Source of the DNA: Clostridiales bacterium
GTDB lineage: Bacteria > Bacillota > Clostridia > Oscillospirales > Oscillospiraceae
DNA length: 64,000 nucleotides
NCBI GenBank assembly: GCA_029265405.1
Contig: JAJUJI010000004.1
Coordinates: 1-64,000, forward strand
Reading direction: 5' to 3'
The position numbers were made by a program, and so were the translations under genes. The notes beneath the pieces were generated by a model. It worked only from the letters and a program-made list of their open reading frames with translations, ran no database searches and was not told the origin of the DNA. This document shows positions 1-64,000 of the stretch, piece after piece. How positions within the stretch are numbered: position 1 is the first letter of the stretch; each line of letters starts with the position of its first letter.

Positions 1-626
1 ATCCCTTTTCAGGCAAAATAATCTGCGGTCAGTGCGGCGGAACATTTAAAAGAAGGACTCATACGAGTGGGAAGCATCCATACGCATGGTGCTGCTCCAC
101 TCATATAGCAGACATCAAAAAATGCTCATTGAAATACGTTCCGGAGTGCGATTTTGAATATGCGTTTGTCACCATGATGAACAAGCTCATATTCGGGCAT
201 GAAATTGTCCTGAAACCGCTGCTCATCAGTCTGCGCGGAATGAATTCCGATGATACTCTGGAAAACATTCGAGCGATTGACAAGAAGCTTGAAGAAAACG
301 AAAAACAGCGGAATGTACTTGTGGGTCTGATGACCAAAGGTTATCTTGAGCCTGCTGTTTACAATAAGAGCAACAATGAGCTGCTACAGGAGGCAGAACG
401 GCTGCGCCGTCAAAAGGAATCCATAACGCGATTCCTGAATAACGACTTTCAGAACCTAAGCGAGGTCAGCGCTCTGCTGCAGTATGCTTCCAAGGCTTCG
501 ATGCTGACAAGCTTTGACAGTGAGCTGTTTACCCGCTTTGTAGAGCGGATTCATGTATATTCGCGGACTGAACTCGGCTTTGAGTTAAAATGCGGAATCA
601 CGCTGAAAGAAAGGCTGGTGAGATAA
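1..626 (+). CDS. Serine recombinase, C-terminal part (5' end outside window)
   Basis: An open frame enters the window from the left (first full codon at position 3) and ends with TAA at 624-626, giving 207 visible residues. The start of this piece holds the recombinase zinc ribbon: a CGQC pair near the beginning and further Cys residues about 30 to 45 residues later. After it comes a long charged helix, roughly residues 80-135, typical of the coiled coil of large serine recombinases, and a short C-terminal beta segment resembling that of the recombinase at 1045-2613. The catalytic serine domain is not visible. The next gene starts on the base after the stop, so the recombinases are probably co-transcribed. 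Function is excision and integration of the surrounding element. Confidence 0.8.
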   Translation, partial: PFSGKIICGQCGGTFKRRTHTSGKHPYAWCCSTHIADIKKCSLKYVPECDFEYAFVTMMNKLIFGHEIVLKPLLISLRGMNSDDTLENIRAIDKKLEENEKQRNVLVGLMTKGYLEPAVYNKSNNELLQEAERLRRQKESITRFLNNDFQNLSEVSALLQYASKASMLTSFDSELFTRFVERIHVYSRTELGFELKCGITLKERLVR

Positions 627-1058
627 ATGAGTCATACACCATTTGGCTACCGGATTGAGAATGGAAAAGCCATAATTGATGAAACAGCCGCAGAGCAGAT
701 AAAAGTATTATTTCAATCCTACCTGAGCGGCGATTCATTGGCAACAGCCGCCAAGAAAGCTGGTATTAACGGCTTCCATTCTGGCATCGGCAGGATTCTC
801 CGCAACAAACGATACCTCGGTGATGAGTTTTATCCGGCTATAATTGACAAAGACACTTTTAACACTGCCGAAGCAGAACGAATTATACGGGCTGAAAGGC
901 TCGGCCGTAATCGAAAGCCAAAGCAAGAAAAAGAGGTCGTCTATCCTACTGCCTTCCGAATGAAAGAAGGAACAGAGGAATTCGACGACCCGTTCGCGCA
1001 GGCGGAATACGCCTACAGTTTAATTGAAACGGAGGTGATCAAGAATGGCAGCAAGTAA
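627..1058 (+). CDS. Recombinase-domain protein without catalytic domain
   Basis: This 143-residue protein resembles only the middle DNA-binding recombinase domain of large serine recombinases: an initial FGYRIENG, a helical segment, then [22 protein letters not shown], which matches the region that in full-length relatives precedes the zinc ribbon. It has neither the catalytic serine domain nor zinc-ribbon cysteines. The ATG follows the upstream stop directly, and the last 14 bases overlap the next recombinase gene, so the three genes form one translational unit. It could be an accessory DNA-binding factor or a decayed recombinase that keeps an open frame. The tight packing between two complete-looking recombinases favours a retained accessory role, but that is inference. 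Confidence 0.7.
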
Positions 1059-2613
1059 AAGCGTCACTGTGATTCCAGCAAGGAAGCACGCGCTAAAAAG
1101 CCAAGACGAAGAAAAGCCAAAGCTCCGCGTTGCAGCTTACTGCCGTGTATCCACGGACAGCGACGAGCAGGCCACCAGTTATGAAACACAGATTGAACAC
1201 TACACCGCCTACATACAAGGACACCCCGACTGGGTGCTGGCGGGGATTTTTGCGGATGATGGTATTTCCGGCACCAACACCAAAAAGCGTGAAGAGTTCA
1301 ACCGCATGATTGACGAGTGCATGGCAGGAAATATCGATATGATCATCACCAAGTCCATCAGCCGATTTGCTCGGAACACGCTGGACTGCTTGAAATATAT
1401 CCGTCAGTTGAAGGACAAGAACATTCCAGTTTATTTTGAAAAGGAAAACATAAACACCATGGATTCAAAGGGCGAGGTTATGCTCACGATTATGGCGTCC
1501 CTTGCTCAGCAGGAAAGCCAGTCCTTAAGTCAGAACGTGAAACTTGGCCTGCAGTATCGCTACCAGCAGGGCGAAATCCAAGTCAACTGCGCACGATTCC
1601 TCGGTTATACCAAGGATGAGAATAAGCGGTTGGTGGTTGTGCCGGAAGAGGCAGAAATCGTAAAACGCATTTACCGGGAATATCTTGAAGGTGCCAGCAT
1701 GTTAAAGATTGTCCGTGGGTTAGAAGCCGACGGTATTTTGAACGGAGCAGGCAATGAACGCTGGCACACCAGCAACATTAACAATATTCTGCGAAATGAA
1801 AAGTATACCGGAGATGCCCTCCTGCAGAAAACTTACACAGTCGATTTTCTTACAAAGAAGAGAGTAAAGAACAACGGCATCGTTCCGCAGTACTATGTAG
1901 AAAACAGCCATGAAGCCATCATCCCGCGTGAAGTTTTCATGCAGGTGCAGGAGGAACTTATCCGCCGCCGGATTGTCCACACCAGTCCGAGCGGCAAGAA
2001 AAGGACCTTCAGCAGCAACCACGCTTTTTCTCAGATAGTTATCTGCGGCAAATGCGGCGAGGTTTTTCGCAGGGTGCATTGGAATAATCGCGGTAAAAAG
2101 TCTATCGTCTGGCGCTGCGCCAGCAGGCTTGAGAACACCGGTGTTTTCTGCGATGCCCGTACGATGCCGGAAAGCCAAATCGAGCAAGTGCTTATAACCG
2201 CTATTAATCAGGCGCTATGCGACAAGGACAGCTTTCTCATTACTCTACGTGACAACATTGCTGCTGTCATAAGCCGTGAAAGCGACAAGACTATGGCGGA
2301 TATCGACAAACGGCTGGAGGAACTGCAAACAGAACTTCTGAAGCTGGCCACATCCAACGCGGATTACGAAAAAGTTGGTGACGAGATTCACCGCCTGCGT
2401 GACCAGAAGCAAAAGCTGCTCCTTGAAAACGCCAACCGCGATGAGCTCAAAAAGCGTATAGCTGACATGAGCACATTCCTAAAGAAGCAGTCCACCGCTC
2501 TTGCCGAATATGATGAGCATCTTGTCCGACGATTGATTGAAAAAATCACTGTCTACGAGGACAAATTCACTGTGGAATTTAAGTCTGGTGTGACGGTGGA
2601 TGTGGACGAATAA
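1045..2613 (+). CDS. Large serine recombinase
   Basis: This 522-residue site-specific recombinase has the resolvase-type catalytic domain at the N terminus (AAYCRVST, with Arg34 and the nucleophile Ser36), the SRFARN motif near residue 110, the recombinase domain at about 175-280 ending near [10 protein letters not shown], a zinc ribbon with CGKC near residue 332 and a later Cys pair, then a coiled coil at about 410-490. The length is normal for transposon and phage integrases of this class. The ATG has GGAGG 10 bases upstream and overlaps the preceding gene by 14 bases. It is the most likely active integrase/excisionase of the element. A hairpin at 2627-2669 closes the transcript. Confidence 0.93.
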
Positions 2614-2626
2614 TCGCACCAAAGTA

Positions 2627-2676
2627 AAGACTCCTCAGAACTGGAACAAATCCGGTGATGGGGAGTCTTGTTTGAT
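2627..2676 (+). terminator. Terminator after the recombinase operon
   Basis: AAGACTCC at 2627-2634 pairs with GGAGTCTT at 2662-2669 and is followed by a T-rich tail (GTTTGATTTT). It lies between the convergent recombinase and minus-strand genes. The 27-base loop may itself fold through CTGG/CCGG. Confidence 0.55.
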
Positions 2677-2682
2677 TTTCAA

Positions 2683-3006
2683 CTATTTCTTTGGTTTGAA
2701 CATGGCACTATAGGCTTTAACCGCCTCATCCTTCATAAGCCATCCAAACTTTCTTAGAAACTCCAACTTCTGTTCATCTGTGGCCCATTCCTGTAATGTG
2801 TGTAGTACTCCTTCAAAGCGCTCATTCTCTTTACCGTTAAAAAACTTACCTCCGGGGCCTTGCTTAAACATTGCTGGTACACCATTTTTAATAGCCTTCC
2901 AGACTGTTGATCCTCCTGTAGTAGTCAGGTCATCACCAACAAATCCGTCTAACGCTCCTGATGCTAATTTTTTCAATAAGTTCTTTTCTTCACTTGTAAA
3001 TGCCAT
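2683..3006 (-). CDS. Small hypothetical protein of the element
   Basis: This 107-residue protein is not recognised. It begins MAFTSEEKNLLKKLASG, is rich in Lys, Gly and Phe, and has no membrane segment or signal peptide. The ATG at 3006 is chosen over an upstream in-frame GTG because GGAGGACT sits 5 bases before it. It lies immediately downstream of, and is probably co-transcribed with, the MerR gene: the ribosome site lies inside the end of that gene and only 2 bases separate the frames. A role in sensing or stress protection linked to the regulator is possible, but nothing in the sequence shows it. Confidence 0.65.
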   Translation of the reverse strand: MAFTSEEKNLLKKLASGALDGFVGDDLTTTGGSTVWKAIKNGVPAMFKQGPGGKFFNGKENERFEGVLHTLQEWATDEQKLEFLRKFGWLMKDEAVKAYSAMFKPKK

Positions 3007-3008
3007 AT

Positions 3009-3692
3009 TTAGTCCTCCCACTCGTCAACGCTAATATCCTCTGAATCGTAAGCACCCATTGGATATTCTCGAATCCAGCCTTCGATTCGAATCACCGTAC
3101 CGCAATCTGGACACTCATAGCTATCTTCAGAATTGAAGCTATACACTGTATCTGGCCCCATACCATTTTCCTTTTCATCGCTACTCTGGTCATACATGTA
3201 GTCTTCCAAATCAACTTCATATTCTGCACCACAGTGAGGGCAACATATACTACGAATAAGCGACACAGGTCGGTAACCATACATATCTTCGATATCGATA
3301 AATTCTTCTCCTGCAGCCTCTTTCTTAGTAATCACATTCCAGTAACGTTCGGTTTCGAATGTCTCGAATTCTGCTTTATCATCAAGCAGTTCTGAAAGCA
3401 ATTCTAACGAATTACGCTTTCTTGCAATTTCTGCCTCAATATTATTCTTGCGAGAAAGAATCGCTTCCTCCAAAGTACACTCACCGTCCTGCATTTTTCT
3501 TATGTCACTGCAGGTAAGTCCTGATTTGGTCAGTACAACGATAAGTCTTAGATTTTCAAAATCTGTTTCCGTGTAGTCTGTACTTCTGTTTCCAGATGGT
3601 GGATTTTCCGGAAAGAAGATGCCCTCTCTCTTAAATAGCTTGATTCTGTCTGCATCGATACCAAGTTTTTCTTGAATTTCTTTTGGTCTCAT
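3009..3692 (-). CDS. MerR-family regulator with C-terminal zinc ribbon
   Basis: This 227-residue regulator has a MerR winged-helix N terminus (PKEIQEKLGIDADRIKLFKREGIF, then a TDYTETDFENLRLI segment), a helical dimerisation region around residues 70-125, and a C-terminal domain with CPHCG near residue 150 and CPDCG near residue 196 that should bind one zinc ion. MerR proteins bind between widely spaced -35 and -10 boxes and untwist the promoter, and its own promoter region shows that arrangement (3719-3750). The start is the ATG at 3692 behind GGAGGT. It is co-directional with the small gene at 2683-3006. The effector is unknown; the zinc ribbon could be structural or a sensor. Confidence 0.85.
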   Translation of the reverse strand: MRPKEIQEKLGIDADRIKLFKREGIFFPENPPSGNRSTDYTETDFENLRLIVVLTKSGLTCSDIRKMQDGECTLEEAILSRKNNIEAEIARKRNSLELLSELLDDKAEFETFETERYWNVITKKEAAGEEFIDIEDMYGYRPVSLIRSICCPHCGAEYEVDLEDYMYDQSSDEKENGMGPDTVYSFNSEDSYECPDCGTVIRIEGWIREYPMGAYDSEDISVDEWED

Positions 3693-3718
3693 TGAACTTC
3701 GACCTCCTTTCAGGACTC

Positions 3719-3750
3719 ATTCTAACAAGTGGGGACTTTATCCCCGTCAA
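3719..3750 (-). promoter_or_regulatory. MerR-type promoter and operator for the 3692-2683 operon
   Basis: On the minus strand, TTGACG (3750-3745) and TAGAAT (3724-3719) are separated by 20 bases. The dyad GGGGATAAAGTCCCC (3745-3731) fills the spacer. An over-long spacer carrying a dyad is the hallmark of promoters activated by MerR proteins, and the MerR gene lies directly downstream, so autoregulation is likely. Confidence 0.7.
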
Positions 3751-3897
3751 GCATTTTTTAAAAAAATAATAAAAAATTTCTTTATTTCTTTACTCAAAAA
3801 TATCCCCAATTCTTTACTATTTTTCGTTCCATTTTATCTATAATAATATTCTACATCATAAATTAACAGATACTTACGCACTTTTAATGATTTATCA
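3751..3897. other. AT-rich gene-free stretch at the element end
   Basis: I see no gene here. The stretch is dominated by A and T, has no convincing ribosome site, and leads into the repeat block at 3898-4014. Confidence 0.5.
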
Positions 3898-4014
3898 ACA
3901 TCCAACCTGACCACACAACCTCAAAAAATTCCGAAAAAACATCTAAATCGTCCACTCACGAAGGCTGACATCTAACCTGTACACTCATCGAGCACTGACA
4001 TCTAACCTGACCAC
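3898..4014. repeat. Four imperfect short repeats near the element end
   Basis: The motif ACATCTAACCTGACCAC recurs four times in the same orientation: 3898-3914 (ACATCCAACCTGACCAC), 3939-3954 (degenerate), 3967-3984 and 3997-4014. The last two share 15 identical bases (CTGACATCTAACCTG) 30 bases apart. Subterminal repeats of this kind bind recombinases or transposases at element ends; IS21-type ends also carry multiple repeats. The function is inferred. Confidence 0.6.
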
Positions 4015-4155
4015 TTAACTATCAAATACTGCTATTATGGACTTGTTCCCGCGAAGTGAAAAAATATCGTTTTCAATTAATGTGTTTCATACCCATATGT
4101 GCGAAAAGCCTTGATTTACAAGGCTTTCTTTCACACTCACTCTTTTACCCTTGTT

Positions 4156-4199
4156 ATCAATACAACACACTCCACATGAGTGGTCGATATGGATGTCAC
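4156..4199 (-). pseudogene. Displaced 3' tail of an rlmD/rumA-type gene (copy 3)
   Basis: Read on the minus strand, one frame gives THVECVVLITRVKE and then a stop, the typical C terminus of a 23S rRNA uracil-5-methyltransferase. Twenty of 23 bases (4156-4178) match the corresponding end of the intact gene (4390-4412). Upstream of that the similarity stops abruptly, as expected at a recombination junction. It is interpreted as an attachment-site half left by integration. Confidence 0.65.
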
Positions 4200-4283
4200 C
4201 CGTAATTTTCCACATAAAACAGGTGCTACAGGCTGGTATAATGAGGCAAAGTGTATATCTTTTTGTGTGCTTTTTAGGGGTTT

Positions 4284-4326
4284 ATCAATACCACTGTCTC
4301 AACCTATGCGTTCGTGGAAACATATC
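4284..4326 (-). pseudogene. Displaced 3' tail of an rlmD/rumA-type gene (copy 2)
   Basis: On the minus strand this reads VDMFPRTH and, after a one-base shift, VETVVLINP and a stop, again the conserved C terminus of RumA/RlmD proteins (DMFPxTxHVExVVL). The 43-base segment aligns with 4390-4433 of the intact gene with a single missing base in the centre and an identical 11-base run at one end. It is a separate allele from both other copies, so it is probably an old attachment site. Confidence 0.6.
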
Positions 4327-4349
4327 GACTACTTCTATATATTGTGTTT

Positions 4350-5726
4350 CTATTCCGATTTATCTTTTTCATATACTACATTTCGTGACATCAATACCAC
4401 GCACTCCACGTGCCTTGTTCTTGGGAACATGTCTATTGCGGTTGCGTTGGTGGCTATATAGCCCGAATTATTAAATAATCTCAAATCTCTTGCAAGTGTG
4501 GCGGGGTCGCAGGACACATAGATTATTCTATTGGGCGACATATCAACTGCGGCTTTAATGACGTCAGGAGAGAGGCCCTTTCTTGGCGGATCCAAGAAAA
4601 TCACGTCCGGATCCACCTCTGCCCCTTTTAGCCATTCCGACGCTTCCGACGCGTCGGCGCAGATGAATTCCGCATTGCATATGCCGTTGAGCTTGGCGTT
4701 GATATTGGCGTCTCTTACGGCAGACTCCACAATTTCGGCGCCTATGACGCGACGGGCATGCCGTGAAGCGATAAGTCCTATCGCTCCGGCGCCGCAGTAT
4801 AAATCCAAAACAGTTTCGTTCCCGCTCAAAGCGGCAAGCTCTACGGCCTTTCCATACAGCTTTTCAGTCTGCCTTAAGTTTATTTGACAGAAGGATAGAG
4901 GTGATAATCGGAAACGCAGCCCGCATATCGACGTTTCCACATAATCGGAGCCCCATATCGTTTCAAAGCTGCCGTATAAAACAGTATTGCCCTTAGTCCT
5001 GTTTATATTTAAAATGATCGACTTCAATCCTTCGCAGCTTTCCCTGAGCATAAGCGCAAGATCCTTAATATGAGGAGGCCTTCCCGCCGACACGATGCAG
5101 ACCATTCCTTCACGTACGAATAAATGCCGTATGAGTCCGCCTCCATCGGCCTCATTGTATTGCTGTATCCGATATTCATCCATCCATCGGCGCAGGACAG
5201 AAGCGGCGTCGTCGGCTACTTTGCTTTGTAGCAGGCAGCTTTTGACCGCAATCACATCATGGCTGCGGCTGCGGTAAAAGCCGGTAACCGCTTTGCCATC
5301 CGCTCCGCGCGAAACGGCATAGATTGCCTTGTTTCTGTAGCGGTCTATCTCCTCGGCTCCTATAATCTCGCTGGCGCGGAGTTCAAGGCCGCCTATGCGC
5401 TCCAAAGCGTCGTTTACCCTCCTAAGCTTGATATCCAATTCGTCACCATAGCTTGCGTGTCTGAAGTCGCAGCCGCCGCATTTGCCGAAATATGGGCAGT
5501 CCGGAACGACACGGCCGGGAGAGGCCTCCACTACCTCTTCCAGGCGGCCGTAGGCGCTAGCTTCAGTCACCTTGATTATTTTTATCCTGCAAACCTCCGA
5601 AGGGAGGGCGCCTCTAATAAAAATGGCTTGGCCTTCATGATGAGCTACTCCTGCCCCCTCGCTGGAGCAGCCGTCAATCTTTACTGTAAGTATGTCGTTT
5701 TTTTCTATCATTCCGAAAACCGTCAT
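4350..5726 (-). CDS. rlmD: 23S rRNA (uracil-5-)-methyltransferase, RlmD/RumA family
   Basis: This 458-residue enzyme should transfer a methyl group from S-adenosylmethionine to C5 of a 23S rRNA uridine. An N-terminal TRAM domain (about 10-68) is followed by the iron-sulfur cysteines (CPYFGKCGGC near 77-86 and a fourth Cys near 164), then the methyltransferase fold with VLDLYCGAGAIGL, FLDPPRKG and the nucleophile motif SCDPATLARDL. It ends with DMFPRTRHVECVVLMSR. The ATG overlaps the stop of the upstream tRNA-thiolase gene by four bases (ATGA), so translation is probably coupled. Its last codons coincide with the integration junction, so the final 10 or so residues are probably supplied by the inserted element. 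The exact uridine target (RlmC/RlmD/RlmCD) cannot be read from sequence. Confidence 0.92.
   Translation of the reverse strand: MTVFGMIEKNDILTVKIDGCSSEGAGVAHHEGQAIFIRGALPSEVCRIKIIKVTEASAYGRLEEVVEASPGRVVPDCPYFGKCGGCDFRHASYGDELDIKLRRVNDALERIGGLELRASEIIGAEEIDRYRNKAIYAVSRGADGKAVTGFYRSRSHDVIAVKSCLLQSKVADDAASVLRRWMDEYRIQQYNEADGGGLIRHLFVREGMVCIVSAGRPPHIKDLALMLRESCEGLKSIILNINRTKGNTVLYGSFETIWGSDYVETSICGLRFRLSPLSFCQINLRQTEKLYGKAVELAALSGNETVLDLYCGAGAIGLIASRHARRVIGAEIVESAVRDANINAKLNGICNAEFICADASEASEWLKGAEVDPDVIFLDPPRKGLSPDVIKAAVDMSPNRIIYVSCDPATLARDLRLFNNSGYIATNATAIDMFPRTRHVECVVLMSRNVVYEKDKSE
4390..4433 (-). other. In-frame attachment-site copy (copy 1) inside the rlmD 3' end
   Basis: This stretch encodes DMFPRTRHVECVVL in rlmD and is the reference for the two displaced copies at 4284-4326 and 4156-4199. 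Sequence identity with copy 3 ends at the CACGTG/CATGTG step on the minus strand, which marks a plausible crossover point. Confidence 0.55.
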
Positions 5727-6487
5727 TTCTCAGTGTTATTGTCCAATAGGAAGCCGCTGTCAAGGCCGTCGAGCTCAAGCTTTTTCCACCCAGGCAACGG
5801 CAGCCTTTGCATTGCACGAAAGGTCTTCACACGCAAATCGGGCCTTTCGCGACGCAAATCGCTTAAAAACCTTTTTACATACTCCCGCTTGCTGTTCCCG
5901 TTCATCGGACAAGGGCTGTCCACGACAGGAAGCTTGTATTTTGAAGCTACCCTCTTGATGTAGCTTTCCTCGGCATACAGCATCGGGCGTATCTGAGTTA
6001 TGCCGGAGCGGTCCATATAAGTTACCGGCTCAAAACAGCTTATACGCCCTTCATAAATAAGCGACATAAAAAAGGTATCCACCGCATCGTCCATATGATG
6101 CCCCAGCGCCGCCTTGCTCACACCCAGCTCCTTAAGCTTGTCGTTAAAAGCGCCCTTGCGCATCCTCACGCAAAGCGAGCAGGGGTTCTTCTCCTGCCTC
6201 AAATCAAATACAACCGATTTAATGTCCGTTTCAACATAGCAATAGGGAACATCCAATCGACCGCAAAGATCGGCTACCGCCGTAAAATCCATCCCTTCAA
6301 AGCCGAGGCCTATGGTAACGCCGTATAATTCAAAGCGTTTCGGATAGTATCGTTTCAAAGAGCTGAGGGCGCATAAAAGAGCAAGAGAATCCTTGCCCCC
6401 GGAAAGACCGACGGCTATCCTGTCGCCCTCCTGTATCATGTCGTAATCTTCCACACATCGCCTTACCAAGCCTGTTAAGCGTTCCAT
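5723..6487 (-). CDS. tRNA 2-thiocytidine synthetase-like protein (TtcA/TilS family)
   Basis: This 254-residue ATP pyrophosphatase-type enzyme probably thiolates a tRNA base. The PP-loop SGGKDS is at residues 29-34, a CxxC pair (PCSLCVRMRKGAF) lies near 107-117 and another Cys in SPCPMNG near 197. This pattern fits TtcA-type proteins, which carry an iron-sulfur cluster on conserved cysteines and thiolate C32, rather than the lysidine synthetase TilS. The start is the ATG at 6487 behind AGGAG; an upstream in-frame extension is T-rich, hydrophobic nonsense. It is the first gene of a two-gene RNA-modification operon with rlmD. Confidence 0.85.
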   Translation of the reverse strand: MERLTGLVRRCVEDYDMIQEGDRIAVGLSGGKDSLALLCALSSLKRYYPKRFELYGVTIGLGFEGMDFTAVADLCGRLDVPYCYVETDIKSVVFDLRQEKNPCSLCVRMRKGAFNDKLKELGVSKAALGHHMDDAVDTFFMSLIYEGRISCFEPVTYMDRSGITQIRPMLYAEESYIKRVASKYKLPVVDSPCPMNGNSKREYVKRFLSDLRRERPDLRVKTFRAMQRLPLPGWKKLELDGLDSGFLLDNNTEK

Positions 6488-6598
6488 GCCAATCTCCTGA
6501 AATAATAAAAATGAAAACGAGAAAAACGAAGCAATATTGAGAAAACAAGAGAAATCAAAAGTATAAAAAGCATAAATAAAAATAAATGCAAAACAGTG

Positions 6599-6627
6599 TT
6601 GACAAGCCGCAAAGCCTGTGGTATAAA
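6599..6627 (+). promoter_or_regulatory. Promoter of the rplM-rpsI operon
   Basis: TTGACA at 6599-6604, a 17-base spacer and TATAAA at 6622-6627: close to the vegetative consensus, 80 bases upstream of the rplM start. A strong ribosome site (GGAGGT) lies at 6695-6700. Confidence 0.85.
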
Positions 6628-6707
6628 AATATAGCTTATGCATCTGTATTTTATAGGAACGACGATAAAAGTCAATCCGCCGACATAATTAACTGGAGGT
6701 TATCTCA

Positions 6708-7133
6708 ATGTCCACTTACATGGCAAATAGGAATACCATTGAGAGAAAATGGTACGTCCTTGACGCCGCGGGAAAGCCCTTGGGCAGGACTGCGGCCACC
6801 GCCGCTGTTTTGCTTCGCGGCAAGCACAAGCCTGTCTACACTCCGCACGTCGATTGCGGCGATTTTGTGATAGTTCTCAACGCCGAAAAAGCGGTGCTCA
6901 CCGGGAAAAAGGCCGAGCAAAAATACCGCTACACCCACTCCGGCTATGTGGGCCACCTTAAGGAAACCCAGTATAAAAAGATTATGGCCGAGCGCCCTGA
7001 ATTGGCAATGGAGCTTGCGGTAAAAGGCATGCTGGGGAAGAATTCGCTTGGCAGAGCTCAACTCAAGCGCCTTAAGGTGTTTAAGGGCAGCCAGCACAAT
7101 CACGCGGCACAAAAACCTGAGAATTGGGCTTAA
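6708..7133 (+). CDS. rplM: 50S ribosomal protein L13
   Basis: This 141-residue protein matches L13 along its length: an N-terminal [16 protein letters not shown]-like segment, [18 protein letters not shown], the [11 protein letters not shown] block and the [26 protein letters not shown]-type C terminus. L13 is an early-assembling protein of the large subunit that binds 23S rRNA. The ATG follows GGAGGT. rpsI starts 15 bases downstream, the usual bacterial rplM-rpsI pair. The leader between promoter and start could hold the autoregulatory site known for this operon in other bacteria, but I could not identify one. Confidence 0.98.
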
Positions 7134-7148
7134 GGGAGGGAAACGAGC

Positions 7149-7553
7149 ATGTATAAGAGCAAGAAGGCGTATATGTATGGTACCGGCAGGAGAAAATCCT
7201 CTGTGGCCAGAGTACATCTCTACCCCGGCGGGACGGGAACCATTACTATTAACGGCAGGGATATAGACGATTATTTTGGACTTGAGACACTGAAGCTGAT
7301 AGTCCGCCAGCCGCTGGTAACTACAGGTACCGTCGGCAAGGTAGACATTGAAGCCACCGTAACCGGCGGCGGCGTCACCGGCCAGGCCGGCGCGATACGC
7401 CACGGCATAGCCCGCGCCTTGCTTGAGGTGGACGAAAACTACCGGCCCGCTCTGAAGGCGGCAGGCTTCCTTACCCGCGACCCGAGGATGAAGGAGCGCA
7501 AGAAATACGGCCTCAAGGCGGCCCGCAGAGCGCCCCAGTTCAGCAAGCGCTGA
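7149..7553 (+). CDS. rpsI: 30S ribosomal protein S9
   Basis: This 134-residue protein has the S9 signatures [12 protein letters not shown] near the N terminus, [14 protein letters not shown] in the middle and the C-terminal tail ending in QFSKR that reaches toward the P-site tRNA in the 30S subunit. The ATG has GGAGG about 12 bases upstream. It is the second gene of the rplM operon and is followed by a strong terminator. Confidence 0.98.
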
Positions 7554-7567
7554 TTTCAAAAACAAAA

Positions 7568-7604
7568 AAAGCCCCGCAAGCGCTTACGCTTACGGGGCTT
7601 TTTT
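7568..7604 (+). terminator. Terminator of the rplM-rpsI operon
   Basis: GCCCCG (7571-7576) and AAGCG (7578-7582) pair with CGCTT (7587-7591) and CGGGGC (7593-7598) around a CTTA loop, followed by TTTTTT. A classical intrinsic terminator. Confidence 0.92.
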
Positions 7605-7687
7605 AGTGAGGCCGATTTTTGCAATTATTGCGATTAATAAGGAATCCTTTATAATTTGAGATACAACGTAAAAAAGGAGGCATATAA

Positions 7688-8053
7688 GTGTTCAGCTTCA
7701 ATCATTTCAATTTTAATGTTATGGACTTGGACCGGAGCCTAGCCTTTTATAAGGAAGCTTTGGGTCTTGAGCCCGTCAGGCGCATGGAGGCGCCGGACGG
7801 CTCGTTTACGATTGTTTTTCTGGGGGATAAAATGACCGGCTTCATGCTTGAGCTGACGTATCTTGCCGGCCGCGAGGCTGCCTATGATTTGGGCGAGTGC
7901 GAATACCACCTGGCCATGCTTGCCGAGGATTATCAGGCGGCATATGCCAGGCACAAGGAAATGGGAGTTATATGTTATGAGAACACCGCGATGGGGATAT
8001 ATTTTATCCAAGACCCCGACGGATATTGGATAGAGATAATACCTAAGCGGTAA
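7688..8053 (+). CDS. Glyoxalase I-like VOC-family protein
   Basis: This 121-residue protein has the glyoxalase/VOC fold: NHFNFNVMDLDRSLAFYKEALGLEP at the start and YFIQDPDGYWIEIIP at the end. The four metal-ligand positions of glyoxalase I are all filled: His6, Glu55, His74 and Glu116, so it could be a genuine lactoylglutathione-lyase-type enzyme that detoxifies methylglyoxal. The start is GTG at 7688 behind AAAGGAGG. It is a single-gene transcript flanked by terminators. The thiol cofactor used cannot be told from sequence. Confidence 0.85.
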   Translation: MFSFNHFNFNVMDLDRSLAFYKEALGLEPVRRMEAPDGSFTIVFLGDKMTGFMLELTYLAGREAAYDLGECEYHLAMLAEDYQAAYARHKEMGVICYENTAMGIYFIQDPDGYWIEIIPKR

Positions 8054-8064
8054 ACTCTAGAATA

Positions 8065-8102
8065 CTGAAAACGGAACGGCTGGATAGCCGTTCCGTTTTC
8101 AG
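8065..8102 (+). terminator. Long hairpin after the glyoxalase-like gene
   Basis: CTGAAAACGGAACGGC (8065-8080) pairs perfectly over 16 bases with 8087-8102 around the loop TGGATA. The T-run is inside the right arm rather than after it, so it is an atypical terminator that should work in both directions. Confidence 0.6.
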
Positions 8103-8441
8103 GTGTCGCGTGAGGAGGTATTAAAAAGGAGCATAAGCAAATCAAGCCACCACGCCTGCCACAAGGGGAAATAGCGGCAAAGGCCCTTAAAGAGCGGCTA
8201 AAACTCGTATCGCCGTTAAGGCAAGGGGCCGTCGAACCTGCGCGCGGGGAATTCCGGAAGCAAGCGGCGCATGTTTTATCCGACTGCTTCCGCATCGAAG
8301 GGCATTTGGCTCCGGTTACGGTTGGCTTTATTAATATCGGCATATCGCCGGAATCGCGATAAACGATAATAGCGGTATGCCATTATTGCATGCAGTGCTA
8401 TTTCGGCTTTATTGAACTTATACAAACAAGCCTGTGATGTA
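8103..8441. other. Gene-poor spacer with one stop-free frame
   Basis: No standard gene is visible. On the plus strand 8114-8362 is free of stops and ends in TAA, but it has no ATG, GTG or TTG. Two GGAGG-like sites (8113-8118, 8128-8131) precede only ATT and ATC codons. The predicted peptide is Lys/Arg-rich and unrecognised. It could be a gene remnant or a gene with an unusual start. Confidence 0.35.
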
Positions 8442-8470
8442 TTGACTGTTTATGTAAATAAGTATAAACT
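8442..8470 (+). promoter_or_regulatory. Probable promoter of the MerR gene at 8554
   Basis: TTGACT (8442-8447) with TAAACT (8465-8470) at a 17-base spacing, or TATAAA (8463-8468) at 15. Confidence 0.55.
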
Positions 8471-8553
8471 ATGGTGCAACACCAATGTCAAGATATCAAT
8501 TTAACTATATTATTATTATATTGTGCTGCCTGAGCGAAAGAAGCGGAGCCGGA

Positions 8554-9396
8554 ATGAGAAACGAAGACATGCTTACCGCAGCCGAATTTGCCAAGTTTTG
8601 CGGAACCACAAGAGATACGCTGCTATGGTATGATAAAATGAACCTGCTCAAGCCGGGCAGGATAGGGGAGAACGGCTACAGGTATTATCATATAACGCAA
8701 TATATAAGGTATGATATAATTCAAATGATGAAGCAAACGGGCAGCAGCCTGACTGAGATAAGGGCGCTGCTTTCCGACCTTTCCAAGGGCATTGGCTCTG
8801 AATTTTTTGAAACTCGGATTAAGGTATTGACGGAGCAGATCAAGCGGCTGTCGATGATGAAAATGTTTACATCCGATATTAAAAGCGGCATATACATGTC
8901 TGAAACCTGCGAATACGGCAAGCCCGAGCTGACGGCGCTTGAACCGGGGCTTATGGTGGCGGTTAAGCTGGATAAGGCGGGGAATAGCTGTCCGGAGGAG
9001 GGCTTTGCCGAGTTTGCAAGGAACTACTCAAGGCTGCGGAAGCTTTGCAAAAGGGACGAGAGCGTACATAATTACCCGCTGGGAGTTATCCTTTCCCTGG
9101 AGGGATATAAAAAAGGCAACATAGAGCAGCTCTATTATTTTTTTGACACAGACGGCGAAAGCGGGCATCCCGTAATCAGACGTCCGGGCGGCAGCGCTGT
9201 GGCGATATGCCATAAGGGAAGATATGATAATATAAAAACGACGCTGGATACGGCGTTCCAGTTCATAAAGTCGCAAAAGCTGGAGGCTTACGACAATATT
9301 TACGAATACGATATATATGCGTTCCTTACAGATTCAAGGGACGACACCGCTTTTAAGCTGATAATACCGGTACAACCCGCGAGAGACAGGGATTAA
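8554..9396 (+). CDS. MerR-family regulator with effector-binding C-terminal domain
   Basis: This 280-residue regulator begins with a MerR helix-turn-helix (LTAAEFAKFCGTTRDTLLWYDKMNLL, then GYRYY) and a dimerisation helix to about residue 105. The C-terminal 150 residues resemble the GyrI-like/BmrR effector domain that binds bulky or hydrophobic ligands. The ATG at 8554 is chosen over an upstream in-frame one because the usual MerR start aligns here; the ribosome site is weak (GCGGAG). It ends just before a strong terminator, so it forms its own transcript. Possible targets are its own promoter and the YibE/F gene downstream. Confidence 0.85.
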   Translation: MRNEDMLTAAEFAKFCGTTRDTLLWYDKMNLLKPGRIGENGYRYYHITQYIRYDIIQMMKQTGSSLTEIRALLSDLSKGIGSEFFETRIKVLTEQIKRLSMMKMFTSDIKSGIYMSETCEYGKPELTALEPGLMVAVKLDKAGNSCPEEGFAEFARNYSRLRKLCKRDESVHNYPLGVILSLEGYKKGNIEQLYYFFDTDGESGHPVIRRPGGSAVAICHKGRYDNIKTTLDTAFQFIKSQKLEAYDNIYEYDIYAFLTDSRDDTAFKLIIPVQPARDRD

Positions 9397-9404
9397 TAAT
9401 GATT

Positions 9405-9446
9405 AAAGGCGCCGCAGGCATAATAAGCCTGCGGCGCCTTTATTCT
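9405..9446 (+). terminator. Terminator of the MerR gene
   Basis: AAAGGCGCCGCAGGC (9405-9419) pairs perfectly with 9427-9441 around ATAATAA, with a T-rich tail. A second small hairpin, GGCGCCGC-TTTT-GCGGCGCC (9490-9509), follows and reuses the same GGCGCCGC core. Confidence 0.88.
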
Positions 9447-9554
9447 GCCCTATATGGAGAATTTAACAAAAGCCTAACTAAAGGATGCTGGCGCCGCTTT
9501 TGCGGCGCCGTTAAGATTAGATCGGATAAAAAAGGCTTGAAGGCGGAAAGCTTT

Positions 9555-10766
9555 ATGGATAATAAGCTCGTGAAAGACAGGTCAAGCCGCCTTGCAGCGC
9601 GCTTGCCAAAGACGCAAGCAAAAGGAAAAGCAAAAAAGCGCGATATAATCGTGTTTGCTTCAATAGCCTTCGGCACCCTGCTAATCGTACTATTGATAAA
9701 CAGGCTGCCGTATGAAAGGTATTCCAGCGGGATGGCGGGCGCGGCTATAAGCTACGAAGTTGGAAGGGTAGAGGAGGTGCTTTCCGAAAGGCTTGAGGAC
9801 AGCGCATACCAAAAAGGGTTGATGACGGGGGAGCAGACGCTCCGCGTGCGCCTGCTGACAGGCAAACATAAGGGCGAGATGGTTGAGGCCGGCAATTACC
9901 TCAGCGCATACAGCAGCGTCTTGGCAAGGACCGGCAAATATCTTGTGTTCAGCGTTGACGAACTGGACAACGGTGTTTTCCAGGTAAGAGCGTATAATTA
10001 TTTCCGCGCGCCGGTTATTTTTATCCTGGCCCTTGCGTTTTTAGCGGCGCTGGTGTCGGTAGGCGGTAAAAAAGGCCTGATGTCGGGTTTCGGACTTGCG
10101 TATACGTTTATTTGCGTATTTTTGGTATTTCTGCCGCTTGTGCTTCGAGGCTGCTCGCCTTTGCTGTCTGTGTCTGTTCTCGTGTTCATGGTTACATTCG
10201 CCACTATGGTACTGCTCAACGGCCCCGGCCGCAAAAGCTTATGCGCGGTACTGGGAACTCTGTCCGGAGTGCTCGTTTCAGGCGCCATACTGGCAATATT
10301 CAGCCATGCGGCGCATATATCGGGCTTCAATACCGAGGAGGCCGAAAGCCTTCTTCTAATTAGCCAAACTACCGGTCTGAAAGTAAGGGAGCTGTTGTAT
10401 TCGGGAATACTGATAGCTTCTCTTGGAGCCGTTATGGATACCTCGGTATCAATGGTATCGACTATGTTTGAACTGAAGTCAGGCATGCCCGAAATAAAGA
10501 GCCCCGCTTTGATAAGGGCGGGCATTAATGTGGGAAGGGATATTATAGGAAGCATGTCAAATACCTTGATACTGGCCTTTACCGGCTCGGCAGTAAACAC
10601 GCTTATTATCTTATATTCTTATTCGGTGCAGCTTAATCAATTGCTCAGCATGAATATGCTTGCTATCGAAATAGCTCAGGCGCTTTCAGGAAGCCTTGGC
10701 ATAATCCTTACAGTCCCCCTGACGGCAGCGATAACCGCGAGCGTCCTGAAAAAAAGCCGCGCCTAG
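9555..10766 (+). CDS. YibE/F-family multipass membrane protein
   Basis: This 403-residue protein has a short basic N terminus, one membrane segment near residues 31-50, an extracytoplasmic domain of roughly 130 residues and then a block of about seven hydrophobic segments. This is the architecture of the YibE/F family, whose members are predicted transporters of unknown substrate. The segment SLGAVMDTSVSMVSTMFEL is a recognisable family motif. The ATG at 9555 is preferred because an upstream in-frame ATG lies inside the terminator of the previous gene. Its stop codon lies inside its own terminator hairpin. Confidence 0.8.
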   Translation: MDNKLVKDRSSRLAARLPKTQAKGKAKKRDIIVFASIAFGTLLIVLLINRLPYERYSSGMAGAAISYEVGRVEEVLSERLEDSAYQKGLMTGEQTLRVRLLTGKHKGEMVEAGNYLSAYSSVLARTGKYLVFSVDELDNGVFQVRAYNYFRAPVIFILALAFLAALVSVGGKKGLMSGFGLAYTFICVFLVFLPLVLRGCSPLLSVSVLVFMVTFATMVLLNGPGRKSLCAVLGTLSGVLVSGAILAIFSHAAHISGFNTEEAESLLLISQTTGLKVRELLYSGILIASLGAVMDTSVSMVSTMFELKSGMPEIKSPALIRAGINVGRDIIGSMSNTLILAFTGSAVNTLIILYSYSVQLNQLLSMNMLAIEIAQALSGSLGIILTVPLTAAITASVLKKSRA

Positions 10767-10783
10767 AAGCGGCTTTTACATTT
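10752..10783 (+). terminator. Terminator overlapping the YibE/F stop codon
   Basis: AAAAGCCGC (10752-10760) pairs with GCGGCTTTT (10769-10777); the stop codon TAG (10764-10766) sits in the loop. Confidence 0.8.
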
Positions 10784-10786
10784 ATT

Positions 10787-10846
10787 TAAGCTTTGCTTTA
10801 CAGAAAAAAGATAGCACGGAGAAAATTAAATCCATAAGCTTTGCTT
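10787..10846. repeat. Direct repeat TAAGCTTTGCTT upstream of the phosphoesterase gene
   Basis: TAAGCTTTGCTT occurs at 10787-10798 and again at 10835-10846, 48 bases apart, in the leader of the secreted phosphoesterase gene. It may be a regulator site or chance. Confidence 0.4.
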
Positions 10847-10877
10847 GAAGCAACATTTTGAAATTGGAGGCGAAAAA

Positions 10878-13685
10878 ATGAAAGCTAAATTAATGGGCAA
10901 GCTGACCTCTATTTTGCTGGCGTTTGTCCTGCTGATGGGCTATATGCCCTCCTTCGGCGCCGCCAGAGCCGAAGACACCGTAAATACTTTCACTCTGACG
11001 GCCGGGATCAAGGAAAACGCGGACGACAGCGAGGAATGGCTGAGCGGCGCAAACACGGGATTGATCGACTACAACAGCTCCGATCTTGAGATCGGCTGGG
11101 AAAAGCCGGCGGAAGCCGACCCGCTTGCGCAAATAATAGCCGTCAGGTTTGCGGAGCTCAACATACCGAAGGGGGCAAGGATAACCGGCGCATACATACA
11201 GTTCACCGCCGATATCGACAAGGACGCAGGGGCGTCCTCAAAGAGCGCCAATCCCTTTGATATTTACATTTGCGCCGAGGATACTGCAGATTCGGCCCCC
11301 ATTCAAAACGTGCAATACAACATTTCCTCCAGAACCAAAACGACGGCGTACGTTTCATGGTATCTGAACGACGGCGCGAGCAGGTGGACGACGCCGTATC
11401 AGCGCGAGGCAATACAAAGGACGCCTGACATCGCCCCTTTGCTGCAATATATTATAGATAAGGACGGATGGGCTTCTGGAAACGCGGTATGCTTTTTGCT
11501 TTCGGGAAGCTGGAACAGGACGGCCGCATCCTCCGAGGACGCTCCCGACAGGAGCACGGGCCCGTCGCTTTGCGTTACCTTTGAATATGCCGGAAATCTT
11601 GACCAGGCAGCGCCGACCGGCTTAAGCGGGACTGCTCCCACATCGGCGGCAAACAACGACGGTTCCATAACCGGCGTTACATCCGCTATGGAGTACAAGC
11701 CCATGGCGGCCGCCAGTTGGACAGCCTGCACCGGAACCGCTATTAACGGGCTTGCCGCCGGAATATACGAGGTCAGATACGCAGCCAGGACGGGCTACAA
11801 CGCGAGCCCCTCCACCAATGTCACCGTACCTCCCTATGCCGGCTACGACGCCAAGGATATAACCTTGCAGCCGGGCTCTGACGAAACAAAAATGAACTTC
11901 TGCTGGTATTCCCCCTCTGCGACAACCGCCTGCTGCGTGCAGATCGCACAGAAAGCGGCCATGACCGGCAGCGAGTTTCCGGCCGCCGCTGCCTCAAGCT
12001 TTACGGGAACGGTCACGCGTTCCGGCGGAGGAAGCTTTAATTCAAACAAGGTTACGGTAAGCGGGCTGCAGCAGAATACCGAGTATGTCTACCGCCTTGG
12101 AGACGGGACAAATTTCAGCGGCGTCTACAGCTTCAGGACCGACGATCTTGACGACGGCTATACCGCCATCTTTGTCGGCGACCCGCAAATAGGCTGCTCG
12201 AACACCACGACGGATGCGGCGGGCTGGCAAAATACTCTGACTAAAGCGCTGGGAAGTTTCCCCGAGGCAAGCTTTATAATCAGCGCTGGAGACCAAGTGG
12301 AAACCTCTACCAACGAAACGCAATACGACGGCTTTTTTACGCCCGCTGCCCTGCGCTCCTATCCGCTGGTCCCTGTTGTCGGGAACCATGACAACAGCGC
12401 GCTGTACAAGTACCACTACAATTCGCCCAACGAGTCTGCCTCATACGGAACGACAAACGCGGGGGGCGACTACTGGTTTACCTACGGAAGCTCGCTTTAT
12501 ATGGTGCTCAACACCAACAACCAAAGCTCGGCGTCACACGAGGCTTTCATAGGCGAGGCTATAGCGGCGGCCGGAAGCGGCATAAAATGGAAAATTGTCG
12601 TAATGCACCACTCAATTTACAGCTCCGCAAGCCACTCCACAGACAGCGACATAGCGGCAAGAAGGAGCGGCCTCTATCCGGTATTTGACAAATACGATAT
12701 AGACGTAGTCCTTGCCGGACACGACCACTGCTACACCAGAACATACCAAATGCTTGGAGGCGTCGCCCAACAGAACCAAAAATATGACACCCAGAGCAGG
12801 GTCGTCAATCCTACTGGAACTCTCTACATAACCTCCAACTCCGCAAGCGGCAGCAAGTACTATGATTTCAAAGCCGCAGACACGGCGTATATGGCCGTAA
12901 GATGGCAGGGCTATACCCCGTCATATTCCAAGGTTACGGTTACAGACGAGACCTTTACTATTACAACCTACCGGTCTGACAGCAACGAAGTAATAGATAC
13001 CTATACGATATACAAGAACGAAGATTTTGCAACGGCTGCGCTGAAGGCGCTTGCACCCTATGCCATACTTGACAGCGGCAGGAGCCTTAAATATCGGGTG
13101 ACTGTAAACAACCTCAAGGATGCGGACGTTATAGAGGGCATAGTTAGTATAGACGACGCAAAATTTCAAATCACCGACATACAGCCGCTCTATACGGACA
13201 GCAATTCGATTTTCACGGCAAACTGTGATTACGCGAACGACGGCTCGCATAAAAAGGCTTACTTCAGCCTTGCAAAAGTCGGGGGTCTGGGCCAGGCCGA
13301 AAGCCTGCCCTTGGCCGATATAACAGTCAAGCTGGTTGGAGAAAAGACCGGCAGCAGCATCTGCAGCCTTAACATGAACCTGCAAGCCCTGGACATGTAC
13401 AAGGGCGACAACACCGGCAATACTTCAAAGCTGGTCTACAGCGAGATTGAAGGCGGAGGTACGGCTGAAAGCCTGGTAAGCGCCCTGGCCGGAGATATCA
13501 ACGGGGATACGGTCCTTAACGGAGCGGACCTATCGCAGGCGCTGACGTATTTTGCTCTCAAGCGCGCCGACAGCGAGCAAATATGGAAGGATAAGGGAGC
13601 ATGGCGAACTGACTATGACTGCAACGGCAGCATAGACGTGGGTGATCTTACAAAAACAGCCATGCTTATAGCCAGGCTCGGCTGA
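10878..13685 (+). CDS. Secreted purple-acid-phosphatase-like phosphoesterase with C-terminal dockerin
   Basis: This 935-residue protein starts with a signal peptide (basic MKAKLMGKL, hydrophobic core, AARAE cleavage region). A beta-rich domain of about 35-245 is followed by a short repeat domain, a purple-acid-phosphatase-type fibronectin-like domain (about 327-425) and a calcineurin-like metallophosphoesterase domain (about 428-640) with GDPQIG, SAGDQVE, GNHDN, MHHS and AGHDHCY metal-ligand motifs. Residues of about 720-860 look like a beta-sandwich. The end is a dockerin with two calcium loops (GDINGDTVLNGADLSQAL and TDYDCNGSIDVGDLTKTA). It should hydrolyse phosphate esters outside the cell while docked to a cohesin-bearing partner. 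GGAGG precedes the ATG. The SLH protein downstream is a candidate anchor. Confidence 0.88.
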   Translation: MKAKLMGKLTSILLAFVLLMGYMPSFGAARAEDTVNTFTLTAGIKENADDSEEWLSGANTGLIDYNSSDLEIGWEKPAEADPLAQIIAVRFAELNIPKGARITGAYIQFTADIDKDAGASSKSANPFDIYICAEDTADSAPIQNVQYNISSRTKTTAYVSWYLNDGASRWTTPYQREAIQRTPDIAPLLQYIIDKDGWASGNAVCFLLSGSWNRTAASSEDAPDRSTGPSLCVTFEYAGNLDQAAPTGLSGTAPTSAANNDGSITGVTSAMEYKPMAAASWTACTGTAINGLAAGIYEVRYAARTGYNASPSTNVTVPPYAGYDAKDITLQPGSDETKMNFCWYSPSATTACCVQIAQKAAMTGSEFPAAAASSFTGTVTRSGGGSFNSNKVTVSGLQQNTEYVYRLGDGTNFSGVYSFRTDDLDDGYTAIFVGDPQIGCSNTTTDAAGWQNTLTKALGSFPEASFIISAGDQVETSTNETQYDGFFTPAALRSYPLVPVVGNHDNSALYKYHYNSPNESASYGTTNAGGDYWFTYGSSLYMVLNTNNQSSASHEAFIGEAIAAAGSGIKWKIVVMHHSIYSSASHSTDSDIAARRSGLYPVFDKYDIDVVLAGHDHCYTRTYQMLGGVAQQNQKYDTQSRVVNPTGTLYITSNSASGSKYYDFKAADTAYMAVRWQGYTPSYSKVTVTDETFTITTYRSDSNEVIDTYTIYKNEDFATAALKALAPYAILDSGRSLKYRVTVNNLKDADVIEGIVSIDDAKFQITDIQPLYTDSNSIFTANCDYANDGSHKKAYFSLAKVGGLGQAESLPLADITVKLVGEKTGSSICSLNMNLQALDMYKGDNTGNTSKLVYSEIEGGGTAESLVSALAGDINGDTVLNGADLSQALTYFALKRADSEQIWKDKGAWRTDYDCNGSIDVGDLTKTAMLIARLG

Positions 13686-13718
13686 AGCGGGCCATAGCAA
13701 GGAAGTCTGTCAATGCGG

Positions 13719-13758
13719 CGGGATGGCTGCGGCATCGGCCATCCCGTACCGATATAAT
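13719..13758 (+). promoter_or_regulatory. Hairpin and -10-like box before the SLH gene
   Basis: CGGGATGGC (13719-13727) pairs with GCCATCCCG (13738-13746). TATAAT lies at 13753-13758 but has no good -35 box. The pair may weakly separate the phosphoesterase gene from the SLH gene. Confidence 0.4.
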
Positions 13759-13776
13759 ACGAACCGAGGTTTTGCA

Positions 13777-15561
13777 ATGAAAAAATTAGTAAAGAGCTTT
13801 GGCGGCCTTCTGCTCCTTGCGATGGGAGCGCTGGCGCTTTTGCCGGCGGCCGGCGGCGAGGCGGCGCTGGCCGCGGAAAAAAGCGCGGAAATAGCGCTGC
13901 CTTCGGGCAGCTACACATATTCGTATACCCTGGAGCTTGACCCGATTGATAAAGCCTATTCTTCCGCCCAGTTTGAAATAACGCTGGAGAACAACAGCGG
14001 GCTGAGCGTTACGGACATAGCGTTTGACGAAGGTATCTTGCGCAAGTCCAGCGGAACCGTAAGCACGCTGGAAGCGGGAGGCGAAGCGAGCGGAAGCCGG
14101 ACGATATATCGGGCAGGCTTTCTGTCAACCGACAATAATTATCGCAGCGAGACGAAAATATGTACGGTGACCTTTTCTTATACGGGAAATGAGCCTATGA
14201 CCGTCGCCTTCGGCAACCTGCAAATATGGAGATATGACGGAGAGAGCAACGGGATACCGAAGCTAATAAAAGAGACGCCGGTCTGGAGCCGCACGATAAC
14301 TTTTTCACGTTTAAGCGGCGTTTCGAGCGGCGGCGCCGGGGCGGGCTCTGCGTCGGGTGAAAAGGTGACGGTATCCGGCTCAAGCGAAAAGACGACGGTG
14401 AGAGCCGTTTTGAAGGGCGGCTCCGACGGAAAAGGGGCAATTAAAGCGTACTTAAGCGATGAAATTGCCTCAAGCCTTATAAGCAGCCTGAAAAGCGCCG
14501 AAGCGGCGGGTAAAAAAGCCGTTGCGGAGCTAAAGCTTGAAAGCGAAGACGAAACGCTAAGCGCAGAGGTTCAGATAAGCGGCAGCGCTTACGCCAAGCT
14601 TGCCGCAGAAACCGACACAGAACTGGCGGTTGAAACGGGAATAGGAAGCATCTCATTTGACCCAAAGGCCGTCTTGGGGATAGGCGCACTGGCAAACGGC
14701 GGCGATATCAGCCTAAGGATAGCGAAAGTGGAAGCGTCATCCTTGAATGAGGAGCAAAGCCTTGCCGTCGGGGATCGTCAGGTCTATGATTTCTCCATTT
14801 TTGCAGGAGGAAAACGGATTTCGGAGCTGGGCGGAGGGCGGGCAAGAATAAACGTGCCCTATGCGCCGAAGGAAGGCGAGGACAAAAACGCAATCGTAGC
14901 CTTCTTTCTCGACGAAAAAGGCGCGCCTCAATTGATGAGGGGGGCATACGACGAAAAGACAGGCATGGTAGAATTTGTTGTTAAGCACCTGTCGCTCTAC
15001 TATGTGGGATATAGAAAAATAGTTTTTGAGGACGCGAGCGGCGGGTGGTATTCCGACGCGGTGACATTCATTGCGGCCAGGGGAATTACCTCGGGTACCG
15101 GCAGCGGCAGATTCGAGCCGGACAAAGCCGTAACCAGAGCGCAGTTTTTAGTCATGCTAATGAGGGCCTACTGCATAGAGCCTGATGAGGAACCCAAAGA
15201 CAGCTTCAGCGACGCGGGAAACACATATTATACCGGCTATCTGTCGGCCGCCAAAAGGATGGGCATAGCTAAAGGCGTAGGCGGCAACCGATTTGCGCCG
15301 GAGCGTGAAATAACCAGGCAGGATATGTTTACCCTGCTTTACCGCTCCCTGGCGGCGCTGGACGAGCTGCCGGAGCCGGTGAGGGAGGCGGACGTATCCG
15401 ATTTCCTCGACGCCGCAGACGTTTCGGATTACGCCATGGCGCCGCTTAACGCTCTTGTGAAAGGCGGAATAGCAAGCGGCAGCGGAGGAAGGCTGGAGCC
15501 GCTGGCGGCTTCCACTAGAGCTCAAATGGCCCAGGTTTTATACAGCCTTTTAAGAAGCTAA
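13777..15561 (+). CDS. S-layer-homology surface protein, possible anchoring scaffold
   Basis: This 594-residue exported protein has a signal peptide (MKKLVKSFGGLLLLAMGALALLP), an N-terminal beta domain of about 30-175 that could be a divergent cohesin-like sandwich, a Ser/Gly linker, a middle domain of about 205-410, and three SLH repeats of about 418-594 (FIAARGITSGTGSGRFEPDKAVTRAQF and similar). SLH repeats bind pyruvylated wall polymer. The ATG at 13777 follows GAGG. Directly upstream lies a dockerin protein, so this may be its cell-surface anchor; the cohesin assignment is inference, since no clear cohesin signature is visible. Confidence 0.85.
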   Translation: MKKLVKSFGGLLLLAMGALALLPAAGGEAALAAEKSAEIALPSGSYTYSYTLELDPIDKAYSSAQFEITLENNSGLSVTDIAFDEGILRKSSGTVSTLEAGGEASGSRTIYRAGFLSTDNNYRSETKICTVTFSYTGNEPMTVAFGNLQIWRYDGESNGIPKLIKETPVWSRTITFSRLSGVSSGGAGAGSASGEKVTVSGSSEKTTVRAVLKGGSDGKGAIKAYLSDEIASSLISSLKSAEAAGKKAVAELKLESEDETLSAEVQISGSAYAKLAAETDTELAVETGIGSISFDPKAVLGIGALANGGDISLRIAKVEASSLNEEQSLAVGDRQVYDFSIFAGGKRISELGGGRARINVPYAPKEGEDKNAIVAFFLDEKGAPQLMRGAYDEKTGMVEFVVKHLSLYYVGYRKIVFEDASGGWYSDAVTFIAARGITSGTGSGRFEPDKAVTRAQFLVMLMRAYCIEPDEEPKDSFSDAGNTYYTGYLSAAKRMGIAKGVGGNRFAPEREITRQDMFTLLYRSLAALDELPEPVREADVSDFLDAADVSDYAMAPLNALVKGGIASGSGGRLEPLAASTRAQMAQVLYSLLRS

Positions 15562-15577
15562 GGCTGGCTTAATGCAA

Positions 15578-15620
15578 AAGTACCGTGCCAAGCTTTGAGC
15601 CTGGCACGGTACTTAAATTT
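15578..15620. terminator. Bidirectional terminator between the SLH gene and putP
   Basis: AAGTACCGTGCCA (15578-15590) pairs perfectly with TGGCACGGTACTT (15602-15614) around an 11-base loop, between two convergent genes, with AT-rich flanks. Confidence 0.75.
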
Positions 15621-15660
15621 CATATTGCGGAGTGCGATACTAAATATGAAAAAGCGCCTT

Positions 15661-17223
15661 CTAATCGGCCATGGCCCTGACGGCGTCAAATTCCGCCTCG
15701 ATTTCCTCGGAGGGCTTTTTTGTAAGCAGGGATACGGCAATTATCATCACGCATGCAAATATAAAAGCGGGCAGCAGCTCGTATATGCCCCAAATGCCGC
15801 CGTTCGGTCTGATGGCAAGCTTCCATAGAAAAACCATTCCGCCTCCGCCGAGCATGCCGGCCATGGCCCCGGCGCGGTTAATTCTTTTCCAGAACAGGGA
15901 GAACAGTATGACGGGTCCGAAGGTGGCTCCAAATCCCGCCCAGGCGAAGCTGACGACCTTGAAAATGACGCTGTTGCTGTCCAGGGCTATCAATATCCCC
16001 ACCAGAGCCACCGCAAGGAGGGTTATGCGGCTTACAGTCATGATCTGCTTTTCCGTTGCGTTTTTATTAATAAGCCCCTGATATATATTGCGCGAGAAAG
16101 CTGAGGAGGCTATCAGCAGGTAAGAGTCGGAGGAGCTCATGGTCGCCGCCAGTATGCCGGACATCATTATTCCGGCGGCGAAAGGATTCATCAATGAGGA
16201 GGCTATGATTATAAATATGCTTTCCGCCTCGGATGAGGTTGTAAGCTTGCCGGGATAAACTGCGCGGCCTATGATGCCTATCGCGACGGCGGCTGCCAGG
16301 GATATGAGCACCCAAATTACGGCGATGCGGCGCGATTTCGTAAGCTCCCTGGTGGAGCGTATGCCCATGAAGCGGAGCAATACCTGAGGCATGCCGAAGT
16401 AGCCGAGCCCCCAGGCCATAGTCGATATTATTGTAAGCAGGCCGTATGAGCTCTTCGCTCCGAACATGGCGCTTCCGTCGGCCGCTATCCGCTGGACTCC
16501 GGCATCGTTTGTAACGGGATTCGCTATGCCGAAAAACTCCAAGAAGCCTGGAATAGCGCGGGCGTTGTCAATGACTGCGCCGATGCCGCCAGCCGCCGCC
16601 GTACCTACCGCCAGGACGGCTACCAGGGATACTATCATCACTATGCCCTGGACAAAGTCGGTGGTGCTTTCGGCAAGAAAGCCGCCGAGAAAGGTATAAG
16701 TAAGGACTATAGCCGCGCCGACCAGCATCATCAATACATAGTCGATGCCGAAAAGCTGGTTGAACAGCTTGCCGCAGGTAACAAAGCAGCTCCCCGTATA
16801 AACCGCGAAGAAAACGAGAATGAATAGGGCCGCTATGGTCATCAAGACCTTTTTGTTTTCCTTAAAACGATTGCTTATGAATTCCGGTATGGTTATCGCG
16901 TTGCCGGCCGCGATGGAATAGCGGCGAAGCCTCTTTGAAACCAGCAGCCAGTTCAGATAGGTGCCTATGGCCAGCCCTATGGCAGTCCAAGCGGCGTCGG
17001 CCAGGCCGCACCAGTAGGCGACGCCAGGCAGCCCCATGAGCAGCCAGCCGCTCATATCGGAGGCTTCGGCGCTCATCGCCGCTACCCAGGGGCCCAGCCT
17101 CCTTCCTCCAATAAAAAAATGCTCGGAGCTGGAATTGGCGAGCTTGGCAAAATAGAGACCGATGACGACCATTGCGGCCAGATACGCAAGCATTGAAACC
17201 AGGGTTTCCACAGATGCGCTCAT
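15661..17223 (-). CDS. putP: Sodium/proline symporter (SSS family)
   Basis: This 520-residue multipass protein matches sodium:solute symporters of the PutP group: the N-terminal SSEHFFIGGRRLGPWVAAMSAEASDMSGWLLMGLPG block, GNAITIPEF near residue 115, and later FAAGIMMSGILAATMSSSDSYLLIASSAF. About 13 hydrophobic segments are visible. It should import proline with sodium. The ATG at 17223 is preferred over the ATG at 17247 because GAGGT stands 8 bases before it. It is a single-gene transcript convergent with the SLH gene. Confidence 0.9.
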   Translation of the reverse strand: MSASVETLVSMLAYLAAMVVIGLYFAKLANSSSEHFFIGGRRLGPWVAAMSAEASDMSGWLLMGLPGVAYWCGLADAAWTAIGLAIGTYLNWLLVSKRLRRYSIAAGNAITIPEFISNRFKENKKVLMTIAALFILVFFAVYTGSCFVTCGKLFNQLFGIDYVLMMLVGAAIVLTYTFLGGFLAESTTDFVQGIVMIVSLVAVLAVGTAAAGGIGAVIDNARAIPGFLEFFGIANPVTNDAGVQRIAADGSAMFGAKSSYGLLTIISTMAWGLGYFGMPQVLLRFMGIRSTRELTKSRRIAVIWVLISLAAAVAIGIIGRAVYPGKLTTSSEAESIFIIIASSLMNPFAAGIMMSGILAATMSSSDSYLLIASSAFSRNIYQGLINKNATEKQIMTVSRITLLAVALVGILIALDSNSVIFKVVSFAWAGFGATFGPVILFSLFWKRINRAGAMAGMLGGGGMVFLWKLAIRPNGGIWGIYELLPAFIFACVMIIAVSLLTKKPSEEIEAEFDAVRAMAD

Positions 17224-17325
17224 TTGCTTTACCTCACAATTTAGCATATTAATTGATTAGTTGATTAAAGCCCTAAACATCCTAGCATACGCCGTCATTT
17301 ATTGCAAGCAAGGAATACAACAGAA

Positions 17326-17374
17326 AAGCTAAAAGCGGCCCGGAGAGCGCGTTGTGCGCTCCCCGGGCCGCCTT
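17326..17374 (-). terminator. Terminator at the end of the pilus operon
   Basis: A GC-rich hairpin (left arm 17335-17350, right arm 17356-17371, one mismatch). On the minus strand it is followed by TTTTAGCTTTT, as expected for the end of the long leftward pilus transcript. Confidence 0.85.
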
Positions 17375-17404
17375 GTGGCGTAAATAATGCTAATAACGGA
17401 AATT

Positions 17405-20400
17405 TCAGCGCAAAACAGGCGGTATATACTCGCGGACTTTGATCATGCCGCCGGAGCCGGAGTCAAACGTATACTCGGAGCCGTTGCCCATTTTGAGGTA
17501 TATGGAGCCTATTGCAAATTTGCCGACGGAGGAATTGCTTGCTTCAATGACCGTATAATACCAGGTGTCGTCCTTGGCAAAGGAACCGCTTGGAACGGTG
17601 TTGCTTGCCGTTATAAACAAAGGCTTCGCTCCCTCCGCTGTTGCGCTCCAATCCTTGACGGCGCCTGAGGGCTCGGCCGAAAGAATGCTTATGCCAGAGC
17701 TGCCGTCCAAGCTGAGCGAGAGGTTGAGGGTGCCGACATCGGAGCCCTCAATCTTCGGCAGCTTGAATATCGCGACGACGTTTGCCGCCCTATCCTTAGC
17801 GGCTTCCAGGCTATATTCGCCGTTGGAGTCCTTCTTCAGCGCGGTAAGGGTCCCGTTGGGCTCAAGCTTGTAGTAAACAATCTGAGGCTGTATCGCGAGC
17901 CTGAACTGGCAGTCTATGCTCCATTCGTTTTTGCCGCCGCCTATGCTGATTCCGATGGCGGAGCCCGCCGTCGAGACTACCGGCTCGCCGCCCTTGGGGG
18001 CAGCGGTTATTTTTGAAAGCTCGTAGCCCGAGGGAACGGAGAAGGCAAAGGTGTTTGAGCCTATGGGAACCTTCGCGAAAACATACTTTCCGTCCGTACC
18101 GGACAAGCCCGACGAGGACGAGGAACCGTTTTGCGAGATGGCGACGTCCTTCAGAGGATTGCCCTGCGAGTCTCTTATTATGACCGAAACGCTGCCGCTG
18201 TCGGGCTCGAACTCGCAGGAAATATCCCAGTCGCAGTCCTCGCCGCTGAGCGGTATATTTATCGTACCGTCGCCCGCTCCGCTTACAGACATGCCGCTCT
18301 TTGATACGGCGGTGACGCTCTTAAGCTTGTAGCCGTCGGGCGCCGAAAACGCAAAGGTATTTTCTCCACGTTCTACGTTTGCAAAAGCGCAGCTTCCGCC
18401 CGGCCCCGTTTTAAGAACGGCCGATACCCCGTTCCTGACCTTGGTTACTGACACATTTTCCATGGCGTTGCCCTTATCGTCCTTGACGGCTACGGAAACC
18501 TTGCCGCTCCTTACGGTGAGCCCGGCTGAGGCCGTCTGCGAGACGGAGCCCGAGCCGCTTGGGTACTCGCATTTGGCGGACACGTTATAGGAGCCGGCAT
18601 TGGCCAGAGTTATCTGCTTTGTATCGTAGAGATGCGAAGGAGTTGCCGGCCCGGAAGAGGTGAATACGAAGGTAAAATCGTTGTAATTGTAGTACAGGGC
18701 TGAGCCGCCGGCGAGTCCCGCGGGAATCTCAAGCGTAAGCGATGGGACAATTGTTGTTTCGCCCTTGCCGCTGGCTGATACGCCTATGTCAAAGCTTATT
18801 GTGTCGCCGACAAGATATACGAAATTGCTTGGCGAAACGGATATGGAAGGCGTCAGCTTGGGCAGGGTGGAGTTGCTGAGATTCAGTTCGGATACGGCTT
18901 TCGCGCTGGCGTTGTCCCACACCTCAATCTTTGCCTTAAACTGGGCTTCGCTTCCTATGCCGTAGTCGGCCTTGCTTATGCCGGAAATGGTTTTAGTCGC
19001 GCCGCTGTTCATAGCTCCGGTTTCTACGGTCTTATAAGTTTTTCCGCCGTCTGTGCTGATATATACAGCGTAATTCAGAGTATCGTCCCCAAAATCGAAG
19101 TCGCTGCCCTTGAAGGAGAGGTCAAAACCGGGCTGGCTGTTGTCGAGAATAGCGTTGTTTTGCGGATAATAGACCTCTATGGAGGGGGCGTGGTTCGCGC
19201 CTGTATAGGCCTTCAGCATAGTGTTGGCAAAGAGCTTGAGCTCAAAAAAGTTTGCGGAAGGACTTACCGCGCTATGACCCGTGCCAGAATATGTGACGGT
19301 GCCGAAGGAGTATGTGTAGTAGGAATTCATTGCGTCGTCCAGCACGCGGCCGGCAACGTCGTTGCGGTAGTAGTTGTAAACAGGGATCATTTTCGGATTT
19401 TCCAGATCAAGCTTGTAATACTGGTAGTGGGTGTTTGCCACGCTGGTGTCGGCAGGAGCAATTCCCTCAAGGTTGAAAGGATAGAGCGAAAGGGGAGTTG
19501 AGTTGACAAGCCTTACGTGGGTTGTGCCCGTAGCTCCGCTGGCGTCGGTCACGTTAGGCCTGAGCTTGTCGTAGCCGCTTGTGCTCAAACCGTAATTGCT
19601 TGCTATTGTGGAGCCGTTTGCGTACTGCCTGACTATTTGGGTGGCGGTTTCGGCCGTAGTCTGGCCGACGTCGTCCCTCAGGTAAGTCAAAAGGTTGGAG
19701 CTCCTGTAGCCGCTCCACTCTATGGTGTCATGCGTAAACATCACGCTCTGCCCTGTGGCTATGAAGCTTTCAAGGCGCGCCACAGAATCGCTGTCAAGGT
19801 CGTTGAGGCTGTACTCGTCGTCAAAGCCGAAGACTATCATGTCGTAGGTTCCGTTGAGATTGTACATCTTGTACGGGTCGCCCACTGAAGGATTGTTGAA
19901 TTCTCCTATACTGACCTTTGAAATATTAATCTTGTATTCGCCCTTTCGGCAGCCGAGGGTATCGCTAGTGCCCGGAACGGCGGTATTGAGCGCCGAGGCC
20001 AGATCCAGCTCGTTCCCCGTCGGGCAGACCTGGAGGACGTTGATCTCAAGCTCCTCGCCCTTGAGACGGAACACGCCTCCGAATTCGTCCTGAGCCTTTG
20101 CCTCGTCCTCAAGCGCCAGCTTCCAGAAAAAGACGCCGGTAAGCCCGTCGGGCATGCTGTATGTAAATGTATCGTACTTGCCGTTGGAAACCGTATGGGT
20201 GGCGACAGCCTCGTTGGGCCCGTCAAACTTGCTGTCGTTGTTTTTGTCTATGTAGAGCGTCGCTGTAAGCTTTTTGTCCTCCGCGCCGTCGGGGTCAGAG
20301 GCGCGGTATGTGAAGGTGAGCAGATTGCTGTCGTAGGGAGTATCGTTGTCCCTGTAGGAGTAGGGGTAAGCAATCATATCGAGCACAGGGCGCTTGTTGG

Positions 20401-22387
20401 AGGAGGCGTAGACCGCGTCGAGCTTGGCTTTCAGCTGAGATGCGGAGGTTATTTTATTGCTGTCAGTCGCATAAGCGCCAAGCTGGGTTTTGATTATCGT
20501 ATCGGAGCTGTCCAGCGAGTCGCGCTTGAGAGCGTCGCCGCTGAATATGCAGGCTTGCCCGGCGTTTATAAATTCCAGCACCTTGCCTGCCGCCAGGCTG
20601 GTCAAATCGTTGCCGTATTTAATGCTGGAAACACCCGCAAGGGCATAGCGCCCGAAGCCGAAATAAACCGCGTCATAGTTGCCGTTGACGTCGTCCGTCT
20701 TGGAAATGAATTCGTTGAGGGACATGGTCGTCACGATATAGCGGGGATCGGCCTGCGTCAGGTATGTATACGCGTCCGTCTTGCGCTCGGTTTCCGTGCT
20801 TAAAATGGCGTTGGGGTAAATCTCCAGCACCCTTATCGGCTTGTCATTATAGAAGGCAATGGTAAAGGTTTGAGTGAGGCCGGCTATTCCGGCTGATGAG
20901 CCTCCGGTAAAGGCGGCGGCGTTGAGCTTGAGCGTTACGGAGGCGGTTCCGGTATGCGAGGAGGCGGCGCCCTTGAAATAGAGCTGCAGCCTGCTTCCGG
21001 ACTCGCGCTTTACGACGGCGGTAAGACCCGACGGAACTCCGGAGATCGAATAATGGGTCCCCTCGGAAAATTCAGCGTCTGCAAAGGCGGCGCTGCCGGT
21101 CAGCAGCAGCGCCCGGGTTCCGGCAACGCTGCCGTCGTTCATGTCGGATTCGCAGAATGTGCTGCCGTCCGCCGTTACGCTCAGCGGGTCGTTGAACTGT
21201 ATGGAGAAAGTCAGGTCTTTGTTGGTTACCGAAGGGACGGCGACGGAAAAAGCCGAGGCGTTGAAGGTTATCTTTATTCCGTCCGCGCTGTTTGAGGCCT
21301 TATGGTAAGCCGCCTTGCCCGACAGCGATATGACCGCCTGCTTAAAGTTGGAGGGGTTTCTGGCGACGCTCAGCGTAAGGCCGCTGGGCAGCGTTCCGGT
21401 CACGGTATAATCGCCGGAGGAAATCGAGCCTTTAAAATCGATGGAATCGGAGGTCGCGGTTATCGTGTTGCCGATGGAGCCGTCGTTTGCCCCGGCCTCA
21501 TAAAAAGCTGCGCCGCTGTAGGAAAGCTGCACGGGCGCGACCGAGAAAAGCGCCTTCAGTGAAAGATTGGAGGTCAGCGTGACGGACAGGGGGTTGGTCT
21601 GGGTTCCGTAATCCAGCCATAACGAGCCGGACAAATATTGCCACTTGCTGAAAACATAGCCGTTGTTGGGCTGCGCGGAGACGGTTACGGTTGTCCCGCG
21701 CTTATATGTGCCGCCCTCTGTAACGGCGCCGCCCGTGCCAGCGCTGGTGGCGAGGGTATAGAGCCTGACGAAGGTGGCGGAAACGGTCCTGTTTGAGTTC
21801 ATCGTTACGGTCGCGGAGGCGCCGTTGTAGGAATCGACGCCGCTCCAGGTCCCCATGTCGTAGCCGGAGCTCGGCTCGGCTGAGAAAGTGATGGTTGTCC
21901 CTTCTCCGTAGGAGCCGCTGCCGGGTGTGACGGTTCCTCCCGTCGTCTGGTTGACCGTAAGCGTGTACTTCGGCCTGTAATAGGCGGTTACGGTTCCGCT
22001 GGATGCGCCGTTTAGATTCAAGGATGGAGATGTTTGACTTGTCGTGGAGCCGGAATCGAAGGATATGCCGCCGGAAGCGGACCAGTAGGCGAATTCGTAA
22101 TTTGAAACGTCCCCGGCTACCAGCCTCCAGGTGCTGCCGTTGTCGAGAGATTTTGAGCCGCCGTCCTTTATGTTGTTGTAGTAGTCGTAGTAGCCAAAGA
22201 GCCACGAGTATATTTGTACGTCCAGCCTGGCGTTTGACAAGGTTGATCCGGAGGTCGTCTTAAAGTAAAAGGTAACCTTTGTGCCGTCAGCCCCCCTGGC
22301 GTTCATAGCTGGGAAAAGCGACATTGCTATCGCCAGCGCCAAAAGAAAACACGAAAGCTTTTTTGCTTTGCTCTTTATCATGATCAT
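17405..22387 (-). CDS. Giant secreted adhesin-like protein at the end of the pilus operon
   Basis: This 1660-residue exported protein has a signal peptide (KKLSCFLLALAIAMSLFPAMNA) but no prepilin motif. In order I see a beta domain (35-135), two divergent InlB-type B repeats (about 138-285, with GTVTPGSGSYGEGTTITFSA and similar), two X2-like immunoglobulin domains (about 290-510), a long DUF5057-like region (about 515-1065, with RVLEIYPN and later VLQVCPTGNELDL), Ig-like domains (about 1066-1290), two Cna-B/carboxypeptidase-regulatory-like repeats (about 1292-1500) and a C-terminal cohesin-like sandwich. No LPxTG motif or SLH repeat is present. AGGAG precedes the ATG. Last position in a type IV pilus operon suggests a tip adhesin or a large exported partner, comparable in role to PilY1; this is inference. 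Confidence 0.8.
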   Translation of the reverse strand: MIMIKSKAKKLSCFLLALAIAMSLFPAMNARGADGTKVTFYFKTTSGSTLSNARLDVQIYSWLFGYYDYYNNIKDGGSKSLDNGSTWRLVAGDVSNYEFAYWSASGGISFDSGSTTSQTSPSLNLNGASSGTVTAYYRPKYTLTVNQTTGGTVTPGSGSYGEGTTITFSAEPSSGYDMGTWSGVDSYNGASATVTMNSNRTVSATFVRLYTLATSAGTGGAVTEGGTYKRGTTVTVSAQPNNGYVFSKWQYLSGSLWLDYGTQTNPLSVTLTSNLSLKALFSVAPVQLSYSGAAFYEAGANDGSIGNTITATSDSIDFKGSISSGDYTVTGTLPSGLTLSVARNPSNFKQAVISLSGKAAYHKASNSADGIKITFNASAFSVAVPSVTNKDLTFSIQFNDPLSVTADGSTFCESDMNDGSVAGTRALLLTGSAAFADAEFSEGTHYSISGVPSGLTAVVKRESGSRLQLYFKGAASSHTGTASVTLKLNAAAFTGGSSAGIAGLTQTFTIAFYNDKPIRVLEIYPNAILSTETERKTDAYTYLTQADPRYIVTTMSLNEFISKTDDVNGNYDAVYFGFGRYALAGVSSIKYGNDLTSLAAGKVLEFINAGQACIFSGDALKRDSLDSSDTIIKTQLGAYATDSNKITSASQLKAKLDAVYASSNKRPVLDMIAYPYSYRDNDTPYDSNLLTFTYRASDPDGAEDKKLTATLYIDKNNDSKFDGPNEAVATHTVSNGKYDTFTYSMPDGLTGVFFWKLALEDEAKAQDEFGGVFRLKGEELEINVLQVCPTGNELDLASALNTAVPGTSDTLGCRKGEYKINISKVSIGEFNNPSVGDPYKMYNLNGTYDMIVFGFDDEYSLNDLDSDSVARLESFIATGQSVMFTHDTIEWSGYRSSNLLTYLRDDVGQTTAETATQIVRQYANGSTIASNYGLSTSGYDKLRPNVTDASGATGTTHVRLVNSTPLSLYPFNLEGIAPADTSVANTHYQYYKLDLENPKMIPVYNYYRNDVAGRVLDDAMNSYYTYSFGTVTYSGTGHSAVSPSANFFELKLFANTMLKAYTGANHAPSIEVYYPQNNAILDNSQPGFDLSFKGSDFDFGDDTLNYAVYISTDGGKTYKTVETGAMNSGATKTISGISKADYGIGSEAQFKAKIEVWDNASAKAVSELNLSNSTLPKLTPSISVSPSNFVYLVGDTISFDIGVSASGKGETTIVPSLTLEIPAGLAGGSALYYNYNDFTFVFTSSGPATPSHLYDTKQITLANAGSYNVSAKCEYPSGSGSVSQTASAGLTVRSGKVSVAVKDDKGNAMENVSVTKVRNGVSAVLKTGPGGSCAFANVERGENTFAFSAPDGYKLKSVTAVSKSGMSVSGAGDGTINIPLSGEDCDWDISCEFEPDSGSVSVIIRDSQGNPLKDVAISQNGSSSSSGLSGTDGKYVFAKVPIGSNTFAFSVPSGYELSKITAAPKGGEPVVSTAGSAIGISIGGGKNEWSIDCQFRLAIQPQIVYYKLEPNGTLTALKKDSNGEYSLEAAKDRAANVVAIFKLPKIEGSDVGTLNLSLSLDGSSGISILSAEPSGAVKDWSATAEGAKPLFITASNTVPSGSFAKDDTWYYTVIEASNSSVGKFAIGSIYLKMGNGSEYTFDSGSGGMIKVREYIPPVLR

Positions 22388-22440
22388 TCCCGCTCCTTTC
22401 CAGTGTGTGGCCTATCCTCCGCTTTTTGCCGGCCGCACTT

Positions 22441-24840
22441 TCATTCCGCGCCCTCCAGCCAGCTTTCTATGCGGTAGCGCTTTGTTTCGGTCTTTATTCC
22501 GCTGGTGGAATCGTAATCCTCGTAGTAGGCGTAGGTCTTTCCGCCGTTCTTTTTTGCGTAGACGCAGCCCGGCTTGAAAAAGGCGCGCGCGGACAGGCTC
22601 TTGGAATCGGACACAATGCCCGATACGACATCCTCGTCATATTTCAGCGTTACGTTTCCGGCGATTGTGACGTTGCCCTCGCAGAGGATAACGCCCTTGA
22701 AGGTACCGCTGCCGGCGACGGTAAGGTCGCCGGTGCTGTAGACTATGCCGCTCATTTCACCGTCAATGCTGAGCGTTCCCGAGGAGCGTTTGGATACTGT
22801 GTACCCGCTGAAATAATAAACGGTATTGGGCTCCTTGGAGCCGACCAGGCCCCCCATCGTAAGGCTTTGATCGTAATAGCCGAAATGCTTGGTTTTTGCC
22901 TCCTGGACGTTTTTAAGCTGTCCTTTTGAGGAGGCGGCCCTGTATTTGTTCTCGTTAACACTGTAGCTTGCTATGGCGTTTTTCAAATCCACAGGCCGGC
23001 CCGCCCCGGCTGAGGCGGCGTCGCCTATGACGACGCCCAGGGAATAGCCCTTGAGCTCGTCGAAGCCCCTGATGAATATCCTGCTGCCTATCGGCTCAAA
23101 GGCCGCCCCGGCGCTGGCAAAGTCGTTCAGCTTGTTTTCAAAGCTTTCGGAGGACAGCTCCTTAAGGTAATATTTGGTGCCGTTGATGTAAAAGACGATA
23201 AAGGCGCCGTTGTCGGTGTAGAGATAGTATTCGAAGGAGGCCTGGTTTCGGGCCGCGACGGATTCGACGGTCGGATAATAGACCTTATCTCCGTCGGTGA
23301 AATAGTAGTCCTCCTTGCCCGCTATGTCCGTTTCGGGCCCCTTGGCGTACTCGGCGTAGGCGATGCCGGGAACTATCAGGTTGCCGTTGAGGTTGATGGA
23401 GCTGCCGCCGTCTATGGCCTGATTGTTTATTATGGCGCTCGAGGCGTTTGGATCGACAGCCTCGCCGGCCTTTTCGGCTTCGGAATTGATTCCGACGAAG
23501 TTGCCCTCCAGGGTTATCGCCGATTCGGAGCCGTTCATCTCTATGTCGTCGGCGGCTATAAGGTTTCCGTTGAGCTCTATTTCGGCGTTGGTTGCCCCTT
23601 CATCCACCTTCAGGTCGTGGCAGTATACGTTGCCCCAGTTGTAGTCGTCGTAAAGAAGCGGAACCACGCCTTCTTCAGCGGAGCCCTCCCTGTATTCATT
23701 TGAACTGCCGTCGTAGAGGTTCGGATCCGATTGCTTCATGAGCAGGGGGGAGTCCCCGTAGATCTTCAGCTTTTTGCCGTAGCTTGCGCCGCCGGAGGCC
23801 GCTGTTTTTACGGTAAGCTTCGCCCCGTCGCCGAAGGCTTCTACGTCGCCGTTGGCGTAGATGTTGCCGCTTACGGTCACATTCGCGCCGCCCTGTATGC
23901 CGACGGCGCCAGCGTAGTTTTTATCGCGGCTGGAGGCGGCGAATATGTCGCCGTACACCGCCGCGCCGGATGTAAAATTGATGTCGCCCTCGGCGGCCAG
24001 GGCGTAGCCCCAGAGCGGGTTGCCATAAATTGGATTATTGTTGTAGGATATTACAGTTTCGGCTCCGGGCAGCTTGATGGATATAACCGCCGATATTGTA
24101 TGCTTGTCGTCGCCGTCGACGGTTGCGCTTTTTAAATTTATTTTCCAGTGGTTCTTGTCGTAATTGAAGCTTTCTGCAAATACGTCGTCAATTACTGAAT
24201 CCAATGAAACGGTTACGCTTCCGCTTGTCAGGTCGTAAAGCGCGCCGCCCGGCTCAAGAGCCCCGGTCAGGAGCTTGTGGGAAAAATAGAAGTAAAGCCT
24301 TTCGTACATATCCTCGTTGACCGAAGAAAGCCGGTCAAGGTATTCCCGCTCGCTTAGATAGGATGCTGTCGGTTCGCCCTTCTCGTCCTTGGGCAGGCTT
24401 TCGTAATACTCGGCGTAGCTGTCCCACGGAAAGCCGTGGGCCTTGAAGAAAGCCTGGGCCTGCGAGTCGTCGTCAAGTATGTCGTATATTTCCTGGACGT
24501 TCAGCGCTTCAGGAGAGGAAACGCTCAGGGTTCCAAGCTCGGTGAGCGAAAGGCGGTAGTATTTTTGCTCCATGTAATCCCCGGCATAGGCTTCGGCGGT
24601 TTTAAGCAGCGCGTCTATCCTGGAGAGAGCCTCCTCCAGGCTGGAGTCCGAGGCAAAATAATCCCTGGACCAGTCGCTGTAGCGGCTGCTCATGCGCATA
24701 TTGGCCAGGGAAGCGAAAAGTGAAACTGTCCCGAGCATGGTCAGAAGCAGTATGACGCTTATTACCAGAACTAAGGCGCTGCCCTTCCTTGAGCGTGCAA
24801 ACGCCGGTAACCGGCGGCGGTCTTGCTTCGATGCTTTCAT
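22441..24840 (-). CDS. PilX-like pilus assembly protein with large extracytoplasmic domain
   Basis: This 799-residue protein has a basic N terminus then KGSALVLVISVILLLTMLGTVSLFASLANMRMS, a hydrophobic helix like that of PilX/minor-pilin proteins but without the FTLIE motif. The rest is a predicted beta-rich surface domain. Residues of about 265-500 contain alternating segments such as AVYGDIFAAS, VTVSGNIYANGDVEAFG and IELNGNLIAADDIEMNG, which look like rungs of a right-handed beta-helix of bactofilin type, and similar rungs recur near 700-760. GGAGG precedes the ATG. It lies between a PilV-like prepilin and the giant adhesin, so it is probably a minor or tip component. Confidence 0.75.
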   Translation of the reverse strand: MKASKQDRRRLPAFARSRKGSALVLVISVILLLTMLGTVSLFASLANMRMSSRYSDWSRDYFASDSSLEEALSRIDALLKTAEAYAGDYMEQKYYRLSLTELGTLSVSSPEALNVQEIYDILDDDSQAQAFFKAHGFPWDSYAEYYESLPKDEKGEPTASYLSEREYLDRLSSVNEDMYERLYFYFSHKLLTGALEPGGALYDLTSGSVTVSLDSVIDDVFAESFNYDKNHWKINLKSATVDGDDKHTISAVISIKLPGAETVISYNNNPIYGNPLWGYALAAEGDINFTSGAAVYGDIFAASSRDKNYAGAVGIQGGANVTVSGNIYANGDVEAFGDGAKLTVKTAASGGASYGKKLKIYGDSPLLMKQSDPNLYDGSSNEYREGSAEEGVVPLLYDDYNWGNVYCHDLKVDEGATNAEIELNGNLIAADDIEMNGSESAITLEGNFVGINSEAEKAGEAVDPNASSAIINNQAIDGGSSINLNGNLIVPGIAYAEYAKGPETDIAGKEDYYFTDGDKVYYPTVESVAARNQASFEYYLYTDNGAFIVFYINGTKYYLKELSSESFENKLNDFASAGAAFEPIGSRIFIRGFDELKGYSLGVVIGDAASAGAGRPVDLKNAIASYSVNENKYRAASSKGQLKNVQEAKTKHFGYYDQSLTMGGLVGSKEPNTVYYFSGYTVSKRSSGTLSIDGEMSGIVYSTGDLTVAGSGTFKGVILCEGNVTIAGNVTLKYDEDVVSGIVSDSKSLSARAFFKPGCVYAKKNGGKTYAYYEDYDSTSGIKTETKRYRIESWLEGAE

Positions 24841-24858
24841 CCTTCTTTCCTCCTTCCG

Positions 24859-25821
24859 TTATGAGGCGCCAGAGGTTTCGCTGTATTTATAATAGCCCGT
24901 TGCCTTGCTGTCGGCGAGCACCGCGCCGTCGGAGAGGCGGGTTATCGTAATCGTCATCGTGTCTGTAAGATAGTCATCGTCTCGTGAAGCGAGAATGGAA
25001 GTCTTTGTGTAGCCTTCGGCGCTGACGAAAGTTACCGCAGTTTCATTTTCTCCTTTTTTGCTGTTGTACACGCAGTTGCCGTCGGGCGCGTCGAGCAGAT
25101 ATAGGGCAATTCCTACGGGGGGGGACGACAGGCAATCATTGTATGTCGTCGTATTATTATATACGGTTACGATGAGCTTTGTATTGATTACCCTGCCATT
25201 ATTTCCAATGACCAGCACCAGGTCGCCGCCGCTGGTATATGACGCATTCAGCGCATAGTGGAGGGAACCGGCCGCCCCGCGCTTGATAAGGGTCAGAGTC
25301 GGATTGGCGCCGTTTTCCTCGACAGTCAGGTCGCAGTAGAGCGGGATAATGTTTCCGTCGGAGTCATACGCCGGGGCCGAGGTATCGGAGGAATCCAAAT
25401 CCCATCTGGCGTAATAATCGGGGTAGTAGCTGTTTTCCGCCGTTCCGCTTGACGAGTAGGCGATCACAGCCCTGACCTCATATGACCTTTCGCTTTCGGA
25501 AGCCGCGGGAAGCCAGTTTTTATTCAAATATTGTGTGATGCAATTTTCCGTGCCGCCGGAGGACAAGGCCGATGTGCAGCCTGCCATTTCCTCCACGTTT
25601 GCTTCAAGATAAGCCACGCTCCCCCCGCGGAAACGCGAGCTGTCGCGCCTGAATACTTCCTGTATCTTGGTGGCAAGAGCCGTCGCCTTGTCGGTGTCGT
25701 ATGCGCGCCGGTTCAGACGCGCTGAAACGGCAAAGGCCTGCATCAGCGAAACAGACACTATTATAAGCACCACGAAGGCGACCAGTATTTCTATCAAAGT
25801 AAAGCCTTTGTTTGATCTCAT
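24859..25821 (-). CDS. PilV-like minor prepilin
   Basis: This 320-residue prepilin has a short leader (MRSNKG) and the peptidase site G/FTLIEILVAFVVLIIVSVSLMQAF, with Glu at position 5 of the mature protein. This is followed by a helix rich in charged residues and a beta-rich C-terminal domain. The start is ATG 25821 behind GGAG; an in-frame upstream extension is not supported. The long C-terminal domain suggests a minor pilin that primes assembly or carries an adhesin. No prepilin peptidase gene is in the window. Confidence 0.82.
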   Translation of the reverse strand: MRSNKGFTLIEILVAFVVLIIVSVSLMQAFAVSARLNRRAYDTDKATALATKIQEVFRRDSSRFRGGSVAYLEANVEEMAGCTSALSSGGTENCITQYLNKNWLPAASESERSYEVRAVIAYSSSGTAENSYYPDYYARWDLDSSDTSAPAYDSDGNIIPLYCDLTVEENGANPTLTLIKRGAAGSLHYALNASYTSGGDLVLVIGNNGRVINTKLIVTVYNNTTTYNDCLSSPPVGIALYLLDAPDGNCVYNSKKGENETAVTFVSAEGYTKTSILASRDDDYLTDTMTITITRLSDGAVLADSKATGYYKYSETSGAS

Positions 25822-25880
25822 AATGCTCCGCCTTTCAAGCTTTGCAAGGCCGCCGTTGAAGGGAAACGGCACTGGTCCTC

Positions 25881-27029
25881 CTACTCCGCGCTGACTTTCC
25901 CGCTGGTTTCACCCATCATGAAGCGGGGATTTGTCTTGTCGTCCTTGGAAACCACAACGCGCACGGGGAGCGGGGTATCGTTTGCGACGTCCAGAGTAGC
26001 CGCCGTAAGATCCTCGTTGTCCCTGCGGTTTTGAGATATGACCTCTATGACTATTTCGTTGTTCTTTGCCGCCACCGGCGCGGAGGACTCAAGAGCCTTG
26101 CCTTCCAGCTCAAAGGTGTAGTTGTAGCCGTTTGCGGCCGGCTCAAAGGTTATTTTGCAAGAGGCCACCCTGTTGACCTCGGCGGAGAGGCGGGAGGAGG
26201 CGTCCTTATAGTCCGTTAATATGACGCCGGGGGCGTTGTCGAGATAGCTGTTTATATAAAGGGCGAAGTCCGGCGTGAGCACGGCCGGCTCCGCGGCGTC
26301 CTCCCCGCCGGCGGTGGCCCAGTAGCCTGCGTAAGGCGTAAAGGGGGAGGCCTTGCCGGCTATGGGGTCAAGCCGCATTTCATATTCGGCCGGATTTGCG
26401 GGATTGATGAGGCTGAGGAAAGAAACCTGCATGCTGCCGCTGACCTTTCCCTTGTTGTCGGTGGTCAGCGAGAGGCTGCGCACATAGGCCTTTCTTTCGT
26501 TGCTTTCCAAACGGTCCAGAAAATTGTAAACCATATCGAAGGTTCCGCTGAAGCTGAGGCTCATGCCCTGGTCGGCCACCAGCAGACCCGAGGCGGAGGC
26601 GTCCGAAGCGCCGTCCTGGCTTGAGGATTGGCTTCCGGCCAAATAATCGCTTTCGCGGGTGGTGGCAAGGCTCTGGAAGGAGCCGACCATGACCGTCAAT
26701 CCGGTGTCCTTGGACAGGCTGTCTACCAGCAGAATAAGCTCCTCCTGAGAAACGTAGGCCGGCAGGCTGCGCCGCGCTTCCGCTTCAGAAGCCAGCAGCT
26801 CCTCGAGCTGGGCTTTGTATTCGGCGGTTTTATCGTAATCTGCCTTGAGTATGGCAATCTGCCGCTCCTTCAGGCTGTTGGCCGCCCTGTTTTCCAAAAG
26901 GGCGTCGTACCTCGTCCAAAGCACCCTGTAGAACATGAAATACAATTCGGCGAGTATTACCAGCAACGTCAGCATTATGCTGTCGCGCCGCGACAAACGA
27001 GTTTTTTTCCTGGTTCCTAAAGCTTTCAT
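25881..27029 (-). CDS. pilO: PilO-like pilus alignment protein
   Basis: This 382-residue protein has a basic N terminus, one membrane segment at about 18-38, a coiled coil of about 42-90 and a periplasm-facing domain with a ferredoxin-like segment (SLSFSGTFDMVYNFLDRLESN, as in PilO). PilO forms with PilM and PilN an inner-membrane ring that links the cytoplasmic motor to the pilus. The start is 10 bases after the PilM-PilN stop, behind GAGG. It is longer than usual because of an added C-terminal domain of about 160 residues. Confidence 0.8.
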   Translation of the reverse strand: MKALGTRKKTRLSRRDSIMLTLLVILAELYFMFYRVLWTRYDALLENRAANSLKERQIAILKADYDKTAEYKAQLEELLASEAEARRSLPAYVSQEELILLVDSLSKDTGLTVMVGSFQSLATTRESDYLAGSQSSSQDGASDASASGLLVADQGMSLSFSGTFDMVYNFLDRLESNERKAYVRSLSLTTDNKGKVSGSMQVSFLSLINPANPAEYEMRLDPIAGKASPFTPYAGYWATAGGEDAAEPAVLTPDFALYINSYLDNAPGVILTDYKDASSRLSAEVNRVASCKITFEPAANGYNYTFELEGKALESSAPVAAKNNEIVIEVISQNRRDNEDLTAATLDVANDTPLPVRVVVSKDDKTNPRFMMGETSGKVSAE

Positions 27030-27039
27030 CTCGCGTACC

Positions 27040-28536
27040 TCAATTTTCAGCTAGGGTTAAGGTAAGGTTGAAGCTGTAGTCCGTTTCCCTGCCATCCTTA
27101 TCCAGCCTTGCGGAAATGCTGCCTGCGGCGACGCTGCTGAAGACTCCCGACGAGCGGAGCCTGTAAATGTACTCGGCTATGTCGGGCCTTGTTTTGGCTA
27201 TTCCGGCTATTGAAACGGTGCCTGAAGAGGCGCTGTAGCTCTGGATGAAAACGCCACTCGGCATCGCCGACATTATGCCGTCCAATATCGCGGTGTTTTT
27301 GGCGGCGCTTTTCTCGGCGGTGTCGAGTATCGCGCCGATGTTGTCGATGCTGCTCTGCGCAGCCGCAATATCCCGCTTTACCGAGTTGACCTCCGAATAA
27401 ACGGCCATGCGCTGCGCCAGCGATTCGGTGTCCTGCTGAACCAGAAGCTCCTGATATTGCAGCATTCCGAAGGCCACGGCGAACAATATCGCCAAAAGGG
27501 CCACTAATGAAACCGCCACGGTCTGTCTCTTCTTATACGCCTTTTCACTGGTCAGTATCCTGAAGTCGGGCAGCAGGTTCACATCGGCAAAGCGCTTTGG
27601 CTTTCTCAGCAGGACTCCTATGGCGGCAAGATACAATACTGCGCTGTTTTCCCTGTCGAAGCCCTTCAGCTTTAGCTCGGGGTGCTTTACAGGCAGGGCC
27701 AGCCTTTCCTCAAGCAGGGCCACAAGCTCCTCGCTTCTGCTGCCCGTGCCGGTGAGGAAAATGCGCGTTATGCGCGGCTCCTCCGTACGGGTGTATTTAA
27801 AATAATCCAAAGTCTGGTTAAGCTGCTCTATGAGCGGAGAAAAATCAACCTGTATGCCGCTGGTTATGTCGTTATCGTCAGGAAAAGGTTCCGTCAGGCT
27901 GGCTGCCCCGGCGCCCGCTCCGAAGGCTATATGGCGGCTGAGGACAATTCGGCCGCCGGTAACTATCGTTACCTGCGAGTTCTCTATGCCGACGTCCAGA
28001 AATATCGTGGTGTCGGGGGTATGCTTTATGAGCCCGTAAAACTCGGCGGCCCGCACCGCCGCATTGAAGCCGGTGTCTATGCGGAACAAAGGCACGTTCA
28101 GCGCTTCAGCCAGCTTCATATAGCCGTCCAGTATCCTAGTGGGGCAGAATACGGCGAGGCCGGCAAAGGGCGCGCCCGGCTTTGTATATTGTATATGGCT
28201 TATCGTGTTGGATTGCTGTATATTGGGAAATATCTGCGACAAATCAAATTCTATTGCGGAGTTTATTTCCTCCCGCTTGAGCTTCGGCAGCTTTATCTCG
28301 CGGTTTGTAAGCTGCGGCGATTTTAAGGCGATATACAATTCCTTAATATGGAGCCTTTTTGACGTGATAAGTTCTCTTACGGCTCCGGCGACCGCCTGGA
28401 CGTCCTTCAGCTCTCCGTCCTTCACAGCGTGCTGGGGGGTTTCGATTATATAGGCGCGCTTGACGGAGCGCGTAAGGCCGTTGGCCACGACCGCCTTTAT
28501 GTATCTTGAGCCGATGTCAAGGCCGAGTATGCTCAT
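27040..28536 (-). CDS. PilM-PilN fusion protein
   Basis: This 498-residue protein joins two pilus proteins. Residues 1 to about 320 are PilM, an actin-like ATPase fold (LGLDIGSRYIKAV at the start, a FLDVG phosphate-2-type motif near 185, FLTGTGSRSEEL near 260). Residues from about 325 are PilN: FADVNLLPDF, the typical PilN start, then a membrane segment of about 342-362, a coiled coil and the SGTVSIAGIAKTRPDIAEYIYRLRSSGVF fold. In most bacteria these are separate genes that bind each other through that same NLLP segment, so the fusion locks the pair together. GGAGG precedes the ATG. Confidence 0.88.
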   Translation of the reverse strand: MSILGLDIGSRYIKAVVANGLTRSVKRAYIIETPQHAVKDGELKDVQAVAGAVRELITSKRLHIKELYIALKSPQLTNREIKLPKLKREEINSAIEFDLSQIFPNIQQSNTISHIQYTKPGAPFAGLAVFCPTRILDGYMKLAEALNVPLFRIDTGFNAAVRAAEFYGLIKHTPDTTIFLDVGIENSQVTIVTGGRIVLSRHIAFGAGAGAASLTEPFPDDNDITSGIQVDFSPLIEQLNQTLDYFKYTRTEEPRITRIFLTGTGSRSEELVALLEERLALPVKHPELKLKGFDRENSAVLYLAAIGVLLRKPKRFADVNLLPDFRILTSEKAYKKRQTVAVSLVALLAILFAVAFGMLQYQELLVQQDTESLAQRMAVYSEVNSVKRDIAAAQSSIDNIGAILDTAEKSAAKNTAILDGIMSAMPSGVFIQSYSASSGTVSIAGIAKTRPDIAEYIYRLRSSGVFSSVAAGSISARLDKDGRETDYSFNLTLTLAEN

Positions 28537-28585
28537 TTGTATAACCTCCGGGAATTGTATAGGCTTGCGTTAAAAGCCGGATTTT

Positions 28586-28726
28586 CACCCTTCCGGTTTC
28601 TCGCGGCTGTGCCGCTCGAAACCACCTCCCCTCAAGGTGAGGCAAGGACATGCGGGGAAGCATAAGCGGAGCGCCTGAAGGACAGGCTCCCCTTGAGGGG
28701 AGCCGGCGCGAAGCGCCTGAAGGGTG
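28586..28726. repeat. 141-bp palindromic intergenic element in the pilus operon
   Basis: The gap between the PilW-like gene and the PilM-PilN gene is filled by a sequence with terminal inverted repeats CACCCTTC (28586-28593) and GAAGGGTG (28719-28726). Internal palindromes include CTCCCCTTGAGGGGAG and GGCGCGAAGCGCC. It looks like a short non-autonomous repeat of the kind scattered in Clostridia genomes; inside an operon it would form a strong RNA hairpin. Confidence 0.65.
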
Positions 28727-28731
28727 CAACG

Positions 28732-29373
28732 CTACTCCGAGCGCAGATAAACCTTGCCTTCCAGCGTTTTTTGCGAGCCGCCCTCGGGAGTGTATTTAAT
28801 GAAAACAGAGAGCAGCTTTTCGTTAGGGTCGTATGTAAAATCGACATCGTCAAGATTCACCGCTATGTCGCCCTCGGGGTTGTCGTCGCCGGGGTCGGAG
28901 TTGTAGTCGCCTTCAAAGTCGGCCTGGTTTGAATAGTACACCTCGTAAAGCCTGCCCTCGGTTTCGTCGAACCCTATTTTCCATATGGGTGCGCCGGCTA
29001 TATCTTCGTCGCGCATGCCGTTTTCAATAAAATAAGAGCTTATGATTTTAATATATTTGCTTTCAATTTCCGAATGCCCGTCCGTGCTTTGCAATACCTG
29101 CCCGTCTTCGCCTATAAGCTTTACGCTGTTGACGGGTTTGGTCGAGCCGGACACGAAATATGTAAAGTCGTTTTGCCGAACCTTTACGGTAATATATGAA
29201 AGCGCGATACGGGCTTCGTTTTCCGCGTAGTATTCGCTGCTAATATTGCCGAACAGATTGCCGGACGCCGCAATGAAGGATAGCAGCGCCGTTCCCAGTA
29301 TGGCCACGACGCCTATCGCAACCACCATTTCCAGCAGCGTGAAGCCGCCGCGGGGTGAGTATCTGCGCCTCAT
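28732..29373 (-). CDS. PilW/GspJ-like minor prepilin
   Basis: This 213-residue prepilin has leader MRRRYSPRGG and the cleavage/helix motif FTLLEMVVAIGVVAILGTALLSF. The rest is beta-rich and acidic, with a run NSDPGDDNPEGD near residue 160. The pattern fits minor pilins of the PilW/GspJ type (DUF4860-like) that start pilus assembly. The ATG follows AAAGGAG. It is followed by the 141-bp repeat element rather than directly by the next gene. Confidence 0.8.
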   Translation of the reverse strand: MRRRYSPRGGFTLLEMVVAIGVVAILGTALLSFIAASGNLFGNISSEYYAENEARIALSYITVKVRQNDFTYFVSGSTKPVNSVKLIGEDGQVLQSTDGHSEIESKYIKIISSYFIENGMRDEDIAGAPIWKIGFDETEGRLYEVYYSNQADFEGDYNSDPGDDNPEGDIAVNLDDVDFTYDPNEKLLSVFIKYTPEGGSQKTLEGKVYLRSE

Positions 29374-29390
29374 GGTACGGCTCCTTTCGG

Positions 29391-29759
29391 CTAGGGCAAG
29401 GCCACGTCCGCCGTATATGGCGGCTTGCCGTCATGCTCGGTTTCGTAATAGGTTATTTCATAGGCGGCCGCGTCAATCATGGCTCCGGTCTTTTTTTTGA
29501 TGTCCTCGGCAAATTTCACGTCGTCGAACTCGCCGTCGGTGTAGTACTTGGGGTTTTCCGCGTCGGGATAGGCGCCCGTAAGGGCATAGTACTGCTTTAT
29601 GGCCTTGTTTATAACATATTCCTGCTTTTCGCGGCCGGCCTCGAGCTGCCTGGCCCTGTAACCGGATAGGCGCGGCAGAGCCGCGCCTATGACGATCGCG
29701 ATAACGGCTATTACGATTACCAGCTCAATAAGCGTAAAGCCTTTTTTCCCTTTGAGCAT
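29391..29759 (-). CDS. Type IV prepilin
   Basis: This 122-residue prepilin has leader MLKGKKG and FTLIELVIVIAVIAIVIGAALPRLSGYRARQ, with the glutamate at mature position 5. Its C-terminal half, after a Tyr-rich helix, is short and acidic. ATG 29759 follows GGAGG; an upstream in-frame ATG-less extension is not needed. It is the third of three small pilins in a row and is more diverged than the first two. Confidence 0.88.
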   Translation of the reverse strand: MLKGKKGFTLIELVIVIAVIAIVIGAALPRLSGYRARQLEAGREKQEYVINKAIKQYYALTGAYPDAENPKYYTDGEFDDVKFAEDIKKKTGAMIDAAAYEITYYETEHDGKPPYTADVALP

Positions 29760-29815
29760 GACAGCCTCCGGCAGAGGGGATAACAATGAAGAAAAATAAA
29801 AATATAAAGTTTATT

Positions 29816-29843
29816 AATCAACAATCAACAATCAACAATCAAC
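29816..29843. repeat. Heptanucleotide tandem repeat (AATCAAC)4
   Basis: Four perfect copies of AATCAAC run from 29816 to 29843 and overlap the stop codon of the pilin gene at 29839. Repeat-number change by slippage would alter the spacer before the next pilin gene but not the pilin reading frame. Confidence 0.85.
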
Positions 29844-30234
29844 CACCTGAAACAGTCCATGTAGGCACAGTAACGGGAACTGTAATTATACCGGTATCAT
29901 AATCATATGAACCGGTTATGTCGCCTACGGTAAGATAAAAATCACCAGTAGAGTTATTGACGCCAACTTGTTGAAAATGCAAAGTGCCTTCTCTTAGACC
30001 TGCATAATCTTTTACTGTTAAAGGCGCAGGGGCGGTTGTAGAGTCTTGAACCAACATCGCGACAACCGCATCGCTATATGTTTTAATATAAGATCTAACG
30101 TTTGACTCTCTTGCGCTTCTTGAAAACCCGGTAAACCTGGGAAGCAGGACGGCGGCCAGGATCGCTATGACCGCGATGACGACGATAAGCTCGATCAGGG
30201 TAAAGCCTTTTTTGTTAAGTTTTTTCCTCAGCAT
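29839..30234 (-). CDS. Type IV prepilin with low-GC variable C-terminal part
   Basis: This 131-residue prepilin has leader MLRKKLNKKG and FTLIELIVVIAVIAILAAVLLPRFTGFSRSARES, close to the neighbouring pilin at 30312-30752 over the first 50 residues. The C-terminal 80 residues are unrelated to the neighbour's and are encoded by DNA visibly poorer in GC than the conserved part. This suggests exchange of the exposed domain. The start is taken as ATG 30234; a GTG three codons upstream is also possible. Its leader shares GCGAGTGTT with the neighbour's, a sign of gene duplication. Confidence 0.85.
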   Translation of the reverse strand: MLRKKLNKKGFTLIELIVVIAVIAILAAVLLPRFTGFSRSARESNVRSYIKTYSDAVVAMLVQDSTTAPAPLTVKDYAGLREGTLHFQQVGVNNSTGDFYLTVGDITGSYDYDTGIITVPVTVPTWTVSGG

Positions 30235-30311
30235 CTTCAACACTCGCTTTCAAAAAAAATTATTTTCCTCTATAGATAAAAGATATTTGCCTGTTCGGAA
30301 ATATACTTTTA

Positions 30312-30752
30312 CTAGCCTACGTCCACCTTAATGCGGTTTTGCTCGTAATCATAAGTGCCGACGCACAGCTTGCCGCTTATTGTTTTTGTATATTTAAAAT
30401 CGCCGCCGGACGGATTGTCTGTGGGGCTGGCGCTGTCGAGGGTGTCGGCTGCCGTATCTCCGGTGCTTTTAACGTCGGTTGCGTCAAACGTCCCGCCGAG
30501 ATTTCCCACCATAGCCTCCACATTTGCACGAGTAACCGCATCGCCTTCGGCTATCAGCGCGGCCACGCCCGTAGCGTAGTTTCTTATGTCCGAGGTCATC
30601 GCGCTTTCCCTCGCGCTGTCCGTAAAACCCGTAAACCTGGGCAGCATGACTGAGGCCAAAATCGCTATGACCGCTATCACCACGATAAGCTCAATTAGCG
30701 TGAAGCCATCCTTCCCTCGCAGAAGTTTTTTTTCCTTGCTTGATAAAACCAT
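30312..30752 (-). CDS. Type IV prepilin, first pilin after the riboswitch
   Basis: This 146-residue prepilin has leader ending GKDG and FTLIELIVVIAVIAILASVMLPRFTGFTDSARES. Its C-terminal domain is Asp/Thr/Gly-rich. It is the first gene behind the c-di-GMP riboswitch and terminator and is the best candidate for the major pilin, since the first and shortest pilins of such operons usually are. The ATG at 30752 lacks a strong ribosome site (GAAGGCGAG), and the roughly 300-base leader could matter for its expression. Confidence 0.87.
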   Translation of the reverse strand: MVLSSKEKKLLRGKDGFTLIELIVVIAVIAILASVMLPRFTGFTDSARESAMTSDIRNYATGVAALIAEGDAVTRANVEAMVGNLGGTFDATDVKSTGDTAADTLDSASPTDNPSGGDFKYTKTISGKLCVGTYDYEQNRIKVDVG

Positions 30753-31056
30753 GACAGAACACTCGCCTTCATTGTAAATTTAATGCCCTTCGCTCTATCG
30801 ACGCTTGACGCTTGCAGAATAAGCATAACGTTTATTTCAAATTTGTTATGTAACCCGGTCACGCTTAAGCCGTTCTCAGACGCAAATATAATGCTTGGCA
30901 ATAAGTGCCGATGCGCCATTCAAGGCCGGCTTCGCGCAAAGCTCTTCCCTTCGGCGCGCCGTTTGGGCAAAGGCGGCGAGGAAAGGGTAAGGCGCAAGAC
31001 CCATAGAAATATTATATTTAATATTATTGTAATATATCCCCGACATGTCAAGGGGT
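30753..31056 (-). promoter_or_regulatory. Long pilin leader with a second promoter
   Basis: On the minus strand, just downstream of the riboswitch terminator, TTGACA (31051-31046) and AATAAT (31028-31023) are spaced by 17 bases, a possible riboswitch-independent promoter. The following roughly 270 bases contain no gene. CATAAC and GTTATG (about 30825-30852) can pair. No other known RNA motif was recognised. Confidence 0.5.
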
Positions 31057-31090
31057 AAAAAAAAGCCGCGTGCAATCAAGTCACAGCGGC
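31057..31090 (-). terminator. Riboswitch-controlled terminator
   Basis: On the minus strand, GCCGC-T-GTG pairs with CAC-GCGGC around ACTTGATTG and is followed by eight T. The left arm is part of a segment (GCTGCCAGTTGCCGC) that can instead pair with GCGGCAACTGGC inside the upstream aptamer region, so terminator and alternative pairing exclude each other. Confidence 0.8.
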
Positions 31091-31124
31091 AACTGGCAGC
31101 CATATCCACTCGGACAACACTGTG

Positions 31125-31228
31125 AGCGGCGGTAATCGCAGTAAGCTTTCCCGTTCAAGCCGCCAGTTGCCGCAGATTTCAGGCCCTATAGCTTTGCGTC
31201 GCAGGCTTTCGCCTGTTTTGCTATTCAT
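31125..31228 (-). ncRNA. c-di-GMP-I (GEMM-I) riboswitch
   Basis: The minus strand shows the class I c-di-GMP aptamer signature. A P1 helix ATAGC...GCTAT encloses CAGGC-GAAA-GCCTG (GNRA tetraloop), then CGACGCAAAGC, TAGGGCC, and at the 3' side TGCGATTACCGC, matching the GGTTACCG block. A promoter lies about 10 bases upstream and a terminator directly downstream. It should make transcription of the pilin operon respond to cyclic di-GMP. Because the anti-terminator uses aptamer bases, binding would favour the terminator (OFF), but the direction is not certain. Confidence 0.85.
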
Positions 31229-31242
31229 TTTTCTCTGTCTTC

Positions 31243-31271
31243 TTTATAGCATATATTTACAGCAAAAGCAA
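31243..31271 (-). promoter_or_regulatory. Promoter of the riboswitch and pilin operon
   Basis: On the minus strand, TTGCTT (31271-31266) and TATAAA (31248-31243) are spaced by 17 bases. Transcription would start about 31236, just before the aptamer. Confidence 0.75.
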
Positions 31272-31319
31272 TAGCTTTTTTAGGTTTTGATTACTTATAT
31301 TTTTAACAAAAAAATAAAG

Positions 31320-32522
31320 TCACGATATGGAGCTGTACAGCGAAATCATGGGAAGCATGACGGAAAGTATTACGAGCGCGACAATTCCGGCAAGAATGAT
31401 GATAAGCAGCGGCTCTATCATCATGGTCATGCGGGCGATCGCGTCGTCCACCTCGTCGTCGAAAAAGCCGGCGGTCCTGTCGAGCATATCGTCAAGCTCG
31501 CCGGTGGATTCACCCACGGATATCATATGTATAAGCAGGGGAGGGAAGATGTCCAACTTTTTCAGCGGGCCGGCTATGCCCTTGCCCTGGCTTATCTCGT
31601 CCCGAGCGGCGGCGAAGCGGCGCTCCACATCGCGGTTGCCGAGCAGGTCGCCTATGATCTCTATCGAGCGTATGACGGGTATGCCGCTTTTCAATAGTAT
31701 CGAGAGACTGCGCGCAAAGCGGGCAGTAATCGTCTTTGTCAGCACCTTGCCTATCATGGGGACGCGCAGCATGAAGGCGTCGTAGCTAAGCCTTCCGGCC
31801 TCAGACTTTTTCCACTGCGTGAAGATGAACACGGCGGCGGCGACCACCGCGGCAATATATAGGAAATTGTGCTGTGTGAAGGTGCTGACGGCCACAAGCG
31901 CTTTTGTAATCGCCGGCATCTCGGCGCCCATGCCGCTGAGTATGTCGGAAAACATCGGCACTATTTTCACCATCAGCAGCACTACGACGCCTATGGTTAG
32001 CAGCAGAAGTATAGCCGGGTAGGTAAGCGCGCTCCTGACCTTGCGCCTTATTCGCGAGTCGTTCTCGTAATAGCCGGCTATGCGGTTGAGGACCATGTCC
32101 AGCGCGCCGCTGGCCTCGCCGATTCGTATCATGTTCATCATGAAATCCGGGAAAACGTCGGGAAAATTGGCCATGGCGGCGGAGAGCACGCGGCCCTTCT
32201 GCATATCCTCATATATTTCCGCCAGCGCGTCCCTTAAGCGGGGGTTCGACACCTGCTCCTGCAAAATGCTTACGGCCTGTATCAGCGTAACGCCCGCGTT
32301 TATAAGAACGGCAAACTGGCGCGAAAAAACGGAGAGCTCCTTGGCCGATAGCTTTTTCTTGAACAGCGTTTTCTTGATATCCGAGCCGATCCGGGCCGAG
32401 TCTACGAGAAAATAGCCCTTTTCACGGAGCATGTACTCGAGAGCCTCCTGCGAGGCTCCCTCGAATTCGCCCGCAAGCTCCTCGCCCTTGAGGTTTTTCG
32501 CTTTATACTGGTACAACGGCAT
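31320..32522 (-). CDS. pilC: Type IV pilus inner-membrane platform protein PilC
   Basis: This 400-residue protein of the GspF/PilC family has two homologous halves: cytoplasmic helical domains of about 65-165 and 270-370 (FSRQFAVLINAGVTLIQAVSILQEQ and FARSLSILLKSGIPVIRSIEII) and three membrane segments near 168-190, 215-238 and 372-396. It is the platform that PilB and PilT act on. The ATG follows AAAGGAAG. It is the last gene of the pilBTC group, and the pilin promoter begins just beyond it. Confidence 0.93.
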   Translation of the reverse strand: MPLYQYKAKNLKGEELAGEFEGASQEALEYMLREKGYFLVDSARIGSDIKKTLFKKKLSAKELSVFSRQFAVLINAGVTLIQAVSILQEQVSNPRLRDALAEIYEDMQKGRVLSAAMANFPDVFPDFMMNMIRIGEASGALDMVLNRIAGYYENDSRIRRKVRSALTYPAILLLLTIGVVVLLMVKIVPMFSDILSGMGAEMPAITKALVAVSTFTQHNFLYIAAVVAAAVFIFTQWKKSEAGRLSYDAFMLRVPMIGKVLTKTITARFARSLSILLKSGIPVIRSIEIIGDLLGNRDVERRFAAARDEISQGKGIAGPLKKLDIFPPLLIHMISVGESTGELDDMLDRTAGFFDDEVDDAIARMTMMIEPLLIIILAGIVALVILSVMLPMISLYSSIS

Positions 32523-32611
32523 GCTTTCACTTCCTTTATTATAAGCCGGCCTGGCGCTGGGCGCCGCCCCCGCGGCCCGACTTGGATTTCCGCGCTAGTA
32601 AAAGCATGAAA

Positions 32612-33697
32612 TCAAGCCTTTTTTCTGCTGGCCAGATGCTGGAAGGTCGGCGCGTCCTGCGCGCGTATGAAGGCCTCCTCGTAGGATACTACGCCGTTTA
32701 CATAGAGAGAGGCAAGGCTAGCGTCCATGGACTGCATGCCGGCCTCGGCGCCGGTCTGGAGTATGTTCGTTATAAGATGAGGCTTGCCCTCGCGGATAAG
32801 GTTGCGGGTGGCGGCGTTCATTAGCAGGACCTCCGCCGCCGGGACTATGCCGCCGCCGTCGGCTCTGGGCAGGAGCTGCTGGGATACCACGCCCTCAAGC
32901 ACGGAGGCGAGCTGGCTGCGCACCTGCGCCTGCTGCGTAGAGGGGAAGGTATCGATTATCCTGTCCACCGTTTTAGCCGCCCCAACGGTATGGAGGGTGG
33001 AGAACACCAAATGGCCGGTTTCCGCCGCCGTCAGTGCTATGGAGATAGTCTCGGGGTCGCGCATTTCTCCGACAAGTATGACGTCCGGGTCCTCCCGCAG
33101 GGCGGCGCGAAGTGCCAAGGCAAAGGAGCGCGCGTCGGTTCCTATCTCGCGCTGGTCTATGAGCGCCTTTCGGTGCCTGTGGAGATACTCGATGGGATCT
33201 TCTATCGTAATGATATGCACATGCCTCTCGCTGTTGATCATATCTATGAGGGAGGCAAGCGTCGTGGACTTGCCGCTGCCGGTAGGCCCGGTGGCAAGGA
33301 TGAGGCCCTTGGTCCCGGCGGCAAAGGACTTGACGGAATACGGCAGGCCCAGGCTTTCAAAGGCGGGCACCTGGAAAGGCAGGCTTCTTATGGCAATGGA
33401 ATAAGTACCCCTCTGGCGGTAGATGTTGACGCGGAAGCGGCCGAGGCCGGGTCTTGAAAACGAAAAGTCCACGTCTCCGTTTTCCTCAAGCTGGAGGAAA
33501 CGCCTGTCGTCTAGCAGCTTCCTCGCAAGGCCGTAGGTTGCGGCGGGATGGACGGTTTCCCCCTCCTCCACGGTGCGCAATGCGGAATTCAGCCGTATGT
33601 GAGGCTTTGTTCCGACGTTTATGTGCAGGTCGGTTGCCCTGCGCTCGCAAACGTATTCCAGAAGCGCGTCTATGTTATCAAGATTAAAGCTTGGCAT
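32612..33697 (-). CDS. pilT: Type IV pilus retraction ATPase PilT
   Basis: This 361-residue hexameric ATPase has Walker A GPTGSGKSTT, the Asp and His boxes (ITIEDPIEYLH, HLVFSTLHT) and the PilT-typical C-terminal ATRNLIREGK motif, which is needed for retraction in PilT proteins. It should disassemble the pilus and drive twitching. Its start overlaps the end of pilB by 14 bases and lacks its own strong ribosome site, so it is probably coupled to pilB translation. Confidence 0.93.
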   Translation of the reverse strand: MPSFNLDNIDALLEYVCERRATDLHINVGTKPHIRLNSALRTVEEGETVHPAATYGLARKLLDDRRFLQLEENGDVDFSFSRPGLGRFRVNIYRQRGTYSIAIRSLPFQVPAFESLGLPYSVKSFAAGTKGLILATGPTGSGKSTTLASLIDMINSERHVHIITIEDPIEYLHRHRKALIDQREIGTDARSFALALRAALREDPDVILVGEMRDPETISIALTAAETGHLVFSTLHTVGAAKTVDRIIDTFPSTQQAQVRSQLASVLEGVVSQQLLPRADGGGIVPAAEVLLMNAATRNLIREGKPHLITNILQTGAEAGMQSMDASLASLYVNGVVSYEEAFIRAQDAPTFQHLASRKKA

Positions 33698-35366
33698 ATA
33701 CTGTCTTTATTAGCTCCTGTGTAGTAGTAATCCCGCGCAGAACCACGGATTTGCAGCTTTCGTAAAGATCCACCATGCCGCTTTTGCGGGCCTGTTCGCG
33801 CAGCAGCTCGGAATTGCCGCCTTTTTCGATGAGAAGCTTGATGGAATTGTCTATCGTCATTATTTCGTGTATCGCAAGCCTCCCCTTGTAGCCGGTGTTG
33901 TTGCAGGCCGGGCAGCCGACGGCGTGGAATATCTCGGCAGGCTCGCTGAGCGACAAAACGCGCTGCTCATACTCGTCCGTAACATGCATTTTTTTGCATA
34001 TGGGGCAAAGCTTCCTTACAAGGCGCTGCGCCATGACGGCTATCAGCGCGTCGGCCACCAGATAAGGCTGGACGCCCATGTCCACAAGCCTGATTACGGC
34101 GCCGGGCGCGTCGTTTGTGTGGAGGGTGGAGAGCACGAGATGCCCGGTAATGGCCGAGCGGACCGCGATTTCAGCCGTATCCTCGTCCCTGATCTCGCCG
34201 ACCATTATGATGTCCGGGTCCTGCCGCAATATGGAGCGCAATCCGGTAGCGAAGGTAAGGCCGGCTTTTACGTTTACCTGGACCTGGTTGATGCCCTCAA
34301 GCATGAATTCGACGGGATCCTCGACGGTTATTATGTTTTTCTCGGGCGTGTTCAGCTCGCTGAGAAAGCTGTATAGGGTGCTGGTTTTGCCGCTTCCGGT
34401 AGGGCCCGTCACAAGCACGAGGCCGTACGGCATCTTGATCAGGCGGTCTATTTTTTCGTTTTCCTCGTCGGAAAAGTTCATGGCGGACCTTTTGAAAATG
34501 GAGCCGCCCCTGTCGAGTATGCGTATGACTATTTTTTCGCCGAAAACCGTTGGCAGCGAGGAAACGCGGAAGTCGTAGGGCTTGCCGTTGTGCTCCATCT
34601 CTATTCGGCCGTCCTGAGGAAGCCGCTTTTCGGCTATGTTCATGCCGGACATGATCTTTATGCGGGTGGAAACGGCCGAATAAAGGTTGGGCGGAATCTT
34701 CGGCCCCTGCTGAAGCGCGCCGTCCACGCGGTAGCGGACGATTATCTGGGCTTCAAAAGGCTCGATATGTATATCGCTGGCGCCTATGGTTATCGCTTGC
34801 GTAATAATTGAGTTGGTTAAGCGGACCGCGGGCGCGCTTTGGACTTCGTCGCTGAGCTGGTCGGATTTTGAATTGAGAAGCTCGCTGTATTCCTTTTTAA
34901 GGTCCTCAATGGCCTTGTCTGTCGTCTGCTGGCTGTAATAGACGGCGATAGCCTGCTTGATGGAGGCCGAGCTGGCTATAACCGGCTCCACCTGGCGCTG
35001 AGTGATAAAATGCACGTCGTCTATGGCGTAGATGTTCAGCGGATCGCTCATGGCCACCACAAGGCGCCTGTTTTCCTCGTACAGGGGTATGAGCGTATGG
35101 CGCTCGGCCACCTCGCGGGGAATGGAGCGCGCGATTTCCGGTACGATGTTTGTTTGGCTGAGGTTGACCCTCCTGATCCCAAGCTGTGAAGCAAGGCTTT
35201 CCTGGAGCGCGTCCTCCGTCACGAACCCCATTTCGATCATCAGCTCGCCGAGGCGCTTATGCGTTTCCGCCTGTTTTTTCAGAGCCAAATCAAGCTGGCT
35301 CTGGGTTATCCTGCCGGCGGAAAGGAGTATGTCGCCCAGCCTTTTGTTGACGCGTTTCCTGTCCAT
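33684..35366 (-). CDS. pilB: Type IV pilus extension ATPase PilB with MshEN c-di-GMP domain
   Basis: This 560-residue assembly ATPase starts with an MshEN domain containing two tandem RLG-type motifs: RLGDILLSAGRITQSQLDLA and, about 35 residues later, RLGELMIEMGFVTEDALQ, the known c-di-GMP-binding pattern. The ATPase core has Walker A GPTGSGKTST, ITVEDPVEFML, HLVLSTLHTND and a zinc-binding tetracysteine (CPICKK and CPACNNTG) near 450-480. It powers pilus extension. It is the first gene of the pilus locus with its own promoter, and translation of pilT overlaps its end. Together with the riboswitch it suggests double control by c-di-GMP. Confidence 0.95.
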   Translation of the reverse strand: MDRKRVNKRLGDILLSAGRITQSQLDLALKKQAETHKRLGELMIEMGFVTEDALQESLASQLGIRRVNLSQTNIVPEIARSIPREVAERHTLIPLYEENRRLVVAMSDPLNIYAIDDVHFITQRQVEPVIASSASIKQAIAVYYSQQTTDKAIEDLKKEYSELLNSKSDQLSDEVQSAPAVRLTNSIITQAITIGASDIHIEPFEAQIIVRYRVDGALQQGPKIPPNLYSAVSTRIKIMSGMNIAEKRLPQDGRIEMEHNGKPYDFRVSSLPTVFGEKIVIRILDRGGSIFKRSAMNFSDEENEKIDRLIKMPYGLVLVTGPTGSGKTSTLYSFLSELNTPEKNIITVEDPVEFMLEGINQVQVNVKAGLTFATGLRSILRQDPDIIMVGEIRDEDTAEIAVRSAITGHLVLSTLHTNDAPGAVIRLVDMGVQPYLVADALIAVMAQRLVRKLCPICKKMHVTDEYEQRVLSLSEPAEIFHAVGCPACNNTGYKGRLAIHEIMTIDNSIKLLIEKGGNSELLREQARKSGMVDLYESCKSVVLRGITTTQELIKTVYAKL

Positions 35367-35433
35367 TGTGATTTCAACCGCCTTGTTTCAAAATCTGCTA
35401 AGGCGCTTTCGGTCAAAATTACGACTTAAGGTA

Positions 35434-35484
35434 GGATATATCCAAATATGCATTTATATTATCCTAATCCATATATTATGTCAA
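35434..35484 (-). promoter_or_regulatory. Promoter of pilB-pilT-pilC
   Basis: On the minus strand, TTGACA (35484-35479) and TAATAT (35461-35456) are 17 bases apart, a near-perfect vegetative promoter. A perfect dyad, GGATATATCC (35434-35443), lies just downstream of the predicted start and may be an operator. Confidence 0.85.
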
Positions 35485-35599
35485 GCGCAACAACAACCGC
35501 AAAGCGGCAGGCCCGCAGGTGAGAAAGATTAGCTTTTCCCGCTCCGTACGAGTCCGCCGCTTCGATGAAGGCTGTACCGCCGCGATTAATGCGGCGGGG

Positions 35600-37933
35600 T
35601 TATTTGGCTATTGAAAGCAGCGCGCGCTTGACCATGGTTTTGGCAATCTGGACCTTGTATCTGTTGGCCTCGAAGGGCTGCGCGTCCTCTACCGCGGCAA
35701 GGCCGGCCGCCTCGGCCAGCTCCTCGGTTATTGCCTTGCCCGCCAGCACCTTCTCGGCCTTGACGGCGCGGTAGGGCTTCGGGGCAACGGCGTTGAGGCA
35801 GACGCGCGGCTCTTTCCCGGTCCTGACCGCGCAGTTGACTATCGGGAAGTCTATGGACTTCCTGTAGGCGAACTTAATAAAGGCGCTCTCGGCCCCTTCC
35901 GGCAGGGCCGGGATTTGTATCTCCCGGACTATCTCGCCGGCTTCGAGAACGGTGCTGGAGGGAACCTTCACATCGAAGAAGTCCTCCGCCGCGATGACGC
36001 GCCTGTCGGTGACTATCCTGGCGTCAAGCGCTATCAGGGCGGGCGCCACGTCGGAGGGATGCACGGAGTAGCAGCTGCAGTTGAGGCAGCGCGCGGCCTC
36101 AACTGCGGCTTCCTCCATGGTGGGGGTAAAGGAGTCCTCCACAGTCAGGCTGCGCTTGTCGGCGTCTATCTCCCTGAGCCGTATGGCTGTCTTTACCTTG
36201 ATGCCCTCGGCGCTGAAGCTTGTGTTCTTGGCTTCGCTTTCTGTCTCGTCGGCGTTCACGCCAAGATAGCGGTTCATGCCGTTTGCGACCTTATGCCCGT
36301 TGGCTATGGCCCTGATGACGGTGCCGGGGCCAAGCGTAACGTCGCCGCCGGCGAACACTCCGGTTCTTGAGGTCATCTGCTCCTCGGAAACGTCTATGAG
36401 GCCGCGGCGCGTGAGCTGGATTTGATATTTTTCGTCAAGAAAGCTGAGATCCACGCCCTGGCCTATGGCCATCAGTATATTCTCGGCCTCGACGACAGTT
36501 TTTTCGCACTCGTCGTACTGGGGGTTGAACCTGCCGGTTTCGTCCCAGGGGCTGACGCAGCGCTTAAGCTCCATGCCCTTGACCTTGCCGTTTTCCTCAA
36601 CGACTCTGGAAAGACCCCAGGACGGCATAACGACGACGCCTTCATCCTCGGCGCGGGCTATTTCCTCGCTGCTGGCGGGCATGCGGTCCCTCGGCTCCAG
36701 GCAGGCGAGCGTGACCTTTTTCGCGCCGAGCCGCTTGGCTGTGACTGCCACGTCCATCGCCACGTTGCCGCCGCCCATGACAAACACCTCGGAGCCTATC
36801 TTTCCCTGCATCCACTTGTTGACATCGACAAGAAAATCAAGGCCGAATATTGTCAGCTCCTCGCCCGATATTCCGGCTACGGGGCGCTTCCAGGTGCCGG
36901 TGTCGTAGCTGACGCTGTCGTATTGCTTTTCAAGCTCCTCGGGCTTAATGTCCACGCCGACCCTGGTATTCAGCTTGAAAACGATTCCCATTTTTTCCAG
37001 GACCTTGACAAACCTGCGAACAATGTCCTTAGGCAGCCTGTAGGCCGGTATGGCGTACATCAGCATGCCGCCGGCCTCCTCCTTGGTGTCGTAGACGGTG
37101 ACCTTGTTGCCGGCCTTGCGCAAATAGTAGGCCGCGGAGAGGCCGGAGGGGCCGGAGCCGATAATGGCCACGGATTTGCCGGTCTCCACGGAGGGAGCGG
37201 GATAGAACCTGTCGCTGTTTTCAAGTATGTAGTCGCCCAGGGTGCGCTCGACGCTGTTGATGCCGACGCTCTCGTCCGTGCCGCGGCGGTTGCACTTGTC
37301 CTGGCAGAAGTGGGCGCAGACGCGGCCGGTTATGAAGGGCATGGGATTGACCTTCATTATTATGCGGGCGGCCTCGTCCCAGTTGCCGGCGCGGATCTGC
37401 GCGAAATATGCCGGGATGTCGGTTCCGGCGGGGCATTCCTGGGTGCAGGGGGAGGCGTGTATCTTTACGCCGCCGAAGATGGAGTGGTAGCGGTTGTCGC
37501 CCAGGGCGGCGAAGCACTCGCTGCCGTCCTTGCGTATGCAGTTGAAGCGGTTTTCGGCCTTTCTGAAGTACCAGCAGCGGTTGAGCTGCGCAATGTTGCC
37601 GCCGATGGTGCCCATGTTGCGGATGTTCGGGGTGGCGACGGCCTTGGCGGCCTGGGCCAGAGCCGTGTATTTGCTCCCGACGGTCTTGTCCGCGGCTATG
37701 TCGGCCAGCTTCGTGAGGGAACCGATTTTCAGCATCCCGTCCTCTTCCTTGATATACTCCAGGCCGGGGATGGTTTTCAGATTGACCACTGCGGCGGGAT
37801 ATGTGGGAAGTATATTGGCCTTGAGGGTGCCGAGCAGGTCCGTGCCTCCGGCTATGGCCTTATTTTTGCCGCCGGCGAGGGCGGCCGCGGCTTCCTCGAC
37901 CGTTTTGGCGTTTATATGATTGAAAGGTCTCAT
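35600..37933 (-). CDS. Molybdenum hydroxylase FAD subunit split by a GltD-like oxidoreductase module
   Basis: This 777-residue protein has the outer shape of a CoxM/XdhB-type FAD subunit: residues 1 to about 155 (AGGTDLLGTLK, GTIGGNIAQ, then CWYFR and GDNRYHSIFGG) and about 621-777 (SVHPSDVAPALIALDA, then the C-terminal flavin domain). Between them, at a loop, sits a complete GltD-like module of about 160-620: a cysteine-rich Fe-S start (CTQECPAGTDIPAYF and CAHFCQDKC), two dinucleotide folds (IIGSGPSGLSAAYYLRKAG and VMGGGNVAMDVA) and a closing CLNCSC. The module should pass electrons between NAD(P)H and the flavin/Fe-S chain. It is the third gene of the operon. Confidence 0.85.
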   Translation of the reverse strand: MRPFNHINAKTVEEAAAALAGGKNKAIAGGTDLLGTLKANILPTYPAAVVNLKTIPGLEYIKEEDGMLKIGSLTKLADIAADKTVGSKYTALAQAAKAVATPNIRNMGTIGGNIAQLNRCWYFRKAENRFNCIRKDGSECFAALGDNRYHSIFGGVKIHASPCTQECPAGTDIPAYFAQIRAGNWDEAARIIMKVNPMPFITGRVCAHFCQDKCNRRGTDESVGINSVERTLGDYILENSDRFYPAPSVETGKSVAIIGSGPSGLSAAYYLRKAGNKVTVYDTKEEAGGMLMYAIPAYRLPKDIVRRFVKVLEKMGIVFKLNTRVGVDIKPEELEKQYDSVSYDTGTWKRPVAGISGEELTIFGLDFLVDVNKWMQGKIGSEVFVMGGGNVAMDVAVTAKRLGAKKVTLACLEPRDRMPASSEEIARAEDEGVVVMPSWGLSRVVEENGKVKGMELKRCVSPWDETGRFNPQYDECEKTVVEAENILMAIGQGVDLSFLDEKYQIQLTRRGLIDVSEEQMTSRTGVFAGGDVTLGPGTVIRAIANGHKVANGMNRYLGVNADETESEAKNTSFSAEGIKVKTAIRLREIDADKRSLTVEDSFTPTMEEAAVEAARCLNCSCYSVHPSDVAPALIALDARIVTDRRVIAAEDFFDVKVPSSTVLEAGEIVREIQIPALPEGAESAFIKFAYRKSIDFPIVNCAVRTGKEPRVCLNAVAPKPYRAVKAEKVLAGKAITEELAEAAGLAAVEDAQPFEANRYKVQIAKTMVKRALLSIAK

Positions 37934-37955
37934 TAGTTAATAATCCTCCGTTCCC

Positions 37956-40310
37956 TTATGCCTTGCCAAGCGCCTTGAGCACCTTGTCCGGCGTCGCCGG
38001 CGGATCCACCCATACCCCGATAGCGTTGTATATGGCGATGATGATAAGGTGGGTATTTGCCAAAGAGTGGCTGATTCCGCTGGCTCCGTAAGCGGCGTTG
38101 CCCGCGCGGGTTTCAAGGAACTTGCGGGTAACGTCGGGCACGTCCACCATGGTCGGCTTCTTGTATTCTATCATGTTGTTGTTCAGTCTGACGCCCGTCC
38201 TCTCGTCGTAGAAATAGTCCTCGAGAAGCTGGCAGCCCTGGCTGAAAAACATGACCTGGTCTATCTGGCTCTCCAAAGATGTGAGGCGCATGACCTTGCC
38301 CGGGTCGGCTACTACGCCGAGCTTGAGTATCTCGACGACGCCGGTTTCCTCGTCCACGGCAACCTCGCACCAGGCGGTGTTCATGGTGTCGAGCATCTTT
38401 CCCATGCCCAGGCTCCAAATAGCGGCGGGAGGCCTGCCGGAATAGGTGGCGAAAATATTCTTGGCGGTCGCCTGAGCCAGGGGCACGCCCACGCTGTGGT
38501 CGTCCTTCAGGACTACCTTGCCGTCGGCCATGTCGAGCTCCTCCGGCTTGCGCCCCTTGAATGGGCTGGGCTGCCTGGGGGCTCCGAAGCCGAACATCGA
38601 GGGGGGAGGCGGATTCTCCGCTTCCTCGATTGCCGCCTCAAGTATCTTGCGCTTTAATATGTTGGCGCATTCCTTGGTGGCCCAGGAGGAGGCCGTGGTT
38701 CCGTCGGAGCCGCCGCCCACCGGGGTAAATTTCTCCCTGTAGTCGAAATCGACGACTATATCCTCATATTGCAGTCCGAGCTCCTCCGCCACGACCATTG
38801 CGTTTGCCTCAACGGCGTAAATGCCGGTGCAGGGGCCCTGGGTGGGCAGGTGGACTTTACCGTCGCGCAGCTCAAGCTTGCAGTCGTAGCCTGAAAAGGC
38901 GTGGCGGGGACAGATCTGGTAGCGGAAGCTGGAGCCGTGGAGCCTTCCGTCGGGCAATCTCTTGGCGCGGGAGGGATGCCAGTTCCAATTCATAAGCTTT
39001 TTGCCGGTTTCAAGACAGGCCTCGAAGCTTGGAACGGGGTTCGGATCCTTCTGGGAGGTGGGCCCGTGCAGGTTTAGCTTGGCTATTTCCACAGGATCCT
39101 TGCCCAATTTCTCGGCGATCAGCGCGATGGCCATGGTGCCCGCGTCCCAGTTGAAGGGGCAGTGCTGTCCGGAGAGATACATCTTGCCGCGGTTGGAATC
39201 CACCACGGTATATTTCTGGCTTATGTTTTCGCACTTGAAGGTATAATAGGGCCCGTAGCCCTGATCGTTGGCGACGCCGAAGCTTGAGTTGCCGGGCCTG
39301 CCGTTGTCCGCGATGGAGTTGTCGTCAACCACCGTGATGAGCCCGTCCTTGGTAAAGCCAACCTTAATGTGCATGAAGCGCTGGTTCATAAGGAAGTCGA
39401 AGGTTTCCTCCCGGGTGTTGGCGCAGCGGACGGGCCGCCCGGTGCGCTTTGCCAGCAGGGGAGTTATCTCCTGCGACATGCGCATGCCCCAGTCGCAGTA
39501 TTTTCCGCCCTGGAACAGGCCCTCCTGCACCGTTTTTTCCGGAGGCATGCCGTACATGCGGGCGATATTTTCCCTCCTCTGGACGGCGCCTTCTATTCTC
39601 AGGCTTTTGCCGGGGCCGTGGTACGGGTCGTCAAACCACCAGGCGATGGAAGCCGGCGGGTTGGGTATATGTGAAGCGAAGGCCGGAAGATTCGTGTCGT
39701 ACTCTATTATGTAGTCGGCCTGCCTGTAGCCCTCCTCGATGTTGCCCTCTATCTTGCTGACATAGGAAACATTGCCGCGCTTGGGCGGATCGTTGGGATT
39801 GCGGGCCGAGAACATGTCGGGAGGGCCCTCGTCCTCGGGGGTGCGGATGGCGGGGAAGTCCGGCTGCATGCCCTTTTTAAGGTCCACCACATGAGGCAGC
39901 ACCTCCCATTTCACGTCCAGCAGCCTGAGAGCTTCGTTGCAGATGTCCTCGGTTTCCGCCACGACGATGGCGCCAACCTCCTGAAGCTCCTGATGGGCCA
40001 CGTTGCCGAGATAGGATTTCGGAGGGCCGAAGGGGCTTGCGCCAAGCTTCATAAGGTCCGGATCGTCCCACAGGACTATATCCACCACGCCGGGCAGCGC
40101 CCTTGCGCGCGTCGTATCTATGCTGACAATTCTGGCGTGCGCGTAGGGGCTGCGGAGAAACTTGGCGTGCAGCATGTCCGGAGCGGTATAGTCTATGCCA
40201 AACTTAGCTATGCCCGTTGCGAGCGCGTATGACAGAACGCCGGGCAGGTTTGGCTTTCCGACCACACGGAAATGCTCCCTCTGGCCGTTTACTCCGACTA
40301 AGTCAGCCAT
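37956..40310 (-). CDS. Molybdenum hydroxylase catalytic subunit (xanthine dehydrogenase/aldehyde oxidase family)
   Basis: This 784-residue protein has the aldehyde-oxidase/xanthine-dehydrogenase fold: an N-terminal a/b hammerhead (about 30-135, DMLHAKFLRSPYAHARI), then the molybdopterin-binding region. It is diverged: the usual GGGFGGKE is replaced by FQGGKYCDWGM near residue 268, and the C-terminal GxGE motif with the catalytic Glu reads GASGIS at 742-747. The substrate is therefore uncertain and may differ from purines. The start overlaps the [2Fe-2S] gene by 8 bases. It is the large subunit of the operon 40968-35600. Confidence 0.85.
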   Translation of the reverse strand: MADLVGVNGQREHFRVVGKPNLPGVLSYALATGIAKFGIDYTAPDMLHAKFLRSPYAHARIVSIDTTRARALPGVVDIVLWDDPDLMKLGASPFGPPKSYLGNVAHQELQEVGAIVVAETEDICNEALRLLDVKWEVLPHVVDLKKGMQPDFPAIRTPEDEGPPDMFSARNPNDPPKRGNVSYVSKIEGNIEEGYRQADYIIEYDTNLPAFASHIPNPPASIAWWFDDPYHGPGKSLRIEGAVQRRENIARMYGMPPEKTVQEGLFQGGKYCDWGMRMSQEITPLLAKRTGRPVRCANTREETFDFLMNQRFMHIKVGFTKDGLITVVDDNSIADNGRPGNSSFGVANDQGYGPYYTFKCENISQKYTVVDSNRGKMYLSGQHCPFNWDAGTMAIALIAEKLGKDPVEIAKLNLHGPTSQKDPNPVPSFEACLETGKKLMNWNWHPSRAKRLPDGRLHGSSFRYQICPRHAFSGYDCKLELRDGKVHLPTQGPCTGIYAVEANAMVVAEELGLQYEDIVVDFDYREKFTPVGGGSDGTTASSWATKECANILKRKILEAAIEEAENPPPPSMFGFGAPRQPSPFKGRKPEELDMADGKVVLKDDHSVGVPLAQATAKNIFATYSGRPPAAIWSLGMGKMLDTMNTAWCEVAVDEETGVVEILKLGVVADPGKVMRLTSLESQIDQVMFFSQGCQLLEDYFYDERTGVRLNNNMIEYKKPTMVDVPDVTRKFLETRAGNAAYGASGISHSLANTHLIIIAIYNAIGVWVDPPATPDKVLKALGKA

Positions 40311-40968
40311 TGACTAAGCCTCCCTTCGCCATTATTGCGGCCGCTTCAAGTATGGCCGTGGAATGGCGGGGATATGTGCCGCAAATGCATATGTTGCCCG
40401 CCAGCGCGTCCTTGATTTCTTCCTCCGTGGGGTGGGGGTTCCTGTCGAGCAGAGCCTTGGCCGTCACAAGGAAACCGGGAGTGCAGAAGCCGCACTGCAT
40501 AGCGTCCCACTTGCAGTATGCGTCCACAAGCGGCTTCCACTTGGGATCCGCCGCTATGCCCTCCACGGTCTGTATGTCCTTGCCCTCGCATTCCACCGTC
40601 AGCAGCGTGCAGGAGAGGACCGCGCGCCCGTCCATAATTACGGTGCAGGAGCCGCAGGCGCCTTCGTTGCACATCTCCTTCGCGCCCGTCAGGCCGAGCT
40701 TGAATTGGAGCGTCTGCTTAAGCGTGGACTGGGGCTCCACGAGGACCTCGCAGTCCCTGCCGTTGACATGCAGCTTGACCGTTACAGGCAATACGGCGTC
40801 TGCGTGCTCGGTTTCGTAGTGGTATTTAAGATCGCTGTAGCTCATGAATACTTTTTTGCATAAGGTGCAGGAATACTCGGAAAGCACAGAGGGTATGGAA
40901 GCTATGGTTTCCGCCGCCTGCGCCTGGGCGGCGGCGTGAGTGACTCTCACTCCGTTGTCGTTTGACAT
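40303..40968 (-). CDS. Molybdenum hydroxylase [2Fe-2S] subunit with N-terminal C2H2 zinc finger
   Basis: This 221-residue protein carries the two [2Fe-2S] clusters of molybdenum hydroxylases: C100, C105, C108, C120 in the plant-ferredoxin-like domain and C159, C162, C194, C196 in the helical domain. In front is an extra segment with C34-X2-C37-X3-F41-X5-L47-X2-H50-X4-H55, a textbook classical C2H2 zinc finger. Family members normally start directly with the ferredoxin fold at about residue 62 here. GGAGG precedes the ATG. It is the first gene of the operon and electrons should flow from the catalytic subunit through it to the FAD subunit. Confidence 0.9.
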   Translation of the reverse strand: MSNDNGVRVTHAAAQAQAAETIASIPSVLSEYSCTLCKKVFMSYSDLKYHYETEHADAVLPVTVKLHVNGRDCEVLVEPQSTLKQTLQFKLGLTGAKEMCNEGACGSCTVIMDGRAVLSCTLLTVECEGKDIQTVEGIAADPKWKPLVDAYCKWDAMQCGFCTPGFLVTAKALLDRNPHPTEEEIKDALAGNICICGTYPRHSTAILEAAAIMAKGGLVNG

Positions 40969-41061
40969 TGATACTCCTCCTAAAAGATAAGCAATAGCTG
41001 CGGGTAAGCCGGAACCGCTCCGGATCTGTCGGGAAAAGCTTCACCTCATCTTTCATCCCTC

Positions 41062-41126
41062 TTACCTATAAAGGTAACGATAAATTATTATGATGTCATT
41101 GTATATTTTTAATTGGGCTTTGTCAA
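41062..41126 (-). promoter_or_regulatory. Promoter and dyad of the molybdenum hydroxylase operon
   Basis: On the minus strand, TTGACA (41126-41121) and TACAAT (41103-41098) are spaced by 17 bases. A dyad TTACC-N6-GGTAA (41062-41077) lies just after the predicted start and may be an operator. The remaining spacer up to 41275 holds no gene. Confidence 0.8.
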
Positions 41127-41275
41127 CAAAAGAGCATGGACGCTTTGGGCTTAAAGCGAAAAAACGCGCAGTTTTCTTCCGCTCGTTAGTGTAGTTTGCT
41201 TAAAATACACTATAAGCAAAGGCTGGATATCCCGCCGGACGTTTTGATAAACAAACATAATAAAAGCCGGATACG

Positions 41276-41644
41276 CTATTGACCGCTGTTTTTCCAGTTC
41301 GCGCAGCCGCGCCTGCGGCAGCCGCCCTTGCCGCAACCGACGCCTGCGCCGTCGCAGAGCCGGTAATCCCCGCCGCCGATAACAAGCACCTTTCCATTTA
41401 CGAGGGCTTCCGCAAGCTTCCTCCTGGCCTCGTTATATATGCCCTGCACGGTGGTGCGCGCTATGTTCATTTGGCTCGCACATTCCTCTTGAGTGAAGCC
41501 TTCAAGATCGATGAGCCTGACCGCCTCGTATTCGTCCACCGTCATGGCTATGCTCTGGCTTTCTTCCGCCGGGTTGTCCAGCGGCCCGAAACGGCTGCTG
41601 TCAGGAAGGCAGCACACCTTTCTCCATTTTCTCGGTCTTGCCAT
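41276..41644 (-). CDS. DUF134-family HTH regulator with Cys-rich tail
   Basis: This 122-residue protein matches the DUF134 family: [14 protein letters not shown] at the start, an acidic [48 protein letters not shown] sigma-4-like helix-turn-helix, and a C-terminal tail [17 protein letters not shown] that could bind a metal or Fe-S cluster. Its role is probably redox- or metal-responsive regulation. ATG 41644 is preferred over an upstream TTG-type extension. It sits between the molybdenum hydroxylase operon and tRNA-Arg. Its promoter is flanked by two perfect palindromes. Confidence 0.88.
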
Positions 41645-41666
41645 ATTTCCACCGCCTGTAATGTTA

Positions 41667-41717
41667 CGGCATATGCCGATTTTACGCTTATTATAGCTCG
41701 TTAATGACATATGTCAA
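41667..41717 (-). promoter_or_regulatory. DUF134 promoter with two palindromes
   Basis: On the minus strand, TTGACA (41717-41712) and TATAAT (41695-41690) are 16 bases apart. TGACATATGTCA (41705-41716) covers the -35 box, and CGGCATATGCCG (41667-41678) lies in the leader. Both are perfect 12-base dyads sharing the centre GCATATGC/ACATATGT, and look like operators for an autoregulator. Confidence 0.75.
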
Positions 41718-41733
41718 TAATTAAAGATAAAGA

Positions 41734-41759
41734 AACGCCGCAGCTTAAGCTGCGGCGTT
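41734..41759 (-). terminator. Terminator after tRNA-Arg
   Basis: A perfect 26-base palindrome (arms AACGCCGCAGCTT and AAGCTGCGGCGTT) followed on the minus strand by TTTCTTTAT. It ends the tRNA transcript. Confidence 0.85.
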
Positions 41760-41764
41760 ATTCG

Positions 41765-41841
<77 letters not shown>

Positions 41842-42044
41842 ACAAAAAGCCTGGCCGGTTTGACGCCTTAAGGGTTGGACGGCAAATGGCGCAAGAGGTA
41901 TTATAGCACAATCCGGGCATATTGCAAGCGTTTCTTTTAATTTTGCGGCCGCGCTATAAAATCTCAGCCTCGGGCGGGGCGTTCCGGCGTCGAAACTGGC
42001 GCCGCTGTCGAGCCTTGCGCCGCTATTGCACCTCAAGGGAGCTT
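41842..42044. other. Spacer between tRNA-Arg and the XdhC-family gene
   Basis: No gene or recognised element; it should contain the tRNA promoter on the minus strand, but no clear -35/-10 pair is evident. Confidence 0.5.
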
Positions 42045-43073
42045 TCAGGTTTTTCTCCTTTCCGCAATCACCTCGGCCATGATGCTGACGGCTATCTCGG
42101 CCGGAGTTTCGGCGTTGATGGGAAGGCCTATGGGACACTTCACAGCGAGCATCCTTTCCATGGGAAAGCCCTCTTTTTCCAGAGCCTTATATGTCGCGTC
42201 GCGCTTTGAGCGGCTGCCTATCATCCCAAGATAACGTGGGTTTTTGCCCAAAGCCCAGCGCAGCGCGTCCCTGTCATAGGCATGGCCGCGGGTCATGATA
42301 ATGACGTAGCTGTTTTCGTCCACAGGCAGATCCGGAAGCCTGGCAAAGTCCTCTACCACTATGCAGCGGCAGTCTGGGAAGCGGGCGGCGCTGGCGTATT
42401 CGGCCCTGTCGTCCACCACCGTTACGCTGAAGCCGGTCCCGACGGCAAGCTTGGCCACCTCCTGCGACACATGCCCGCCCCCGAGGAGATACAGCTTTGG
42501 CGCGCTGCCTACGTCGTCGGCAAAGCAGCGTATGCCTTCCGCCGAGTCTCCGTGTATTGAGGCGCGAACGGGCGAAAGGAGCATGTCGCGGGATAGGCCC
42601 GGAGCGCCCTCAAAATCGCCCACAAGCCTTTCGGAATTTACGTTTATCGCCAGGCTGAAGGGCTTGATGGCGTTCTCCCTGTCGTCGAGGATATAGTAAA
42701 GCCAGGCGGGTATCCCTCGGCTCTCGGCCTCGGCGGCGGCCTCGAATACAGGCCTGAACCCCGGCTCCATGTATGCCAAAAGGATGCGGCAGCGGCCGCC
42801 GCAGATAAAGTCGGAAGCGGCGGCTTCGGAAGGACTGAGATCGTAGTCGAGTATCATCGGCCTGCGGTCCTTCATTACACTTTCCCGGGCCGCTTTTATT
42901 ACGCCGCCTTCCATCGCGCCGCCGCCTATGGTGGCGATTATGGCGTCCTCCCTGATTATCATCTGGGCACCGGCCGAGCGGGGTGTCGAACCGTCCTGGG
43001 ATATTATAGAAGCCCATACAAAGGGCGTATTAGCCGCGCACAGCGACGCGGCCTGGCTATATAAGGAATTCAT
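42045..43073 (-). CDS. XdhC/CoxI-family molybdenum-cofactor maturation factor
   Basis: This 342-residue protein has the XdhC/CoxI N-terminal domain (WASIISQDGSTPRSAGAQMIIRED, then ATIGGGAMEGGVI) and a C-terminal Rossmann domain (LYLLGGGHVSQEVAKLA). XdhC proteins bind molybdenum cofactor, have it sulfurated and deliver it to the xanthine-dehydrogenase-family large subunit. Here the client is probably the catalytic subunit at 37956-40310, separated only by the DUF134 gene and a tRNA. GGAGGT precedes the ATG. Confidence 0.9.
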   Translation of the reverse strand: MNSLYSQAASLCAANTPFVWASIISQDGSTPRSAGAQMIIREDAIIATIGGGAMEGGVIKAARESVMKDRRPMILDYDLSPSEAAASDFICGGRCRILLAYMEPGFRPVFEAAAEAESRGIPAWLYYILDDRENAIKPFSLAINVNSERLVGDFEGAPGLSRDMLLSPVRASIHGDSAEGIRCFADDVGSAPKLYLLGGGHVSQEVAKLAVGTGFSVTVVDDRAEYASAARFPDCRCIVVEDFARLPDLPVDENSYVIIMTRGHAYDRDALRWALGKNPRYLGMIGSRSKRDATYKALEKEGFPMERMLAVKCPIGLPINAETPAEIAVSIMAEVIAERRKT

Positions 43074-43160
43074 GGTACCTCCGGCATATAGTTTTTAGCT
43101 TATCTTTATTTTAATTGCTTCCCCTTGCTATGGCAAGGGAAATTTACGCCGGTAAAGAGC

Positions 43161-43190
43161 TTGACATTATGTACAAATTTGGTTTACAAT
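43161..43190 (+). promoter_or_regulatory. Promoter of rny
   Basis: TTGACA (43161-43166) and TACAAT (43185-43190) with an 18-base spacer, about 90 bases before the rny start. Confidence 0.8.
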
Positions 43191-43276
43191 AATTCAGATA
43201 ATATTTAAGAGCTTTGGGGAAGTTCAATAAAATATTTCATCTGATTACCATATTTCATCTTTACGAAAGGAGAGGC

Positions 43277-44836
43277 ATGCCATTAGATATGTTTTGGTAT
43301 TACGTGATTTCCGCTGCTATTGCGATAGCAGCGTTAGCCGCGGGTTTTTTCCTGGGACAGACATACCGCAAGAGAGTGGCGGAGAGAGAGATATCCAGCG
43401 CGGAGGAAGAAGCCCGCAGAATAATCAATGAGGCGATAAAGTCCGCGGAAAATAAGCAGCGGGAGGCCCTGCTGGAAGCGAAAGAAGAAATCCACAAGAA
43501 CAGGCTTGAGTATGAAAGGGAGGTAAAGGAAAGGCGGGCCGAGCTGCAAAAGCAGGAGAGAAGGCTGCAGCAGAAGGAAGAAAACCTGGATAAAAAGACC
43601 GACGGCCTTGAAAAAAAGACGGAGCAGCTGAACAAGAAGCTGGCGGAAGCCGAACAGATGCGCGAGGAAATAAAGCTCATAAAAAGAAGCCAGCTTGAAA
43701 TGCTGGAAAAGATATCGGGCTATACCGTGGAGGAAGCCAAGGACTATCTGCTCAAGAGCATCGAGTCCGAGGTGACCCACGAGGCGGCCATGAAGATAAA
43801 GGAAGTTGAAGCTCGGTTTAAGGAAGAAGCGGATCAGAAGGCGAGAGAGTATATTACCTTGGCCATACAGCGCTGCGCCGCCGACCACGTAGCCGAAGCC
43901 ACCGTCAGTGTGGTCCCCCTGCCAAACGACGAGATGAAAGGGCGCGTGATAGGCCGCGAAGGACGAAACATTAGGACTATAGAAACTCTCACCGGCGTTG
44001 ACCTGATAATAGACGATACGCCTGAAGCGATAACCCTGTCCAGCTTTGACCCATACCGCAGGGAGATAGCCAGGGTGTCCCTTGAAAAGCTCATACTTGA
44101 CGGTCGCATACATCCGGCGCGCATCGAGGAAATGGTGGAAAAAGCCAGAAAAGAAGTGGACGCAGCCATAAAGGCCGAGGGAGAGCGGGCGGTTTTCGAA
44201 ACCGGCGTGCACGGGCTGCATCCGGAGCTTATCAAGCTTCTCGGACGCCAAAAATTCAGAACAAGCTACGGGCAGAACGTATTGAACCACTCCATAGAGG
44301 TTTCGCATATAGCGGGCCTGCTTGCGTCCGAGCTCGGGATTGACGTGGCGCTGGCCAAGAGGGCCGGCCTGCTGCATGACATAGGCAAAGCCATTGACCA
44401 CGAGGTTGAAGGCACGCATGTTTCCATAGGCGTCGATCTGGCGAGAAAATATAAAGAAAATGAAATAGTCGTAAACGCCATTCAGGCCCACCACGGCGAT
44501 GTGGAGCCGACAAGTCTTGTAGCCTGCCTGGTTCAGGCGGCCGACGCGATATCGGCCGTGCGGCCCGGCGCAAGGCGCGAGAACGTGGAGAATTATATAA
44601 AGAGGCTGGAGAAGCTTGAGGAGCTGACCAGCTCCTTCCCGGGCGTCGCAAGCTCCTTTGCCATTCAGGCCGGCCGCGAGATACGCATAATGATTAAGCC
44701 CGAGGAGGTCAGCGAGGACGAGATGGTGCTGCTGGCCCGCGAGATAGCCAAAAAGATCGAAAGCGACCTGGAGTATCCGGGCCAGATCAAGGTAAACCTT
44801 CTAAGAGAAACCAGGGCGGTAGAATACGCAAAATAA
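43277..44836 (+). CDS. rny: Ribonuclease Y
   Basis: This 519-residue endoribonuclease starts mRNA decay at the membrane. It has an N-terminal membrane helix (about 5-25), a long coiled coil to about 185, a KH domain ([26 protein letters not shown]) and an HD domain with the catalytic HD pair in [15 protein letters not shown] and conserved HH near QAHHGD. The ATG at 43277 follows AAAGGAGAGG. It is flanked by its own promoter and a very strong bidirectional terminator, so it is monocistronic. Confidence 0.97.
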
Positions 44837-44849
44837 AGACGGTCAGCAT

Positions 44850-44902
44850 TGAGCGTGAAATAAAGGGACGGCGCGGCGCGCCGTCCCTTTATTTCACGCT
44901 CA
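44850..44902. terminator. 25-bp perfect-stem bidirectional terminator
   Basis: The arms 44850-44874 and 44878-44902 are perfectly complementary around the three-base loop GGC. It lies between the convergent rny and gatD-like genes and its right end contains the gatD-like stop codon. Both strands give T-rich right arms. Confidence 0.85.
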
Positions 44903-45610
44903 GTCGAGCTTCAGCCTGCGGTCGCGGAACTCGCCCAGACGTTTGGAGTAGGCTTCCATTGCCGCGTCGTAAAACGCCGGCCTCGCGTCCGGCGCGCCCA
45001 GCGAGGCAAGAAGGCGCGCCGCAAAGGGGGGATTAAGCGGAAGCAGAGGGCCCAGCAGGTAAGTGCCTATGCAGTTGTTGACGCGAACGCCCTCAAATGC
45101 GCAGGTTTCGTTGAGCCCTATCCCGCGCTTAACCGAGGCGAAGCCCTCGACGCCGGCGGCCGGATAGCTGTGGCTGAAGCGGCTGTTAAAGCCGGTTATC
45201 TCGACATCGCCGGAGGCGCCAAGGAAAAAGCCGTTATAGCGCTTGTCCATAAAACGCCTGGAGTAAAAATCTGCGATTCCCAGCGCGCTTATCCTCCCGC
45301 CGTCTTCGGCCTCTATATAATGACCGAGCAGCTCGAGGCTGTTTCCGGTAAAAAGAAAGTGGATTCCGGCCTCAACCAGCTCCCTGATGCGCCCCGAGTA
45401 GGGCAGCAGCGCCGCGGCTGCGGCCTCCTGCTTGCTTTCCGTCATCGGACCGGAGTAGATAAGATCGACGCCGCCTTCGGCAAAGGCCGGAACATCCCCG
45501 AAGCCGGTATAAACAAACTCGGCTTCCGGAAGGCAAAGCCTGAGATATTTAATATTGGCCGTATCGCCGAAAAGATTGCCGGCCTCCGGAAAAAGGACTT
45601 CTATTTTCAT
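44900..45610 (-). CDS. GatD-like lipid II amidotransferase subunit without catalytic Cys and His
   Basis: This 236-residue protein has the GatD/CobQ-like glutaminase fold and lies next to murT. GatD normally supplies ammonia from glutamine for amidation of lipid II, using a Cys in ICGGxQLLG and a His in GxYxHGP. Here the first motif reads FTGNSLELLG, with Thr88 in the Cys position, and the second reads IGTYLLGP, with Leu186 in the His position. If the alignment is right it cannot hydrolyse glutamine in the usual way. It may use free ammonia or be a structural partner of MurT. It is the second gene of the murT operon, 53 bases downstream. Confidence 0.85.
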   Translation of the reverse strand: MKIEVLFPEAGNLFGDTANIKYLRLCLPEAEFVYTGFGDVPAFAEGGVDLIYSGPMTESKQEAAAAALLPYSGRIRELVEAGIHFLFTGNSLELLGHYIEAEDGGRISALGIADFYSRRFMDKRYNGFFLGASGDVEITGFNSRFSHSYPAAGVEGFASVKRGIGLNETCAFEGVRVNNCIGTYLLGPLLPLNPPFAARLLASLGAPDARPAFYDAAMEAYSKRLGEFRDRRLKLD

Positions 45611-45663
45611 ATCGATATTCGATCCTTTCGCATTGAATGAAGTGAGCCGGGTTCAGCCGGGCG

Positions 45664-47031
45664 TCATATCGTTTTAAGCCTTTCGGCAAGCTCGTCTCTC
45701 ACGCGCATGGCCGAATCGCGGCGGTAGAGCTCGTACAGCACATAGATTTTATCCGGAGAGGACAAGTCTACAGCCTCGGCGGCATTGCTGGCCTCAGGGA
45801 CGGCTATTATCTTTGCCTCCTCAACTCCGGCTATGAGCAGCCGAAGCCTGGTGTCCAGGCAGCGGACGCCGACGGCAACCACCTGCGCTATATCCGGAGA
45901 ATTGAGAAACTCAAAATCGGCGTCGTAAAGCCAGGCTATGTTTTCGGAGCTTTCCTTCTCGTCGAACACATCGTCCAGCATAAGCACGACGGCCTTATTT
46001 CCCGGCTGGTTTGCAACATAATCAAAGCTGCGGGTGCAGGCGACGGCGTTCAGGCCCTTGGCCATTATAACCGTGAGCTCCTTTCCGTTGATTTCTTCCC
46101 TCAGGAAACGGGATTCCACGATTTTAAGAGTCTCAAAGGCTTCGGCGATTTTGGCTTTTTGATATCCCATTTCGCGCAGCAGTGCGGAAACGGCCAAATA
46201 GTTATATATATTATAAATAGCCATGTTGTTTATCTTATAGTCATACCAGCCGTTGCTTTCAAGCACGGTCATCATGCCGCCTTCGCCGTCAACCGAAACC
46301 AGGCGGTAATCCGGCTCGGGCGATTTCAGCCCGCAGGCCGGACAGCGGACGGAGCCTATGTGGTTGTAGCGCCTGAAAAGATATTCCAGCTTGGCTCCGC
46401 AAGCGGGGCAAAGCCTTGCGTCTATTACTATGTTGCCGCGTTCCGGCGGCTCGATAGGCAGCGGATCGATGCCGAAATAGGCCCTCTTGTTTTTGGGCGC
46501 AATCGAGGAGCTGATGATATCGTCGGCATTGAGCACTAGGCGAGTGCTTTCAGGTATGTATTTTTCAAGAAGGGCGGCTATATACTCGGGGTGCGCGTTT
46601 CTGCGCATGGAGTCCCTGAAGAGGTTCGTTATCAGAAGCCAATCCGGCTTGAGCCGAGGCAGTATCCGTCCCGCGCTGCGCTCGTCCATTTCAAGCACGC
46701 CGATGCGCTTTTTGCACCTGCCGCCGAGGGTTGCCGCGTCAATCAGGGAGGTGGCGGCTCCCGCGTCAATATTCGAGCCGTAGCGGTTATGGACTATATC
46801 CTCCCCCCAGCCCTCCAGCACGTCGGTAAGCAAATTGCTGACCGTGGTTTTGCCGTTTGTGCCGGTCACGCCTATCAAAAGCTCAGGCCTTCCTATACGC
46901 CCCAAGAAATCCGGACAGATCTTAAGCGCCAGCTTGCCTGAAAAATACGTGGCCTTCCTGCCGAGCAGCCTGAGCAGACCCTGGGCCAGCTTGGCAGCCC
47001 ATAAAGCGATGTAAAAACGAATCCTTCCCAC
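45664..47031 (-). CDS. murT: Lipid II isoglutaminyl synthase subunit MurT
   Basis: This 455-residue Mur-ligase-family enzyme has the ATP loop GVTGTNGKTTVSNLL, a middle domain with a MurT-type zinc ribbon (CPACGAKLEYLF and VRCPACG) and the DUF1727 C-terminal domain. MurT activates the D-glutamate of lipid II for amidation together with GatD. I choose the GTG at 47031 because GAGG lies 8 bases before it; the ATG at 47082 would add 17 residues but has no ribosome site. The odd point is its partner, a GatD-like protein without catalytic residues. Confidence 0.9.
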   Translation of the reverse strand: MGRIRFYIALWAAKLAQGLLRLLGRKATYFSGKLALKICPDFLGRIGRPELLIGVTGTNGKTTVSNLLTDVLEGWGEDIVHNRYGSNIDAGAATSLIDAATLGGRCKKRIGVLEMDERSAGRILPRLKPDWLLITNLFRDSMRRNAHPEYIAALLEKYIPESTRLVLNADDIISSSIAPKNKRAYFGIDPLPIEPPERGNIVIDARLCPACGAKLEYLFRRYNHIGSVRCPACGLKSPEPDYRLVSVDGEGGMMTVLESNGWYDYKINNMAIYNIYNYLAVSALLREMGYQKAKIAEAFETLKIVESRFLREEINGKELTVIMAKGLNAVACTRSFDYVANQPGNKAVVLMLDDVFDEKESSENIAWLYDADFEFLNSPDIAQVVAVGVRCLDTRLRLLIAGVEEAKIIAVPEASNAAEAVDLSSPDKIYVLYELYRRDSAMRVRDELAERLKTI

Positions 47032-47106
47032 TTTGATATCCTCTTTTGCATATGGAATGCTTACCTGTGGATTGTAGCACATGCTTCTGCTTTTTTACAA
47101 CATATA

Positions 47107-47135
47107 TTGATTGGGCCTTGCTTCGGTGCTAAACT
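47107..47135 (+). promoter_or_regulatory. Possible promoter of the BMP-fusion gene
   Basis: TTGATT (47107-47112) and TAAACT (47130-47135) at 17 bases spacing in the gap between the divergent murT and BMP-fusion genes. Confidence 0.5.
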
Positions 47136-47191
47136 GTTCATGGATAGACTTTGGCTCGACCCCATCTTGAGCGGAAAGGGATGAAGCCTTA

Positions 47192-49102
47192 ATGCCGGAA
47201 AGCGACAGCAGAGCCGCTTACCTTGCGGCCCGCAGATTAGCTCGGAAATACTTGTCCGAACACGGGGACGGTGAAAATAAGGGGCTTCTGCCGGTATTGG
47301 AAGACAAGCTAAGGGACGTCGCCATTATGGGCGAGATCAACATAGGCGGGCACGAGATACCGCTGGACAGGGTGGTCGGCACCAGGACGGCTGCCAGAAG
47401 CAACTCCTTTGCCGGCAATTTTATGCCCCTTTTGGCTGAGGACACGGAATTTGCGCTTAAATGGCAGAAGGTGTACGCAAGCCAGCTTGTAGAGGGCATA
47501 CGCGAGCCCGTCAAGGTATACGAGTACATCAACAAATATTACGTGCTAGAGGGCAACAAGCGCGTAAGCATACTCAAGTATGTCGGAGCGGCCTCGATAT
47601 TTGGGGACGTTATAAGGCTTTTACCGGAGCGCGACGAAAAAAACGACGAAATCTCGATCTATTATGAATTTTTGGATTACGATAAAAAGCTCTTTTTTGA
47701 CAACCTGTGGTTCAGCCGCCGCGGCAATTTTACTCGTCTGGTCAGGCAGACGGAGGAATTCAAAAAAGAGCATCCCGAGATAAAGGAGGACGTTGAGAGC
47801 CTCATCAATTCCGTGCACAGGCGCTTCCACGAAGCGTATAAAATCGCAAGGATCGAAGGGGTAAATCTGACCTCCGGGGACGCTCTGGTCGAATATAACA
47901 AAATTTTCGGATATTGCTACTTTGCCGGCCAGCGGGAACTGGTGCGCAACATACGCAAGGCGCGTTCGCAGTTCCTGGTTGCCGAGGGCAAAAAGCGGAG
48001 GGATACCGTTGAGGTTTCAGCCCGCGACACGGAAACTAAGCCAAGGCAGATAAGAGCGAGGGCCTCCCGGCTGAAGGTCGCTTTTGCCTTTGAGGGAAAC
48101 CCGGAAAACAACCTTTTCACGGGCTTTCACGCAATAGCGATAGACAGGATAGAGCGGAAGTATAAGGGCAGCCTGCTTGTCAGCCGCCTTTACGACGCGG
48201 AAAAGCATCCGGGCGGCGCTTACGCCGCCCTCTCGGAGCTTGCAGCGGACAGACCGGCGATATTGTTTACAACCAACCCCAACCTGTCCGACGCCAGCCT
48301 GCGCGTGGCGCTTGAAAACCCGGATATGATCGTTTTAAACTGCGATACGCCGAAGGAGGGCAAGAGCCTGAACACTTATTTCAGCAAGATGTATGATCTT
48401 ACCTTCCTGTGCGGGATACTGGCGGGGGCAATGAGCCGCAGCGGGATCGCCGGATATATGAGCACTTCCGGCTTCGGCAAAACCAGGACCACCTACGAGG
48501 TAAACGCCTTCGCGCTGGGGGCGCGGCTTATCAACCCGCGCGCAAGTGTGCTGGATTATACGCTGAAGGGGATAAACGAATGGGAGGAGCATGAGAGGGC
48601 GAGGCGGGCTTTTGCCTCGGAAGGGGCCGACGTGGTTTTCTGCCGTCATTCTCCGGACAACCCTATCGAGAGAAAGGCCTTTCCCGAGGTGTACGCCCAG
48701 CTTTATACAATCTCCGGCAAGGGGTACCTGCTTGAAAGCCTGGCCGCCGCCACCTTCGACTGGGAGCCTTTTTACGACAAGGTGATTTCAGACGCCCTGA
48801 TGGGGCGGACAGCCCTGCTTGAGAGCAGGCATATAGGCGGAAATCCTATACATTTCGGCTGGGGCCTTTCCACGGGCATCATGGATATTTATCCCGTCAA
48901 CGCGGCCGTCGGAGAGCGCACCGCCCGTCTCCTCAATATCTTCAGAAGCCTGGTATGGAAGGACAAGCTAAGCATATTCGAAGGTCCGGTTTGGGACGAC
49001 AAGGGGGAGCTGAGGATAGAAAGCGGCGAGACGCCGCCCCTGATAGAGATACAGCGCATCTGCTGGTTTGAAAGCGCGGTAAGGGAATTGAACGAAATAT
49101 GA
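47192..49102 (+). CDS. Cytosolic ParB-like/BMP fusion protein
   Basis: This 636-residue protein joins an N-terminal ParB/Srx-like part (IPLDRVVGTRTAARSNSFAGNF near 55-75 and YEYINKYYVLEGNKRVSILKYVG near 110-133), a helical middle, and a C-terminal BMP/PnrA-type ligand-binding domain (about 290-600, LKVAFAFEGNPENNLFTGFHAIAIDRIE). BMP proteins normally bind nucleosides outside the cell as transporter lipoproteins, but there is no signal peptide or lipobox here, so it should act inside as a ligand-responsive protein. The stop overlaps the birA start (ATGA). Ribosome site AAAGGG is weak. Confidence 0.82.
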   Translation: MPESDSRAAYLAARRLARKYLSEHGDGENKGLLPVLEDKLRDVAIMGEINIGGHEIPLDRVVGTRTAARSNSFAGNFMPLLAEDTEFALKWQKVYASQLVEGIREPVKVYEYINKYYVLEGNKRVSILKYVGAASIFGDVIRLLPERDEKNDEISIYYEFLDYDKKLFFDNLWFSRRGNFTRLVRQTEEFKKEHPEIKEDVESLINSVHRRFHEAYKIARIEGVNLTSGDALVEYNKIFGYCYFAGQRELVRNIRKARSQFLVAEGKKRRDTVEVSARDTETKPRQIRARASRLKVAFAFEGNPENNLFTGFHAIAIDRIERKYKGSLLVSRLYDAEKHPGGAYAALSELAADRPAILFTTNPNLSDASLRVALENPDMIVLNCDTPKEGKSLNTYFSKMYDLTFLCGILAGAMSRSGIAGYMSTSGFGKTRTTYEVNAFALGARLINPRASVLDYTLKGINEWEEHERARRAFASEGADVVFCRHSPDNPIERKAFPEVYAQLYTISGKGYLLESLAAATFDWEPFYDKVISDALMGRTALLESRHIGGNPIHFGWGLSTGIMDIYPVNAAVGERTARLLNIFRSLVWKDKLSIFEGPVWDDKGELRIESGETPPLIEIQRICWFESAVRELNEI

Positions 49103-49836
49103 AGATTATTTATGCCGAATCAGTGGGCTCCACCAATGACGAGTTGAAAAAAATGGCTCAAGAGGGGGCGGAGGAGGGTACGGTATTTATCGCCGGCAGG
49201 CAGACCGCCGGCCGAGGCCGCCTGGGCAGGAGCTTCGAGTCGCCGGCGGGAATGGGCGCCTGGGTCAGCGTCCTGCTCCGCCCGGACGGAGCGGAGGCCT
49301 TGGCCGGGCTAACCTGCGCCGCCGCTGTGGCGGTAAGGCGCGCTGTAATACGCGCCGCCGGCCTGACTTGCGATTGCGGGCCGAAAATTAAATGGACCAA
49401 CGACCTTGTGCTGAACGGCAAAAAGCTTTGCGGCATACTTGCCGAATCGGTCTGCTCCGGCGGAGGGAGCGGTTATGCGGTAGTGGGAGCCGGGCTGAAT
49501 GTCAATCAGGAAAGGGGTGATTTTTCGGAAGCCCTGAGGGATAAGGCCACCTCGCTTTTTCTGGAGACCGGAATGAAAAGAGACTGCCGCCCGATAGCGG
49601 AGGCTATCGCGGGCGGCATACTGGAGGCTTACCGGGAGCTTGGAAGCAAGCGCGCGTCCTACATGGACGAATACAGGCAAAACTGCGTCACACTTGGCAA
49701 AGGCGTGGAATTCATGCTTGACGGCCAAAAGCGCAGGGGCCTGGCCGAGGCGATAGACGAGGAGGGAGCGCTGCTCATAAGGCTTGTAAACGGCTCGCTT
49801 TTTACCCTCCGCTTCGGCGAGGCGAGCGTTGTTTAG
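49099..49836 (+). CDS. birA: Biotin--protein ligase (no DNA-binding domain)
   Basis: This 245-residue enzyme attaches biotin to carboxylase subunits. It shows the ligase motifs STNDELKK, GRQTAGRGRLGRSFESPAG (biotinoyl-AMP loop), KIKWTNDLVLNGKKLCGILAE and VVGAGLNVNQ, plus the small C-terminal SH3-like domain. It lacks the N-terminal helix-turn-helix of the bifunctional BirA, so it should not repress biotin genes. Start and upstream stop overlap by four bases, and its end overlaps the convergent ligase gene by four. Confidence 0.94.
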   Translation: MKIIYAESVGSTNDELKKMAQEGAEEGTVFIAGRQTAGRGRLGRSFESPAGMGAWVSVLLRPDGAEALAGLTCAAAVAVRRAVIRAAGLTCDCGPKIKWTNDLVLNGKKLCGILAESVCSGGGSGYAVVGAGLNVNQERGDFSEALRDKATSLFLETGMKRDCRPIAEAIAGGILEAYRELGSKRASYMDEYRQNCVTLGKGVEFMLDGQKRRGLAEAIDEEGALLIRLVNGSLFTLRFGEASVV

Positions 49837-52313
49837 CCGTCGCTGTGCAAGGAATTTACATAATCTATCAGAGCCTGGGAGTCGGAGCTCAAAGTAATAG
49901 GTTCCCAGAGCTTTTTGTTGTATTCCAGCATTAGATCGTAAAGCTCATTTATACCGTTCGTCAGGGCGGACCCGCTTTCCCCGAGGAAGGGATTGTCGGT
50001 TCCCTCTCGCGAGGCGTAGGAGTAGAAAAGCTCGAAATATCCGTTCCAGATTTCGGGGTTTGAATAATTGTAGCCGACGCCCTTTTTAGCGGCTTCAATG
50101 GCCTTGTCAGGCTGCCCCATTTCCATGTAGTACTCGATCAGCCCCTGATGGAGAGAGTTGGAGGGCGTGTCAAGCAGCCTCGCCGAGCACTTGTCAACGA
50201 AGCCCTTATAAAGAGGCGAACGATAGAACGGGTAATTCGTCACCGCCGAAAGCGCGTAATCGTTGTATTCAAAGCAGTCGAGCCTGACGGCTGCGGAAAG
50301 GGCCTTGTAAAGGGCCGGAAGACTGTCAGTGCTGGAGGCGACCATTGTACTGGCGCAAAGATTCATGATTATCAATAGCGGATACACCGTCGTCAGCGCA
50401 AGTGAGCCCCAGCGCGAGGCGGCCGCCGCAGCCCTGCCCGCTGGCCTTGATTTTTTGGACGGTCCGCCTCCGTAGCATAGGACTGCCAGCGCGAAAACCG
50501 AAAAGGCGAAGGGCAGATAGACAAGGGCGGACATGACCACCTCCATATAGCTGTGGGTGCATATCATTACGAAGGCCGAGCCCAGGGCGGGACGGAGGGC
50601 GGCCGGCTCGCCTTCCTTCTTTCTGCCTTTGATCAGGAGAAGCAGCGTGCCTATTAGAAGCGACATATACGCCGCAAAGCCTGCTATGCCGCTGTCCAGC
50701 AGCACCTGGATGTAGTTGTTGTGGACGTACTTGGTTTCGTAATGGAAGTCCTGATAGCCGCAGACTAAGGATTCAAACGAGCCCATGCCGTTTCCCAAAA
50801 CCGGGCTGCGCCTGAAAAGCTTCATGCCGTCGGAAAAGAATACCGTTCTTTGTATCATGTTTTCATTGGCAAGAAGTCCCTGGAGCCGGTTGGCTATGAA
50901 ATCGGGCAAGAGGATATACTTCAGCTTGATGGAGGAACCGTCGGAAAGGACGGCTTTTTTTATTTCAGCGCCGCCGCCGGTATTAAAGCTGATATAGACG
51001 ACCCTGCTGCCCTCTGGCACCGTAAAGGAAGCGCCGTCCGCCGGGCCGCTGTACAGGGAGGTTTCGGTGTGCTTCATTACGTCGTAGTCGTCCTGGCTGA
51101 CGACGGACACGGTCAGGTCGCCGGTATAGTCCGCGCTGAGGCCGTATGTCCCGGCCGCGGGATAGATCGAGCGCCTGAAGCTTTTTCCGGCTTCCAGCTC
51201 GTACGGGCCGGTGAAAAGAAAAGCGGCGCAGCCGTATGCGGCCGCAAGAAGCGCAACTGCAAGCAACAGCCGTAAAACCGCCCTTGAATTGCCGTTCAAA
51301 GAGGCTTCAAGCCTTGGATAAAGAAAGGCCTCCAGAAAGGCGGTCGCCGCCGCGTTTGCCAGCATGCAGAGGGGGGGGATGGCCAGAGCGGCGCCCTCGG
51401 CTTCAAAGAAGCCGAAGGAAACGAACACGAAGGCAAAGGCGGGAACAAGAGTGAAAAGCATGTGCAGCAGCGCCACGCCGCGCCTGCGCCCGGCCAGCGC
51501 CAGATACGCTATTGCGGACAGGGCAAAAAAGCCGGTCGCGCCCATGCTGAAGGACAGAATGAAGGCGTAGGCGCTGAAGGATATCAGGACGGAATAAAAA
51601 AGCCTTTTTGCCCGGCTCTCCGCCGCGTCGATAAGGTAAAAATTGAGCAGTATGCCGACGGCCAGAAGGCCGCCGAGCGTATTGGCGCTGCCGAAGATGC
51701 CCGTCAGCCTTGTGCCCGTCTCGAAGCCGGTGTCTATGCCGTCATAGCCCGGTATCAAGTATAAAAGCGGCTTGAAAAGCTTGAGCGTTGCCATATCTAC
51801 GCTCAGAAGGGCGTATACAGCCGAGCCGGCGGTAAGAAAGGTTAGAAAGGCGTCAATTGATTTTTTCGTCTTTTCTACGCAGAGCAGAGCGAACAGGTAG
51901 ACGGCGAAAGCGATAAGCAGCTTTGAATATTCGCGCAGGAAGAATTTGCCTGCAGAGGCCCAGGCCGCCGAGACCGCCACGAAAAGCATATAGGCGGCCA
52001 TCGCCGCCACCGGGAAGGAAAAGCGTTCCTTCAGCCTGCCCCCGCCGGATTTCAGCAGCAATATTGCCGCTCCGGCAAGACAAAAAACAATCGTTATAAG
52101 CTTGAAGCTTCCGGCAAAGGCCGTGAGGCTCAGGGCGGTGTATATTATGGCTGCGGCGATCGCAAATAAATCCTGCCTTCCGTCAGGAAACCGTCTGATG
52201 CTCCCTGTTTTCTGAAGCCGTCCCGGAGCCGGGCTGGGCTGAGGATTCGTTTTCGTTGTCGTTTTTTGCGCGGTCTTTGCCGGGAATTTTTCGTTTTTCT
52301 TTCTTTGCGCCAT
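49833..52313 (-). CDS. O-antigen ligase/polymerase-like membrane protein
   Basis: This 826-residue multipass protein has about 12 membrane segments (first near 50-65), a large extracellular loop (about 375-470) with a beta-rich domain, the Wzy/WaaL-type motif region NGMGSFESLVCGYQDFHYETKYVHNNYIQVLLDSG near 510-545, and a C-terminal TPR-like tail (about 700-826). It should polymerise or transfer a surface polysaccharide. The ATG has GAGGT 8 bases before it and lies 131 bases inside the sugar transferase gene. It is the second gene of the polysaccharide operon. Confidence 0.85.
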   Translation of the reverse strand: MAQRKKNEKFPAKTAQKTTTKTNPQPSPAPGRLQKTGSIRRFPDGRQDLFAIAAAIIYTALSLTAFAGSFKLITIVFCLAGAAILLLKSGGGRLKERFSFPVAAMAAYMLFVAVSAAWASAGKFFLREYSKLLIAFAVYLFALLCVEKTKKSIDAFLTFLTAGSAVYALLSVDMATLKLFKPLLYLIPGYDGIDTGFETGTRLTGIFGSANTLGGLLAVGILLNFYLIDAAESRAKRLFYSVLISFSAYAFILSFSMGATGFFALSAIAYLALAGRRRGVALLHMLFTLVPAFAFVFVSFGFFEAEGAALAIPPLCMLANAAATAFLEAFLYPRLEASLNGNSRAVLRLLLAVALLAAAYGCAAFLFTGPYELEAGKSFRRSIYPAAGTYGLSADYTGDLTVSVVSQDDYDVMKHTETSLYSGPADGASFTVPEGSRVVYISFNTGGGAEIKKAVLSDGSSIKLKYILLPDFIANRLQGLLANENMIQRTVFFSDGMKLFRRSPVLGNGMGSFESLVCGYQDFHYETKYVHNNYIQVLLDSGIAGFAAYMSLLIGTLLLLIKGRKKEGEPAALRPALGSAFVMICTHSYMEVVMSALVYLPFAFSVFALAVLCYGGGPSKKSRPAGRAAAAASRWGSLALTTVYPLLIIMNLCASTMVASSTDSLPALYKALSAAVRLDCFEYNDYALSAVTNYPFYRSPLYKGFVDKCSARLLDTPSNSLHQGLIEYYMEMGQPDKAIEAAKKGVGYNYSNPEIWNGYFELFYSYASREGTDNPFLGESGSALTNGINELYDLMLEYNKKLWEPITLSSDSQALIDYVNSLHSDG

Positions 52314-53691
52314 TATTGATGACCTCTTCGTTGTTGGTTATTCTGAGCAGCGTCATGATAAGTATCTTCAGGTCGAGAAAAAGAGACCAGTTTTCTATGT
52401 AATAGAGGTCGCAGCGTATCCGCTCGACGATGGAGGTGTCTCCCCTGTAGCCGTTGACCTGGGCCCAGCCCGTCATTCCCGGCCGCACCTGGTGCTTGAC
52501 CATATAAAGGGGCACGCTCTCTTTAAACTGCTCCACGAAGCGCGGAAGCTCCGGCCTCGGCCCGATTATGCTCATGTCGCCCTTGAATACGTTGAAAAGC
52601 TGCGGAAGCTCGTCGATGGAATATTTTCTCATGAAGGCGCTGAAGGGAGTCAGCCTCGCGCTGTCGGAGGCGGACCATGCGTCGTTTCCGCCTTCGGACC
52701 CCTTCATGGAGCGGAATTTGTACATTGTGAAATGTTTTTTGTTCAAGCCGACGCGGGTCTGCTTGAATATTATCGGCCTTCCGACTGAAAGCGCCGTCCC
52801 GACGGCCGCGATTGCGAAAAGCGGACTGAGCAGCGCCATCATGATCATGGACAGCACAATATCGCACAAGCGCTTTATTCCGTTGTAAACGATATTGTCG
52901 AGAGGTATGTAGCGTATGTTGATCAGCGGCACGCCGCCTACCGCGTCCATGCGCGGGTGCGACGGCAGGTACGGCGCGCAAAAGGGTATGACGGACAGCT
53001 TTACCCCATGCTTTTCGCAGGCGGCTATTACCTCGCCGATGCATCCGATTTCGTCTGCGGAAAGCGCGGCTACCGCTTCGTCGGCGCCGGCGGTTTCAAG
53101 AGCGCGTTCCAAAGCCTCCATACCGCCCAGCCTTGCGAGCCCGTCGCACACAGGCCTTGACCCGACGCTGCCTATTACGCGAAGTCCCAAATGACGGTTG
53201 GCGTCGACCTCGCCGAAATAGCTTGCGGCGGATTCGCCGGAGCCGATGAGCAGCACATATTTGAGGTTGCGGCCCTTTGCGCGGGCGCTTCGCAAGGCTG
53301 CGACGACGGCGTAGCGCTTTGCCGTAAGGAGCAGCGTCGTATAAATGTAGAAAAAGGTAAGCAGCCAGCGGGATGCGTCGACGCTCCGTATTATGAAAAA
53401 TACTGTGGCCAGAGCTATCGTGCCAATCAGGCAGATCCCCGCCACCTTTTCCGCCGTGCGCAAAAAATCCGACGAGCGCTGCGACTCGTAAAGGCCCGCC
53501 GCCCCGAAAAGCAAAATTATCAGAGGGGATACCGCAAGCGCCGAGGCGATGTAAAAGCCTAATGGAACGGCTTCGGCCCCGCGCATGATATAGAACCTTG
53601 TGATATAGGCTAGCAGCATGGAAAATACCACGAGCGGGGCGTCGGCCAATATGTTCAGCGCGTTCAGTATTTTTTGATTTTCCTTTATCAA
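52183..53691 (-). CDS. Polyprenyl-phosphate sugar-1-phosphate transferase (WbaP/CpsE type)
   Basis: This 502-residue enzyme starts surface polysaccharide synthesis by loading a sugar phosphate on undecaprenyl phosphate. It has four N-terminal membrane segments, a Rossmann-like domain (YVLLIGSGESAASYF) and the C-terminal catalytic domain with KRLCDIVLSM, KQTRVGLNKKHFTMYKFRSM, DELPQLFNVFKGDMSIIGPRPE and PGMTGWAQVNGYRG. The start is TTG at 53691 behind AGGAG. The last 44 codons encode a low-complexity charged tail and overlap the next gene in another frame. Confidence 0.9.
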   Translation of the reverse strand: MIKENQKILNALNILADAPLVVFSMLLAYITRFYIMRGAEAVPLGFYIASALAVSPLIILLFGAAGLYESQRSSDFLRTAEKVAGICLIGTIALATVFFIIRSVDASRWLLTFFYIYTTLLLTAKRYAVVAALRSARAKGRNLKYVLLIGSGESAASYFGEVDANRHLGLRVIGSVGSRPVCDGLARLGGMEALERALETAGADEAVAALSADEIGCIGEVIAACEKHGVKLSVIPFCAPYLPSHPRMDAVGGVPLINIRYIPLDNIVYNGIKRLCDIVLSMIMMALLSPLFAIAAVGTALSVGRPIIFKQTRVGLNKKHFTMYKFRSMKGSEGGNDAWSASDSARLTPFSAFMRKYSIDELPQLFNVFKGDMSIIGPRPELPRFVEQFKESVPLYMVKHQVRPGMTGWAQVNGYRGDTSIVERIRCDLYYIENWSLFLDLKILIMTLLRITNNEEVINNGAKKEKRKIPGKDRAKNDNENESSAQPGSGTASENREHQTVS

Positions 53692-53780
53692 ATTTTACTC
53701 TCCTATAAAAAACTGCATCATTATATTAGCAGATTTCGACGAAAAGTAAATTAATTAAAGTAACAAATTATGAGGACATA

Positions 53781-53808
53781 TTGATTTGCTGTCTTGATAT
53801 GCTAAGAT
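53781..53808 (+). promoter_or_regulatory. Possible promoter of the glycosyltransferase gene
   Basis: TTGATT (53781-53786) and TAAGAT (53803-53808) with a 16-base spacer, 20 bases before the start codon. Confidence 0.5.
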
Positions 53809-53826
53809 GGTGCCGGAGCTGATTCC

Positions 53827-54936
53827 ATGATAAGAAACTTGAAGGTACTTTACGCAGCCTCCAGCGCAGCGCATTTGGAGAGCTTTCACGGGCCCTACAT
53901 ACGCCGCCTGGCCGAAAACGGCTGCCAGGTATATTCGCTCTGCGGCGGAAGGCCGAGGCTTGAAGGCATTAGCGGGAATATCGAGCTTGGCTTCAAAAAA
54001 AGCCTTTTGTCTCCGGCTAATTTCATTACGGCCATCAGGATTGCGGGCGTCCTCAGGACGGAGAACTTCGACCTTATTTGGGCGCATACCTCGCTGGCGG
54101 CTTTTTTTGTCCGCCTTGCCGTTATCTTGGCCGGCAAGGGAAAGTCGAAGGTTGTGAATACCGTACACGGCTACCTGTTTGACGACGATACGCCTCCCCT
54201 AAAAAGGGCGGTGCTGCTCGCCGCCGAAAGGCTGACTGCCGGAGTGACAGATCTTGCCGTTACGATGAACCGCTATGACTACGAGCTGGCCGCAAGGAAA
54301 AGGCTGGCTAAAACCGTGGCAAGCGTAGACGGGGCGGGCGTGAATTTTGACAAATTTTCGGTAACGGACAAAAAAACGGCCCGGAAAGCCCTCGGCCTGC
54401 CCGAAAACGCTATTATAATGATTTACGCAGCCGAATTTTCAAAGCGAAAGAACCAAAGCTTCCTGATAGAGTGCATGAGCGCGCTTCCGGACAAGGTCCT
54501 GCTGCTCCTTGCCGGTCGGGGCGCTCTGGAAGGGGGATGCAGGGCGCTGGCGGAAAGGGCGGGGGTGTCCGGCAGGGTGGTATTTGCCGGGCATATCTCG
54601 GATTTGAGCCCTTATTATTCCGCCGCGGATATCTGCGTTTCCTCGAGCCGCTCGGAGGGCCTGCCCTTTAATGTGATGGAATCCATGTATTTTGCGCTGC
54701 CGGCGGTTGCCTCGCGGGTAAAGGGGCATATCGACCTAATAGACGAGGGCCGGAACGGCTATCTGTATGCATATGGAGATAAAAACGGCTTCATCGAACA
54801 TATCGAGAGGCTTGCCGGTGATGAGGAGCTGAGACGCAGGCTGGGAACAGGCGCAAAAAGCTCTGTTGAGAGGTACGCGCTTGACAGGGTGCTGCCCGCA
54901 GCTTTCGAGCTGCTTGAGAAGCATTTATCATTTTAG
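53827..54936 (+). CDS. Glycosyltransferase family 4
   Basis: This 369-residue retaining glycosyltransferase has the GT-B fold. The N-terminal acceptor domain starts KVLYAASSAAHLESFHGPYIRRL, and the C-terminal donor domain contains GRGALEGGCRALAERAGVSGRVVFAGH and the conserved E-X7-E region SSSRSEGLPFNVMESMYFALPAVAS. No membrane segment is present. It is divergent from the sugar-transferase operon and should act in the same surface polysaccharide pathway on the cytoplasmic side. GGAG precedes the ATG. Confidence 0.9.
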   Translation: MIRNLKVLYAASSAAHLESFHGPYIRRLAENGCQVYSLCGGRPRLEGISGNIELGFKKSLLSPANFITAIRIAGVLRTENFDLIWAHTSLAAFFVRLAVILAGKGKSKVVNTVHGYLFDDDTPPLKRAVLLAAERLTAGVTDLAVTMNRYDYELAARKRLAKTVASVDGAGVNFDKFSVTDKKTARKALGLPENAIIMIYAAEFSKRKNQSFLIECMSALPDKVLLLLAGRGALEGGCRALAERAGVSGRVVFAGHISDLSPYYSAADICVSSSRSEGLPFNVMESMYFALPAVASRVKGHIDLIDEGRNGYLYAYGDKNGFIEHIERLAGDEELRRRLGTGAKSSVERYALDRVLPAAFELLEKHLSF

Positions 54937-54993
54937 CAAAGCTTCCTTAGGGAGAGGCAAATAAATAATGAACCCTTGATTGCCATGCCGCGG

Positions 54994-56424
54994 TCAAGGG
55001 CTATTTATCTGTTCTTTTTTATTAAGGCATGGAGTATCGATTTCCAGCCTTCCGAGCCCGTCGAAGAGGATGCAGACGCGCTTAGCGTAGCCGGCCGCGT
55101 TATCGTCAAGCTGTTCGATAAGCAGGCTGGCCTTATGCGCAGAGATTATTTCATGCAGAGTCATAAGCCCTATACCGCTGCCGCCCTCGCCTGCGTGGGT
55201 GGTTATTCTTTTTTTGCCTATGCTCTCCAGGACCTCGGCCGGAAAGGGCTCGCCGCTGTCGTAAACGCTGACAAAGTAAATATCGTCGGCGGCCCCGATG
55301 CCGACCAGCACTTTTTTTGCCGCGCTGTTTTTCACAGCTATAAGCGCGTTTTCTATAAGGTCGGCGAGAAGGGTGTTCAAATCCGATTCGGAGACGACGC
55401 TTTCCAGCATATATCTTACGCTTCCGGTAAGGCTCAAGTCAAAAGAGACGCCGCCAGCGGCCGCCCTGCCGAGCATATAGGCAAATAGGGCGTCTATGGA
55501 GGCCACATTTGTCAAGGGCAGCGCTTTGTTTTCCGCCTGATATGCGTTTAAAACCTCAAAACGCTCGCGGGACATTTCCTCCAGCCGCCCGGCCAGCTCA
55601 AGCCCCTTTTCTCTAAGCGTCTCGTCGCCGGCGCCGCCGAGATAGGCTCTGACCGCCAGCTCCATAGCCGGTATGAGCTTGTTGTCCTTATGTATGATTT
55701 TGGAAAGCTCCGCGTTTTGCCGCTCAAGATATTCAATGCGCTTATCCTTTTCCTTCAGCAGCTCGTAGAGCCTCTGCAGCTCGTTTTCCTTCAGCCTGCT
55801 CAGATACAGCTTCTTTATGCCGTTGCGCCACCAGAGCAGAACCAGCGTCGCGCATATCAATATGGATGCGGCGGGAATTACATAAAAATACTCAGTGTTA
55901 TTTGTGAAAAGCATGATTGCCCCGCACAACAGTATTACGCTGATTATAACCCCGGCGTTGGTCCCGCCTTTGTTGATCAAAAAGGGCATTCCTTTTTTTA
56001 AACGCTTGATTTTATAAGGAAGCCGCATGACCGCAAGCTGCAGAGCAGAGGATATAAACGAAGGATAGATGAAATCCAGCTTGCGATCCGGTTTGATCAG
56101 CATTATTGCTGAGGAAACACATAACGCGGACACCGTATATGTTGCATAGCTGATTCCATACGACAATATAACCGCTGAAACAGTTATTTCAAGCGAAGTC
56201 CTTTTTAATAAAACAATATAGGCGACGGTTGGCGCTGCCATAAAAGGAACCACCAGGGCGGGGAAACGCTTCCAAATGATTGAAGCTGCAAACGATACCA
56301 GTAAGCAAAAGCAAATATCGGCAAGCGCGGCCAGGTGCGCCGGCTTGTTTAGACCCAGCAGCTTTGAAAAGGTATATAAAACGCATAACATGATTGAAAA
56401 TAGTCTGACGAAATTTGGAAGCAT
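54994..56424 (-). CDS. GHKL-type sensor histidine kinase, multipass
   Basis: This 476-residue kinase has about six to seven N-terminal membrane segments (to about residue 200), a coiled coil (about 205-240), a phosphoacceptor-like segment SKIIHKDNKLIPAMELAVR, and a GHKL ATPase domain with N box DLIENALIAVKNS and G box GEGGSGIGLMTLHEI. The layout is that of peptide-sensing AgrC-type kinases. ATG 56424 follows GGAG. The Spo0A-like regulator at 56794-57579 on the same strand is the likely partner, and the micro-ORF at 56550 lies between them on the other strand. Confidence 0.88.
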   Translation of the reverse strand: MLPNFVRLFSIMLCVLYTFSKLLGLNKPAHLAALADICFCLLVSFAASIIWKRFPALVVPFMAAPTVAYIVLLKRTSLEITVSAVILSYGISYATYTVSALCVSSAIMLIKPDRKLDFIYPSFISSALQLAVMRLPYKIKRLKKGMPFLINKGGTNAGVIISVILLCGAIMLFTNNTEYFYVIPAASILICATLVLLWWRNGIKKLYLSRLKENELQRLYELLKEKDKRIEYLERQNAELSKIIHKDNKLIPAMELAVRAYLGGAGDETLREKGLELAGRLEEMSRERFEVLNAYQAENKALPLTNVASIDALFAYMLGRAAAGGVSFDLSLTGSVRYMLESVVSESDLNTLLADLIENALIAVKNSAAKKVLVGIGAADDIYFVSVYDSGEPFPAEVLESIGKKRITTHAGEGGSGIGLMTLHEIISAHKASLLIEQLDDNAAGYAKRVCILFDGLGRLEIDTPCLNKKEQINSP

Positions 56425-56549
56425 TAGGCGTACTCCGTATAACAATTAATAACAAAAATACAACAAAAAATGCATAACGAATACAAACTGAAATATACGC
56501 ATATTTTACCTACACTGCATTTATAAAATCGACAGCGGAGGTGAAAAAT

Positions 56550-56603
56550 ATGTGGTGGAAAGAATGGTGGTATTGGTTTTGCCGGTTCTTTCAGTCGGCG
56601 TAA
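56550..56603 (+). CDS. 17-residue Trp-rich micro-ORF, candidate signal peptide
   Basis: ATG at 56550, stop TAA at 56601-56603, product MWWKEWWYWFCRFFQSA: five Trp, three Phe and one Tyr in 17 residues, one Cys, net charge about +1. The ribosome site is excellent (GCGGAGGTGAAAAAT, GGAGG 9 bases before ATG) and TATAAA stands at 56522-56527. It lies on the plus strand between a membrane kinase and a response regulator on the minus strand. WW-containing short peptides act as pheromones elsewhere (ComS/XIP). It has no export leader or processing site visible. It might instead be an antimicrobial or toxic peptide, or chance. Confidence 0.55.
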   Translation: MWWKEWWYWFCRFFQSA

Positions 56604-56793
56604 ACGATATTGTTTCTCCATGGCCAGGCGCTGCGCAAGGTTGAACGTATTTTAGCGCATTTCTTCCAAAAAACTCCGTACTGACTGCATCGGGGCTGCG
56701 TAAGACCCGGCTTCCCCAGGGAGGCTGAGCCAAATCCGCAGCCCTGAAAATTTGCGCAAATGCCCGCTGAAACGGAGTAATTTCGCGCTTGCG
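56604..56793 (-). ncRNA. Folded intergenic element between regulator and kinase genes
   Basis: On the minus strand an outer helix ACTCCGT (56778-56772) with ACGGAGT (56679-56673) encloses GGGCTGCG/CGCAGCCC (56744-56737 with 56700-56693) and an inner CTTCC/GGAGG hairpin. It is followed by a run of T (56673-56668). It could be an attenuator or terminator after the response regulator gene or a small structured RNA. No known family was recognised with confidence. Confidence 0.5.
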
Positions 56794-57579
56794 TTAAAGC
56801 TCGTTTTTCAGCTTGTTTACGTAATAATAAATAAACTCCGTCAGCGTGGGCACTCCCTTTTCGGAGCTGATTTTTGCGGTGTAATACCTGGCCAGATCGT
56901 CGATATCGGCGGTATGCCAGGCTTTGTTTATGGCGTTCTGCATCGCCCGCTCCACGCTTACGTCCGTCTTGCCGTACTTTCTGCCCAAGGCGGAGCAGAT
57001 GCCGGTTTCCTGCTTCTGAAGTATCATTATTATGGCGTCGAGAAGATAGGCGCGCCCAATGTGCTTTGGGCTGATGCCGACGCGGTCAAGCTCCGCCGAA
57101 AGCAGCCTGGCGAGACGTTTTTCCGCTTGCGTCGGCGCCTCGCTCGCGCGCAGGCTTTGCTGCCTTCCGCCGTTCCTGCTTTGTATGGCTTCCTTCATCA
57201 GCCTGAGCAAATCGATGACGGCTTTCGGGGAGAAATCGGCCTGATGCTTGGACATTATGAAGTCCGCGCCCAGCTTCCTGGCGTATTCGTAGGTTACGCC
57301 GCTCGTATTGTTGGTGGAAACCAAGATATACGGCCTATACGGGAGGGCTGCTCCGTTGAGCTCCTGCAGAAAGCGCAGGCCGTTTCCTGCCCCCCGGTGC
57401 AGCTCAAGATCCAAAATAACCGCGTCCGGCAGGGAACTCTTGACATAATCAAGAGCCGCCTCGGAGCTGTTTGTAATTTTTCCAAGATACACGTCGTCGA
57501 GCTCGTCGACGTAGCGCCTTATTTTGGCGCAAAGCTCCTCGTCGTCTTCCACCAGCAGAAGGCTCAGCATTTCGTTCAC
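56794..57579 (-). CDS. Spo0A-like response regulator
   Basis: This roughly 261-residue protein has a receiver domain (LLLVEDDEELCAKI, phosphoacceptor in AVILDLEL, Lys in IMSKHQAD) and a C-terminal domain that follows Spo0A's DNA-binding domain: GISPKHIGRAYLLDAI, the recognition helix region TDVSVERAMQNAINKAWHT and GVPTLTEFIYYYVNKL. It is not Spo0A itself, since the linker and receiver differ and the partner kinase is adjacent. I take GTG 57579 (GAGG 10 bases before); ATG 57570 is possible. Its own promoter at 57621-57649 carries repeated ATTGGTT motifs, suggesting autoregulation. Confidence 0.85.
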   Translation of the reverse strand: MNEMLSLLLVEDDEELCAKIRRYVDELDDVYLGKITNSSEAALDYVKSSLPDAVILDLELHRGAGNGLRFLQELNGAALPYRPYILVSTNNTSGVTYEYARKLGADFIMSKHQADFSPKAVIDLLRLMKEAIQSRNGGRQQSLRASEAPTQAEKRLARLLSAELDRVGISPKHIGRAYLLDAIIMILQKQETGICSALGRKYGKTDVSVERAMQNAINKAWHTADIDDLARYYTAKISSEKGVPTLTEFIYYYVNKLKNEL

Positions 57580-57620
57580 GGCATCCAAACCTCACAATGA
57601 TACATTATTTTTTTAATACT

Positions 57621-57689
57621 TATATATCATGTTTGCGGCGAAAAACCAATAAAAAGCAATGAAAACCAATGAAAAATCCCTAATTGGTT
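57621..57689 (-). promoter_or_regulatory. Promoter and repeated operator of the Spo0A-like regulator
   Basis: On the minus strand, TTGGTT (57649-57644) and TATATA (57626-57621) are 17 bases apart. The -35 box is part of ATTGGTT (57650-57644), repeated 20 bases upstream (57670-57664) within a longer direct repeat, and present once more inverted (57683-57689). Direct repeats two helix turns apart at the -35 are typical activator sites. Confidence 0.65.
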
Positions 57690-57693
57690 GCAA

Positions 57694-57832
57694 TTACATA
57701 AAACGCTCCTTTACTGTATAAAGATTGCGTTAGTCAAAAAAATAAAGCCTCCTTTGTCAGATCTAAAGCTCTTTCCAATTATCTGATACCGGAAAAGGAG
57801 AGCATCTATCCGCAATAGATGCTCTCCTTTTC
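57694..57832 (+). ncRNA. Possible small RNA with 18-bp terminator hairpin
   Basis: TTACAT (57694-57699) and TATAAA (57717-57722), 17 bases apart, form a promoter. About 70 bases later an 18-base perfect stem, GAAAAGGAGAGCATCTAT (57792-57809) with 57815-57832, ends in TTTTC. No ORF with a normal start lies between. The transcript of about 100 bases would run away from the regulator gene. Confidence 0.45.
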
Positions 57833-57909
57833 GTGCCGCAAAGCCCGTTTGCAAAGGCTCGGGCATGAGCCGCGCATAACAATTTAGCAAATGAAAAATT
57901 GAGATTATG

Positions 57910-57938
57910 TTGAGAAAATTTTAAATTGATGATAACAT
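57910..57938 (+). promoter_or_regulatory. Promoter of the small membrane protein gene
   Basis: TTGAGA (57910-57915) and TAACAT (57933-57938) with a 17-base spacer, 50 bases upstream of the gene at 57988. Confidence 0.6.
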
Positions 57939-57987
57939 AAAACAATAAATATTAATCATTACTAAATATGAGCGGAGGTCGACGCAA

Positions 57988-58359
57988 ATGAAAAAGCGGA
58001 TGGTCAATTACCGCAGAAAGGTCGAAGCCGCGCTCTCGGGCGGGGGTCCGGCGGATTGGGAAAAGCTGAGGGAAGAACACCTTGTCCGGATTTCCTTTTT
58101 TCAGCATGAGCGGGCGATGCATCTGGCCGTTACGGGCTTGTTCGGCCTGATAGAGGTGCTGGCGGCGGCGCTTTATCTTAACAGCCGTTCGCCGTCCGTC
58201 TGCGCCTTCGGCCTTGCCGTTCTCGTCCTGCTTGTGCCGTATGTCTTTTATTATTACGGCCTGGAAAACGAGCTGCTTAGGCTCTACGCGCTGTATGACC
58301 GCATAGCCGAAAAAAGCGGTGAAGGCATCATATCGCAGCCGGAGAGGCCTGGAGCCTGA
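57988..58359 (+). CDS. Small two-helix membrane protein of unknown function
   Basis: This 123-residue protein is not recognised. It has a charged N-terminal half (to about 40), two hydrophobic helices (about 45-63 and 70-90, ending VPYVFYYYGLENELLRLYALYD), and a short charged tail. GGAGGTCGACGCAA precedes the ATG. It lies next to the two-component locus and shares the AGCGGAGGT ribosome context with the micro-ORF at 56550. It might be part of the same signalling locus or an accessory membrane protein. Confidence 0.7.
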   Translation: MKKRMVNYRRKVEAALSGGGPADWEKLREEHLVRISFFQHERAMHLAVTGLFGLIEVLAAALYLNSRSPSVCAFGLAVLVLLVPYVFYYYGLENELLRLYALYDRIAEKSGEGIISQPERPGA

Positions 58360-58491
58360 ACGTATGGCTCCCGCCTCCCGCCGCCGCATATAAAGCCGAT
58401 ATATGCCAACGGCGCTTAGCGCCAGGGGCCCGACAGGTTTGCCGCATGCGGTTAAAGACGCGGTAAAACTGTTTGCATGCGCAATTTGCAG

Positions 58492-58519
58492 TTGTGTTTC
58501 ATTTGATATGATATATAAT
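58492..58519 (+). promoter_or_regulatory. Promoter of the PrpR-like regulator gene
   Basis: TTGTGT (58492-58497) and TATAAT (58514-58519) with a 16-base spacer, about 60 bases before the ATG at 58578. Confidence 0.55.
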
Positions 58520-58577
58520 TATTGAATAACGATATGCCAAAGCGCGGCGGGCGATTCTGTGCGAAAGGAAAAACCCT

Positions 58578-60497
58578 ATGGCCAAAGCTGTTCTTCTTGC
58601 GTCCGAAAGCGACGCAGTCAGCCTGATTATGGAGGTTAAAGACAGATACAGGCTTGATTTTTTGTACATAGAGGCCGTGGAAACGGGCGAGGCGGAGCAT
58701 GCCTTCAGAAAGGCGGCCGAAGCCGGAGCCGATATCATAATCGCATACGGCCTGCAAACCGAAAGAGCCGCAAAGGCCGCAAATCTGCCCGTCATAGACA
58801 TAAGCTTGACGGGGCAGGACGTCGCTATGCTGGCGGACAGGGCTATAGCCGGACTTGCCGGCGCCCCGTCAGCGCCGCAGGTCGCGCTGATAGTTTACGA
58901 CTGCATGCTAAGCGTCTCGATGCAAGCCGGCCCGGCGCTTGGCGCGGGGGTCAGGATCTACAGGCTTGACGGATATTCGGGAGCGATGCCAGCCGTCGAA
59001 CAGGCCTTAAGGGACGGCTGCGGCGTGATCATTGGCGGAAGGGCGGTCTGCGACTGTGCGGAGCAGCTCAGGCTGCCCTCGATGCGCGCCTTTGCCGGAA
59101 GGGAAGGAATAGAAAACGCCCTGCTCAAAGCCGAGCTGCTTTCCCGATCCATAGACCTTGAAAAAAGAAACGAAGCGGAAAACACGGCCTATTTGAACGG
59201 AATATTCCACGGCGTTATCGAGGTTAATAAAAACGGCGAGATACGTCGCATAAACGAGCGCGCCGCAAATCTGCTCGGCTACCGGGACCGCGGCGTGATC
59301 GGGCGCCCGTTGCTGGAAAGCTTTCCTCATCTCGGAAAAAGCGTTTTAGACGCGGTGCTTCACGAGGGACAGCAGGTCCTTTCCCTGATAATAAAGCTTA
59401 AAGACAGGGACGTGGTGACCAACATAGAGCCGATTGCGCTTGAAAAGGAAATTATCGGCGCGGTTGTTACGATCCAGGAGGGCAGAAAAATACATGAAAT
59501 AGCCGAGGAGCTGAGAAAGGAACTGTACGCCCACGGCTTTGTTGCCGCAATGCGCTTTGAAAAGCTCCCTGCCGGCGGGAATCCGGCTTACGCCGGCATG
59601 ATAGCGAAGGCTAAAAAAGCCTCGGAAAACAGCGCGCCGGTGCTGATTTTCGGCGAGGAGGGAACGGAGCTGCTTGCCGTAGCCCAATGCATCCATAACG
59701 CCGGCTCCCGCTCCTCCTGCGGGTTTGTCGAGGTCGATTGCAACGCGTGGGAGCCGGATTATCTTGACGAGATGCTTTTTGGAGTAAAGCGGAGGATTGC
59801 AGGCGAATACTACGACAGAAGCCTGATAGACAAGGCTGAGGACGGAACGCTGTTTCTCAACGGCGTCGAGGCTCTGAGCGCCGAATTGCAATATAAGATA
59901 TGCAAGCTGGTGCGCGGCACTTTGCATCTCAACGGCGAAAACCGCCAGATGCCCGCGAACGTAAGGGTGATAGCGGGCGCTGCGACGGACCTGAGGGCTT
60001 TGAAGGATGACGGCAGGATCGGGAGCGACTTTTTTTATACGTTTAGCGTTCAAACGCTTGAGATTCCCCCGCTCCGGCGGCGAAGCGAGGACATCGAAGG
60101 CCTGGCCGACTATTTCCTCGGCTATTATGGAGGTATGTACTCAAAGCCCGTAAGGCTGACCAAGGACGCCTTGGGCTTTATGAAAGCCTATGATTGGCCG
60201 GGCAATATCAGACAGCTTGATAATTTCTGCCACAGGCTGGTGCTGCAGACGACTAGGAGAAGCGTAGACGAGGCCTTCGTCAGAAGCCAGCTTGCGGAAA
60301 TGGAACCCTGCTCCAGGCCTGAAGCGCCATGCCCTCCCCAGCAGGCCAAGGATGCGGAAGCGCAGCGGCTGATTGAGGCGCTGAAAAGAAATGGCGGCAG
60401 CCGCAGCCTGACCGCGAAGGAGCTTGGAATCAGCACGACGACCCTCTGGAGAAGGATGATGAAGCATGGAATAACGCGGGAGAACTGCGGAGGATGA
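58578..60497 (+). CDS. PrpR-type regulator with degenerate NtrC-like AAA+ domain
   Basis: This 639-residue regulator has a PrpR-type N-terminal sensor domain (about 1-190), a PAS domain (about 205-310), an AAA+ domain (about 325-570) and a Fis-type helix-turn-helix at the C terminus (GGSRSLTAKELGISTTTLWRRMM). The AAA+ part lacks key NtrC features: Walker A reads GEEGTELL with no Lys, Walker B reads LFLNG instead of LFLDE, and the GAFTGA loop is missing at FGVKRRIAGEY. It probably cannot open sigma-54 promoters and may act as a conventional regulator. GGAAAA precedes the ATG. The solute-binding lipoprotein gene downstream is its likely target. Confidence 0.85.
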   Translation: MAKAVLLASESDAVSLIMEVKDRYRLDFLYIEAVETGEAEHAFRKAAEAGADIIIAYGLQTERAAKAANLPVIDISLTGQDVAMLADRAIAGLAGAPSAPQVALIVYDCMLSVSMQAGPALGAGVRIYRLDGYSGAMPAVEQALRDGCGVIIGGRAVCDCAEQLRLPSMRAFAGREGIENALLKAELLSRSIDLEKRNEAENTAYLNGIFHGVIEVNKNGEIRRINERAANLLGYRDRGVIGRPLLESFPHLGKSVLDAVLHEGQQVLSLIIKLKDRDVVTNIEPIALEKEIIGAVVTIQEGRKIHEIAEELRKELYAHGFVAAMRFEKLPAGGNPAYAGMIAKAKKASENSAPVLIFGEEGTELLAVAQCIHNAGSRSSCGFVEVDCNAWEPDYLDEMLFGVKRRIAGEYYDRSLIDKAEDGTLFLNGVEALSAELQYKICKLVRGTLHLNGENRQMPANVRVIAGAATDLRALKDDGRIGSDFFYTFSVQTLEIPPLRRRSEDIEGLADYFLGYYGGMYSKPVRLTKDALGFMKAYDWPGNIRQLDNFCHRLVLQTTRRSVDEAFVRSQLAEMEPCSRPEAPCPPQQAKDAEAQRLIEALKRNGGSRSLTAKELGISTTTLWRRMMKHGITRENCGG

Positions 60498-60536
60498 AAG
60501 CGTTTCATATATTGCAAAACTGAAAGATATTAATTG

Positions 60537-60588
60537 CGTTACGTGAACGATTAATATATATGACATAATTTAAGGCCAGATATTATAT
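60537..60588 (+). promoter_or_regulatory. Possible promoter and dyad of the lipoprotein gene
   Basis: ATGACA (60560-60565) and TTATAT (60583-60588), 17 bases apart. A small dyad, CGTT-ACGTG-AACG (60537-60549), lies upstream and could be a binding site of the adjacent regulator. Confidence 0.45.
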
Positions 60589-60671
60589 ATTGCGCCAGTA
60601 GACATATGTTTTTTCAGGCATTAAGCTGAATCGAACTGCCACAGGATAAAGCTTAGGAGGGAAATCGGCGA

Positions 60672-62429
60672 ATGCTTAAGAAAAGAATGCTGGCTCTGCT
60701 TGCGGCGCTGCTGTTTGCGGCGGCGCTTTTTGTCGGTTGCGGCGGCAATAGCGCGGAGGCCGGCAGAAACGGAGAAGGCGAAGTAACCGGCGCGGCCGCC
60801 GAAGCGGGCTCCGACGCCGCGGCTTCTTCCGCGGGTAATGCGGCGGAGGAAACAAGCTCGCCATATAAATTTGCCGCCGGCAAATTCAAGGCCGACGAAA
60901 ACGGACTGGCCTTGGAAAAATACACGTATGAGTTGCCGCTGAGCACCACGGACGAGGTTTTTACCTATTGGACAACCTGCTTTACGCCCCAATATCTGCC
61001 CGAGGGCGGCATGAACGAATCCGAGCTTCCGCTCGAGGTAGAGAAGCGCACGGGCGTGCATGTAGATTATCAGGTGGTGGCGTCCGAGTCGAGGGCCGAA
61101 AACTTTGCGGTTCTTCTGGCTTCCGACGACCTTTGCGACATGATGTGCAACGTGCATTTTTTCTACAGCGGAAACGTTAGGGACGCGGTGGTTACCGATA
61201 ATTATTTCATTAATTTTTATGATTACCGCCAGTATATGCCCAATTATATTTATGAGGCAACCAAAGACCCGAACGACAGAGACACGATTAAGGCCGTTTT
61301 TACCGAGGACAATCTGATACTGGCGGCATACTGCCTTAAAAAGGAGGGCCAGTTGCCGTCCGGGCCCTTCATGCGGGGCGACTGGCTCGATAAAATGGGC
61401 AAGACCTATACCGACATCGTAACGTTTGACGATCTGCACGAGGCGCTTATGTTTTTCAAGTCTCAGCTTGGCATAGAGCATCCAACCTCAATATATAAGA
61501 CTCTTGAGGTTGTAGGCTGCAACGAATGGGTGGGCTACGACACCTATTGCTTCTGCTCCGGCATTCCGCAGGCGCTGGTCGTTGACGGAAAGGTAAGGCT
61601 GGCCAACATGAACCAGAACGACTACGATCTGATGACCATGCTCAACAGCTGGTACAACGACGGCATAATCGACCCAAACTGGTCCTCCTGCTCGGGCTGC
61701 GCCGATTTGAACGACAAAATTAAGGCGAGCCAGATAGGCTATATAATAGGAGGAGGCATCAGCATCGCGGCCCATAACGACGTGATACCGGCAGACGCGA
61801 AGGTGGGCTGGGTGCCGGTATCGAAGCCGCTGAGATATAAGGGTCAGACTCTGCACTTGGGCTTCAATCTCTCAAGGCTGTCCTGGGGAAGCACATGGAT
61901 AGCCTCGTCCTGCGAGAATATCCCGCTATGCTGCACCTGGCTTGACTGGCGCTACAGCGAGGAAGGCTCCTTCCTTTACGGCTACGGCATAGAAGGGCTG
62001 ACCTATGAGTACGATGAAAACGGCCAGCTTTGGATAACCGACTACATCGTCAACCACCCCGCTTATTGGGGCATGATAATGTGCATGTACAGTCTCAACC
62101 ATGTAACCGACGGCGGATTGAAGATAGACTTTTCAATGAATATGAAAATCAACAAGGACGTTCCCGGCTATCTGGCCTATTGGATGAGCACCCCGCATGA
62201 CAACGAGTATGTATATCCTGCCAGCATCTCCTATACAAGCGAGCAGAGCAGCGAGCTTGCTCAATATGGAGGCGACATAGGCACCTATGTTGAGGAGAAT
62301 TACATAGCCTTTGTGGACGGCTCCAAGCCGCTCAGCGAGTGGGACAGCTATGTAGAAGGCCTGTACGCGATAGGCGTACAAAAAGTAATAGATATTTATC
62401 AGGAAGCCTATGACGCCTATATGGCGTAA
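60672..62429 (+). CDS. Solute-binding lipoprotein (family 1, LplA-like)
   Basis: This 585-residue exported lipoprotein has a signal peptide with lipobox LFVGC (Cys23) and a low-complexity Ala/Glu/Gly linker to about residue 62. A large binding domain of the extracellular solute-binding protein family 1 follows, rich in aromatics and cysteine, similar to those for oligosaccharides. AGGAGG precedes the ATG by 11 bases. No permease or ATPase gene is seen in the window, so it may pair with a transporter elsewhere. The following gene encodes an alpha/beta hydrolase, which suggests linked uptake and ester cleavage. Confidence 0.85.
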   Translation: MLKKRMLALLAALLFAAALFVGCGGNSAEAGRNGEGEVTGAAAEAGSDAAASSAGNAAEETSSPYKFAAGKFKADENGLALEKYTYELPLSTTDEVFTYWTTCFTPQYLPEGGMNESELPLEVEKRTGVHVDYQVVASESRAENFAVLLASDDLCDMMCNVHFFYSGNVRDAVVTDNYFINFYDYRQYMPNYIYEATKDPNDRDTIKAVFTEDNLILAAYCLKKEGQLPSGPFMRGDWLDKMGKTYTDIVTFDDLHEALMFFKSQLGIEHPTSIYKTLEVVGCNEWVGYDTYCFCSGIPQALVVDGKVRLANMNQNDYDLMTMLNSWYNDGIIDPNWSSCSGCADLNDKIKASQIGYIIGGGISIAAHNDVIPADAKVGWVPVSKPLRYKGQTLHLGFNLSRLSWGSTWIASSCENIPLCCTWLDWRYSEEGSFLYGYGIEGLTYEYDENGQLWITDYIVNHPAYWGMIMCMYSLNHVTDGGLKIDFSMNMKINKDVPGYLAYWMSTPHDNEYVYPASISYTSEQSSELAQYGGDIGTYVEENYIAFVDGSKPLSEWDSYVEGLYAIGVQKVIDIYQEAYDAYMA

Positions 62430-62447
62430 AGGAGAATGCCATGCAAA

Positions 62448-62483
62448 GAGAGGGTTAGCGTGAGGAGTCATGCTAACCCTCTC
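62448..62483 (+). terminator. Hairpin between the lipoprotein and hydrolase genes
   Basis: GAGAGGGTTAGC (62448-62459) pairs with GCTAACCCTCTC (62472-62483). No T-run follows, so it may stabilise or attenuate rather than fully terminate the transcript. Confidence 0.55.
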
Positions 62484-62589
62484 CACTGGCGGAGAAAGAG
62501 CCCTGCGCAAACCCGGCGTTTATACCGGCGCGACCGAGCGCCGCAAGAGGCGGCCTTGAATTATACGGCGGAAAGGAAAGGATGGTAAT

Positions 62590-63999
62590 ATGAAGCAGCT
62601 TAACTTTTTCCATGGCGCGGCGGGTACGTGCAATTTCGAGTCCAAGCAGGCATGCCCGCCGGTATCCGGGCTTAAGGAAAAACGCGCGGAGCTGGTTAGC
62701 GGCATGGTGAACATCTGGTATGAGTACATCCCGTCGCATTATGATCCCGAGAAAAAATATCCGCTCGTTGTAGAGCTGCACGGTGGCGGAATGGACGGAA
62801 AGCGCTGGGCCGCAATGAGCATGTGGCACATGATGGCCGAGGACTACGGCCTTATCGCCGTCTACCCCAACAGTCCGGACTACCAGGCCTGGATGCTGGG
62901 CGACAGGGACGTGCAGTATCTGTACGACCTGATTGAGCGTGTCTGTATGGAATATTCCATAGACCGCAGCCGAATTTACATGCAGGGCATGTCCAACGGG
63001 GACCAGATGACGCTGGCCTTTTCAATGAAGCATCCGGAGGTGCTTGCCGCAGCCGGCTTCTCCACGGGGCCGACGGCAATCGAGCTGTTCGACGAAGGGG
63101 AAAAGCCTCTCGCCCCGCTGCCGGTCATACAGATGAGAGGCGAAAAGGACGTCTTATACATGCACGAAAAACGGTACGACGATGTCTATGAGGACCGCTA
63201 CTCCATGAACGACCTCAACAGGGAGATATGGAAGGAGGTAAACGGCCTGACCGAGCTCCCGGCCCTTACGGTCGTCGGCAAGGACAATTTCCTGTTCTAT
63301 AAGGGGGAAAAAGCAGACCTTATAAACTGGGAGGTGCGCGACATGGGGCACAGGCACCCGCCCTGCGAGGCCCAGGTTTTCTGGAGCTGCCTGTATTCCG
63401 GCCGCGCAAGGATAGACGGCAAAATAACGGATACCGGCGTGCTCCGCTCCCTGGAAGGACAGGAGGATGCCGTGGTCCTTTCTCTCGGAAGCGGCCTGCT
63501 GTATAAGAAAAATAAGGCGCTGCCCATAAGCCGGGACGGGAACAAAAACGCAATAGTCCGCTATTTCGCGCCGGCCTCAGTAGGCGGCTTCGGCTCGGCG
63601 GGGCTGAACGAAATGTTTGAAACCGGCGCGCTCTACGCTCCCGCCGATTTCTTTGCCGCCGCCTTCGGCGCAAAAGTCGAGTATCTCGAAGGCGGCGACA
63701 AGGCTTCGGTTGCGTTTGCCGACGGTAACACGGCGCTTTTCTACGCCGAAACGACGCTGGTGCGCTACAGGGGCGAGTACTGCTCCATGAAAAAGCCAAG
63801 CCTGCTGCTTTGCGGAATATTCTACGTGCCCGTCGGCGAGTTTTGCGGGGATCTGATGGGGCTGCACGTAAGCGAAGCCGACGACTGCATGCTGATAAGC
63901 GCGACGCACAGCCAGCTGGGCCGGTATACGGCCCGGATCCTGCGCGGACTGCTGGGTGGGCAGCGGCGGCCGCTGCCTCCAAAACAGACGGCAGTTTAA
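62590..63999 (+). CDS. Alpha/beta hydrolase (esterase/depolymerase type) with copper-amine-oxidase-like domain
   Basis: This 469-residue enzyme has an alpha/beta hydrolase domain (about 40-270): oxyanion region ELHGGGMDG, nucleophile elbow GMSNG with Ser135, likely acid in RGEKDVLY and base in MGHRHPP. It resembles PHB-depolymerase/feruloyl-esterase-like proteins. The C-terminal about 180 residues resemble copper-amine-oxidase N-terminal (stalk) domains. There is no signal peptide, so it is cytosolic. The ribosome site is AAGGAAAGGATG before ATG 62590. The stop codon ends one base before the window end. Confidence 0.82.
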   Translation: MKQLNFFHGAAGTCNFESKQACPPVSGLKEKRAELVSGMVNIWYEYIPSHYDPEKKYPLVVELHGGGMDGKRWAAMSMWHMMAEDYGLIAVYPNSPDYQAWMLGDRDVQYLYDLIERVCMEYSIDRSRIYMQGMSNGDQMTLAFSMKHPEVLAAAGFSTGPTAIELFDEGEKPLAPLPVIQMRGEKDVLYMHEKRYDDVYEDRYSMNDLNREIWKEVNGLTELPALTVVGKDNFLFYKGEKADLINWEVRDMGHRHPPCEAQVFWSCLYSGRARIDGKITDTGVLRSLEGQEDAVVLSLGSGLLYKKNKALPISRDGNKNAIVRYFAPASVGGFGSAGLNEMFETGALYAPADFFAAAFGAKVEYLEGGDKASVAFADGNTALFYAETTLVRYRGEYCSMKKPSLLLCGIFYVPVGEFCGDLMGLHVSEADDCMLISATHSQLGRYTARILRGLLGGQRRPLPPKQTAV

Positions 64000-64000
64000 G

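Follow-up and report, generated by a model that had tools for sequence, protein, structure and literature searches.

Many gut Clostridia carry a Trp-rich micro-gene between the genes of a Spo0A-like response regulator and a membrane kinase, and the evolution of these loci suggests an undescribed peptide-sensing, probably cell-to-cell system. The 17-codon open reading frame from which the analysis started is genuine, one member of a conserved family. Its conservation and coding constraint, the operator repeats and the mosaic loci presented below were established by computation. The features of this first locus, situated in a 64-kb window (the whole stretch of DNA analysed), are as follows.

54994..56424, minus strand: membrane histidine kinase of 476 aa when started at the ATG (TTG at 56445 is another possible start), with an invariant His245
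55810..56424, minus strand: sensor part at the N-terminus of the kinase (up to about residue 205), predicted by a model to form about seven membrane helices
56439..56469, plus strand: weak candidate for a micro-ORF operator, in which three degenerate AACAA-type units recur at intervals of about 10-11 bp
56537..56543, plus strand: Shine-Dalgarno (SD) sequence GGAGGTG, 6 nt 5' of the micro-ORF ATG, read directly
56550..56603, plus strand: micro-ORF MWWKEWWYWFCRFFQSA, 17 aa without leader, ATG at 56550, stop codon ending at 56603
56794..57588, minus strand: response regulator, 264 aa from TTG, with REC and Spo0A_C domains both above the Pfam cut-off
57646..57675, minus strand: candidate operator 5' of the regulator gene, composed of three 10-bp units in tandem, TTTTCATTGG TTTTCATTGC TTTTTATTGG

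The coordinates and the SD sequence confirm the first-pass annotation, in which a 17-codon plus-strand ORF with a near-perfect ribosome site had been placed in the kinase-regulator gap; since both flanking genes are on the minus strand, the micro-ORF is antisense to them. The count of nine aromatic residues out of 17 also holds (five W, three F, one Y). Within the gap (56425-56793) this is the sole SD-preceded ORF of 10-20 codons with an ATG or GTG start, and among the 39 SD ORFs of its size in the window it alone is at least 50% aromatic and it alone contains at least three Trp. When the gap was shuffled 5000 times with dinucleotides preserved, a single shuffle gave an SD ORF with at least three Trp, and none of the shuffles gave one in which 50% or more of the residues were aromatic. 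A looser match, i.e. an SD ORF of the same size with Trp and at least 50% hydrophobic residues, arose in 117 of them, which speaks for a chance ORF. Its recurrence across the family makes that explanation hardly credible: under stricter rules and in gaps of at least 140 nt, a micro-ORF was found in 57 of 63 cases, where 200 shuffles gave 1.73 on average and 6 at most, and in only 3 of 118 control intergenic regions. MWWKEWWYWFCRFFQSA as a query matched no NCBIfam model, and a search of the window region against Rfam gave just a sub-threshold pemK match (56940-57030, E 0.97).

For the family census, kinase homologues were gathered irrespective of micro-ORF presence. An SD-preceded Trp-containing ORF of 11-19 codons was found in the gap of 69 of the 77 regulator-kinase pairs (with a slightly wider SD list and a scan extended 40 nt into the regulator gene; the duplicates L153 of L076, L154 of L125 and L156 of L072 were dropped). 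Homologous loci devoid of a conserved micro-ORF had been set beforehand as refuting; the search of related genomes suggested in the first-pass annotation gave the opposite outcome. The eight pairs without a Trp micro-ORF keep both regulator and kinase, and in six of them the gap is shorter than 90 nt. The choice of micro-ORFs demanded at least one Trp, so that the Trp share of the family (17%) is partly built in; a Trp rule was applied to shuffles and control regions as well. The upstream regulator was not found in 11 of 80 loci. Two of these (L060 and L098) have a Trp micro-ORF preceding the kinase; none was present within the stretch scanned in the other nine, four of which (L082, L088, L089, L124) have the kinase at a contig edge. 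Neither did the stretches adjacent to three orphan regulators (L024, L025 and L026, 39-49% identical to that of the window) contain a Trp micro-ORF. The Trp-spacing pattern of the window peptide was matched in 11 of 99 genomes (five with the reversed-pattern control), and the window itself was the only match tied to a homologous locus.

The family peptides are 11-19 aa long in the 69 loci and all devoid of a leader, a trait that the first-pass annotation had reported for the window peptide and that extends to the whole family. They show the periodicity of an amphipathic helix, with a peak at 100 degrees; 39 of the 69 peptides score in the highest 10% when set against shuffled versions of themselves. 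Coding changes are conservative (8 of 12 pairs rank no lower than 15 of 500, L103 and L133 being reused among them), and the peptide is kept in the tandem copies of L084 and L111. A hairpin masking the SD sequence from the 5' side is common in the family, 21 of the 69 loci ranking 0-1 when compared with 30 shuffles (mean pairing of the SD 0.585 versus 0.460); it is unsupported at the window locus (rank 8 of 30).

In 36 loci the micro-ORF shares the strand of the operon; in 33, the window included, it lies on the opposite one. These counts (instead of 35 and 34) follow from the replacement by hand of the automatic antisense pick at L118 by a sense ORF, on which the single orientation switch seen on the kinase tree also depends. 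Trp codons preceded by an SD sequence, with the kinase downstream on the same strand in sense loci, recall a leader peptide controlling kinase transcription through attenuation. This account is very improbable for the family, and is rejected as a general one because 33 of 69 ORFs, that of the window among them, are directed away from the kinase. It is also at odds with the helix periodicity and with the conservative changes seen outside the Trp residues, and the window region showed no terminator pattern.

The domain that ends the regulator had been annotated as a Spo0A-type DNA-binding domain, in agreement with the Pfam match to Spo0A_C (E 2.6e-20). The protein shares the REC and Spo0A_C architecture of Spo0A but does not reach the cut-off of TIGR02875, the Spo0A equivalog model (93.9 bits against 200), and differs from Spo0A in having a dedicated kinase and peptide. 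The genome of the window contains one other, distant match to the window regulator (31% identical). Tandem 10-bp repeats lie 5' of the regulator gene and of the micro-ORF in many loci, as a Spo0A-type regulator would lead one to expect; these head-to-tail 10-bp repeats with a CGAA-like core resemble the tandem 0A boxes of Spo0A. The repeat at 57646..57675 holds the sole pairs matching at 17 or more of 20 positions within the window. Regulator promoters account for 36, and the gap for 12, of the 57 repeat pairs of at least 18/20 found over 557 kb. Repeats of at least 16/20 occur upstream of the micro-ORF in 17 of 33 antisense loci (versus 2.35) and 8 of 36 sense loci (versus 1.2), and on the other strand in none of the 33 and none of the 36. 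Whichever way the micro-ORF is turned, they face it in the same orientation. Their distance from its start codon is 71-80 nt for 14 of the 15 antisense loci scored, and 72-115 nt for the nine sense loci scored. The weak candidate at 56439..56469, whose register was read by eye and whose best pair reaches just 14/20, below the 16/20 threshold, ends 80 nt 5' of the ATG, where family repeats end. The repeats indirectly support the earlier proposal of an output through the Spo0A-like regulator, and those upstream of the micro-ORF suggest regulator feedback.

The known targets of the 10-bp consensus in the window genome are confined to its own locus, as if the peptide were the product. Together with the Trp-rich amphipathic helices, this would fit a membrane-active effector (a small bacteriocin or modulin-like peptide), the kinase and regulator sensing the peptide or membrane damage and controlling its production. 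We regard such a role as improbable: net charge is centred on 0 (27 of 69 peptides neutral, 20 negative), unlike that of typical cationic antimicrobial peptides, and no recurrent immunity gene was seen among the neighbouring genes.

The kinase had been described as AgrC-type, which is borne out in part only. The AgrC cytoplasmic domain is the top structural match of its cytoplasmic part (Z 15.8), tied with many other kinases, and no consistent Pfam family was found for the sensor part; together with the roughly seven predicted helices, this would be compatible with a multipass kinase of the AgrC/ComD (HPK10) kind. HATPase_c is above the Pfam cut-off and HATPase_c_5 (GHKL) below it. The absence of a family from the VIA-align rows excludes nothing. 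The N-terminal sensor is the fastest evolving part of the kinase within the family. Certain closely related loci have near-identical regulators and kinase cores, yet their peptide ends and membrane sensors have been replaced. In L110/L117 the regulators are 98%, the kinase cores 93% and the sensors 25% identical, and DNA identity drops within the micro-ORF to recover past the sensor; L087/L103, L096/L103 and L097/L108 show a similar pattern. Such replacement resembles the pheromone types of agr and com systems, and indirectly favours the idea, already put forward from the window alone, of a peptide ligand sensed by the kinase. No covariation statistic singled out the sensor across the family, peptide similarity following the core at least as well. 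Over all 69 pairs peptide similarity correlates with the core at r 0.24 and with the sensor at r 0.17 (partial correlation with the sensor given the core 0.06, reached in 51 of 500 permutations), and in a set of 24 independent pairs the core gives a rho of 0.61, the sensor one of 0.38 (p 0.064). L123/L134 was excluded from the core comparison, the L134 kinase being in two pieces. In L069/L075 the peptides differ yet the sensors are 82% identical, and in L071/L100 the difference spans most of the kinase and not the sensor alone.

Altogether, the locus is likely a self-contained peptide-sensing two-component system. An extracellular role of its peptide, as a pheromone, is the most likely one, because in some close relatives the C-terminal half of the peptide and the sensor are replaced together in a near-unchanged locus. 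Several findings count against this reading: the eight pairs without a Trp micro-ORF, the sensor statistics and the pairs L069/L075 and L071/L100, the lack of a recurrent exporter or processing gene nearby, the degenerate repeat ahead of the window micro-ORF, and a window locus in which neither a promoter nor a terminator consensus was found. The micro-ORF would be translated into a short, linear, leaderless, Trp-rich amphipathic helix. The co-encoded kinase would sense it through its N-terminal membrane domain and phosphorylate the REC-Spo0A_C regulator, which would in turn bind the 10-bp tandem repeats found 5' of the regulator gene and, in many relatives, also 5' of the micro-ORF. A feedback loop of presumed sign, with putative output genes, would thereby be closed. 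The peptide is thus probably a secreted ligand of the kinase in an autoregulated loop. It might also stay inside the cell, insert in the inner leaflet and adjust the kinase via its membrane helices with no intercellular signalling, in the manner of MgrB, a 47-aa membrane protein acting on the sensor kinase PhoQ. The proposed feedback loop of a small peptide on a sensor kinase is common to both, the present peptides differing in being amphipathic, 11-19 aa long and encoded within the two-component locus. Amphipathic helices without leader, repeats pointing to feedback and the fact that the 366 ORFs neighbouring the loci (up to about 3.5 kb away) include no recurrent gene for export or processing are compatible with this cell-autonomous role. 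It is nonetheless rather unlikely, fast replacement of peptide end and sensor fitting pheromone types more than housekeeping feedback, although not decisively.

As regards extracellular signals, the ComCDE and BlpCHR systems of streptococci use, as the present loci would, linear unmodified amphipathic helical pheromones of several types, a multipass kinase with a variable sensor and autoinduction, but with a precursor carrying a double-glycine leader, a dedicated exporter and a LytTR regulator. Their mature pheromones are similar in length to the family peptides; here the whole ORF is 17 aa without double-glycine leader, and Spo0A_C takes the place of LytTR. In AgrBDCA, the AgrB peptidase closes AgrD into a thiolactone ring at a Cys. 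The present loci resemble it in having a regulator with a kinase that is predicted to be multipass and may be of the GHKL kind, and in mosaic peptide and sensor variation, but Cys makes up about 1% of family residues and no recurrent AgrB-like cluster was found among the same neighbour ORFs. Leaderless communication peptides such as SIP are mostly 8-10 aa long and encoded by an ultrasmall SD-preceded ORF beside a RopB-type RRNPPA receptor gene, whose product is a cytosolic TPR regulator binding the reimported peptide (PMC10518010). Both groups have ultrasmall ORFs with a strong SD next to a receptor gene (putative here) and hydrophobic or aromatic peptides, variable among relatives, with no leader or cleavage site. 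The present family differs by its membrane kinase and REC-Spo0A_C regulator, its helices of 11-19 aa and its occurrence in Clostridia; Pfam gave no TPR match for the neighbours of the window micro-ORF, which are the HATPase_c kinase and the REC-Spo0A_C regulator. Carriage by mobile elements was considered and rejected: no kinase relative was found in plasmids or phages, and viral contigs gave 79 pattern stretches with no confirmed kinase relative.

We put at about even the chances that these loci form an undescribed, widespread quorum-sensing class of gut and animal-associated Clostridia, with ribosome-ready, leaderless, Trp-rich helical pheromones, a dedicated membrane kinase, types exchanged as cassettes of peptide end and sensor, and a Spo0A-type regulator mainly feeding back on its own locus. 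If so, gut Clostridia would possess an entire level of peptide signalling that has been overlooked because its genes are only 11-19 codons long. It would join leaderless peptides, known with cytosolic receptors, to membrane-kinase pheromone systems, separate until now, and would raise the sharp question of how a leaderless peptide leaves the cell. Since there is no leader to map, the encoded peptide should itself be the signal and a ready synthetic ligand, and near-identical loci with a swapped peptide end and sensor would make specificity directly testable.

The locus consists of an operon encoding a response regulator (REC and Spo0A_C domains) and a membrane histidine kinase. Because both genes are on the minus strand, the Trp-rich micro-ORF between them is antisense to the operon:

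54994-56424, minus strand: kinase gene, second gene of the operon
56550-56603, plus strand: micro-ORF of 17 residues, MWWKEWWYWFCRFFQSA
six nucleotides 5' of the micro-ORF ATG, plus strand: Shine-Dalgarno sequence GGAGGTG, read from the sequence
56794-57588, minus strand: regulator gene, first gene of the operon
57646-57675, regulator promoter: perfect three-unit array of 10-bp repeats, candidate operator

The reading frame and its ribosome site are as the first-pass annotation had described them. The regulator-kinase gap holding them measures 369 nt; its shuffles gave a peptide with at least three Trp in 1 of 5000 cases and an at least half-aromatic peptide in 0 of 5000. A small predicted membrane protein (123 residues, 57988-58359, plus strand), for which no Pfam match was found, is encoded divergently from the regulator gene.

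Related loci were collected without using micro-ORFs as a criterion in any regulator or kinase search. The regulator was matched at 1e-20 or better in 8 of 99 relatives, and the kinase in 10 of 394 genomes of the order and 12 of 400 of the family. The closest relatives of the window regulator among the 99, L024 (49% identical) and L025 (45% identical), stand without kinase and micro-ORF. A profile search of genome contigs with a 10-row kinase alignment yielded 80 kinase loci (best 80 of 100 relatives), in 69 of which a regulator of this kind immediately precedes the kinase in the same orientation. These loci, the window and further genomes gave 77 distinct regulator-kinase pairs. A Trp micro-ORF of 11-19 codons is present in 69 of the 77 gaps. 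Of the eight exceptions, six have gaps of 17-85 nt (L059, L072, L073, L074, L104, L122), L102 has one of 252 nt, and L129 has one of 149 nt beside a regulator split across two frames. Under one fixed picking rule, applied alike to real gaps, shuffles and control regions, a micro-ORF was found in 57 of the 63 gaps that measure 140 nt or more. Dinucleotide shuffles of these gaps gave 1.73 on average (SD 1.46) and never more than 6 over 200 rounds. The control regions, other intergenic sequences taken from these loci, gave 3 of 118, one of which (L060) itself lies 5' of a kinase of this family. Record labels for 79 loci are Clostridia (62), none at class level (15, one carrying the label Melainabacteria) and Bacteroidia (2); all Bacteroidia and Melainabacteria labels are on metagenome bins. 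At L050, one regulator and one micro-ORF are followed by three roughly complete kinase paralogues, one interrupted beside a transposase-like ORF.

In a rapidly built kinase tree (77 rows, with SH-aLRT as the only support measure), a single change separates sense-type from antisense-type loci; absence of the micro-ORF requires six. The window is one of the 37 rows that make up the antisense set, of which 33 have an antisense micro-ORF and 4 have none (support 100). Seventeen loci of the sense type, L110, L117, L103 and L113 among them, carry a gene for an XRE-type helix-turn-helix protein 5' of the regulator and on the other strand; Pfam HTH_3 was found for two examples. This gene, absent from the window, is possibly a fourth component of the sense clade.

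Sense peptides are exemplified by MSWWEYLLWFLNRNH, MSFWEWLMYAAGL and MWDWLFRLMFP, and antisense ones by MWKEIWRLMCDIIAGR and MLKWFWDLAIFWFWI. After Met, family residues comprise 17% Trp, a share partly built in since Trp was required for picking, 0.1% Pro and 1% Cys. Net charge is zero in 27 of the 69 peptides, negative in 20 and positive in 22. The peptides exceed their shuffled versions in hydrophobic moment chiefly at the alpha-helical angle of 100 degrees per residue (mean z 1.47, compared with 0.33 at 80 degrees and 0.15 at 120 degrees), and 39 of 69 rank in the highest 10% of their own shuffles. For 8 of 12 pairs of related loci, the peptide changes are more conservative than random ones at rank 15 of 500 or better; the other four pairs rank 43, 80, 106 and 256. 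Tandem micro-ORF copies in L084 and L111 have identical Shine-Dalgarno sequences and near-identical peptides. A stem-loop in the 5' leader often pairs with or abuts the Shine-Dalgarno sequence (e.g. L087, L096, L110, L121, L132) and ranks 0-1 of 30 shuffles in 21 of 69 loci, possibly reflecting translational control; by the same comparison the window locus gives it no support.

The kinase model (pLDDT 85.4, pTM 0.53) shows six helices and a long helix from residue 182, hence about seven predicted membrane helices; then come a helical stretch that holds the invariant His245 and, after it, an ATPase domain. HATPase_c matches 35 of 38 aligned kinases, and HATPase_c_5 matches 19. For the sensor part, no one family was matched by more than 6 of the 38. 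Structurally, the cytoplasmic part matches AgrC best (Z 15.8), on a par with many other kinases.

Upstream of the regulator gene, tandem TTTTYRTTGS units repeat at an exact 10-bp interval. Repeat pairs of at least 16/20 occur in 38 of 77 regulator promoters (shuffle mean 4.5) and of at least 18/20 in 21 (shuffles 0.15). Lag-10 self-similarity of 19/24 is reached by 25 of 77 promoters versus none in shuffles, and by at most 1 at lags 6-9 and 11-15. Head-to-tail 10-bp repeats of this sort, with their CGAA-like core, fit our expectation for a DNA-binding domain of the Spo0A type (compare 0A boxes). The complement SCAAYRAAAA precedes micro-ORFs, on their own strand, in both arrangements: at the 16/20 threshold, in 17 of 33 antisense (2.35 expected from shuffles) and 8 of 36 sense cases (1.2 expected), and on the other strand in 0 of 33 and 0 of 36. 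Among the 15 antisense loci scored, 14 have the end of the pair 71-80 nt 5' of the start codon (96 nt in the fifteenth); in the nine scored sense loci the distance is 72-115 nt. Among 557,162 bases, the 57 pairs of at least 18/20 fall in regulator promoters (36), gaps (12) and elsewhere (9), eight of the last lying in L080 and L081, 47-326 nt 5' of a reading frame for a regulator. In the 64-kb window no array other than that at 57646-57675 reaches 17/20; the whole genome has one further match with two mismatches, which does not exceed the yield of the reversed-pattern control (2). The window micro-ORF promoter has a degenerate array only (best pair 14/20), ending, as judged by eye, at the expected distance. 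Further arrays precede other genes in the genomes of L079, L081 and L056 (G757:C13:93319-93358, G757:C15:31590-31629, G751:C3:33192-33261, G751:C31:94403-94432, G753:C20:53759-53788; reversed-pattern controls, 1-5 hits). The genes behind them, possible outputs, are two paralogous operons for a 61-aa and a 216-224-aa membrane-anchored protein, a lipoprotein-like gene, cdaA, and an acyl-carrier protein plus membrane protein.

Some pairs of loci are mosaics. Between L110 and L117, DNA identity is 89-100% through the regulator, which an insertion of about 300 nt follows in L117, and 92-93% through the micro-ORF promoter. It drops to 50% in a 90-nt segment beginning inside the micro-ORF, stays at 37-52% as far as kinase residue about 195, then recovers to 73-74% for the next two segments and 86-100% to the kinase end. 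The peptides share MSWWE and differ thereafter; protein identity is 98% for the regulator, 25% for the N-terminal membrane sensor and 93% for the kinase core. The pattern recurs, in that order, in L087/L103 (90, 35, 85), L096/L103 (80, 37, 88) and L097/L108 (84, 21, 64), and L067/L076 have alike peptides and alike sensors (96, 73, 87). However, in L069/L075 the peptides are unlike but the sensors alike (80, 82, 83), the linker differs as well in L071/L100 (93, 29, 71), and overall peptide covariation across the family does not pick out the sensor. Cassette-like replacement of peptide end and sensor is thus shown for some pairs; that the two match each other is an inference.

The peptide is probably a ligand of the kinase, and action between cells is somewhat favoured. 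The full scheme, in which the peptide would act on the kinase membrane domain and the regulator would feed back on its own locus, is reasonably likely. Recurrent neighbours of family loci are the XRE-type gene, an ABC ATPase (8 loci) and kinase paralogues; no export candidate was seen among them. A literature search, with most subscription papers outside its scope, gave no description of the micro-ORF-kinase-regulator set among the matches listed and no paper matching six family peptide words. What comes closest among described systems is the class of leaderless communication peptides (LCP; PMC10518010), whose receptors are cytosolic, in contrast with the membrane kinase here. On a distant kinase branch, L158 and L159 show the same layout with another peptide type (MRKQGDWLDDL...), so that the peptide-kinase-regulator principle may extend beyond this kinase family.
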